Shown here: positions 1 through 39,519 of the stretch, piece after piece
Layout of the letters: each line of letters starts with the position of its first letter
Position numbering within the stretch: position 1 is the first letter of the stretch
Origin: Asanoa siamensis
GTDB lineage: Bacteria > Actinomycetota > Actinomycetes > Mycobacteriales > Micromonosporaceae
Assembly (NCBI RefSeq): GCF_016862555.1
Contig: NZ_BONE01000073.1
Span: forward strand, 1 to 39,519
Reading direction: 5' to 3'
Length of the DNA stretch: 39,519 nt
Made by a program: the position numbers and the translations under genes
The notes under the pieces: model-generated
Seen by the model: the letters and a program-made list of their open reading frames with translations, nothing else
Databases searched by the model: none
What the model was told of the DNA's origin: nothing

Positions 1-716
1 GCGTACTGCTTGACCGCGTCGGCGGCGTGCACGCCCCGGACCGTCGCGATCAGGCGGCGCACGGTGGCGGCGTCGGAGACCGGCCGCAGGTCCTGCAGCG
101 GGTCGTGGCCGCCGTGCGCGTCGAGCATCGCGAGCTCGGCGCCGGCATCGGGGTAACCCATCGCGATCCGGGCGGTGAACCGGTCGCGCTGCGCCTCGGG
201 CAGCGGGTAGGTCCCCTCCATCTCGATCGGGTTCTGCGTCGCGATCACCATGAACGGCGTCTGCAGCTCGTAGGTGGTGCCGTCGACGGTGACCTGGCGC
301 TCCTCCATGCACTCGAGCAGCGCCGACTGGGTCTTCGGCGAAGCCCGGTTGATCTCGTCGCCGACCACCAGGTTGGCGAAGACCGCGCCCGGCTTGAACT
401 CGAAGTCGTGGTTCTCCTGGTTGTAGACGGAGACACCGGTGACGTCGCTGGGCAGCAGGTCGGGTGTGAACTGGATGCGCCGCACGGAGCAGTCGATCGA
501 CCGGGCCAGCGCCTTGGCCAGCTTGGTCTTGCCGACACCCGGGACGTCTTCGATCAGGAGGTGACCCTCGGCCAGCAGCACGGCGAGCGCGAGCCGCACC
601 GTCGCCGTCTTGCCCTCGATGACCTGCTCGATGTTGGCCACGATGGCGTCGCTGGCGGCTCGGAACTCGGGACCGGGCAGCGGTGCGCCCAACTCGTCCC
701 AGGTCTGTTGTGTCAC
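1..716 (-). CDS. MoxR-family AAA+ ATPase (3' end outside window)
   Basis: N-terminal 238 residues of a MoxR-type AAA+ ATPase; the gene runs off the left edge of the window. The reading frame starts at GTG 716 behind a GAGGAGG ribosome binding site. Walker A (DVPGVGKTKLAKA) lies near residue 60. It is followed by the family-typical segments PDLLPSDVTG, VFANLVVGDEINRASPKTQSALLE (Walker B region) and VIATQNPIEMEGTYPLPEAQRDRF (sensor 1 and arginine region). MoxR ATPases act as chaperones for metal or cofactor insertion or for assembly of complexes, usually beside a DUF58/VWA-domain protein. That partner would lie further left and cannot be seen. It is divergent from the permease gene at 1015. Family call is firm; the client is unknown. 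Confidence 0.93.
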   Translation of the reverse strand, partial: MTQQTWDELGAPLPGPEFRAASDAIVANIEQVIEGKTATVRLALAVLLAEGHLLIEDVPGVGKTKLAKALARSIDCSVRRIQFTPDLLPSDVTGVSVYNQENHDFEFKPGAVFANLVVGDEINRASPKTQSALLECMEERQVTVDGTTYELQTPFMVIATQNPIEMEGTYPLPEAQRDRFTARIAMGYPDAGAELAMLDAHGGHDPLQDLRPVSDAATVRRLIATVRGVHAADAVKQY

Positions 717-1000
717 GGGCCTCCTCCTCGGGGGTGCTGCGGCTTCATATGCAAGAGCGTCTGGACCCGTGGTTTGGTTCACCCGGTGCGGGCAGAATTC
801 GGCAAGCCGCCGCACCACCGCCGGCCCCACCCGTGCCATCAGGCTAACTGGATTTTTTGACCGCGCCGACCCGGCCGCCCGCGCTGTCCAGGATGGGAGC
901 TTTGACCGCCGGGAGCGGCTTCGCCGGATAACCGCGAAACAACGACATACCGCGCGATGAATTGGCGGATCGATATCTTTCATAAACGATCATCGAGCAC

Positions 1001-1006
1001 TATCGT
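1001..1006 (+). promoter_or_regulatory. -10 hexamer TATCGT of a probable leaderless permease transcript
   Basis: TATCGT fits the actinobacterial TANNNT -10 pattern and ends 8 nt before the ATG at 1015. No purine-rich ribosome binding site lies between them, so transcription probably starts at or next to the start codon. The -35 region (TTTCAT at 978-983, 17 bp spacer) is weak. The rest of the 298-bp gap 717-1014 holds the moxR ribosome binding site and its unassigned promoter; I see no gene in it. Confidence 0.45.
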
Positions 1007-1014
1007 GACGCCTC

Positions 1015-2493
1015 ATGGCTTCCCCTCAAGCGGGCGTGAGTCCGCAACCGGCAGAGGGACCGGCATCCCTCGAGAACTTCGGCTATCGCCAGGAGCTTCG
1101 GCGGGAGCTCCGCTTCGTCGACATGCTGGCCTACGGCCTCGTGTTCATGGTCCCGATCGCCCCCTTCGCCATCTTCGGCTCCGTGTTCCAGGCCTCGGGC
1201 GGCATGGTCGCCCTCACCTATCTGGTCGCGCTCGTGGCCATGCTGTTCACCGCCAACTCGTACGCGCAGATGGTGCGGGCCTTCCCCATGGCGGGGTCGG
1301 TCTACAACTACGCCAGTCGCGGAATCGCGCCGCCGGTCGGATTCGTGGCGGGCTGGGCGATCCTGCTCGACTACATCCTCGTGCCGAGCCTGCTGTACGT
1401 GGTCGCCGCATTCTCGATGAACGCCATCGTGACGGCGATCCCGACCTGGCTCTGGCTCATCGCCTTCGTGGCGGTCAACACGGTCGTCAACTACCTGGGC
1501 ATCAAGATCACCGCCAAGGTCACGCGCTGGTTCCTGATCGCCGAGCTCGCGGTCCTGGCCCTCGTCGTCGTCGTCTTCCTGATCGCACTCGGCCAGGGCA
1601 AGGGCAACGGGCTCTCGGCGGGCACGGCGCTGTTCAACGGCGACCTGTTCGGCTGGTCGCTGATCTTCGCCGCGGTCGGCGTCGCGATGCTCTCCTTCCT
1701 CGGCTTCGACGGCATCTCGATGCTGGCCGAGGAGAACCGCGAGGAGGCCAGCAAGATCGGTCGCGCGATGGCCGGCGCCCTGATCGTCGCGGGCGTCCTG
1801 TTCGTGCTGCAGACCTGGCTCGGCTCCATGCTGGTGCCGAACCCCGACGGGTTGTTGCAGGGCGGCGCGGTCGTCGGCGACGAGTTCGCGCAGGCCGCCG
1901 AGTCGGCCAGCGGGCACTGGATGTACGTGCTGACGTCGCTCGCCACCGCCCTCGCCTGGGGCATCGCCAACGCGATGGTCGCGCAGGGCGCCACGTCCCG
2001 GCTGCTCTTCGCGATGGCCCGCGACAGGCAGCTGCCGGCGTTCCTCGCCCGGGTCTCGCCGCGACACGCGGTGCCGACCAACGCCGTGTTCCTGGTCGCC
2101 GGCCTCTCGCTGGTGCTGGGCCTGACGCTCTGGTTCACCCGGGAGGCCGACGCGATCGCCGACCTCGGCCGGCTGGTCAACTTCGGCGCGCTGGTCGCGT
2201 TCATCGTGCTGCACCTGACGGTCTTCTGGTGGTACGTCGTCCGCAACGGCAGCCGCGACTGGTTCCGCCACGCGATCCTGCCGGCGGTCGGCCTCGCCAT
2301 GCTGATCTACGTCGTGGTCAACCAGAAGATCTTCGCCCAGCTCATCGGCGGCATCTGGGTCCTCATCGGCATCGTCATCGTCGCCGTCCTGGTGGCCACC
2401 AAGCGCACGCCGGTGCTCGCCGGCATGTCCGAGGAGACCACCGTGGACCCCGACGACAACGTGGCCCCGGCACCCAGGGACCCGGCGCTCTAA
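1015..2493 (+). CDS. APC-superfamily amino acid/polyamine permease
   Basis: 492-residue integral membrane transporter, the usual length of the APC superfamily, with about 12 hydrophobic segments. TM1 carries the unwound segment FMVPIAPFAIFG, and TM2-3 have the typical GSVYNYASRG and PPVGFVAGWAILLDY stretches. The SFLGFDGISMLAEENREE motif after TM6 is characteristic of the PuuP/YeeF-like subgroup. Members import amino acids, polyamines or related amines with a proton or by exchange. The amidase gene follows after 36 bp in the same direction, suggesting that this transporter brings in an amide, amine or amino acid used in the same nitrogen-scavenging pathway (inference). The exact substrate cannot be read from the sequence. 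The start at ATG 1015 is supported by the -10 hexamer just upstream. Confidence 0.9.
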   Translation: MASPQAGVSPQPAEGPASLENFGYRQELRRELRFVDMLAYGLVFMVPIAPFAIFGSVFQASGGMVALTYLVALVAMLFTANSYAQMVRAFPMAGSVYNYASRGIAPPVGFVAGWAILLDYILVPSLLYVVAAFSMNAIVTAIPTWLWLIAFVAVNTVVNYLGIKITAKVTRWFLIAELAVLALVVVVFLIALGQGKGNGLSAGTALFNGDLFGWSLIFAAVGVAMLSFLGFDGISMLAEENREEASKIGRAMAGALIVAGVLFVLQTWLGSMLVPNPDGLLQGGAVVGDEFAQAAESASGHWMYVLTSLATALAWGIANAMVAQGATSRLLFAMARDRQLPAFLARVSPRHAVPTNAVFLVAGLSLVLGLTLWFTREADAIADLGRLVNFGALVAFIVLHLTVFWWYVVRNGSRDWFRHAILPAVGLAMLIYVVVNQKIFAQLIGGIWVLIGIVIVAVLVATKRTPVLAGMSEETTVDPDDNVAPAPRDPAL

Positions 2494-2529
2494 GATCCAC
2501 AAGCGACAAGACCCACGGAAGGCGGAAGC

Positions 2530-3534
2530 GTGACCGACGTTCTCCGCTACCGGCCGACGGCCGCCGAACTGAGCTACACGTTCGGCGGCCGCGAGCCGGT
2601 GGCCCGCATCAAGTCCGGCGACATCCTGGACACGTACACCGAGGACTGCTTCGGTGGCGTCGTCCGCGGCGTCGGCGACCTGCCCTCGCAGGTCTGCGAG
2701 TTCCCCTACCTCAACCCGGTCACGGGACCGTTCTTCGTGGAGGGTGCGGAGCCCGGCGACACGCTCGCGCTGCACTTCGTCTCCATCACCCCGGCCCGCG
2801 ACTGGGCCGTCTCGTCGACCTTCCCGCACTTCGGCGCGCTCACCGCCACGCACACCACGGCGATGCTGCACGAGCCGCTGGAGGAGCGGGTCTGGGTCTA
2901 CGAGATCGACAAGGCCGACAAGCTGGTCCGGTACGCGGCCCGCAACAGCGACTTCACCGTGGACCTGCCGCTGGACCCGATGCACGGCACGGTCGGCGTC
3001 GCGCCCGGCGCGTTCGAGGCCCGGATGACGATCGTCCCGGACGCGCACGGCGGCAACATGGACACCCCGGAGCTGCGCGCGGGCACCACCGTCTACTTCG
3101 GCGTCAACGTGCCCGGCGCGCTGTTCGCCCTCGGTGACGGGCACGCCCGACAGGGCCAGGGCGAGGTCAGCGGCGTCGCGGTCGAGGCCGCGATGGACAC
3201 CGTGGTCGCCGTCGAGCTGATCAAGGGCGTGGCCACGCCGACGCCGCGACTCGAGACCGACGACCACCTGATGTCGGCGGGCTCGGCCCGGCCGCTGGAG
3301 GACGCGTTCCGGATGAGCCAGCACGACCTGGTGACCTGGGTCGCCGACGCCGGCAAGCTGGACGTCCTCGACTCGTATCAGCTGATCAGCCAGGCGGGTG
3401 AGGCACCCGTGGGCAACGTCTGCGACGCCAACTACACGATGGTCGCCAAGGTGGCCAAGCGCTACCTTCCGACCGTCGACATGTATCAGGGCGCCCACGC
3501 CCGACTACGCGCCCTCGCCGACAGCTACCGCTGA
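2530..3534 (+). CDS. acetamidase/formamidase family amidohydrolase (FmdA/AmdA)
   Basis: 334-residue enzyme of the FmdA/AmdA family, metal-dependent hydrolases releasing ammonia from short-chain amides such as formamide and acetamide. Supporting motifs are the N-terminal SGDILDTYTEDCFGG, the GPFFVEGAEPGDTLALHF strand region and the family block GGNMDTPELRAG followed by GALFALGDGHARQGQGEVSG. The usual text of the last motif is QGDGEVCG, so one Asp is replaced by Gln here and a Cys by Ser. This might alter substrate or metal use. The start is GTG 2530 behind a GGAAGGCGGAA purine stretch. It is probably cotranscribed with the permease at 1015-2493. It is cytoplasmic: no signal peptide is visible. 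Confidence 0.9.
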   Translation: MTDVLRYRPTAAELSYTFGGREPVARIKSGDILDTYTEDCFGGVVRGVGDLPSQVCEFPYLNPVTGPFFVEGAEPGDTLALHFVSITPARDWAVSSTFPHFGALTATHTTAMLHEPLEERVWVYEIDKADKLVRYAARNSDFTVDLPLDPMHGTVGVAPGAFEARMTIVPDAHGGNMDTPELRAGTTVYFGVNVPGALFALGDGHARQGQGEVSGVAVEAAMDTVVAVELIKGVATPTPRLETDDHLMSAGSARPLEDAFRMSQHDLVTWVADAGKLDVLDSYQLISQAGEAPVGNVCDANYTMVAKVAKRYLPTVDMYQGAHARLRALADSYR

Positions 3535-3563
3535 CCGCGGTCGAGGGGGAGGGACGGATCGCG

Positions 3564-4190
3564 GTGCGCCTGCGCGAAGAGCTGTTCGTGCTCGGCTTCG
3601 ACAAGGCCGGCAAGCCGGCGGTCCACCCGGACAGCCTCGACATCGGTGTGGCCGGCGCCCGGCTGGTCGAGCTCGTGCTCGCCGGCCGGGTCGCCGTCAG
3701 CGGCGGCCGGCTGGGCGTGGTCGGGGTCGAGCCCACCGGCGACGCCGGCGACGACAACCTGCTCGCCGCGATCCGGCTGGCCGCCCAGGCGCCGCCGCTG
3801 GCCGGCGCGCTCAACCAGCTCCGCGAGGGCGCCGGCGAGGCCGTCCGGAGCGTCCTGCTCACCGAGGGCGTGCTGACCAAGACCGCCCAGCGCCGGCTCG
3901 GCCTCGTGCCGGTGACCCGCTACCCGGCAGACGAGGGCGTGGTCCGGGCGATCACGGTCCGGCTGTGGTACGCGGCACACGGCCGCTCGCAGCCCGACGA
4001 GCCGACCGCGGCCCTGTGCGGCCTGATGCACGCCGTACTCCTGCACGAGCACGTGTTCGTCACGATGCCGCTGGCCGGTCTCGACCAGCGGCTGCGGGAG
4101 ATCCGGGGCAAGCTGTCCGATCCCGTACGGGAGATCGTCGATGCCGTGACGACCCTGGTGGCGAGCGCGGCGTTCGCGATCTATCGCTGA
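3564..4190 (+). CDS. GPP34 (GOLPH3/Vps74-like) family protein
   Basis: 208-residue protein matching the GPP34 family, the bacterial relatives of the eukaryotic Golgi proteins GOLPH3 and Vps74. Features seen: the N-terminal LREELFVLGFDKAGKP segment, the helical LDIGVAGARLVELVLAGRVAV block, VLTEGVLTKTAQRRLGLVPVTRYP in the middle, and a C-terminal region that alternates hydrophobic helices. The eukaryotic proteins bind phosphatidylinositol 4-phosphate and sort glycosyltransferases. The bacterial role is not established, although GPP34 genes are common in actinomycetes. The start is GTG 3564 with GGGGGAGGGA about 9 nt upstream. It lies 29 bp after the amidase gene and may share its transcript. 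Its 3' end reaches into the promoter region of the leuS leader. Confidence 0.85.
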   Translation: MRLREELFVLGFDKAGKPAVHPDSLDIGVAGARLVELVLAGRVAVSGGRLGVVGVEPTGDAGDDNLLAAIRLAAQAPPLAGALNQLREGAGEAVRSVLLTEGVLTKTAQRRLGLVPVTRYPADEGVVRAITVRLWYAAHGRSQPDEPTAALCGLMHAVLLHEHVFVTMPLAGLDQRLREIRGKLSDPVREIVDAVTTLVASAAFAIYR

Positions 4191-4196
4191 CCGGGG

Positions 4197-4202
4197 TACA
4201 CT
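4197..4202 (+). promoter_or_regulatory. -10 hexamer TACACT for the leuS leader transcript
   Basis: TACACT starts 7 nt after the GPP34 stop codon and ends 6 nt before the ATG at 4209. That spacing places the transcription start on or next to the A of this ATG, so the leader peptide would be read from a leaderless RNA. The -35 region overlaps the end of the GPP34 gene and is not convincing (TTCGCG around 4173-4178). Confidence 0.5.
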
Positions 4203-4208
4203 CCGCTC

Positions 4209-4238
4209 ATGGCCAGGGCCTTCCTGCTCCTTACCTAG
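4209..4238 (+). CDS. leucine leader peptide of leuS
   Basis: A nine-codon reading frame, ATG to TAG, encodes M-A-R-A-F-L-L-L-T. Three consecutive Leu codons (CTG CTC CTT, 4224-4232) lie four codons before a hairpin series that ends in a U-tract terminator, with the leucyl-tRNA synthetase gene directly downstream. Placement and composition are what is expected of an attenuator leader that senses charged tRNA-Leu. CTC and CTT are used beside the common CTG, with CTT rare in this GC-rich DNA, which could sharpen the response. There is no ribosome binding site; translation is probably leaderless. Confidence 0.7.
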   Translation: MARAFLLLT

Positions 4239-4298
4239 CCGTGCTGACGTCGCTGACGCGACCGGCACGGCTACCCCTCCTGCGTGAGGGGCTTTTTT
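4237..4298 (+). terminator. attenuator hairpins and intrinsic terminator before leuS
   Basis: Two RNA hairpins follow the leader peptide. The first pairs AGCCGTGC (4237-4244, overlapping the leader stop codon) with GCACGGCT (4265-4272), with an inner GTCGC/GCGAC stem (4249-4253, 4258-4262). The second pairs CCCCTC (4274-4279) with GAGGGG (4286-4291) and is followed by C and six T (4293-4298), a classic intrinsic terminator 77 bp before the leuS start. A stalled or released ribosome on the Leu codons would decide which structure forms. I cannot identify the antiterminator pairing with certainty. One candidate is the Leu-codon stretch 4226-4232 with 4286-4292, including two G-U pairs. No T-box sequence is visible. 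Confidence 0.75.
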
Positions 4299-4375
4299 AT
4301 GCCCTCGTGCAGACGCGCTGACACCCCGCGTGCCGCACCACTGGCCCTGACGACGAAAATACCGAGGTGGCGAAC

Positions 4376-7237
<2,862 letters not shown>

Positions 7238-7399
7238 AGAGCGTCAAACCGAAGAGATCCAAGCTGATGTCCCGGGTTCGTCGGGGGCGCGACCGTCGCT
7301 CCCGCCGGACCCGGGGTTCGTCGTTGGTCGCGCTTTTGAAGGGCGCCGTTTCCATGACCGGTTCCGCTCGGGACTGGCCGGAATCTTCGGCGTCGTTGG
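7238..7399 (+). other. leuS 3' intergenic stretch
   Basis: Together with the repeat copy and the gene's 5' region, this forms a 387-bp stretch (7238-7624) without a supported gene. An open frame of 47 codons (ATG 7267 to TAG 7410) exists, is arginine-rich at its N terminus, lacks a good ribosome binding site and ends inside the repeat. I do not call it a gene. No strong terminator for leuS precedes the hairpin at 7416-7486. Confidence 0.5.
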
Positions 7400-7580
7400 T
7401 CACCCTCTAGGCCCCGGGAGGGGTATTGCGCGCTGGAGCTGTCGCACAAACCGCTCCCTTATGCTCCAGCGCGCAATACCCCTCCCGTGTCCTGACGCAC
7501 CCACCATCCGCGACCACGGTCACGGCCCGAGGGTCACAGTCCATTGGCTGATCTTTCGCGGTGGGACTTCCGCGGGGGGT
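7400..7580 (+). repeat. ~180 bp hairpin element, copy A, upstream of the 111-aa gene
   Basis: This segment matches, in inverted orientation, 8639-8816 over nearly its whole length. It begins with TCACCCTCTAGG and has a perfect 24-bp inverted repeat (7416-7439 with 7463-7486; 23-nt loop). A tail of about 90 bp follows that is almost identical in both copies, including CACCCACCATCCGCGACCAC, CACGGCCCGAGGG and CACAGTCCATTGGC. The tail ends about 45 bp before the gene start at 7625. The hairpin could end leuS transcription. The conserved tail suggests an additional promoter or 5' leader role for the next gene. No transposase and no terminal inverted repeats are seen. Confidence 0.85.
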
Positions 7581-7624
7581 TGCGTGGGTGGGTCGGCGGC
7601 GGCTTCGAGCAGGGAGGATCACCT

Positions 7625-7960
7625 GTGGGCGTCGATGTCGAGTTGTTTCGGATCGAGCAACTGGGGACTAGTCCCCGGCGTCGGCGGACCGTCGAGGTCG
7701 CCTCGGTCGGTGATGTCCACTTCCACTTCGCCAAGGTTCTCGAGCGGGCACAGCATCAAGGCACCACGCCGATGCTCGACCGCATTGATCTCTATGGAAC
7801 GCTCGAGCTTTCGCATGACGAGATGCCTCAGTTGCTCGCCGAGCTGAGTCAGCTCATCGCCGCATCCGAGGGTGAGCTCGAGGTGTTGCGGGCGATCCGG
7901 CGGTTGGCCGAGTCCTGTCAGGAAGCTCGTGAGCTGGGGCTGCGGTTTGTTGGTGACTGA
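7625..7960 (+). CDS. hypothetical protein, 111 aa
   Basis: Not a family I recognise. The start is GTG 7625 because AGGGAGG (7611-7617) sits 7 nt upstream; the frame stays open back to 7544, but that part runs into the repeat element. The protein begins with a short polar segment containing RRRR. A middle part follows with alternating hydrophobic residues (TVEVASVGDVHFHFAKVLE), then LDRIDLYGTLELSHDEMPQLLAEL, and the C terminus is a probable helix pair rich in Glu, Leu and Arg. There are no signal peptide, membrane segment or cysteine clusters apart from one Cys near the end. It is convergent with the VOC gene: the two stop codons abut (TGA 7958-7960 and 7961-7963). Both genes are preceded by a copy of the same 180-bp element, which suggests joint control. 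Confidence 0.75.
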   Translation: MGVDVELFRIEQLGTSPRRRRTVEVASVGDVHFHFAKVLERAQHQGTTPMLDRIDLYGTLELSHDEMPQLLAELSQLIAASEGELEVLRAIRRLAESCQEARELGLRFVGD

Positions 7961-8569
7961 TCAGGTGTTGGCGGGCTCCCAGGTGAAGCCGTCGGGGTCG
8001 GTGAAGGCCGGGGTGTCGGCGGAGATGGTCAGGCGGTGGGAGCCGGTGCCGTCGGGGGAGACGCCGGCGGTCTTGGCGATCGCCCGGCGCTTGTTGAGGG
8101 TCAGCTTCACCGGGCCGGTGTCGAACTCGACGTAGCGGCCGCCGAAGCTCTTCGAGGCGGCGAGGCCGTGTTCCGCGTAGAAGCGCTTGCTTGCCGCGAC
8201 GTCTTCGCAGCCCAGTTGGAGGACGATGGCGGCGATCTGTTTGGTGGCTGGGCCGGTGTCTTTCTTCGACGACGATGCGATCGTCCAGAGGGTGCCGTCG
8301 GGGGCCTGCACGACGCCGCCGTAGCCCCACAGGGACGTCGCGGCCGGCTTGAGGATCGTGGCGCCTGCCTGTGCCGCGGCGTCGACGAGGGCGTTGACGG
8401 TGGCGGGCTGCGACACGACCAGCGACAGGGTGAAGCCGCGGAAGCCGTTCGTCGGCGCGTCGGCGGCCTTTATCCGCAGGCGGTCGCCCAGCCCGAAGGC
8501 GGCTGTGTAGAAGCGCTCGGCGGCAGCGGCGTCAGCCGCCTCGACGGTTACGAACTCGATGGAAGGCAT
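7961..8569 (-). CDS. VOC (glyoxalase/bleomycin-resistance fold) family protein
   Basis: 202-residue cytoplasmic protein with two tandem halves of the vicinal oxygen chelate fold. The first half begins IEFVTVEAADAAAAERFYTAAFGL and ends GYGGVVQAPDGTLWTI. The second begins IVLQLGCEDVAASKRFYAEHGL and ends ADTPAFTDPDGFTWEP. Such paired modules form a cleft that often binds a divalent metal and a small molecule (glyoxalases, dioxygenases, antibiotic-binding proteins). The usual metal-ligand His/Glu set is not obvious at the expected strand positions, so this may be a binding protein rather than an enzyme. ATG 8569 is the start. A copy of the 180-bp element lies 69 bp upstream. The substrate is unknown. 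Confidence 0.85.
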   Translation of the reverse strand: MPSIEFVTVEAADAAAAERFYTAAFGLGDRLRIKAADAPTNGFRGFTLSLVVSQPATVNALVDAAAQAGATILKPAATSLWGYGGVVQAPDGTLWTIASSSKKDTGPATKQIAAIVLQLGCEDVAASKRFYAEHGLAASKSFGGRYVEFDTGPVKLTLNKRRAIAKTAGVSPDGTGSHRLTISADTPAFTDPDGFTWEPANT

Positions 8570-8638
8570 GCGATGACGCTATTCGTCTAGCCGGTGTGCG
8601 TGCTTCTTGATTCCTGACCGGCGATGCCCCCAACCGTG

Positions 8639-8816
8639 ACCCACCGCGGAATTCCCACCGCGAAGATCGCCAATGGACTGTGTCCCTCGGGCCGTGGTCG
8701 TGGTCGCGGATGGTGGGTGGGTCAGGGCACGGGAGGGTGTTGCGCGCTGGAGCATTGGGAGCGGGGTTTGCGACTTTGCGTAAGCGCGCGACACCCTCCC
8801 GGGACCTAGAGAGTGA
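8639..8816 (-). repeat. ~180 bp hairpin element, copy B, upstream of the VOC gene
   Basis: Inverted counterpart of 7400-7580. On the minus strand it runs from TCACTCTCTAGG (8816) to ATTCCGCGGTGGGT (8639). Its hairpin arms are 8783-8800 and 8731-8748 (18 bp, one imperfect pair). Relative to copy A, one base pair is missing from both arms, and one A-T pair is a G-C pair in both arms. These are compensating differences that point to selection for the hairpin. It occupies most of the gap between the VOC gene (8569) and the end of the TVP38 gene (8839), so the hairpin may also end transcription of the murT operon. Confidence 0.85.
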
Positions 8817-8838
8817 GCCACGACGCCGAGAAACCCGG

Positions 8839-9609
8839 TCAGTCCCGAGCTGAACCGGTCTTGGAACGGCGCGCCGACCGCCGCCACCGCCAGACGATCA
8901 CAGCGCTAGCGATCAACCCGAAGCTCGCCGGGACCACGGTGAACCAATTGATCGAGCCGGGCGAGACCACTGCCGAGCCGAAGGCGGCATAACCGAAGGC
9001 GGAAGGCACCGAGGCGATCACGCTGCCGGCCAGGTAGGGAGCAAGGCGGGCGCCGGTCGTGCCGTAGCCGTAGCTGACCAGGCCGAAGCCGCCCAGGGGG
9101 ACCAGGCGGACCGTGATGACGCCGAGCATGGACTGGCGGGTGAACCAGCCGTCGAGTTGGGCCAGGCGGCCGCGGACGCGTTCGGCTACGAAGTCGCGGC
9201 CCAGCCAGCGGCCCAGGGCGAAGCCCAGTAGGGCCGCCAGGAAGGCCGCGGCCAGGGTGTAACCCGCGCCGCCGAGGGGGCCGAAGAGGGCGCCCCAGGC
9301 GACCGTGATCAGGGTGCGCGGCACCAGGGCGATCAACAGTGCGGCGCCGACCAGGATCGCGGCCAGAGGCGCGAACGGGCCCAACCGGTCGACGGCGTCC
9401 GGGATGGCCTGGAGGTCGGGTGGGGCCAGCAGCAGGATCAGGCCGAAGGTGCCCAGCAGGGCGACCAGGAGCGCGAAGCGGAGCACCGGGTGCCGGTGCC
9501 AGCGGGAGCGGGCGCCCGCCGGCAAGGCCAGCATGGACCGACCGGGTGGGAGGGCCGGTCGCGCCGGTGGGGCGGGGAGTGCCCGCCGCTCCGGCGGGTC
9601 CGGGGTCAC
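8839..9609 (-). CDS. TVP38/TMEM64 (DedA-like, VTT-domain) membrane protein
   Basis: 256-residue polytopic membrane protein of the TVP38/TMEM64 branch of the DedA superfamily. After a Pro/Arg-rich N terminus come TM1 (FALLVALLGTFGLILLL), TM2 (GPFAPLAAILVGAALLIALVP) and the family core PRTLITVAWGALFGPLGGAGYTLAAAFLAALLGFALGRWLGRDF. Two more helices follow after the conserved RLVPLGGFGLVSYGYG. DedA and VTT proteins are implicated in moving or recycling lipids, including undecaprenyl phosphate carriers in bacteria and phospholipids in eukaryotes. The GTG start (9609-9607) overlaps the gatD stop codon in a GTGA tetrad, so translation is coupled to gatD. This suggests a link to lipid II metabolism (inference). 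Confidence 0.88.
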   Translation of the reverse strand: MTPDPPERRALPAPPARPALPPGRSMLALPAGARSRWHRHPVLRFALLVALLGTFGLILLLAPPDLQAIPDAVDRLGPFAPLAAILVGAALLIALVPRTLITVAWGALFGPLGGAGYTLAAAFLAALLGFALGRWLGRDFVAERVRGRLAQLDGWFTRQSMLGVITVRLVPLGGFGLVSYGYGTTGARLAPYLAGSVIASVPSAFGYAAFGSAVVSPGSINWFTVVPASFGLIASAVIVWRWRRSARRSKTGSARD

Positions 9610-10316
9610 GGTTGAACGGCGAGTTGGCGCTCCTGGCGCAGGCGCTCCGCCCAGCTGTCGTCCAGCGGCGGCAGGTAGCCCGCGCCGGTGGCCCAGCGCA
9701 GCAGCAGGTCGGCCAGGGCCGGGTTGCGGGACAGCGCCGGGCCGTGGGAGTACGTGCCGAGCAGGTTGCCGCGCCACGCTCCCTCGCTGGTGCCGTCGTT
9801 GCCGATGCCCGTCGTCACCTGGGCCAGCGGCGAGACCCCGGGGCCGAGGTGCGTACGCCCGCCGTGGTTCTCGAACCCCGACAGCGGCGGTAGGCCGAGG
9901 CGGGGGTCGATCACGCCGTGCAGTTCGCCGACGGCGCGGGACGGCCCGCGGTCGGAGTGCAGGTCGAGCAGGTTGAGGCCGGGGAACTGGGCGCCCTTGG
10001 CGAAGAAGGACGTGCCGAGGAGCTGGTAGCCGGCGCAGACCGCGAACACCACCGAGCCCTGCGCCACGGCCCGGTGCAGGCCGCCGTCGGCGTTGAGCCG
10101 CTGCGCGGCCAGGGCCTGCGGGCCGTCCTCGCCGCCGCCGATCAGGTAGAGGTCGGCGCCCTCGGGCAGCCGCTGGTCGGAGCGCACCTCGATGGTCTCG
10201 ACCGGGATCCCGCGGGCCTGGGCGCGGGCGGCGAGGATCAGCATGTTGCCCCGGTCGCCGTAGGTGGACAGCAGGTCCGGGTAGATCCAGACGATCCGCA
10301 GGTCTTCAGTTGACAC
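9606..10316 (-). CDS. gatD: lipid II isoglutaminyl synthase, glutaminase subunit GatD
   Basis: 236-residue class I glutamine amidotransferase of the CobB/CobQ-like type. It hydrolyses glutamine and passes ammonia to MurT, which amidates the alpha-carboxyl of D-Glu in lipid II to D-isoglutamine. The nucleophile Cys94 lies in VVFAVCAGYQLLG and the catalytic His191 in GTYSHGPALSRNP. DLYLIGGGEDGPQ and FENHGGRTHLGPG are typical of GatD. It starts at GTG 10316, overlapping the end of murT by 11 bp, and ends in a 4-bp overlap with the TVP38 gene. Translational coupling would keep the two subunits balanced. Length and motifs are normal. Confidence 0.95.
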   Translation of the reverse strand: MSTEDLRIVWIYPDLLSTYGDRGNMLILAARAQARGIPVETIEVRSDQRLPEGADLYLIGGGEDGPQALAAQRLNADGGLHRAVAQGSVVFAVCAGYQLLGTSFFAKGAQFPGLNLLDLHSDRGPSRAVGELHGVIDPRLGLPPLSGFENHGGRTHLGPGVSPLAQVTTGIGNDGTSEGAWRGNLLGTYSHGPALSRNPALADLLLRWATGAGYLPPLDDSWAERLRQERQLAVQP

Positions 10317-11541
10317 GGTCCAGCTCCGCTCGAATGTCCTGGAAGGCGGTGTAGTTGGCGATCACTTCGAGCCGGCCCGGCGGCACCGCGTCGAGGGCGT
10401 CGGCGAACGACGTGACGTGCTCGAACGGGATGCCGTTGACATGCAGCCGCACGGCGAGGTCGTACGCGCGGTCGCCGGTGATCAGCACCCGCCGCCCGTA
10501 CAGGGGGGAGAAGTCGACGTCGAACAGCCACGACGTGTCGAGGCCGTCGGGGTCCCGGGCGTTGATGGAGAGCAGCGTCGGTGCGGGTTCCGCCATGTCG
10601 AACGCCTCGAGCCAGCTCGCCGGGTTCTTCGCGAGCAGCAGCCGGATCAGCTTGCCGTCGCGCTCGACCTGGGCGTAGCGGCCGGCGACCGAGCTGACCG
10701 TGCTCAGCCGCAGCACGGCGTCGGCCGGGCGCACGCCGAACTGGGCGGCGACGGCAAGCGCGGTGGCCGCGTTGCCGATGTTGACCGTGCCCGGAAGCTG
10801 CAGCTTGACCTGGTGCCAAGCGCCGGTCGGGTCGAAGACGCCGTCTTCCTCGACGACCCACTGGGGCCGGGGCCGGCGCAACGGGCAGTTGGTGCACCGC
10901 CAGTCGCCGCCGGCGCGCTCGATCGCGCCGCCGCAGTTGGGGCAGACCCACGAGTCGTCGTGCCAGCGCTGGCCGGCGCTGAACCAGGTGACCGCCGGCG
11001 AGCCCAGGGCCGCCCAGGTGACCATCGGGTCGTCGGCGTTGGCGACGACGTGCACGTCGGGGTGGTTGGCCAGCGCCTCGCGCCACATCTGCGCCATCAT
11101 CGCCACCTCCTTCGCCCGGTCGAGCTGGTCCCGGGAGAGGTTGAGCAGCGCGACCGCGCGGGGCCGGGTCTCCTCGAGGACCCGCGCGAGGTAGTGCTCG
11201 TCGACCTCGAGCACCGCGAAGGGCGTGCTGCCGGCCTTGGCCAGCGCCGAGGTGTGCCCGGTCGGCATGTTGGCGCCGAACGCGTTGGTGGCCACCCGGC
11301 CGATCCCTTCGAGGGCGGCCACGGTGAGCTTGGTGGTCGTGGTCTTGCCGTTGGTGCCCGAGATCAGCGCCACCGACCGGCCCGCGGCCAGGTGGGTGAG
11401 CAGCTCAGGATCGATCTTGAGGCCGATCCACCCGCCGATCACCGAGCCGTCACCGCGCCCGGCGGCCCGGGAGAGCGCCGCGGCGGTGCGGGACACCGAG
11501 CTGGCCACCTTCGCCCGCAGGGGCATTTTCGCGTCCGTCAC
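10306..11541 (-). CDS. murT: lipid II isoglutaminyl synthase, Mur ligase-like subunit MurT
   Basis: 411-residue Mur ligase relative that activates the D-Glu carboxyl of lipid II with ATP and receives ammonia from GatD. The P-loop is LISGTNGKTTTTK (about 59-70), with EVDEH near 111-115. A four-cysteine zinc ribbon (C199, C202, C215, C218; CPNC...CTNC) is typical of MurT, and the C-terminal domain (DUF1727) begins after ARDPDGLDTSWLFD. I start at GTG 11541: a TAACCT hexamer ends 7 nt upstream and there is no ribosome binding site. An internal ATG at 11526 (MPLRAKV) is the alternative. The frame stays open further upstream but without a credible start. Divergent from the riboswitch-controlled peptidase gene. 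Confidence 0.95.
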   Translation of the reverse strand: MTDAKMPLRAKVASSVSRTAAALSRAAGRGDGSVIGGWIGLKIDPELLTHLAAGRSVALISGTNGKTTTTKLTVAALEGIGRVATNAFGANMPTGHTSALAKAGSTPFAVLEVDEHYLARVLEETRPRAVALLNLSRDQLDRAKEVAMMAQMWREALANHPDVHVVANADDPMVTWAALGSPAVTWFSAGQRWHDDSWVCPNCGGAIERAGGDWRCTNCPLRRPRPQWVVEEDGVFDPTGAWHQVKLQLPGTVNIGNAATALAVAAQFGVRPADAVLRLSTVSSVAGRYAQVERDGKLIRLLLAKNPASWLEAFDMAEPAPTLLSINARDPDGLDTSWLFDVDFSPLYGRRVLITGDRAYDLAVRLHVNGIPFEHVTSFADALDAVPPGRLEVIANYTAFQDIRAELDRVN

Positions 11542-11548
11542 GCGAGCG

Positions 11549-11554
11549 AGGTTA
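11549..11554 (-). promoter_or_regulatory. -10 hexamer TAACCT for a leaderless murT-gatD transcript
   Basis: On the minus strand TAACCT is followed by 7 nt (CGCTCGC) and then the GTG of murT. This is the usual arrangement of a leaderless actinobacterial mRNA. No convincing -35 hexamer is present at 16-18 bp. Confidence 0.45.
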
Positions 11555-11879
11555 CCGGACAGGACATAGCACGCGGCTGGTCGCGCGCAGTGGCGGGGGC
11601 CGGGAAAAATACCCGATTTGTACCCGGGCACCCGAACGAGTCGTGTGGGCATCGTCACTGATCGTTATCACGGATACCGGATCGGACAGTGACCCACTGT
11701 CAGTGATGAAACGGACACGGATTCGCGATCAGGACGAGCCGCCGTGTGCCAACTTCGGGTGGTAATCGCACCATCACGCAGCGTAGAACCATCGATCAGC
11801 TACAAACTGATGGCCGGTCGCGCAGCGTTGCGCGGCCACCGCGCCGCGTGGGACACGCTCAACCCCGCTCATCCCCGCG

Positions 11880-12034
11880 ACGCCGTCCTGACGTCTCAAC
11901 CACGGCAGACCAGAGCGGGGATGGGGGGAATCCGCGTCGCCACGCCGCCGCCAGCGGCCGGGGCGGACGTCGGGTGTCGGACAGGCGCGGCCAACCGTCG
12001 CGCCGGTACGCCCGGCGGCTCCCGCCGTAGGCGT
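11880..12034 (+). ncRNA. probable c-di-AMP riboswitch (ydaO/yuaA class)
   Basis: The 5' leader of the NlpC/P60 gene resembles the ydaO/yuaA aptamer of actinobacteria. A P1-like stem ACGCC (11880-11884) can pair with GGCGT (12030-12034). CGCCGTCCTGA follows directly, then CACGGCAGACCAGAGCGGGG and GGGGGAATCCGCG, and the 3' part has GGCTCCCGCCGTAGGCG, close to the class consensus ending in GUAGGCG. This class is widely found upstream of Rpf and NlpC/P60 wall hydrolases in actinobacteria, and c-di-AMP binding lowers expression. The 3' side of P1 ends 3 nt before the GGAGGG ribosome binding site (12038-12043), so translation control is possible. Identified by eye against a remembered consensus; boundaries are approximate. 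The 511-bp gap 11542-12052 holds this element, the murT promoter and an unassigned promoter. Confidence 0.65.
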
Positions 12035-12052
12035 GCCGGAGGGATCCCGTAC

Positions 12053-12853
12053 GTGTTGGAACTTCGTTCTCGCCGGAGTGGGCGGCCCACCGCCCGAGCC
12101 GGCCGGATCGCCGCGACCACCGCTGCCGCCTGCCTGTGCGCCGGCCAACTGGTCGCCACGTCACCGGCGCGAGCCGCCGAGTCAGCGGCCGCCGTGCGGC
12201 CGGCGATCACCGGAAGTGTCAGTCGGCAATCGGTTCCGTGGGGAAGCGGCGCGGCAGTGCGCGTCGCCGTCAAGGACCCCCGGACCGGCAAGCCGGCCGG
12301 AGCGCGGACCGTAGTAGCGCTCGAGGAGTGGTCCGCCGCCTCGCGGACCTGGAAGCGGAAGGCGACCAAGCGGCTGTACGGAAACGGCTACAACTGGTTC
12401 GCCGTCAAGCCGCTCGCCACCACCTCCTATCGCATCGTGTTCACCGGCGACGCCAGCTACCGGCGTTACTGGACGTCGCCGATGTGGATCACCGTGACGC
12501 CGAGCGGCGCCAAGGTGCTCGCGGAGGCCAAGCGGCACGTCGGCCGCCCCTACCGGTCCGGTGCCGCCGGGCCGACGGCGTTCGACTGTTCCGGCTACAC
12601 GATGTACGTCTACCGCAAGGCCGCCGGAAAGAAACTGCCGCACAAGGCGAACTCGCAGCAGCGGTACGGGCGGGCGGTGTCGAAGTCGGCCGCCCGGCCG
12701 GGCGACCTGATCGTGGTCCGCAGCGGTTCGTACGGCACGCACGCCGGCATCTACGCCGGTGGCGGCTACATGTACGACTCTCCGCGCCCGGGCACCCGGG
12801 TCGGCAAGCACAAGATCTGGTCGCGGAACTACGTGGTGCGCCGGATCGTCTGA
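12053..12853 (+). CDS. secreted NlpC/P60 family cell wall endopeptidase
   Basis: 266-residue exported peptidoglycan hydrolase. The start GTG 12053 has GGAGGG 9 nt upstream and lies directly behind the riboswitch. An upstream in-frame start at 11744 would run through the aptamer and is rejected. The signal peptide spans residues 1-41: Arg-rich start, hydrophobic IAATTAAACLCAGQLVA, and cleavage after SPARA. Residues ~50-150 form a beta-rich domain (TGSVSRQSVPWGSG...TTSYRIVFTGDASYRRYWTSP), probably immunoglobulin-like. The C-terminal NlpC/P60 domain has nucleophile Cys179 in FDCSGYTMYVYRK and His230 in GTHAGIYAGGGYMYD. Members cleave the D-Glu-meso-DAP bond or similar stem peptide bonds. A strong terminator follows. 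Confidence 0.92.
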   Translation: MLELRSRRSGRPTARAGRIAATTAAACLCAGQLVATSPARAAESAAAVRPAITGSVSRQSVPWGSGAAVRVAVKDPRTGKPAGARTVVALEEWSAASRTWKRKATKRLYGNGYNWFAVKPLATTSYRIVFTGDASYRRYWTSPMWITVTPSGAKVLAEAKRHVGRPYRSGAAGPTAFDCSGYTMYVYRKAAGKKLPHKANSQQRYGRAVSKSAARPGDLIVVRSGSYGTHAGIYAGGGYMYDSPRPGTRVGKHKIWSRNYVVRRIV

Positions 12854-12867
12854 GGTTCCAGGCAATT

Positions 12868-12904
12868 CGTGGGGGCACGGCGGCACTGCCGCCGTGCCCC
12901 CACG
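12868..12904 (+). terminator. 16-bp GC-rich hairpin after the NlpC/P60 gene
   Basis: CGTGGGGGCACGGCGG (12868-12883) pairs perfectly with CCGCCGTGCCCCCACG (12889-12904) across a 5-nt loop. It starts 15 bp after the stop codon. There is no U tract, as is common for actinomycete terminators. It separates the peptidase gene from the mraZ promoter region. The rest of the 384-bp gap 12854-13237 contains a 7-bp inverted repeat and the MraZ-box promoter. Confidence 0.75.
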
Positions 12905-13017
12905 CGCGTCTCCACTTCGCTCCACCAAGATCCTCCACCGGGCTCCGAAACCGGGTCCGATCGTGTGGCGGATGAGGTTAACGAGGTGAATGTGCGAATC
13001 GTTGCGCGCGGAATGGA

Positions 13018-13039
13018 GCTTGTCAGTATTTGGACAAGC
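13018..13039. repeat. 7-bp inverted repeat upstream of mraZ
   Basis: GCTTGTC (13018-13024) and GACAAGC (13033-13039) are separated by 8 AT-rich bases, AGTATTTG. It lies about 90 bp upstream of the mraZ -35 region. It could be a transcription factor operator; I cannot name the factor. Confidence 0.35.
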
Positions 13040-13128
13040 ACCCGCGGCGTGCGGCCCTCCACTCCGTCCCACCGCCTTTGACGTGCGGTTTTACGTCCGC
13101 GCTGGCCGGATGTGAAGCCGGATTCTGG

Positions 13129-13160
13129 TTGCGGGTGGAGGGAAGTGGAGTAGAGTGGGG
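13129..13160 (+). promoter_or_regulatory. mraZ promoter with three MraZ boxes
   Basis: TTGCGG (13129-13134), a 16-bp spacer and TAGAGT (13151-13156) form a likely promoter for the dcw cluster. Three direct repeats with an exact 10-bp period overlap it: GTGGAG at 13135-13140, GTGGAG at 13145-13150 and GTGGGG at 13155-13160. MraZ is known to bind such GTGG(A/T)G repeats in front of its own gene in several bacteria, so the cluster is probably autoregulated. The repeats cover the spacer and the -10 hexamer, which fits repression. Confidence 0.75.
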
Positions 13161-13237
13161 ATCAATGGCGGGGCCGGAAGGGTCCGCCGGCCTCGGGTGG
13201 ACCGCGAATCCGCCCGCAGCGCGAGGGGGTGGGCCGA

Positions 13238-13669
13238 ATGTTTCTCGGCACGCATACCCCACGCCTGGACGAAAAAGGCCGGTTGATCCTGCCGGCGAAG
13301 TTCCGGGACGAACTGGCGGGAGGTGTCGTGATCACCAAAGGGCAGGAGCGCTGTCTCTACGTCTTCCCGACGCCCGAGTTCCAGCGGATCGCGGGGCAGT
13401 TGCGCGAGCAGCCGATGACCCACAAGGCCGCACGGGCCTACAGCCGGGTCTTCTTCGCCAGCGCACATGACGAGGTGCCCGACAAGCAAGGTCGGGTCAC
13501 CATCCCGGCGCACCTGCGGGAATACGCGGGTCTGTCCCGAGAGCTGGTCGTGATCGGCGCCAGCACCCGGGTGGAGATCTGGGACAAGCAGGCCTGGGAC
13601 ACCTACCTCGCGGAAAGCGAAGACGACTTCGCCGACATCGAAGAGGGGGTGCTGCCCGGCGGACTGTAG
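13238..13669 (+). CDS. mraZ: transcriptional regulator MraZ
   Basis: 143-residue DNA-binding protein with two AbrB-like MraZ repeats that forms ring-shaped oligomers on the GTGGAG repeats of its own promoter. Each repeat carries the family DXXXR motif: DEKGR in [17 protein letters not shown] and DKQGR in [17 protein letters not shown]. The start ATG 13238 gives the canonical [15 protein letters not shown] terminus, with GAGGGGG about 8 nt upstream; the in-frame GTG at 13229 overlaps that site. First gene of the cluster and probable repressor of it. Confidence 0.95.
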
Positions 13670-13867
13670 GGCGACGAGGCATCGGGTCCCGCGAAGACCC
13701 GCGTTCCGCCGCCGTTCGCCCGCCGTACCGCGAGATCTCCACCCGCTCCCGTCCCTGGCGTCCCTTCCCCGGTGCCAGGCATGGCGGCGGATGGGGATCT
13801 GGCGGTACGGCGAGCGATGCAGCCGTCTGGCACGGCGGAAGACGGCGGGTCACTGGGGGGACAACCG

Positions 13868-14971
13868 ATGCAGGAGCCACGCGGCACCCACGTGCCGGTG
13901 CTGCTCGAGCGGACGCTCGGGCTGCTCGCTCCGGCGCTCGCCCGTCCCGCCCGGCAGGGCCCGCGCGTCCATGTCGACGCCACCCTCGGTCTCGGTGGGC
14001 ACGCGGAGGCGGTTCTCGCCGCGCATCCCGACGTCGTGCTGATCGGGCTCGACCGCGACACCGAGGCGCTGGCGGCGTCCCGGCAGCGGCTGGCCCGCTA
14101 CGACGACCGCGTCCACCTGGTGCACGCCGTCTACGACGAGCTGCCGGAGGTCCTCGACGACCTCGGCATCCCGGCGGTCGACGGGGTGCTGATGGACCTC
14201 GGGGTCTCCTCCCTGCAGCTCGACGTGCCCGACCGGGGCTTCTCGTACGCCCAGGACGCGCCGCTGGACATGCGGATGGACCAGACCCGGGGCACCACGG
14301 CCGAGACCGTCGTCAACACCTACACCGCCGGGGAGCTGACCCGGGTGCTGCGGGTGTACGGCGAGGAGCGGTTCGCCAACCGCATCGCGGCGGCGATCGT
14401 CCGGGAACGGGCCAAGCAGCCGATCACGTCGTCGGCGCGGCTGGCGGAGCTCGTCCGCGACGCGATCCCGGCGGCCGCCCGCCGCACCGGCGGGCACCCG
14501 GCCAAGCGCAGCTTCCAGGCGCTGCGGATCGAGGTCAACGGCGAGCTCGAGACGCTGGAGCGGGCGGTGCCGGCGGCACTGGACGCGCTCGACCTGGGCG
14601 GCCGCATCGTGGTCATGTCCTACCAGTCGCTGGAGGACCGGATAACCAAGCGGGCGATGGCCGAACGCGCGAAATCGTCCGGGCCGATCGACCTGCCGGT
14701 CGAGCTGCCCGGCACCGGGCCGACGCTGCGGCTGCTCACCCGCGGCAGCGAACTGCCGAGCGACGACGAGGTCGAGGCCAACCCGCGGGCCGCTTCGGTG
14801 CGGCTGCGGGCGGCGGAACGGATCGATCCCGACGCGGCGCCGCGTGACCGGCCGCGCCGGGTCAAGGCACTGCACCAACCCGCCGCGCGAACGGCGGGAA
14901 GCAGCGGTGGTCGCGGTCGTACCCCTGGCGGAGGTACCCGCGACGACGAGCACGAGGGGGAGGGAACATGA
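13868..14971 (+). CDS. rsmH: 16S rRNA (cytosine1402-N4)-methyltransferase
   Basis: 367-residue SAM-dependent methyltransferase (formerly MraW) that modifies C1402 in the decoding centre of 16S rRNA. The N terminus [14 protein letters not shown] and the SAM-binding motif [15 protein letters not shown] (Asp37) are typical. Further motifs are [26 protein letters not shown] and the signature [20 protein letters not shown]. The start ATG 13868 follows a GGGGGGA stretch; in-frame ATGs at 13772 and 13817 are less likely. The C terminus is extended by a basic tail ending in [14 protein letters not shown] 198-bp gap separates it from mraZ, with only a weak hairpin (13754-13759 with 13774-13779). The stop codon overlaps the ftsL start in ATGA. 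Confidence 0.95.
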
Positions 14972-15519
14972 CAGATCAGAAGCGCGCACCGCGGTCGGGG
15001 GGCCGGACCACGGAGCGCCAGGTCGGGCGGGGTATCCGCGCGCACCGCACGGATCCGCGCGGCCGCACGGCCGCCCGGGAGTTCCCGACGCAGGGCAGCG
15101 CGGCGCTGCGTCCGAAGGAGCGCGCGACGACCGCCCCGGCCGGGGGGCCGCGGCTGAAGGTCGCGCCGCCACCGCCGGTGACCGGGCCGCGGGTGCCGTT
15201 CGTCGCGCTGGTCCTGGTGCTGGTGATCGGCGGCGTGCTCGGCATCCTGGTGGTCAACACGAAGATCGCCGAGAACGCGTTCCGGATCGAGCGGCTGAAG
15301 GAGACCGGCGCCGCGCTCGACATCCAGCAGCAGGAGCTGCAGCGGGAGATCGCCACGGCCAAGGCGCCGGGCAACCTGACCGCCGCGGCACGGAAGCTGG
15401 GCATGGTCGCGGGGGGCGACCCGGCCTACATCCGGCTGCAGGACGGCAAGATCATCGGGATTCCGAAGCCGGGTGCCGGTGTGCCGTCGGTGACCAGCGA
15501 CCAGCCCGCGGGGCGGTAG
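14968..15519 (+). CDS. ftsL: FtsL-like septum protein (bitopic, coiled coil)
   Basis: 183-residue bitopic membrane protein in the ftsL position between rsmH and ftsI. The cytoplasmic N terminus of about 75 residues is basic and proline-rich. One TM helix ([21 protein letters not shown], about 76-97) is followed by a short extracellular coiled coil ([30 protein letters not shown]). The remaining tail contains [28 protein letters not shown], the usual end of this family. FtsL forms a complex with FtsQ and DivIC and activates the FtsW-FtsI synthase at the septum. Sequence similarity across FtsL proteins is low, so the call rests on topology and position. ATG overlaps the rsmH stop by 4 bp. Confidence 0.85.
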
Positions 15520-15522
15520 CGG

Positions 15523-17826
15523 GTGCCGCCGCGGACGCCGGACCCCCGGCGCGAACCGCCCGCGGCGCGCCGGAACCCGCCCCGTGGCGGCCGGCCGTCC
15601 GGCGACGACGATCCCACCCCGGCCCGTAGCGGCCGGGGCGGGATCTTCGAGGCACAGGCGTACACCCCGCGCGGGCGGACGGTGCGCGAACAGTCCCGCG
15701 GCGCCCGGAAGGCGCCGGAGACCACGCCGGAGCCGGCGCCGCCGACGCAGCGGGAGCAGTCCCGTGGCGGTCGGGCGGCGGAACCGGCTCCGCCACGGTT
15801 GCGGGTGGTCGACGGGGGCCGGGCGGGCGAACCACGGGCCGCCCGCCCGGCCGCGACCCGGACCGGTTCGACCGGGGGGCGAACCGGCACGACGGCGGGT
15901 GCGGCGGCCAGGAAGACCGCCGCGCCCGCCCGTTCGCGCGCTCCCCGCACTGACACGGGACGGGCCCGCACGGACACGGGACGGGCCCGCACGGACACGG
16001 GACGGACGGGCGCCGTGCCGAAGGGTCGGAGCACCGCCACCAAGGGCGGGGCCACCCCACCCCGGCCGCCGCTGCGGCGCAAGCCCCGCAAGCGGCCGAA
16101 GCTGGCCGACCCGAACCGGCGTCTGCGGCTCGGCGCGTTCCTCGCGCTGGCCATGTTCGCCACCATCGGCATCCGGCTCGTCACGCTGCAGGTGCTGCCG
16201 ACGCCCGCCTACGCCAACGGCGGCATCGAGGACCGGCTGCGTACCGTCACGCTGTTCGCCTCCCGGGGTGGCATCTACGACCGGTCGGGCGTCCCGCTGA
16301 CGCACAGCGTCGAGGCGCGGTACGTCTACGCCGACCCGACGCTGATCGAGAACCCGCGGGAGGCCGCGGCCAAGCTGTCGCCGTTGCTCGGCGTGGCCCG
16401 CTCGGACCTCGAGAAGCGGATGGCCAAGCGGAAGCTGCCCACCGGCGTCCAGTCGACGTTCGCCTGGCTCGCCCGGGGTGTGCCGATCGACAAGGCCAAC
16501 CAGGTGATGGCGCTCAACATCAAGGGCATCGGGATCGAGCACGACGAGCGCCGCGAGATCCCGGGCGCCGACGTGGCCGCGAACTTGATCGGCATCACCG
16601 GCGAGGACCTGAACGGGCTCGAGGGCCTGGAGTCCCGCTACGACGACGTGCTGCGCGGCACCAACGGCAAGCACCTGTTCGAGTTCGGCAACGACGCGTC
16701 GTACACGCCGATCCCCAACGGTTTCAGCCAGGTCACCGAGGCCAAGCCGGGAAGCTCGCTCACCCTGACCATCGACCGCGACCTGCAGTACGAGATCCAG
16801 CGGCTGCTCGGCACCAACGTGCGGGCCCGCAACGGCACCGTCGGCGCGGCCGTGGTCATCGACATCAAGACCGGCGAGGTGCTGGCGCAGGCGAGCGAGC
16901 CGACCTACAACGCGGCCGACTGGCAGAAGTTCAAGCCCGAGGACCGGGAGGACGCGGCGACCTCGTTCGTCGTCGACCCGGGCTCGGTGCACAAGGCGAT
17001 CGTCTTCGGCGCGGGTCTGCAGGAGGGCGTCATCACGCCGAAGACGGTGTGGCCGATCCAGTCCACGATCCGCAAGGACGTCGTCTACCGGGACACCCAC
17101 CCGGCTGGTGGCAAGCGGATGTCGATGGCCGGCGCGCTCGCGTATTCGTCGAACGTCACGACGATCATGATCGCGGACAAGCTGGGCCCGCAGAAGGTGT
17201 ACGACTACCAGCTCAAGTTCGGCCTCGGGAAGCCGACCGGCGAGGGCATGCCGGGCGAGGCGTCCGGCCGGGTGCTGCCGCCGGCCGAGTGGAACGGCTC
17301 GTCGCCGGGCTCGATCCCGATCGGGCACAGCGTCGACGTGACGCCGCTGCAGATGGCCGCCGTCTACGCGGCGATCGCCAACGACGGCAAGTGGATCCAG
17401 CCGCACCTGATCAAGGAGACGATCAAGCCCGACGGCACGAAGGTGCCGGCGCCGGCACCGGAGACCCGGCAGGTGATCAGCCCGCAGCACGCCGCGGAGC
17501 TGCGCACACTGATGGAGGCGGTCACCACGATCCCGGACGCGACCGGTGTGTCCGGCCGGGTCAACGGCTACCGGGTGGCCGGCAAGACGGGCACGGGCAA
17601 GCGTGTCGTCGACGGAAAGTACGCGCCTGGTGACGTCGCGTCGTTCATCGGCATGGCGCCGGCCGAGGCCCCGCGGTACGTGGTCGCGGTCTTCGCCTAC
17701 ACCCCGGGTGGCGGGGGCGGCGACGTCACGGGGCCGGCGTTCAAGGAGATGATGCGGTACACGCTGCAGCACTACCGCGTCCCGCCGAGCACCAAGGCGG
17801 CCCCGAAGTTCACGGCGTTTCCGTAG
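15523..17826 (+). CDS. ftsI: peptidoglycan transpeptidase FtsI (class B PBP3)
   Basis: 767-residue septal penicillin-binding protein that cross-links peptidoglycan together with FtsW. The first ~200 residues are cytoplasmic, disordered and rich in Arg, Pro and Gly, far longer than in typical FtsI. The TM helix (GAFLALAMFATIGIRLVTLQVL) lies near 202-224, then the PBP dimerisation domain and the transpeptidase domain. Catalytic motifs: SVHK (488-491, SxxK with Ser488), SSN (542-544) and KTGT (688-691). GTG 15523 lies 3 bp after the ftsL stop. A 21-bp tandem repeat sits in the N-terminal region. The gene is intact. Confidence 0.95.
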   Translation: MPPRTPDPRREPPAARRNPPRGGRPSGDDDPTPARSGRGGIFEAQAYTPRGRTVREQSRGARKAPETTPEPAPPTQREQSRGGRAAEPAPPRLRVVDGGRAGEPRAARPAATRTGSTGGRTGTTAGAAARKTAAPARSRAPRTDTGRARTDTGRARTDTGRTGAVPKGRSTATKGGATPPRPPLRRKPRKRPKLADPNRRLRLGAFLALAMFATIGIRLVTLQVLPTPAYANGGIEDRLRTVTLFASRGGIYDRSGVPLTHSVEARYVYADPTLIENPREAAAKLSPLLGVARSDLEKRMAKRKLPTGVQSTFAWLARGVPIDKANQVMALNIKGIGIEHDERREIPGADVAANLIGITGEDLNGLEGLESRYDDVLRGTNGKHLFEFGNDASYTPIPNGFSQVTEAKPGSSLTLTIDRDLQYEIQRLLGTNVRARNGTVGAAVVIDIKTGEVLAQASEPTYNAADWQKFKPEDREDAATSFVVDPGSVHKAIVFGAGLQEGVITPKTVWPIQSTIRKDVVYRDTHPAGGKRMSMAGALAYSSNVTTIMIADKLGPQKVYDYQLKFGLGKPTGEGMPGEASGRVLPPAEWNGSSPGSIPIGHSVDVTPLQMAAVYAAIANDGKWIQPHLIKETIKPDGTKVPAPAPETRQVISPQHAAELRTLMEAVTTIPDATGVSGRVNGYRVAGKTGTGKRVVDGKYAPGDVASFIGMAPAEAPRYVVAVFAYTPGGGGGDVTGPAFKEMMRYTLQHYRVPPSTKAAPKFTAFP
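15946..16005 (+). repeat. 21-bp tandem repeat inside ftsI
   Basis: A 21-bp unit beginning CGCACGGACACGGGACGGG occurs nearly three times: 15946-15966 (one difference), 15967-15987 and 15988-16005 (partial). In frame it encodes repeats of RTDTGRA in the disordered cytoplasmic tail of FtsI. Such a repeat can change copy number by replication slippage without breaking the frame. Confidence 0.85.
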
Positions 17827-17885
17827 ATCAGTCCTAGATCAGCCGTAGATCAGCGTGGGTATGCGGAAGCCGGGCGCGGACCGGG

Positions 17886-17891
17886 TAGGGT
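17886..17891 (+). promoter_or_regulatory. -10 hexamer TAGGGT for a leaderless murE transcript
   Basis: TAGGGT is followed by 8 nt (CTGACGCC) and the GTG of murE, with no ribosome binding site. It marks a probable internal promoter in the 73-bp gap after ftsI, from which murE, murF and mraY could be transcribed separately from the mraZ promoter. Confidence 0.45.
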
Positions 17892-17899
17892 CTGACGCC

Positions 17900-19420
17900 G
17901 TGCCCGGCAATCCGCGCCCCAGCGCCGTCGCTCCCGTCCGGCTCGCCGATCTGGCGGCCCTGGTCGGCGCCGCCGCGCCCGCGACAGACGTCCAGGTCAC
18001 GGGCATCACGCACGCCAGTGGCGAGGTGCGCCCCGGTGATCTCTACGCGGCGCTGCCCGGCGCCCGCCGGCACGGTGCCGAGTTCGTGCCGGCCGTCGCC
18101 GCGGCCGGAGCGGTCGCGGTGCTCACCGACGCCGCCGGTGCGCCGGCCGCCGCCGCGGCGGGGCTGCCGGCGATCGTGGTCGACGACCCGCGCGAGGCGC
18201 TCGGCGCGGTCGCGGCGGCCGTCTACGGCGACCCCACGGCCGGCCTGGTGATCATCGGTATCACCGGCACCGCCGGCAAGACCTCGACGGCCTACCTGGT
18301 CGAGTCCGGCCTGCGCGCGGCCGGCCACGTGACCGGCCTGATCGGCACCGTCGAGACCCGGCTGGGCGACCTCGTGATCGACAGCGTCCGCACGACGCCC
18401 GAGGCGACCGACCTGCACGCGCTGCTCGCCGCCGCCCGGGAGCGCGGCGTGACCGCCGTGGTCATGGAGGTCTCCAGCCACGCGCTGGCGATGGGCCGGG
18501 TCGGCGGGGTGCGGTTCGCGGTCGGCGGCTACACCAACTTCGGCCAGGACCACCTCGACTTCCACGCCGACCGCGACGACTACTTCGCTGCCAAGGCGAA
18601 GCTGTTCGACGGGCGCTGCCGGGTCGAGATCCTCAACTTCGACGACCCGGCCCTGCTGCCGCTGCGCAGGCCCACCACGGTGACCTACTCGGCCGCCGGC
18701 GACCCGGCCGCGACCTGGTGGGCCGACGGCGTGGTCGACGCGGGCTACGGCCAGGCGTTCACCGCGCACGGGCCGAGCGGGGTGGCCGTGGACGCGGGAG
18801 TGGCGCTGCCCGGGCTGCACAACGTGGCCAACGCGCTGCTCGCCGTCGCTTCGCTGGTGGCGGTCGGGGTCGACCCCGTGACCGCCGCGGCCGGCGTCGC
18901 CGCCTGCAAGGGGGTGCCCGGCCGGCTCGAGGTCGTCGAGGCGCCCGGCCCGGTGCTCGGCGTCGTCGACTACGCGCACAAGCCCGACGCGATCGTCGCG
19001 GCGCTGCGGGCGCTGCGGGCCCGCGCCGAGTCCCGTGGCGGCCGGCTGATCTGCGTGATCGGCGCCGGCGGCGACCGGGACCGCGGCAAGCGCCCGCTGA
19101 TGGGCGCGGCGGCGGCCGAGGGCGCCGACCTGGTGCTGGTCACCGACGACAACCCGCGCACCGAGGACCCGGCGGTGATCCGCGCCGAGGTGCTGGCGGG
19201 CGCCTCCGGGCCGGCGGTCGTGGAAGAGGTCACCGGCGGGCGGCGCGCGGCGATCGACGAGGCCGTGCGCCGGGCCGGCGAGGACGACGTGATCGCGGTG
19301 CTCGGCAAGGGGCACGAACGAGGGCAGGAGGTGGCCGGCGTGACGCACCCGTTCGACGACCGGGTCGAACTCGCGGCGGCGCTCCGCGCCCGGTTCGGCC
19401 ACCTGGTGGGTCAGCGATGA
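17900..19420 (+). CDS. murE: UDP-MurNAc-dipeptide:meso-diaminopimelate ligase MurE
   Basis: 506-residue cytoplasmic Mur ligase that adds the third stem residue. The ATP-binding loop is GITGTAGKTSTAYLVE (P-loop about 123-129). TTPEATDLHALLAAARERGVTAVVMEVSSHAL and NFGQDHLDFH are family hallmarks. DDNPRTEDP (416-424) carries the DNPR motif associated with meso-DAP rather than lysine as substrate. GTG 17900 is chosen because a TAGGGT -10 lies 8 nt upstream; an in-frame ATG at 17855 would add 15 residues upstream of that -10. The last bases overlap the murF start (ATGA). Confidence 0.95.
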   Translation: MPGNPRPSAVAPVRLADLAALVGAAAPATDVQVTGITHASGEVRPGDLYAALPGARRHGAEFVPAVAAAGAVAVLTDAAGAPAAAAAGLPAIVVDDPREALGAVAAAVYGDPTAGLVIIGITGTAGKTSTAYLVESGLRAAGHVTGLIGTVETRLGDLVIDSVRTTPEATDLHALLAAARERGVTAVVMEVSSHALAMGRVGGVRFAVGGYTNFGQDHLDFHADRDDYFAAKAKLFDGRCRVEILNFDDPALLPLRRPTTVTYSAAGDPAATWWADGVVDAGYGQAFTAHGPSGVAVDAGVALPGLHNVANALLAVASLVAVGVDPVTAAAGVAACKGVPGRLEVVEAPGPVLGVVDYAHKPDAIVAALRALRARAESRGGRLICVIGAGGDRDRGKRPLMGAAAAEGADLVLVTDDNPRTEDPAVIRAEVLAGASGPAVVEEVTGGRRAAIDEAVRRAGEDDVIAVLGKGHERGQEVAGVTHPFDDRVELAAALRARFGHLVGQR

Positions 19421-20805
19421 TCCGGATGCGCCTCGACGAGGTGGCCGCCGCGACCGGGGGCCGGCTCTCCGGAGCGGACCCGGCGGCCGAGGTGACCGGC
19501 CCGGTCGAGTACGACTCCCGCAAGGTGGCCGCGGGCGGCCTGTTCGTGGCGTTCGCGGGCGAGCAGGTCGACGGGCACGACTACGCCGCGGCGGCCGTCG
19601 CCGCGGGCGCCACGGCGGTCCTGGGCACCCGGGCGGTCGACGGCGTGCCGATGGTGCTGGTCGACGACCCGCTGGCGGCCCTGGCCGGGCTGGCCCGCAC
19701 GGTGCTGACCCGGCTGCCCGACCTGTGCGTGATCGGCCTGACCGGCTCGTCCGGCAAGACGACCACCAAGGACATGGTCGCCCAGCTCGCCGCCCGGCTC
19801 GGCCCGACGGTGGCGCCGCCCGGATCGCTCAACAACGAGCTCGGCTTCCCCTACACGGTGCTCAAGGCCGACGAGCAGACCCGCTACCTCGTGCTGGAGA
19901 TGGGCGCGCGGGGGATGGGCCACATCAGCTACCTCGCGGGCATCGCCAAGCCGCGGGTCGGCGTCGTGCTCAACGTCGGCACCTCGCACATCGGCGAGTT
20001 CGGGTCGGTCGAGAACATCGCCACGGCCAAGGGCGAGCTGGCGGAGGCCGTACCCGTGGACGGGGTGGCGATCCTCAACGCCGACGACGAGCGGGTCCGG
20101 AAGATGGCCGTGCGTACCCGGGGCAAGGTGGTCCTGGTCGGCGAGGCGCCGGACGCGGACGTGCGGGCGGAGGACGTGACCGTGGACGCGCGCGGACTGG
20201 CGTCGTACACGTTGCGGGTGGCCCGGGGCAGCGTGCCGGTGTCGCTGCGGGTGCCCGGCCGGCACCAGGTCGGCAACAGCCTGGCCGCCGCGGCGGTGGC
20301 CCGCGAGCTGGGCATGCCGCTGCGCGAGCTGGGCGAGGCCCTGGGTGAGCTGGGGATCCGTTCGGTCCGCCGGATGGACGTGTTCGAGCGGCCGGACGGG
20401 ATCACCGTCATCGACGACTCCTACAACGCCAACCCGGCGTCGATGTCCGCGGCGCTGCGGGCGCTGGCGGCGATGGGCGAGGGACGGCGTACCGTCGCGG
20501 TGCTCGGTTACATGGCCGAGCTGGGCGATTTAGAACGATCCGGACACGAAGAGGTCGGGCGGCTCGCCGCCGAGCTGGGCGTCGACCGACTGGTCGTGGT
20601 CGGCACGGCGGCCGGGGCGATCCACGACGGCGCGACCGCCCATCCGGGCTGGGGAGGTAGGTCCGTGGTGCTGGGCGACCAGGTGGCGGTGATCGACGCG
20701 CTCCGCGCCGATCTGCGGCCGGGCGACGTGGTGCTGGTGAAGGGCTCCCGGTACCGCACCTGGGACGTGGTCGACGCCCTGCGCGTGGACGGGACCCCGG
20801 CGTGA
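19417..20805 (+). CDS. murF: UDP-MurNAc-tripeptide:D-Ala-D-Ala ligase MurF
   Basis: 462-residue Mur ligase that adds the D-Ala-D-Ala dipeptide and completes the cytoplasmic UDP-MurNAc-pentapeptide. The N-terminal substrate domain has [17 protein letters not shown]. The P-loop is [14 protein letters not shown] (about 110-116). [21 protein letters not shown] and [12 protein letters not shown] are MurF-typical, as is [12 protein letters not shown] in the C-terminal part. ATG 19417 overlaps the murE stop codon by 4 bp, and the stop overlaps the mraY GTG by 4 bp, so murE, murF and mraY are translationally coupled. The D-Ala-D-Ala dipeptide implies a ddl gene elsewhere in the genome. Confidence 0.96.
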
Positions 20806-21935
20806 GGGCGGTCATCGTCGCCATCGCGGTGGCGTTCCTCGTCTCGCTGTTCTGCACCCCGATCGCGATCAAGGTGTTCACCCGGCTCAAGGCCGGCCAG
20901 CCGATCCGGTCCGACGGCCCGCAGATGCACATGGGCAAGAAGGGCACGCCGACGATGGGCGGCGTGGTCTTCATCGTGGCCACGATCATCGCGTACGTGG
21001 CGGGGCACATCGCCCTGACCACGCTCCCGAGCCAGCAGATCTTCCAGGTCGGCCCGACGATCACCGCGCTGGTGCTGCTCGGCCTGCTGGTGTTCAGCGG
21101 CGCGGTCGGCTTCATCGACGACTTCCTGAAGGTCCGCCGGCGCCACAGCGGCGGCCTCAACAAGCGCGGCAAGCTGCTCGGCCAGCTCCTGGTCGGCGCC
21201 ACGTTCGGCATCGTCGCCCTCTACTTCCCGAGCACGATGCTCGACACGCAGGGCAGCCGCACCAACACCGAGACGGTCGGCAGCACCGCGCTCTCGTTCA
21301 TCCGCGAGGTGAGCTGGCTCGACGTCGGCAAGGTCGGCTCGGTCATCGTCTTCGTGCTGGTCGTGCTCGCCTCGACCAACGGCGTCAACCTGACCGACGG
21401 CCTCGACGGCCTGGCCACGGGCGCGTCGACGATGGTGCTCGGCGCGTACGCGTTGATCGCGTTCTGGCAGTACCGGCACTGGTGCGCCGACCCGAGCTAC
21501 GTGACCAAGCCCGACACCTACTGCTACGCCGTACGGGATCCGCTCGAGATAGCCCTGATAGCCGGGGCCGCCGCGGGGGCCTGTGTGGGCTTCCTGTGGT
21601 GGAACACGTCCCCGGCCCGGATCTTCATGGGCGACACCGGCGCGCTCGGCCTGGGTGGCCTGATCGCCGGCATGGCGATGTCGACCCGCACGGTGCTGCT
21701 GCTGCCGATCATCGGCGGGCTCTTCGTGATCATCACGATGTCGGTGGTCATCCAGATCATCTCGTTCCGGACCACGGGCAAACGCGTGTTCCGGATGTCG
21801 CCCCTCCAGCACCACTTCGAGCTGGCGGGCTGGAGCGAGGTCAACATCGTGGTCCGGTTCTGGATCGTCGCCGGCATCGGCGTCGCGATGGCGCTGGGCC
21901 TCTTCTACAGCGACTTCCTCGCCGCGACGAGTTAG
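20802..21935 (+). CDS. mraY: phospho-MurNAc-pentapeptide translocase MraY
   Basis: 377-residue integral membrane enzyme that transfers phospho-MurNAc-pentapeptide to undecaprenyl phosphate, making lipid I. About ten TM helices are visible. Family motifs: [51 protein letters not shown] (Asp-rich, from residue 195), [18 protein letters not shown] and [15 protein letters not shown] near the C terminus. Insertions relative to shorter homologues occur around residues 140-165 ([16 protein letters not shown]) and 227-240 ([16 protein letters not shown]). GTG start in a GTGA overlap with murF. The next gene is ftsW, 67 bp away, with no murD between. Confidence 0.95.
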
Positions 21936-22002
21936 GCAACCGGGTCCGACACGCCGAAAGTTTCTCCGCTGTCCGGGCGCGCCGAGCGTCGATGATGGGC
22001 CG

Positions 22003-23403
22003 GTGGGGGAGGAAGCGAAAGCGGGTCACGCGGGCCGGTCGGTGTTCGACGGCGGTGTGGCCGCGCTGCGCGGGCTGCTCGCCCGCCCGCTGGCGTCCTA
22101 CTACCTGTTGATCTCCAGCGCCGGCCTGCTGCTGATCATCGGCCTGACGATGGTCTTCTCGGCGACCGGTCCGCGGGACATCGAGGACGGCAACGCCTTC
22201 TCGGCGCTGGCCAAGCAGGGCCTGTTCGCGGTCGTGGGCATCCTCGCGTTCTGGATCTGCCAGCGGCTGCCGGCCCGTACCTTCCGGGCGTTGGCCGTGC
22301 CGGTCCTCGGCGTGTCGGTGGCGCTGCTGCTCTTCCTCAACGGGTTGAACGCGCTGGCCGCGATCCGGGAGGTCAAGGAGATCCAGCTCGGCCCGATCGA
22401 GAGCGACTTCCTCTGGCTGCACATCGGCCCGATCCAGGTGCAGCCCTCGGAGTTCGTCAAGGTCGGCCTGATCCTCTGGGGCGCCGACGTGATCAGCCGC
22501 AAGGGCCCGGCGCTGAGCTACTGGCGCGAGCTCGTCATGCCGCTGTTCCCGGTGGTCGCCCTGCTGTTCGTGCTGGTCGGCTACAACGACCTCGGCACCA
22601 TGCTGATCCTGCTCGCCATCGTGGTCGGCATGCTCTGGGCCGCCGGCGTGCGGATGCGGGTGTTCGCCAGCCTGTCCGCGATCGGCCTGGCCGGCATCGG
22701 CCTGCTGATCGCGGCCGCCTCCCGGGGCGGCGGCTCCGACGGCGGGGACGGCGGCAACTACCGGTTCGCCCGGTTGCTCACCTTCGTCAACCCGCCGGCC
22801 GACTGCGCGGACGCCGGCTGCTACCAGGGCATCCAGGCCCGGTACGCGATCGACAACGGCGGCTGGTTCGGCGTCGGCCTGGGCCAGGGCCGGCTCAAGT
22901 GGAACTGGCTGCCGGAGGCCAACAACGACTTCATCTTCGCCGTGGTCGCCGAGGAGCTCGGCGTCGTGGGCTGCGCGGTGATCCTCGCGCTGTTCGGCGT
23001 GCTGGCCTACACGGGGCTGCGGATCGCCCGGCGCGTCGACGACCCGTTCCGCCGGCTCGTCGCCGCCGCGATCACCACCTGGCTGATCGCCCAGGCCCTG
23101 GTCAACATCGGTGGCGTCGTCGGCCTGCTGCCGATCACCGGGCTGCCGCTGCCCTTCATCTCCGACGGCGGCAGCGCCCTGGTGGTGACCCTCGCCGGTG
23201 TCGGCATGCTCGCGTCGTTCGCCCGGGCCGAACCCGATGCCGCCCGTGCCCTGCATGCCCGCCCGCCGGCCCGCTGGGTCCGACTACTCTGGGCCCCGCT
23301 GCCTCCGTTGCCACCGGCTCCGAAGGCCAGCCGCCCGACCGCGCCCGCGGCCGGGCGCGCCGCGCGTGACCGCGCCGGCGTGGGTGGCGAGAGGAGACGG
23401 TGA
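22003..23403 (+). CDS. ftsW: septal peptidoglycan polymerase FtsW (SEDS family)
   Basis: 466-residue SEDS glycosyltransferase that polymerises lipid II at the septum with FtsI. About ten TM helices start at YYLLISSAGLLLIIGLTMVFSA. The SEDS motifs are present: IQVQPSEFVKVGLILWGA, VGYNDLGTMLILLAIVVGMLWAAG, then NGGWFGVGLGQGRLKWNWLPEANNDFIFAVVAEELG and LPITGLPLPFISDGGSALV. The large extracellular loop contains two closely spaced cysteines (ADCADAGCYQ), unusual in FtsW. The C-terminal tail after ~410 is Pro/Arg-rich and cytoplasmic. The start is uncertain: GTG 22003 lacks a ribosome binding site, and GATGAT ends 6 nt upstream and might be a -10 of a leaderless RNA. Confidence 0.94.
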   Translation: MGEEAKAGHAGRSVFDGGVAALRGLLARPLASYYLLISSAGLLLIIGLTMVFSATGPRDIEDGNAFSALAKQGLFAVVGILAFWICQRLPARTFRALAVPVLGVSVALLLFLNGLNALAAIREVKEIQLGPIESDFLWLHIGPIQVQPSEFVKVGLILWGADVISRKGPALSYWRELVMPLFPVVALLFVLVGYNDLGTMLILLAIVVGMLWAAGVRMRVFASLSAIGLAGIGLLIAAASRGGGSDGGDGGNYRFARLLTFVNPPADCADAGCYQGIQARYAIDNGGWFGVGLGQGRLKWNWLPEANNDFIFAVVAEELGVVGCAVILALFGVLAYTGLRIARRVDDPFRRLVAAAITTWLIAQALVNIGGVVGLLPITGLPLPFISDGGSALVVTLAGVGMLASFARAEPDAARALHARPPARWVRLLWAPLPPLPPAPKASRPTAPAAGRAARDRAGVGGERRR

Positions 23404-24512
23404 TGGGTCCGCTGCGGTCGGTCGTGCTGGCTGGTGGAGGGACGGGTGGGCACATCTACCCGTTGCTCGCCTTCGCCGACTGTCTGCGCCGGCACGATCC
23501 ATCGGTCCGGATCACCTGCCTCGGCACGCCGAAGGGCCTGGAGAACGACCTGATCCCGCCGGCCGGCTACGACCTGCGGCAGATCCCGGCGTTCCAGCTG
23601 CCCCGGTCGCTCAACATGGCCCTGCTGCGCACCCCCGACCGGATGCTGACCTCGTCCCGCGCGGCCGGCAAGATCCTCGACGAGGTCCGGGCCGACGTGG
23701 TGGTGGGCTTCGGCGGCTACGTCTCGGTGCCCGGCTACCTGGCCGCGTGGCGCCGCGAGACGCCGATCGTGATCCACGAGGTCAACGTGCCGCCGGGCGT
23801 GGCCAACCGGATGGGCATGCGGTTCACCAAGCACGTGGCCGTCGGCTTCCCGCACCAGCCGCGCCAGGCCGACTCGCTGCGCGACGCGCGGGTGGTCGGC
23901 GTGCCGCTGCGCAGCTCGATCGCCCACCTCGACCGGCGCGCCGCGGTCGCCCACGCCCGCTACCGCCTGGGCCTGCGCCCCGACCTGCCGGTGCTGTTCG
24001 TCTCCGGCGGCTCGCAGGGCGCCCGCTCGATCAACCTGGCCGTCGCCGGCGCCGCCAAGGAGCTGTCCCGCGCGGGCATCCAGGTGCTGCACGTGATCGG
24101 CGCCCGTAACGAGCCGGTCTCGGTGCCGCACGACCTGCCGGTGCCCTACGTGACCGTGCCCTACCTGAGCGAGATGGAGCTCGGCTACGCGGCCGCCGAC
24201 ATGATGCTCAGCCGGGGCGGCGCGATGACCGTCGCCGAGGTGTGCGCGATCGGCCTGCCGACGATCTTCGTGCCCTACCCCTACAGCAACCAGGAGCAGA
24301 GCCGCAACGCGCAGCCGGTGGTCGACGCGGGCGGCGGCCTGCTGGTCGACGACGGCGAGATGACCCCGGCGTGGGTCGAGCGCACGGTGATCCCGCTGAT
24401 GCGCGACCCGCACCGGCTGGCCGCGATGGGCCACGCGGCGGCGGGCTACGGCCGGCGCGACGGTGACGAGGCGCTGCTCGACTTCGTTTACGAAGCGGCG
24501 ACCCGCGGCTGA
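23403..24512 (+). CDS. murG: lipid II synthase MurG (UDP-GlcNAc transferase)
   Basis: 369-residue membrane-associated GT-B glycosyltransferase that adds GlcNAc to lipid I, giving lipid II. The N-terminal G loop LAGGGTGGHIYPLLAF (around 9-24), DVVVGFGGYVSVPGYLAA, IHEVNVPPGVANR, FVSGGSQGARSINLAV and the UDP-GlcNAc-binding segments SRGGAMTVAEVCAIGLPTIFVPYPYSNQEQSRNAQ are all present. ATG 23403 is preferred since AGGAG (23392-23396) lies 6 nt upstream; the adjacent GTG 23400 would leave only 3 nt. The A of ATG is the last base of the ftsW stop, so the two genes are coupled. Confidence 0.96.
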   Translation: MGPLRSVVLAGGGTGGHIYPLLAFADCLRRHDPSVRITCLGTPKGLENDLIPPAGYDLRQIPAFQLPRSLNMALLRTPDRMLTSSRAAGKILDEVRADVVVGFGGYVSVPGYLAAWRRETPIVIHEVNVPPGVANRMGMRFTKHVAVGFPHQPRQADSLRDARVVGVPLRSSIAHLDRRAAVAHARYRLGLRPDLPVLFVSGGSQGARSINLAVAGAAKELSRAGIQVLHVIGARNEPVSVPHDLPVPYVTVPYLSEMELGYAAADMMLSRGGAMTVAEVCAIGLPTIFVPYPYSNQEQSRNAQPVVDAGGGLLVDDGEMTPAWVERTVIPLMRDPHRLAAMGHAAAGYGRRDGDEALLDFVYEAATRG

Positions 24513-24536
24513 GAGTGACTTTGACGAGAGCGAGGC

Positions 24537-26006
24537 ATGGTGGCAGGGCTCAACATCGCTGATTTCACCCCGGCCGGCACGGTGGCCGCGGAGGACCTCG
24601 GCACGGTGCACCTGATCGGCGTGGGCGGGGTCGGCATGAGCGGGCTCGCCCGCCTCCTGCTGACGCGCGGCATCCCGACGTCCGGCAGCGAGCTGCGGGA
24701 CTGGCCGGCGCTGGCCGGGCTGCGCGCCCTCGGCGGCACCATCCACATGCGGCACGTGCCGGAGAACCTCGACGGCGTCGACACGGTCGTCTACTCGACC
24801 GCGATCCCGCAGGACCACCTGGAGCTCGAGGAGGCGCGCCGGCGGGGCCTGCGGATCATGCACCGGTCCGAGGCGCTCGCGGCCGCGATGACCGGGCGGC
24901 GCACGGTCGCGGTGGCCGGCACGCACGGCAAGACGACCACCACCTCGATGATCACGCTGATCCTGCAGCACGCCGGGCTCGACCCGTCGTTCGTGATCGG
25001 CGGCGAGATCTCCGAGGCCGGCTCCAACGCCCACCACGGCACCGGCGACCTGTTCGTGGCCGAGGCCGACGAGAGCGACCGGTCGTTCCTGCTCTACCGG
25101 CCGTTCGTGTCGATCATCACGAACATCGACGCGGACCACCTGAACACCTACGGCGACCTGGCGGGTCTCGAGGCCGCGTTCCTGGAATATGCCCGGCTGA
25201 CCGACCCGGCCGGCTTCATCGTGACCTGCGCCGACAACGAGGGCACCCGCCGGCTCGCGGCGACGCTGCGGGCGGAGGGCCGCCGGGTCGTCACCTACGG
25301 CACCGCCGGCGACGCCGACCTGCGGCTGTCCGACATCTCCTCGTCCGTGCTCGGGGTCCGTTACCAGGCGGTGCTGCACGGCGCGCCGGTCGGCGAGATC
25401 CGGCTGCCGGTGCCGGGCGGGCACTTCGGGCTCAACAGCGCGGCCGCCGTGCTCGCCGCGGTCGAGCTGGGCGTGGCGCTGCCGGTCACCGTCGAGGCGC
25501 TGGCCGCCTTCCCGGGCGTGCGCCGCCGCTTCGAGCGCAAGGGCGTCGCCAACGGCGTCGTCGTCTACGACGAGTACGCGTACCACCCGGTGTCGGTCAC
25601 CGCGGCCCTGGAGACGCTGCGCGAGGTCGCGTCCGGCGGGCGCCTGGTGGTGGTGTTCCAGCCCTACCGGGTCTACCGCACCCGCGACATGGAGGCCGAG
25701 CTCGCCGCGGCGCTGGCCATCGCCGACGAGGCGATCGTGCTGGAGGTCTTCGGCCCGGGCGAGACCCGCGGCCCGGGGGAGGGCGGCGTCGCGCTGACCG
25801 CGGCGATCGACCTGCCGGCCGCGCACAAGGTGTTCGTGCCCGACTGGGACGCGGTGCCGGCCGAGGTGGTCCGCCGGGCGCACCCCGGCGACCTGGTCGT
25901 CACCATGGGCGCGCCACCCAGCTCGCTGCTCGGTGACGAGCTGCTCGCGGCGCTGTCGGCGGCCGACGGCGCCTCCGCTGGTTCGGTGTCACCGGTCGCG
26001 GGCTGA
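24537..26006 (+). CDS. murC: UDP-MurNAc:amino acid ligase MurC, with deviant active-site motif
   Basis: 489-residue Mur ligase that attaches the first stem amino acid, normally L-Ala, to UDP-MurNAc. The N-terminal Rossmann motif is LIGVGGVGMSGLARLLL and the P-loop is VAGTHGKTTTTSM (about 126-136). FVAEADESDRSFLLY and NIDADHLNTYGDL are canonical. The motif that usually reads DDY(G/A)HHP is DEYAYHP here (345-351), and FQPHRYSRT is FQPYRVYRT, so one conserved His in each block is Tyr. In structures I recall, this region is near the bound amino acid. Micromonosporaceae walls are known to carry glycine at stem position 1, so the changes could reflect glycine use (inference). It ends in a 1-bp TGATG overlap with ftsQ. 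Confidence 0.93.
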   Translation: MVAGLNIADFTPAGTVAAEDLGTVHLIGVGGVGMSGLARLLLTRGIPTSGSELRDWPALAGLRALGGTIHMRHVPENLDGVDTVVYSTAIPQDHLELEEARRRGLRIMHRSEALAAAMTGRRTVAVAGTHGKTTTTSMITLILQHAGLDPSFVIGGEISEAGSNAHHGTGDLFVAEADESDRSFLLYRPFVSIITNIDADHLNTYGDLAGLEAAFLEYARLTDPAGFIVTCADNEGTRRLAATLRAEGRRVVTYGTAGDADLRLSDISSSVLGVRYQAVLHGAPVGEIRLPVPGGHFGLNSAAAVLAAVELGVALPVTVEALAAFPGVRRRFERKGVANGVVVYDEYAYHPVSVTAALETLREVASGGRLVVVFQPYRVYRTRDMEAELAAALAIADEAIVLEVFGPGETRGPGEGGVALTAAIDLPAAHKVFVPDWDAVPAEVVRRAHPGDLVVTMGAPPSSLLGDELLAALSAADGASAGSVSPVAG

Positions 26007-26791
26007 TGACCGTCCGGCCGGGCGGGACCGCGCCGGAGCGGCGCCGCTGGACCCTGGTCCGGGCCGGCAGCGACGCGGTGCCGTCCTCGGTGCGCCGGTT
26101 CATGCAGCGGGCCCGCCGCCGCCGGGTGCGGGCCGCCCTACCGTGGGCGGCCGCCCTGGCCGTGCTGGTGCTGCTCGGCCTGCCGGTCTGGCTGGTGCTC
26201 GGCACGGGCCTGCTCGGCGTGCGCACGGTCGCGGTCGACGGCACGTCACTGGTCACGCCCGACGAGGTGCGCACGGCGGCCGCCGTGCCGGCCGGCGACC
26301 CGCTGGCCCGGGTCGACCTGGCGGCCGTGGCCGCGCGGGTGGGCACGCTGGCGCCCGTGGAGAAGGCGACCGTCACCCGGGACTGGCCCAACGGGCTGCG
26401 CATCGAGGTCGTCGAGCGCAGCCCCGAGGCGGTGGCGACGGCCGGCAAGCGGTTCGTCGTGGTCGACCGGTTCGGGGTGGCGTTCCAGGACCTGCGCCGC
26501 CGACCGGCCCACCTGCCGCTGGTGCGGATCACGGACCCGCGCGGCAACGTCGACGGCGTACGCGGTGCGGTCGAGGTGATCGCCTCGCTCACGCCGGCCC
26601 TGCGCCGGCAACTGGTCGAGGTCGGGGTGTCGGGGCCGGCGCGGATCACGCTCAAGCTGACCGGCGGCCGTACCGTCGTCTGGGGCGACGCGAGCCGCAG
26701 CGCGGCGAAGGCGACCGTCACCGCGGGGCTGTTGCAGCGGGACGGAAAGACGATCGACGTCAGCGATCCCGAGGTCGTCACGATCCGCTGA
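26006..26791 (+). CDS. ftsQ: cell division protein FtsQ
   Basis: 261-residue bitopic division protein that links the Z ring to FtsL/DivIC and the septal synthase. The N terminus is basic and cytoplasmic (~40 residues, with RRFMQRARRRRVRA). One TM helix (ALPWAAALAVLVLLGLPVWLVLG) is followed by a POTRA domain from VRTVAVDGTSLVTPDEVRTAA to ATVTRDWPNGLRIEVVERSP, and the FtsQ/DivIB C-terminal domain with FVVVDRFGVAFQDL. It starts at ATG 26006, overlapping the murC stop by 1 bp. A 190-bp gap with the ftsZ promoter follows. Confidence 0.92.
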   Translation: MTVRPGGTAPERRRWTLVRAGSDAVPSSVRRFMQRARRRRVRAALPWAAALAVLVLLGLPVWLVLGTGLLGVRTVAVDGTSLVTPDEVRTAAAVPAGDPLARVDLAAVAARVGTLAPVEKATVTRDWPNGLRIEVVERSPEAVATAGKRFVVVDRFGVAFQDLRRRPAHLPLVRITDPRGNVDGVRGAVEVIASLTPALRRQLVEVGVSGPARITLKLTGGRTVVWGDASRSAAKATVTAGLLQRDGKTIDVSDPEVVTIR

Positions 26792-26873
26792 AGAAATACC
26801 GCGTGGCGACACGCCGTACCGCTTCCTTGGATCACGGTCGTGTCCCGCTTACGTTGCCCCAGAGGCCGACCAG

Positions 26874-26902
26874 TTGACATAACTCTAAGCCTCTAGTAGA
26901 GG
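26874..26902 (+). promoter_or_regulatory. ftsZ promoter with overlapping palindrome
   Basis: TTGACA (26874-26879), a 17-bp spacer and TAGAGG (26897-26902) form the best consensus-like promoter of the window. The palindrome CCTCTA-G-TAGAGG (26890-26902) covers the end of the spacer and the -10, so a dimeric regulator bound there would block polymerase. TAACTCTAAG and GTGAGGGTTT flank it. From memory, similar sequence is conserved before ftsZ in other actinomycetes. The predicted start lies about 75 bp before the ftsZ ATG, inside the 190-bp ftsQ-ftsZ gap. Confidence 0.7.
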
Positions 26903-26981
26903 GTGAGGGTTTCCCCCTTGCCCTTCGCGTAGCGGCGGCATGCCGCGGTCCGCCCGCACACGGGAAGGGAAGGCATCCCCG

Positions 26982-28091
26982 ATGACTCCTCCGCACAACT
27001 ACCTGGCGGTCATCAAGGTCGTCGGCATCGGTGGCGGTGGCGTCAACGCCGTCAACCGGATGATCGAGGTCGGCCTGAAGGGCGTCGAGTTCATCGCCAT
27101 CAACACCGACGCGCAGGCGTTGCTGATGAGCGACGCCGACGTCAAGCTCGACGTCGGCCGTGAGCTGACCCGCGGCCTCGGCGCCGGTGCCAACCCCGAC
27201 GTCGGCAAGAGTGCCGCCGAGGACCACCGCGACGAGATCGAAGAGGTGCTCAAGGGCGCCGACATGGTCTTCGTGACGTGCGGCGAGGGCGGCGGCACCG
27301 GCACGGGCGGCGCCCCGGTCGTCGCCAACATCGCCCGCAAGCTCGGCGCGCTGACCATCGGCGTGGTCACCCGGCCGTTCTCGTTCGAGGGCAAGCGCCG
27401 CCAGGTGCAGGCCGAGGCCGGCATCGACGAGCTGCGCAACCAGTGCGACACGCTGATCGTCATCCCGAACGACCGGCTCCTGGCGCTCGGCGACCGCGGC
27501 ATCAGCATGATGGACGCGTTCCGCCAGGCCGACCAGGTGCTGCTCTCCGGTGTCCAGGGCATCACCGACCTGATCACCACGCCCGGCCTGATCAACCTCG
27601 ACTTCGCCGACGTCAAGAGCGTCATGAGCGGCGCCGGCAGCGCGCTGATGGGCATCGGCAGCGCCCGCGGCGACAACCGCGCCGTGGAGGCCGCCGAGGC
27701 GGCCATCTCCAGCCCGCTGCTCGAGCAGAGCATGGACGGCGCGCGCGGCGTGCTGCTCTCCATCGCCGGCGGCTCCGACCTCGGCCTGTTCGAGATCAAC
27801 GACGCGGCGCAGCTCGTCACGGACGCGGCCCACCCCGACGCGAACATCATCTTCGGCGCGGTCATCGACGACGCGCTCGGCGACGAGGTGCGGGTCACCG
27901 TGATCGCGGCGGGTTTCGACGGCGGCACGCCCGCCTACAAGCCGGCCGAGGTGCGCAAGGTCGCTCAGCCCCAGCCTGTCTCGCCGGCGCCGGTCGAGCC
28001 GACGCCGCCGCCGGTCGCACCGACCCAGCCCGCCCGGCGGGTCCTGTTCGACGACGTGGACGTCCCCGACTTCCTGAAGAACGGCTCTTAA
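26982..28091 (+). CDS. ftsZ: cell division GTPase FtsZ
   Basis: 369-residue tubulin homologue that polymerises into the Z ring. Nucleotide-binding parts: [17 protein letters not shown], the tubulin signature [15 protein letters not shown] (GGGTGTG at 103-109), and [22 protein letters not shown]. The T7 catalytic loop is [14 protein letters not shown] Pro-rich linker (about 325-350) leads to the conserved C-terminal peptide [10 protein letters not shown], which binds partners such as SepF and FtsW. ATG 26982 has GGGAAGG about 8-10 nt upstream; an in-frame ATG at 26940 would add 14 residues not found in FtsZ. There is no ftsA in the window, as usual in actinomycetes. Confidence 0.97.
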
Positions 28092-28097
28092 TACGCT
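28092..28097 (+). promoter_or_regulatory. -10 hexamer TACGCT before yggS
   Basis: The hexamer starts directly after the ftsZ stop codon and ends 6 nt before the GTG of yggS. With no ribosome binding site there, yggS could be read from a leaderless transcript in addition to read-through from ftsZ. Confidence 0.35.
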
Positions 28098-28103
28098 CCT
28101 CGG

Positions 28104-28823
28104 GTGACTGCTGTTGACGACACCCGGCGCGCCGAGCTGGCAGCCAACCTGGCACGGGTCCGTGCCAGGATCGACGCCGCCCGCTCGGCCGCCGCGCGTA
28201 CCGACGAGGTCACCCTGGTCGCGGTCACCAAGACCTACCCGGCGAGCGACGTCGCGTTGCTGGCCGACCTGGGTGTCGCCGACGTCGGCGAAAACAAGGA
28301 CCAGGAGGCGGCGCCCAAGGCGGCCGGCATCGGCGGACGGGTGCGCTGGCACTTCGTGGGCCAGCTCCAGCGCAACAAGGCGAAGTCGGTCAGCGCGTAC
28401 GCCGACGTGGTGCAGTCCGTCGACAGCGTCCGCCTCGCGGCGGCGCTCGACCGGGGCGCGGCCGGCCACGGCCGCGTGCTCGACGTGCTGATCCAGGTGA
28501 GCCTGGACGGCGACCCCGCGCGGGGCGGCGCGCTGCCCGGCTCGGCCGACCCGGACCGTGGTCTGGGCGCGGCGGCGGCCGCGGTAGCCGGCGCTTCGGC
28601 ACTGCGGCTCGCGGGCCTGATGGCCGTCGCGCCGCTGGGTGCGGAGGCCGACGACGCGTTCGCGCGGCTCGCCGCGATCGCCGCGGACTTCCGAGTCGAT
28701 CATCCGACAGCCACGGTCCTGTCGGCGGGAATGTCCGATGACCTGGAAAGCGCCGTTTCGCACGGCGCGACACATGTGCGGATAGGTAGCGCGTTGCTCG
28801 GTAAGCGTCACTACCTGGGGTAG
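28104..28823 (+). CDS. PLP homeostasis protein YggS/YlmE (COG0325)
   Basis: 239-residue single-domain alanine-racemase-like protein that binds pyridoxal phosphate without known catalytic activity and affects PLP and amino acid balance. The N-terminal helix ELAANLARVRARIDAARSAA and the PLP-lysine motif VTLVAVTKTYPASDV (Lys43) are typical. GVADVGENKDQEAAPKA, WHFVGQLQRNKAKSV, LSAGMSDDLESAVSHGATHVRIGSALLG complete the fold. GTG 28104 lies 12 bp after ftsZ. In many Gram-positive bacteria pgeF/ylmD lies between ftsZ and this gene; it is absent here. Followed by sepF after 196 bp. Confidence 0.92.
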   Translation: MTAVDDTRRAELAANLARVRARIDAARSAAARTDEVTLVAVTKTYPASDVALLADLGVADVGENKDQEAAPKAAGIGGRVRWHFVGQLQRNKAKSVSAYADVVQSVDSVRLAAALDRGAAGHGRVLDVLIQVSLDGDPARGGALPGSADPDRGLGAAAAAVAGASALRLAGLMAVAPLGAEADDAFARLAAIAADFRVDHPTATVLSAGMSDDLESAVSHGATHVRIGSALLGKRHYLG

Positions 28824-28834
28824 CCTGACGGCGG

Positions 28835-28860
28835 ACACCAAACTACATCGGTGTTGTTTT
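28835..28860 (+). terminator. weak hairpin with T-rich tail after yggS
   Basis: ACACC (28835-28839) can pair with GGTGT (28850-28854) across a 10-nt loop, followed by TGTTTT. It is 11 bp after the yggS stop. The stem is short, so termination would be weak at best. The rest of the 196-bp gap before sepF has no other feature I can support. Confidence 0.25.
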
Positions 28861-29019
28861 CCATGCCGAGCTTCGCAGCGCCGGGGGGCGCGCCGTCAAC
28901 CGGGAGGGTGACGGCAACGGAAGGTCGACCTGGTGCCGATGCATAGGCGGAGTCCACGCGCGTGACAGTGGCTCGTGCAGGGGGGCACGTTCCACACGGC
29001 GGACGGAGGGGCGCGGCAC

Positions 29020-29748
29020 ATGGGAGCGTTGCGAAAGGCGGGCGTCTGGCTCGGTCTGGTCGAAGAGGAAGACGACGACCAGACCTATGACGAGGGCTAC
29101 GACGGCCGGTCGAGCCGGTCCGGCAGCAGCCGGTCCGGCGATGCCGGTTACCGCGAATCACGCTACCGGTCCAACCGGTACGCCGACGAGTTCGCCGACG
29201 ACGAGGACGAGGCCGACGAGGCGCCGGCGGTGCCGCGGGCGCGCTCGACCCGGCACACCGACCGGGGGCCGAGCCGGCTCGAAGCGGCCGAGGCGGAGCT
29301 CGCCGAGGCCCGGGAGAGCCGGGCCCTCGAACGCTCCAGCGTGCGTTCGATCACCCGCGCGCCGGCTCCGGAAAGTCCGTCTCAGGTGAATTACCCCACT
29401 CGCGACAATCTCGCCCTGGCTCCCCAGGTGCAGTTGCGCGAGCGCGCGGTGATCGCCGACGACGAGCAGCGATACCAGATCACCACCCTGCACCCGACCA
29501 CCTATCGCGAGGCCCGCACCATCGGTGAGCATTTCCGGGACGGCGTTCCGGTGATCATCAACCTCACCGAAATGGATGAGTCGGATGCCCGCCGTCTGGT
29601 GGATTTTGCGGCGGGGTTGGCCTTTGGTTTGCGGGGTACGATCGAGCGCGTTACCAACCGGGTGTTTCTGCTCTCACCGGCCAACGTCCAAGTCACCGCA
29701 GAGGACAAGGCGAAGATCGCTGAGGGCGGGTTCTTCACCCTGCCGTAG
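29020..29748 (+). CDS. sepF: cell division protein SepF
   Basis: 242-residue Z-ring membrane anchor and assembly factor. The N terminus MGALRKAGVWLGLVEEED is the amphipathic membrane-binding helix typical of actinobacterial SepF. Residues ~20-135 are a variable linker, acidic (EEEDDDQTYDEGYD, DEFADDEDEADEAP) and Arg/Ser-rich. The C-terminal SepF domain (about 155-242) has ERAVIADDEQRYQITTLHPTTYREARTIGEHFRDG, VIINLTEMDESDARRLVDFAAGLAFGLRG and the final VFLLSPANVQVTAEDKAKIAEGGFF. ATG 29020 is chosen for this helix; GGAGGG lies 9 nt upstream. In actinobacteria, which lack FtsA and ZipA, SepF is the main membrane link of FtsZ. Confidence 0.95.
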   Translation: MGALRKAGVWLGLVEEEDDDQTYDEGYDGRSSRSGSSRSGDAGYRESRYRSNRYADEFADDEDEADEAPAVPRARSTRHTDRGPSRLEAAEAELAEARESRALERSSVRSITRAPAPESPSQVNYPTRDNLALAPQVQLRERAVIADDEQRYQITTLHPTTYREARTIGEHFRDGVPVIINLTEMDESDARRLVDFAAGLAFGLRGTIERVTNRVFLLSPANVQVTAEDKAKIAEGGFFTLP

Positions 29749-29793
29749 CCCTTGAGCAGGGCAGAGTCGGCCTGACGGAGGGTCCTGCGAGTC

Positions 29794-30087
29794 GTGTTGT
29801 CGATTCTGTTCCAGGTGCTCTACCTGCTGTTGTACTTCTTCCTGATCGTGCTGCTGGCCCGTTTCGTATTGAGCGCTGTGCTCCAATACGGCCGTCGCTG
29901 GCAACCGAGGCGAGGTGCGGCCGCCGGACTGGAAGTGGTGTGGAGCGTCACCGATCCGCCCCTCAAGGCGTTGAGGCGTGTGATCCCACCACTGCGGATC
30001 GGTAACCTCAGCATCGACCTCGCCTCCCTTGTGCTCTTGGTTATCCTGTTCGTGCTGATGAGATTCGTGGTGCAGCCCTGGATCTGA
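29794..30087 (+). CDS. YggT family membrane protein
   Basis: 97-residue protein with two hydrophobic segments (VLSILFQVLYLLLYFFLIVLLARFVLSAVL and SIDLASLVLLVILFVLMRFVVQP) joined by a basic loop with WSVTDPPLKALRRVIPPLRIG, the YggT family signature. Homologues (YlmG) between sepF and divIVA affect nucleoid or membrane organisation, but the molecular role is unclear. The start is GTG 29794; GGAGGG lies 11 nt upstream, a long spacing, and no better in-frame start exists. Same order as in other actinomycetes and Bacillus. Confidence 0.9.
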   Translation: MLSILFQVLYLLLYFFLIVLLARFVLSAVLQYGRRWQPRRGAAAGLEVVWSVTDPPLKALRRVIPPLRIGNLSIDLASLVLLVILFVLMRFVVQPWI

Positions 30088-30138
30088 CACACGGTCTGAC
30101 CAGGAGCTACGCGGCCGCAACTGACCCGAGGAGTTTCG

Positions 30139-30951
30139 ATGCCGCTTACACCGGCCGACGTGCACAACGTCGCCTTCAAGAAACCCCCGATCGGCAAACG
30201 GGGGTACGACGAGGAGGAGGTCGACGCGTTCCTCGATGAGGTCGAGCGCGAGCTCGCCCGTCTGATCGAGGAGAACAACGAGCTGCGCGCTCAGGTCGAG
30301 CGTGGCGGTCCCCGTGGCGGCGCGCCAGCCGGCCCGGGTGCCGACCCGCGCATGGCCGCGGAGCTCAACGACCTCAAGGCCCAGATCGACCGGGTCCAGC
30401 GTGACAAGGCCGCCGCTGAGCAGGCCGCCCGCGCCATGCAGGGCGAGCTCGAGCAGATGCGTGCCCAGGGCGCCCCGGTGGTGGGTGGCGACGGCGAGCA
30501 GCAGGCCCTCCGGGTCCTGATGATGGCCCAGCGCACGGCCGACGACCACGTGTCCGACGCCCGGCGTGAGGCCGACAAGCTGCTCTCCGACGCGCGCACC
30601 AAGGCCGAAGAGGTCACTCGCGAGGCGCGGGCCAAGGCCGACGCGCTCGAGCGTGACGCGCGGCAGCGGCACCAGGAGGCCATGGGCGGCCTCGACGCCA
30701 AGCGCACCGCACTGCAGAAGCACATCGAAGAGCTCAAGCAGTTCGAACGGGAGTACCGCACCCGGCTCAAGGCCTACCTGGAGAGCCAGCTGCGCGACCT
30801 CGACGGTCGCGGCCAGGGGCTCGAGGCCGAGATGTCCCGGACCGACGGCAATCGGTCCGTGACCTCCGGCGCACCGGGTCTGGCCACCGCCGGTCTGGCG
30901 GGCTCCTACGGCGGCGGGGGACGTTCCGGTTCCCTCGAAGCCGGTCGCTGA
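30139..30951 (+). CDS. divIVA: polar growth protein DivIVA/Wag31
   Basis: 270-residue coiled-coil scaffold that marks cell poles and directs tip growth in actinobacteria. The N-terminal membrane-binding domain [36 protein letters not shown] is canonical. A first coiled coil ([19 protein letters not shown]) follows, a Gly/Pro linker (~57-70), a long coiled coil (about 72-100 and 125-220) and a Gly/Ser-rich tail. ATG 30139 has GAGGAG about 5-6 nt upstream. It lies 51 bp after yggT. The linker and tail lengths vary among species; nothing is broken. Confidence 0.95.
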
Positions 30952-31020
30952 GCCTTCGGCAGACGACGGTTCCGTAGCCCAACCGGGGGCGGGCATGCGT
31001 CCCCCGGACGGTGCCGTGTC

Positions 31021-31056
31021 TCCGGCGTACCCGGGTCCCCCCGGGGGCACGCCGGA
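31021..31056. terminator. hairpin between divIVA and the next membrane protein gene
   Basis: TCCGGCGT (31021-31028) pairs with ACGCCGGA (31049-31056), with additional GC pairing inside (CCC 30-32 with GGG 45-47 of the same hundred). It lies 70 bp after the divIVA stop and has no U tract. Likely a GC-rich terminator of the divIVA transcript. Confidence 0.5.
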
Positions 31057-31093
31057 CCCACGACATCTATACAGAAAGCGGCGGGGGTGAGCC

Positions 31094-31918
31094 GTGATCG
31101 TTGCAAGTTTGGTGCTCATCCTCGGTGCTGTCACGCTGCTCGTGCTCGGACTCGCAGGTGGTTCGAGCGTGTTGCTGGTCATCTCGATCGCGGCGAGTCT
31201 GTTCGCCGCTGTCGCGCTCGTCGTCGGCGCCCGCCAGGCCGCCGCCGCACGGGCCCGGACCAGCTACGCGGATGACGAGCGGTTCAAGCGTGCCGGCGAC
31301 GAGGATGACTCGAGAGTGTTCCACCACCGCTCGACGGCCAGGGGCAGCGATCCCGGCCGCCGGCGGGCGACCGCATGGGGGGCGGACGAGACGTCCGTCG
31401 CGGTCGCCGACCCCGTCGTCCCACCGAGCGTGCCCAACCAGGGCGCCTACCGGTCGGGCGAGGGCACGGAGTACGGCCGCCGCCGCGCGGCGGCCGCCAC
31501 CGTCGACGAGCCGGGGGGCCTTGTCGACGACCGGACCGGCCAGTACGACCAGGGCTTCGCCGACCTGCGCGGCGACAGTGCGCCGCAGTGGCCCGGTCAA
31601 CAGCAGCAACCGCCACCGCAGCAGGCGTACGCCGCGGCGGCGCCGGACGACGACGATGACGATGACGACGACGAGGACCCACCGGACGAGCCGGCGGCCC
31701 AGTTCGTCTCGGCCGCGGACGCGGCCCGGGTGGCACGGATGTCCGCGCCCGTCCTCGTGATCGACGGACGGCCGCGCTACCACATCTCGGGTTGCGTCCA
31801 CCTGCTCGGCCGCGAGAGCGAGCCGTTGCCGGTGAGCGAGGCGGCTGATCTCGGCTTCACGCCGTGCAGCCTCTGCGAGCCGGACAGCGCCCTCCTCGCG
31901 GGGGCCCGCCGGGTCTGA
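31094..31918 (+). CDS. membrane protein with disordered linker and putative zinc-binding C terminus
   Basis: 274-residue protein I cannot assign to a named family. Two TM helices lie at the N terminus (VIVASLVLILGAVTLLVLGLA and SVLLVISIAASLFAAVALVVG). A long polar linker follows, with QQQQ-Pro runs and nine consecutive Asp near residues 190-200. The C-terminal block YHISGCVHLLGRE...GFTPCSLCEP places H230, C234, C258 and C261 as in YHxxxC...PCxxC metal-binding motifs of Ada-like domains (pattern similarity only). The GTG start at 31094 follows GGGGGTGAG. It sits between divIVA and the DUF167 gene, with terminators on both sides, so it is probably its own transcription unit. A polar or divisome link is only suggested by position. 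Confidence 0.75.
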   Translation: MIVASLVLILGAVTLLVLGLAGGSSVLLVISIAASLFAAVALVVGARQAAAARARTSYADDERFKRAGDEDDSRVFHHRSTARGSDPGRRRATAWGADETSVAVADPVVPPSVPNQGAYRSGEGTEYGRRRAAAATVDEPGGLVDDRTGQYDQGFADLRGDSAPQWPGQQQQPPPQQAYAAAAPDDDDDDDDDEDPPDEPAAQFVSAADAARVARMSAPVLVIDGRPRYHISGCVHLLGRESEPLPVSEAADLGFTPCSLCEPDSALLAGARRV

Positions 31919-31944
31919 CTGCCTTTCGGTTCGATCGCCTTTGT

Positions 31945-31975
31945 AGAAGGGCATCCGTTGCACGGATGCCCTTCT
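31945..31975 (+). terminator. 13-bp hairpin terminator
   Basis: AGAAGGGCATCCG (31945-31957) pairs perfectly with CGGATGCCCTTCT (31963-31975) over a 5-nt loop, followed by only T then GG. It is 27 bp after the stop of the membrane protein gene and 15 bp before the DUF167 start. Good candidate for a factor-independent terminator despite the short U tract. Confidence 0.7.
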
Positions 31976-31989
31976 TGGCACAATGAGGC

Positions 31990-32280
31990 ATGGTCGTGAT
32001 CGCCGTCCGGGTCAAACCGGGCGCTTCGCGTGCCCGGGTGGGTGGCCGGCACGACGGGCCGCACGGCCCGGCGCTCGTCGTCGCGGTGACGGCGCCCGCG
32101 GTCGACGGCCGGGCGACCGAGGCGGCCCGGCTCGCGGTGGCCGACGCGCTGGGGGTCCGGCGCGCCGACGTCGCCCTGCGGACCGGGGCGGCCAGCCGCG
32201 AGAAGCTCTTCGCGGTCGACGTCCCCGACGGTGCCGTCACGCTCGACCGGTTCGCCGTCCTCCGCGACGCGGGGACGTGA
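31990..32280 (+). CDS. DUF167 (YggU) family protein
   Basis: 96-residue small cytoplasmic protein of the YggU/DUF167 family. The signature VIAVRVKPGASRARVGG at the start, VVAVTAPAVDGRATEAARLAVADALGV in the middle and LRTGAASREKLFAVDV near the end are all there. The function of the family is not established. The stop codon overlaps the antiporter GTG (GTGA), so both are translated together. ATG 31990 is the first start after the terminator, with a weak GAGG upstream. Confidence 0.88.
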   Translation: MVVIAVRVKPGASRARVGGRHDGPHGPALVVAVTAPAVDGRATEAARLAVADALGVRRADVALRTGAASREKLFAVDVPDGAVTLDRFAVLRDAGT

Positions 32281-33776
32281 CCGAGGACCTCAACCTCGCC
32301 CTGCTGCTGGGGGCGGGGGTGCTGCTCGTGGCGGTCGCCGCGGTGCGGCTGTCGTCCCGCCTCGGCCTGCCGAGCCTCCTGGTCTACCTGGCGCTCGGGC
32401 TGCTGATCGGCGAGTCCGGTCTGGGCATCCAGTTCGAGGACGCCTCGCTGACCCGGACCCTCGGTTTCGCCGCGCTGATCGTGATCATCGCGGAAGGCGG
32501 CCTGACCGCGCGGTGGGCGACGTTGCGCCCGGTGTTGGGCGTCTCGCTGACCCTGGCCACGGTCGGCGTGGCGGTGAGCATCGCGGTGGTGGGCGTCGCC
32601 GTACACGCGCTGCTCGACCTGGACTGGCGACTCGCGCTGCTCTACGGCGCGGTCGTCTCGTCGACGGACGCGGCCGCGGTCTTCGCCACCTTGCGCAAGC
32701 TGCGCCTGCCGGCGCGGCTGGTCGCCGCCGTCGAGGCCGAGTCCGGCATCAACGACGCGCCGGTCGTGCTCGTCGTCGTGCTGCTCTCCACCATCGGGCC
32801 GTTCGCCCACCCCTGGTGGTGGGAGCTGCTCCTGATCTTCTACGAGCTCGTCGCGGGCGGAGCGATCGGCCTCGTCGTCGGCCTGGGCGGCGTGTGGGTG
32901 CTGCGCCGCGCGGCGCTGCCGTCGTCCGGGCTCTACCCGATCGCGGTGGTCGGCCTGACCGCGCTCGCCTACGCGGCCGGCGCGGTCGCGCACGCGTCCG
33001 GTTTCCTCGCGGTCTACACGGCCGGCGTGGTGATCGGCAACGCCCGGCTGCCGCACCGCCAGCAGATCCTGGGTTTCGCCGACGGGTTGGCCTGGGTCGC
33101 GCAGATCGGCCTGTTCGTGCTGCTCGGCCTGCTCGCGTCGCCGGCCCGGCTCGACGACGTGCTCGTCCCGGCGGTGGTGGTCGGCATCGCGCTGGTGTTC
33201 TTCGCCCGGCCGCTGTCGGTGCTGATCTCCGCGACCCCGTTCCGGGTGCCGCTGCGCGCACAGGCGTTCCTCGCGTGGGCCGGCCTGCGCGGTGCGGTGC
33301 CGGTCGTGCTGGCGACCATCCCGCTGTCGTACGGCACGCCCGGCGCGGCCCGGCTCTTCGACGTCGTGTTCGTGCTCGTGTTGATCTTCACGGTGCTCCA
33401 GGCCACGACGATCGCGCCGGTCGCCCGGGCCCTGAAGGTCACGGCGCCGGGGGAGGCCGCGGAGCTGCGGGTGGAGACGGCACCCCTGGAACGGATGGGC
33501 GCGGACCTGTTGCAGCTCGAGGTGCCGGCGGGCTCGATGCTCTCGGGCGTACACCTCGACGAGCTACGCCTCCCGGTCGGCGCCGCGGTGACCCTTGTGC
33601 TCCGCGACGGCGTGGGTTTCGTACCCGCGCCCGACACGCGCCTCAAGGTCGGCGACAGCCTGTTGATCGTGGCGACGGCCGCGGTCCGGGACGCCACGGA
33701 ACGCCGCCTCCGCGCGGTGAGCCGGCGAGGACGATTGGCCCGCTGGTTTGCCGAGTACGGGGAGGAAAGGGGCTGA
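32277..33776 (+). CDS. CPA-type potassium/proton antiporter with TrkA-C domain (NhaP2/CvrA-like)
   Basis: 499-residue cation/proton antiporter. Residues 1-385 contain about 12 TM helices: LGLPSLLVYLALGLLIGESGLGI is the usual TM1-2 signature and GAVVSSTDAAAVFATLRKL holds the conserved STDAA segment. VEAESGINDAPVVLVVVLL carries the ion-binding ND pair, and AFLAWAGLRGAVPVVLATIPL is the late conserved helix. A cytoplasmic TrkA-C (RCK-C) domain (about 400-480; LLQLEVPAGSMLSGVHLDEL, TRLKVGDSLLIVATA) suggests nucleotide regulation. c-di-AMP is a known ligand of some TrkA-C domains, which is worth noting because a c-di-AMP riboswitch is proposed elsewhere in this window. The GTG start overlaps the DUF167 stop by 4 bp. 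Confidence 0.9.
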   Translation: MTEDLNLALLLGAGVLLVAVAAVRLSSRLGLPSLLVYLALGLLIGESGLGIQFEDASLTRTLGFAALIVIIAEGGLTARWATLRPVLGVSLTLATVGVAVSIAVVGVAVHALLDLDWRLALLYGAVVSSTDAAAVFATLRKLRLPARLVAAVEAESGINDAPVVLVVVLLSTIGPFAHPWWWELLLIFYELVAGGAIGLVVGLGGVWVLRRAALPSSGLYPIAVVGLTALAYAAGAVAHASGFLAVYTAGVVIGNARLPHRQQILGFADGLAWVAQIGLFVLLGLLASPARLDDVLVPAVVVGIALVFFARPLSVLISATPFRVPLRAQAFLAWAGLRGAVPVVLATIPLSYGTPGAARLFDVVFVLVLIFTVLQATTIAPVARALKVTAPGEAAELRVETAPLERMGADLLQLEVPAGSMLSGVHLDELRLPVGAAVTLVLRDGVGFVPAPDTRLKVGDSLLIVATAAVRDATERRLRAVSRRGRLARWFAEYGEERG

Positions 33777-33849
33777 CCATCAGTTAAGGTTCCTTTTGCC
33801 CCGATTGCCGGTCAATCATGGGTGGAACTGGCGGAATCGGTGCGGCATG

Positions 33850-33878
33850 TTGTCGGACGTCTTCACGTTCCGTACTCT
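33850..33878 (+). promoter_or_regulatory. promoter of the histone-like/DksA fusion gene
   Basis: TTGTCG (33850-33855), 17 bp, TACTCT (33873-33878) gives a good actinobacterial sigma-70 type promoter. The predicted start is about 55 bp before ATG 33940. The remainder of the 163-bp gap 33777-33939 has no gene. Confidence 0.6.
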
Positions 33879-33939
33879 TGCCAATCTCCGGAGTGCGCGG
33901 CGGCCCGCCGCGCGCCCGTTTTGCACGTGGGGGAACGTG

Positions 33940-36051
33940 ATGGCCGACCGCGCGAGCATCGCCCGGAAAGCACCGGCCTCGGCCGGCGCGCCGGGTTCGC
34001 GCGCGGCGACGCCACCCCCGGACCGCACCCGCCGCCGTCCCACTGGGCGGGACGGCGCCAAGATCGCGCGCGGTCCTGCGAGCGGGACCCCGGACGCGCG
34101 TGATCGATCGACCGACGTGCCCACGCCCCGCCCGGACGCCACCCAGCCGAAGCCGCCTGCCGACCGCCGGTCCGGGCTTCGCCCGGACCCAGCGGGCCGG
34201 CCGCCTACGACCGACGGTTCGGCCTCGACCTCGGGCGCGCGGGGCAGGTCCGGATCCACCGCGGATGCGGACGCCGGCCGGCCGAAGGCCGGGTCGCGGA
34301 CCGATTCAGGATTCGCGGACGTGACGCCCGGTCGGGTGGCCGTTCCGGCGGAGCGCAGCAGCAGGACCGTGACCACGGCTCGGGTCGAGCCGGCGGCGGG
34401 GTCGTCGCGAGCCCGCCGGAAGGCTGTTGTCGCCGCCGAAGGCGGGTCCGGGCGCAAGGCGACCAAGGCCGGTGCCGCTAAGAAGGCGGGCGCGGCTAAG
34501 AAGGCCCCCGCCAAGGCCGCCGCCGCGAAGTCGACCCCGAACGGGGCGAAGGCTGTAGAGAAGAAGGCGACCGCGCGCAAGGAGACAGCGGCGCGGACGG
34601 TCGTGCCGGCCGAAGCGGCGTCTGCTCAGCAGGCCGAGAAGGCCGCGCCGGCGGCGAAGGCCACGGCGAAGGCGACCGCCGCCAAGGCTGCGGCTGGCAG
34701 GACCACGGCGACCCCCGCGAAGACCGCCGAGAAGGCGACCTCCGCCAAGGCCACGTCGGCGAAGGCGGCGCCCGCGCAGCGGGCCGCGAAGGCGGCGCCG
34801 GGTAAGGCAGCGGCGAAGGCCGCTCCCGCCAAGGCCACGAAGGCGGCCCCGGCCGAGGCGAGGGCGAAGGCCGCGCCGGCGAAGGCCGCGAAGGCGGCCC
34901 CCGCCGGGACCGCGGCGAAGGCCGCCCCCGCGCCGCGGGCCGAGAAGGCAGCGCCGGCGAAGGCCGCGCCCGCCAAGGACGCCGCGAAGGCGGCAGGGAA
35001 GACCGCGCCCGGTAGGAAGGCCGCCGCCGACGGTCCCGCCAAGGCGACCGGGAAGACCGCGCCAGGTAAGAAGGCCGCCGCCCAGGGTCCCGCGAAGGCG
35101 ACCACCGATGAGGCCGGCGCCGGCGCGAAGAAGGCCGCTCCGCGGAAAAAGGCGGCCGCGAAGAAGGCCGCCCCGGCGAAGGTTGCCAAGAAGGCCGCGC
35201 CGGCGAAGAAAGCGGGTGCCAGGGCGGTCGCGCGGAAGAGCGCAACCACCGCGACGCCGCCCGAGGTGACTCCGGACGCTGCCGACCTGCCCCCGAAGGC
35301 GGCGCCCGCGCGTAAGGCTTCGACGAAGAAGGCAGCGAAGGCTCGTGGTGGTGCCGCGCAGGCGCGTACCGCCGCGGGGAAGGAAGCCGCGCCAACGGCG
35401 GCGGCGGCGTCGGACCGTGGAGGCCGCGCCGCGCCGGCCGGACGCGGGTCGAAGGCCGGGTCCCGGACCCGTGCCACCAGGTCGGAGGCGGGCGCCGCGC
35501 GGGCGCCGGCCGGAGCCGACACCTCGATCCAGACCGGGTCTGCCGATCCGGTCGCGTCGCGGAGGAAGCGTTCCTCCTCCGCGGCGGCAGCACAAACCGC
35601 CGCGGGGGCCGCGGCTGAGGGAGAAGCCATGGTGAAGCCAGCCGACACGAAGACCGCCGCTAGCCGCAAATCGGCGCCCAAGGGCACCCGGTCCGCCGCG
35701 GAGACTGAGAAGATCCGTGCGGCGCTCTCGGCCCGGCGGGAAGAGTTGACGATCGAGCACAGCCAGACGTTGACCGAGATCACCGTCCTGCAGCGCGACC
35801 GGTTCACCGACTCGGCGGGCGACGACCAGGCCGACACCGGCACCAAGACGTTCGAGCGCGAGCAGGAGATCACCCTCGCCAACAGCATCCTCGACCGGAT
35901 CAGCCAGGTCGAGCGGGCGCTGGAGCGGCTCGAAGAGGGCAACTACGGCTGGTGCGAGCGGTGCGGCAACCCCATCCCCGTCGAGCGGCTCGCCGCTTTC
36001 CCCTCGGCGACCCTCTGCGTCACCTGCAAGCAGTTGGAGGAGCGCCGGTAG
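33940..36051 (+). CDS. histone H1-like / DksA-TraR zinc finger fusion (DdbA type)
   Basis: 703-residue, highly basic protein with three parts. Residues 1-170 are disordered, rich in Arg, Pro, Asp and Ser. Residues ~170-500 are a long Ala/Lys/Pro-rich stretch of irregular AAKAAPAK and KKAAPAKK repeats, like the tail of histone H1. After another disordered part, the C terminus (~590-703) is a DksA/TraR domain: a helical hairpin (AALSARREELTIEHSQTLTE) and a C4 zinc finger (C672, C675, C693, C696 in WCERCGNP and LCVTC). A Streptomyces protein of this design, DdbA, has been described as a DNA-binding bifunctional histone. This copy looks unusually long. ATG 33940 follows GGGGGAA; GTG 33937 is an alternative. 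Confidence 0.9.
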   Translation: MADRASIARKAPASAGAPGSRAATPPPDRTRRRPTGRDGAKIARGPASGTPDARDRSTDVPTPRPDATQPKPPADRRSGLRPDPAGRPPTTDGSASTSGARGRSGSTADADAGRPKAGSRTDSGFADVTPGRVAVPAERSSRTVTTARVEPAAGSSRARRKAVVAAEGGSGRKATKAGAAKKAGAAKKAPAKAAAAKSTPNGAKAVEKKATARKETAARTVVPAEAASAQQAEKAAPAAKATAKATAAKAAAGRTTATPAKTAEKATSAKATSAKAAPAQRAAKAAPGKAAAKAAPAKATKAAPAEARAKAAPAKAAKAAPAGTAAKAAPAPRAEKAAPAKAAPAKDAAKAAGKTAPGRKAAADGPAKATGKTAPGKKAAAQGPAKATTDEAGAGAKKAAPRKKAAAKKAAPAKVAKKAAPAKKAGARAVARKSATTATPPEVTPDAADLPPKAAPARKASTKKAAKARGGAAQARTAAGKEAAPTAAAASDRGGRAAPAGRGSKAGSRTRATRSEAGAARAPAGADTSIQTGSADPVASRRKRSSSAAAAQTAAGAAAEGEAMVKPADTKTAASRKSAPKGTRSAAETEKIRAALSARREELTIEHSQTLTEITVLQRDRFTDSAGDDQADTGTKTFEREQEITLANSILDRISQVERALERLEEGNYGWCERCGNPIPVERLAAFPSATLCVTCKQLEERR

Positions 36052-36073
36052 TCCCGGCGCCCGCGCACTCGCG

Positions 36074-36119
36074 TAGAGTTGCCCGGCCGGGCCGTGCACC
36101 CGCGGCCTGACCGGGCAAC
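36074..36119 (+). promoter_or_regulatory. -10-like TAGAGT and hairpin upstream of lspA
   Basis: TAGAGT (36074-36079) could be a -10 for lspA-rluD, without a good -35. It overlaps a hairpin formed by GTTGCCCGG (36078-36086) and CCGGGCAAC (36111-36119), with GGCC pairing inside. The hairpin starts 27 bp after the previous gene and may instead terminate its transcript. Which role applies cannot be decided from sequence. Confidence 0.4.
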
Positions 36120-36194
36120 CTCGCATATGGGGCACCCGGCGACCACCAGCCGACGAGGAAGCAGGCCGAGCTGAACGCCGCCGAAGAGGGACAG

Positions 36195-36854
36195 ATGACC
36201 GCGACCGAGCCCGCGGGCGAAGACCAGACCCCGGCGCCGCGGGTACGCGCCCGGCGGGTGGCCGTCTGGTCCCTGGTGGGCGTCGCCGCCTTCATCATCC
36301 TGCTCGACCAGCTCACCAAGCACTTCGCCACCGAGGAGCTGACCGACCGGGGCCCGGTGCGGATCCTCGGCGGGCTCGTCTACCTCAGCCTGATCCGCAA
36401 CAGCGGCGCCGCGTTCAGCCTGGCCAGCGGCCACACCTGGATCTTCCCGTTGATCGCCCTCGCGGTGCTCGCGTGGATCACCTGGATGGCGTTCAAGCTG
36501 CGTTCGATGCCCTGGGCGATAGCCCTCGGCCTGGTCGCCGGCGGCGCGCTGGGCAACTTCATCGACCGGCTGTTCCGCGCGCCCGGCCCGTTCCAGGGCC
36601 ACGTGGTCGACATGATCAGCCTGTTCGCGCCGTACGGCGAGAAGTTCGCGGTCTTCAACATCGCCGACAGCGCCCTGAGCTGCGGCGTCGTGCTGGCGAT
36701 CATCCTGGAGTTCAGCGGCCGGCAACGGGACGGCACACGGATCCCGCTGCGCAAGGCCAAAACGGCCGCCGGCAAGGACGACAGCGCCGGGAAGACCGAC
36801 GACCCAGACAGCGGTACGGCCGGCGACGGCGCACCGGGGTCGGGCGACAAGTGA
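36195..36854 (+). CDS. lspA: lipoprotein signal peptidase (signal peptidase II)
   Basis: 219-residue aspartyl protease of the inner membrane that removes signal peptides from diacylated prolipoproteins. Four TM helices are visible. Motifs: [40 protein letters not shown] with Asp124, HVVDMISLF, and [13 protein letters not shown] with Asp158; the two Asp are the catalytic pair. A C-terminal hydrophilic extension of about 45 residues rich in Lys, Asp and Gly follows the last helix. ATG 36195 has GAGGGAC just upstream. The stop overlaps the rluD GTG by 4 bp. Confidence 0.95.
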
Positions 36855-37771
36855 CCTCACGCGCCCTGCCCGTGCCGGACGGTCTCGACGGCATGCGGCT
36901 CGACCAGGCCATCTCCCGCCTCTTCGGGCTGTCCCGCACCGCCGCCGCGGCCATCGTCGAAGCCGGTGACGCGGTCGTCGACGGCACCCCGCGCCCCAAG
37001 TCCGACAAGGTCTCCGCCGGCGCCTGGCTCGAGGTCACGCTCCCAGAACCCCAGTCCGAGGCCGCCGTCGTGCCGCAGGCGGTCCCCGGGCTGCAGGTCG
37101 TCTACGCCGACGACGACATCGTGGTGGTCGACAAGCCCGTCGGCGTCGCCGCGCACCCGAGCCCGGGCTGGACCGGCCCGACCGTGGTCGGCGGCCTGGC
37201 CGCGATCGGCCACCGGATCTCGACCAGCGGGGCCGCCGAGCGGCAGGGCGTCGTGCACCGGCTCGACGTCGGCACCAGCGGGCTGATGGTGGTGGCCAAG
37301 AGCGAGCGCGCGTACACCTCCTTGAAAAGGGCCTTCAAGGTCCGCGAGGTGGAGAAGCGCTACAGCGCCGTCGTGCAGGGCCACCTCGATCCGCTGCGCG
37401 GGACCATCGACGCGCCGATCGACCGGCACCCGCACCACGACTACCGGTGGGCGGTCGTCTCGGGCGGGAAGCCGAGCGTCACCCACTACGACACGCTCGA
37501 GGCGTTTCCGGCCGCCAGCCTGATCGACGTGCGACTGGAGACCGGCCGTACACATCAGATCCGGGTGCATTTTTCCGCTCTGCGGCATCCGTGCGTCGGT
37601 GACCTGACCTACGGCGCCGACCCGACGCTCTCCGCCCGGCTGGGTCTGAGCCGGCAGTGGCTGCACGCCCGGGCGCTCTCCTTCGTGCACCCCGGCACAG
37701 GCGACGAGGTGCTCTTCGAGAGCAGCTACCCTGACGACCTGCGGCACGCGCTCGACATCCTGCGCGACTGA
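36851..37771 (+). CDS. RluA/RluD-family rRNA pseudouridine synthase
   Basis: 306-residue pseudouridine synthase with an N-terminal S4 RNA-binding domain ([31 protein letters not shown]) and a catalytic domain with the signature [19 protein letters not shown] (catalytic Asp139). [29 protein letters not shown] is the second family hallmark. RluD modifies U1911, U1915 and U1917 in helix 69 of 23S rRNA in E. coli; the target here is inferred. The GTG start is inside a GTGA overlap with lspA, an arrangement common in actinobacteria. Confidence 0.93.
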
Positions 37772-37798
37772 GCCGGCACCTACCGGGGGGAGGGGATC

Positions 37799-38749
37799 GT
37801 GCGCTTCGACGACCTGCTCCGCCGGATCGACGACGCGGTCGTCCCACCGCTCGGTCGCGTGCTCGACCGGCTCCGCCGGCCGACCGGCCACACCGGCCTG
37901 TTGACCGCGGTCGCCCTGGTCTCCGTGACCGCCGTGCTGGCGACCGCCGTCTGGGTGGCCGAGCGGCCCCACGACACCCCGCAGCCCGGTGACGTCGTGC
38001 GGGTCGGCGTGCCCGACGGCATCTCGGTGCCGAGCTACCTCGCCGAGTCGCGGCGCGAGCTCGACGCGCTGCCGGCGCACGGCTTCACCGAGGGTGACCC
38101 GTACGCGTTGGTGATGTTCTCCGCCTATCTCGCTCCGGACCGGCTCCCGACGGTGCTCGCCGACGCGCCGGTGTCCGAAGTGTTCACCCGGGTGCCGCTG
38201 CCTGGCATGCAGACCCAGATCGCCCGCATGCCCGTGCGGCACGTGCCCGACGACGTGGTCGCCGGGATGATCCGGTTCGCGGAGCGCAAGGAGCGCGAGG
38301 CGCACGACTACCAGGAGCGCGCGGCGGAGGTCGTCGGAACACCCGACGAGGAAAAACTACGTCCCGTGTACGAGACAGCGGCGCGGGTGGCGATCGCCGA
38401 GGCGACCGCATACCGTACCCATTGCTCATGTATCTACGCGGCGGTCCTGCGCGCGGCGGCGCCCGATCTCAAGCGCCTCGCCGCGCGACCGGGCGTGCGC
38501 GCGGTCGACCCGGCACCCGAGGTGCGCTCGCTCGACCGCGCGGTGTTCCTGCCGCCGCTGCCGGACCCGGACGGCCCGGAGACGACGCCGGGCCCGACCG
38601 CACCGCCGCCGTCGCCGGTGGAGCCGACCGTGTCGCCGGAGCCGGCACCGACGGAGCCACCCGGCGAGGAGGCACCGCAACCGACCGCCGAACCGCCGAC
38701 CCCGGGGCCGACGGGACTGGTCAGCACGGGTTCACCGGAGCCGGGGTAA
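37799..38749 (+). CDS. membrane-anchored protein of unknown function, Pro-rich C terminus
   Basis: 316-residue protein not assigned to a named family. The N-terminal cytoplasmic segment (~35 residues, VRFDDLLRRIDDAVVPPLGRVLDRLRRP) precedes one TM helix (GLLTAVALVSVTAVLATAVWVA, about 33-54). The extracellular part of about 180 residues begins with DVVRVGVPDGISVPSYLAESRREL and contains YALVMFSAYLAPDRLPTVL and a CSC pair (THCSCIYAAVLRAAAPDL). The last ~75 residues are Pro/Glu/Thr-rich and probably disordered. The start is GTG 37799 with GGGGGGAGGGG upstream. It follows rluD by 27 bp, likely in one operon. Confidence 0.75.
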   Translation: MRFDDLLRRIDDAVVPPLGRVLDRLRRPTGHTGLLTAVALVSVTAVLATAVWVAERPHDTPQPGDVVRVGVPDGISVPSYLAESRRELDALPAHGFTEGDPYALVMFSAYLAPDRLPTVLADAPVSEVFTRVPLPGMQTQIARMPVRHVPDDVVAGMIRFAERKEREAHDYQERAAEVVGTPDEEKLRPVYETAARVAIAEATAYRTHCSCIYAAVLRAAAPDLKRLAARPGVRAVDPAPEVRSLDRAVFLPPLPDPDGPETTPGPTAPPPSPVEPTVSPEPAPTEPPGEEAPQPTAEPPTPGPTGLVSTGSPEPG

Positions 38750-38906
38750 TCGTGGAGTGGCCCACATCCGGTGACCGGCCCGGCACGTTGGACCAGTCCG
38801 AGGGTGCGCCATGTGCACAGTGGGGATATGCGTCCTGGTGCGGGCCGCATAGGGTTGCGTCGTAGCCGGATCTGTCGAGCGGGAGAACGCGTCGGGAGGG
38901 CGAGGC
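38750..38906 (+). other. gap with a possible -10 (TAGGGT, 38850-38855)
   Basis: 157 bp without a gene. TAGGGT at 38850-38855 would fit a -10 for the downstream gene, with a ribosome binding site GGGAGGG at 38894-38900. No clear -35 and no terminator hairpin for the upstream gene were found. Confidence 0.35.
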
Positions 38907-39519
38907 GTGGAGGGCACCGAAACCGGATGGGGTCGATCGGCTGAGCCGGCCCCACGGTGGCGGGCACTCCTCGACCGTGCGCTCCTCGGGGGCCGCACCG
39001 GGGAAAACCACGAGGTCCGGGAGGCCCGGGTGGCCGCGCCGCGGACGCCGATGGACCGTCAGGCGCCGCCGGCTCCGGTCGCGCCGCCCGCTCCGGTCGC
39101 GCCGGTCAACGGCTTCCAGGGCCGCGCCGTGGCGCCGGTGGCCTACCCGCCGGAGCGGCGCTATCCGCCCGAGCAGGAGTCCTACCTGCCACCGGCCCAG
39201 GAGTCCTACCAGCCGCCGGTGCAGGAGTCCTACCAGCCGCCGCCGCAGGAGAGCTACGAGCCGACGTCCTACCGGTCGACGGGCACCTACTACGGCGAGA
39301 CCGACTACGGGTACGGGACCGGTTACGTCGAGCCCGGCTACGTCCCCGACCGGTTCGACGGTGGCGACTACGCCGAGCCCTACCGGGGTGGCGGCTACGA
39401 GTCCTACGCCCGGGCCGAGCCGCGGCTGGCCGAGCCGCCGCCCGCTCCGCCGCCACCGCTGCCGCCGGTCGCCGCCGAGCCGGCGGGGCTCGAGTGGCGC
39501 GCGCCCGCCGCGGCGGCGG
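38907..39519 (+). CDS. Pro/Tyr-rich low-complexity protein, 3' end outside window
   Basis: The frame opens at GTG 38907 with GGGAGGG 6 nt upstream and stays open to the window end (204 codons seen). The first ~40 residues (VEGTETGWGRSAEPAPRWRALLDRALL) look ordered or partly helical. The rest is low complexity: PAPVAPPAPVAPV, four copies of an (A/V/P)QESY(Q/L/E)PP-type unit around residues 90-115, Tyr/Gly-rich YYGETDYGYGTGY, and Pro runs. No TM or signal peptide is visible in this part. This is typical of cytoplasmic disordered N-terminal regions of actinomycete membrane or polar proteins; the family cannot be told without the missing C-terminal part. Confidence 0.75.
   Translation, partial: MEGTETGWGRSAEPAPRWRALLDRALLGGRTGENHEVREARVAAPRTPMDRQAPPAPVAPPAPVAPVNGFQGRAVAPVAYPPERRYPPEQESYLPPAQESYQPPVQESYQPPPQESYEPTSYRSTGTYYGETDYGYGTGYVEPGYVPDRFDGGDYAEPYRGGGYESYARAEPRLAEPPPAPPPPLPPVAAEPAGLEWRAPAAAA

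Follow-up and report, generated by a model that had tools for sequence, protein, structure and literature searches.

SPRITE, described in pneumococcus, is a small interspersed repeat with a narrow host range, an over-long terminator-like stem and a location near gene 3' ends (PMC3049150). It has an 18-bp duplex, a long U-rich tract and an AT-rich composition, and a target-site duplication is not establishable (PMC3049150). ERIC (also IRU or RU-1) and Correia/NEMIS are small, non-autonomous intergenic repeats that form long stem-loops and are reported to alter how stable nearby mRNA is or how RNases process it (PMC2229807). REP sequences are short palindromes beside GTAG, with a dedicated HuH protein, TnpAREP, and a high copy number (PMC8266576). 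MITEs are shorter than 500 bp, contain no internal transposase and have terminal inverted repeats as well as flanking direct repeats, which stem from target duplication and disappear with age (PMC10969869).

The window analysed here is a 39,519-nt stretch of DNA from the soil actinobacterium Asanoa siamensis. An earlier note on this window described two inverted copies of a hairpin element, one upstream of each of two convergent genes. Our preferred reading, to which we give a probability of about 0.66, is that they belong to a low-copy, non-autonomous hairpin element of Asanoa found mostly at gene 3' ends, for which we propose a role in transcripts and an inversion between the two window copies.

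Copies A and B in the window

Copy A lies at 7343..7585 on the forward strand and copy B at 8639..8872 on the reverse strand. In a blastn search of 7340-7590 against its own genome the two are 85% identical (E 3e-64), and a repeat search finds inverted arms at 7350-7422/8794-8866, 7480-7548/8669-8737 and 7555-7580/8639-8664, which confirms the inverted pair. The blastn partner range of copy A is 7343 to 7580, with the right end set by eye; copy B was delimited by blastn and by a match to our covariance model R1 (141.1 bits), which also matches copy A at 7392-7564 (147.4 bits). The limits first proposed, 7400-7580 and 8639-8816, do match each other, but homology starts about 55 nt further out (at 7343 and 8872) and takes in a left part preceding the hairpin. 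The element thus delimited consists of this left part (GCCGTYCCAYGACCGGT...TCGTTGGTCRC..CTAGG), the hairpin, a spacer and a tail (GGGNCACAGTCCATTGGC..GATCTTCGCGGTGGG).

The hairpin of copy A (7408..7494, +) has arms at 7409-7439 and 7463-7493 that are 94% complementary, and folds at -60.9 kcal/mol (z -10.3). That of copy B (8722..8808, -), found by inverted-repeat search, has a partly unpaired upper stem and folds at -45.9 kcal/mol (z -6.4). Each is more stable than all 200 of its dinucleotide shuffles. CCTGACSCACCCACC is the sequence 3' of both hairpins, and as read from the window neither is followed by a T-run; our terminator pattern scan took loops of 3–8 only and could not score these two. 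A tail-motif search places the conserved motif GGGNCACAGTCCATTGG of copy A at 7531..7547 (+) and the motif of copy B at 8670..8686 (-). Two differences described previously, a gap of one base in each arm of B and the change of one A-T pair to G-C, are present in the alignment. Copy B does not pair along its full length: it contains an A.C mismatch, and its upper stem is open (TTACGC opposite GCTCCA).

Copy A lies behind the gene that we, like the earlier note, take to be leuS (4367..7237, +), an ORF with orthologues in six of six Asanoa genomes. Ahead of it is a gene for a 111-aa protein (7625..7960, +; GTG start, GGAGG at 7613-7617), which has no match in Pfam or NCBIfam at E 0.001 and a 67% identical orthologue in G002 (L068 3760-4098). 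A VOC/glyoxalase-family gene follows on the other strand (7961..8569, -; PF00903), and copy B lies behind a VTT-domain gene (8839..9777, -; PF09335). The model match of copy A is 154 nt from leuS behind and 60 nt from the gene ahead; that of copy B is 14 nt from the VTT gene behind and 85 nt from the gene ahead. According to the copy alignment, the left end of copy B supplies the final codons of the VTT gene. The names rpoC, rplA, leuS and MurT/GATD are our presumptions from length, order and sequence.

By eye, leuS has a 3' hairpin of its own at 7271..7316 (+), with a pattern match at 7292-7308. Its unit RCCGTYGCTCCCGCCRG recurs at leuS (G000, G001, G002 and G004), at rplA (G000 and G003), at locus c4 and in other Asanoa 3' regions, and looks like a second repeated terminator-like unit. 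Elsewhere in the window, an mraW RNA motif at 13717-13820 (59.3 bits) is the sole Rfam match at gathering score.

Family and host range

Model R1, built from 13 copies, finds 32 full-length copies across six of six Asanoa genomes: 5, 6, 6, 5, 8 and 2 in G000 (the genome of the window) to G005. This count leaves out shortened matches in L076, L077 and L085, remnants in L068 and L082, hits to these hairpins on the opposite strand and weak hits of the tail unit in L074. At 4493-5031 of L074 (G005), the tail unit is repeated in tandem by itself, with a period of 80 and about 6.7 copies. With blastn at E 0.001, four of the five other Asanoa genomes have dispersed copies; at E 1 the genome of the window yields both copies, hits to the opposite strand of their hairpins and four short chance-level matches. 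Per genome, the six-genome R1 search scored 150 of some 13,000 first-pass candidates and a search of 150 genomes only 18, with tighter filters, so these counts may lack weak copies.

The full element is restricted to Asanoa in our sample. Among 150 sampled Micromonosporaceae genomes, matches outside Asanoa occur in five genomes of one genus and cover the palindrome only (model positions about 23–97); none is longer. Allowing at most one mismatch, the tail motif has 29 matches in the six Asanoa genomes, 28 of them in full-length copies and one in a remnant behind rpoC, and two in 35 other genomes searched. The exact tail 19-mer occurs in seven stretches of the genome collection: five are from Asanoa, and the other two, from a Pasteurellaceae genome and from Oceanisphaera, are taken as chance. 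A phage or plasmid origin was considered, and blastn gave no match in the phage or plasmid collection. As to known RNA families, the element region has no Rfam 15 match at gathering score; seven sub-threshold matches are six of microRNA type and one viral stem-loop.

The copies are present or absent at orthologous places. Some loci are shared by several species, such as c4, filled in five genomes, and c1, filled in four; others are filled in a single species. Behind rpoC, G001 and G004 have a full element, G002 has a 42-nt tail remnant, and G000, G003 and G005 have nothing. A tree, whose rows include up to 62 nt of upstream sequence that is host sequence at some loci, divides the family into two subfamilies, with A and B in the smaller (8 copies). 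Every member of one clade of 12 copies comes from G001 or G004, which indicates that the family spread within that lineage. Dispersal of the element is well supported, and these observations support the mobile repeat family that the earlier note had offered as one of its readings; that the element moves as a unit is inferred from them. Past rplA in G004 (L092), the element is followed by a second very long palindrome (GGGTGGGTCCCGTTGTCGG...), by eye unrelated to it.

Hairpin structure and covariation

The stem of the family model has 27 pairs. In the model-fitted alignment of 32 copies, 17 of the 27 pairs show changes on both sides, and an unfitted MAFFT alignment of 13 copies shows double changes in 19 of 43 pairs. 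For the structure as a whole, the covariation score is 0.311, compared with a mean of 0.151 for shuffled alignments (0 of 500 reach 0.311); slid controls do not exceed 0.058. The result differs by measure: 'further pair types', one of five, was reached by 34 of 500 shuffles. Helices that the model places outside the hairpin are G-U-rich and have little support.

Conservation is uneven along the element. Across the 32 copies, identity is 0.90–0.91 in the lower stem and 0.86 in the tail motif, and 0.59–0.65 in the upper stem, loop and spacer. Mean pairwise identity is thus higher in the tail motif (0.86) than in the loop (0.65), as had been noted for the window pair.

Of 851 stem cells, 809 are Watson-Crick, 8 are G-U and 34 are unpaired, including 10 A-C. 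RNA pairing would favour G-U. Since G-U is no commoner than A-C, selection on RNA is not clearly indicated. The arms may instead be kept complementary at the DNA level, either by arm-to-arm correction (quasi-palindrome template switching) or by passage through a DNA hairpin during movement. The counts that point this way are small, and five of the ten A-C cells fall at one pair, in an internal loop common to related copies, so the cells are not independent. We regard DNA-level maintenance of the pairing as a serious contender, though one that we would not bet on.

Ends of the element

The element is about 240–280 bp long, and no shared long ORF was seen by eye. MITE-type end repeats were suspected by eye, and a shuffle test gave nothing: comparing the left end with the reverse complement of the right part in the 16 copies with a recognisable left end, we found no terminal inverted repeats above shuffles (mean z 0.04). 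Inspection by eye of rpoC, rplA, leuS, c1, c45 and u82 revealed no clean target-site duplication or filled/empty pair.

One copy bears on how the element moves. In G004, the L083 copy hardly differs from the copy at c1 in that genome. Beyond 5175 on the minus strand, it carries roughly the last 34 nt of the c1 gene with its stop codon, together with a 17-nt block from further up. This piece of 3' coding sequence is damaged and comes from another locus, so copying is imprecise at the left end.

A classical MITE, moved by the DDE transposase of a resident insertion sequence, would likewise be shorter than 500 bp, dispersed, mostly intergenic and present or absent at orthologous sites. Against it stand the end comparisons, the sites inspected for target duplications and the host flank in L083, and we consider this origin unlikely.

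The leuS–VTT locus

In G000 the order is leuS(+), A, 111-aa gene(+), VOC(-), B, VTT(-). In G005, it is leuS(+), VOC(+), VTT(-), and the locus is without a full element. The VOC proteins of the two genomes are 69% identical. The gene is flipped in G005 only, among the genomes compared; no VOC orthologue was found beside leuS in G001, G003 or G004. G002 has copy A, the 111-aa gene and VOC fragments in the G000 orientation, followed by an interrupted remnant of B. The interruption, at L068 4329-4773, is 445 bp long, starts and stops with CTAG and has inverted ends CTAGATGATC; it is probably a short insert that duplicated its CTAG target.

Because the VOC orientation is opposite in G005, an inversion may have come about through A and B. 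Recombination between the inverted pair would turn around the stretch that carries the VOC and 111-aa genes; this is the simplest account of the two gene orders and a likely one, with G005 as the one outgroup. Comparable head-out pairs, with 1.2–1.4 kb between the copies, occur in G001 (L062) and G003 (L072), and G004 (L082) has one with a left-part remnant. In L072, the space between the inverted copies contains a long palindrome of AT-rich sequence (AGATCTAGGAAAATTAGTG...) along with a series of GC-rich repeats.

The leuS 3' region of G005 has a weak R1 match (L100 1413-1543, -; 20.9 bits, E 0.0019, or 0.0001 when searched alone) that spans the last leuS codons and runs into the leuS 3' hairpin. 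The match lies mainly in the spacer, and its spacer part resembles that of the smaller subfamily. This likeness makes a decayed trace possible in place of a never-filled site; the G005 leuS 3' hairpin may be a decayed copy or the source of the spacer.

Position relative to genes

Genes were called with a simple GC-frame caller, with unclear cases corrected by hand from ORF reading, and the position statistics rest on these calls. Orthologous copies were grouped, giving 17 loci. At 13 of the 17, the gene behind is co-oriented with the element (p 0.03). At nine, the stop codon of that co-oriented gene is no more than 60 nt from the start of the model match, where 7% is expected from intergenic positions and orientations in these stretches (p 6e-7). 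Copies that form tandem or inverted pairs count only in part as independent of the copies next to them. The 111-aa gene and its G002 orthologue escaped the caller and were added by hand; it also overlooked c4 in G001 and the gene behind c38, and without c38 the counts are 12/17 and 8/17.

At several loci the left end begins 0–6 nt past a stop codon, for example behind LacI-type-like (u82) and GntR-type-like (c45) regulators and a GGDEF-EAL protein (c1). NCBIfam matches of other upstream genes are below the model cut-offs, except for the GGDEF domain. At leuS, rplA, rpoC and the malic-enzyme-like c4, the element lies beyond what by eye appears to be the gene's own 3' hairpin. The earlier note had named random orientation relative to genes as a refuting outcome. 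Orientation proved non-random, but it follows the gene behind the element and not the gene ahead.

The preferred reading, of a low-copy element found mostly at gene 3' ends, would account for these positions if most copies had entered, or survived, just past the end of a gene and in the same direction as that gene. Placement in sense would put a long hairpin within the 3' region of the transcript, where it would most likely block or process transcripts leaving the gene behind, leuS for A and the VTT gene for B. The earlier proposal that the hairpin stops transcription from these genes fits the position of the family, but not the missing T-run or the leuS hairpin at 7271-7316; with own 3' hairpins at leuS, rplA and rpoC and no T-run, a terminator role is not needed there. 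Besides the results on the ends and the T-run, further observations count against the preferred reading: four of the 17 loci are not behind a co-oriented gene, and the host coding sequence brought along in L083 ill suits a precise transposon.

A bolder version would make the element a mobile 3'-end module that places itself at stop codons in sense and gives each gene a new hairpin 3' end. It would need no terminal repeats to move and would pass through an intermediate that is a hairpin or linked to a transcript, at which the c1 coding end carried in L083 hints, and its arms would be kept paired by DNA-level correction and not by selection on RNA. We think this rather improbable.

More doubtful still is that terminators arose separately at each gene and came to look alike by convergence. 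Very stable hairpins behind genes would suit that account, as would the likeness of the G005 leuS 3' hairpin to the element's spacer, but the left part, spacer and tail align across loci outside the hairpin, the tail motif keeps to the full-length copies and the rpoC remnant, copies cluster by lineage and the T-run is missing.

Clear co-oriented starts within 100 nt downstream occur at four of the 32 copies (A, its G002 orthologue in L068, B and L065 in G001), and doubtful co-oriented ORFs at two more (L078 and L082). The remaining downstream ORFs of at least 80 codons have a base composition unlike coding sequence; for L059 and L060 the view ends with the sequence, 467 and 665 nt downstream. 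The best sub-threshold Rfam match is to a microRNA family (E 0.0006), a response expected of any palindrome. These family-wide downstream positions, the missing Rfam match at gathering score and the VOC gene of G005, present without a full element, lead us to set aside as very improbable the earlier suggestion of a 5' regulatory leader common to the 111-aa and VOC genes, despite co-oriented starts 60 and 85 nt downstream of both window copies and strong covariation of the structure.

Comparison with known repeats

In our searches of the open-licence literature, no description of this hairpin family was found. The family adds a bounded hairpin repeat to a GC-rich actinobacterial genus. Across six species its orthologous sites are filled, filled in part or empty, which opens position bias, arm evolution and repeat-driven inversion to study. 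Closeness to stop codons, if it reflects a targeting rule rather than tolerance, would be an unusual insertion preference.

Like MITEs, the Asanoa element is shorter than 500 bp and has no transposase inside; unlike them, it gives no sign of terminal inverted repeats in the 16 copies compared. It shares with REP a dispersed palindrome with strand-specific sequence beside it, but is about 240 bp long, with a 27-pair stem and 2–8 full copies per genome. The stem foot of many copies is CTAG, not GTAG. Like ERIC and Correia/NEMIS, it is small, non-autonomous and intergenic, with a long stem-loop; those elements have terminal inverted repeats and target-site duplications, neither of which was found here (PMC2229807). 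With SPRITE, compared by description only, it has in common a narrow host range, a long terminator-like stem, enrichment at gene 3' ends and no establishable target-site duplication, and it differs in its 27-pair stem, the lack of a T-run and its conserved tail. The Asanoa element is a new family that resembles SPRITE and ERIC.
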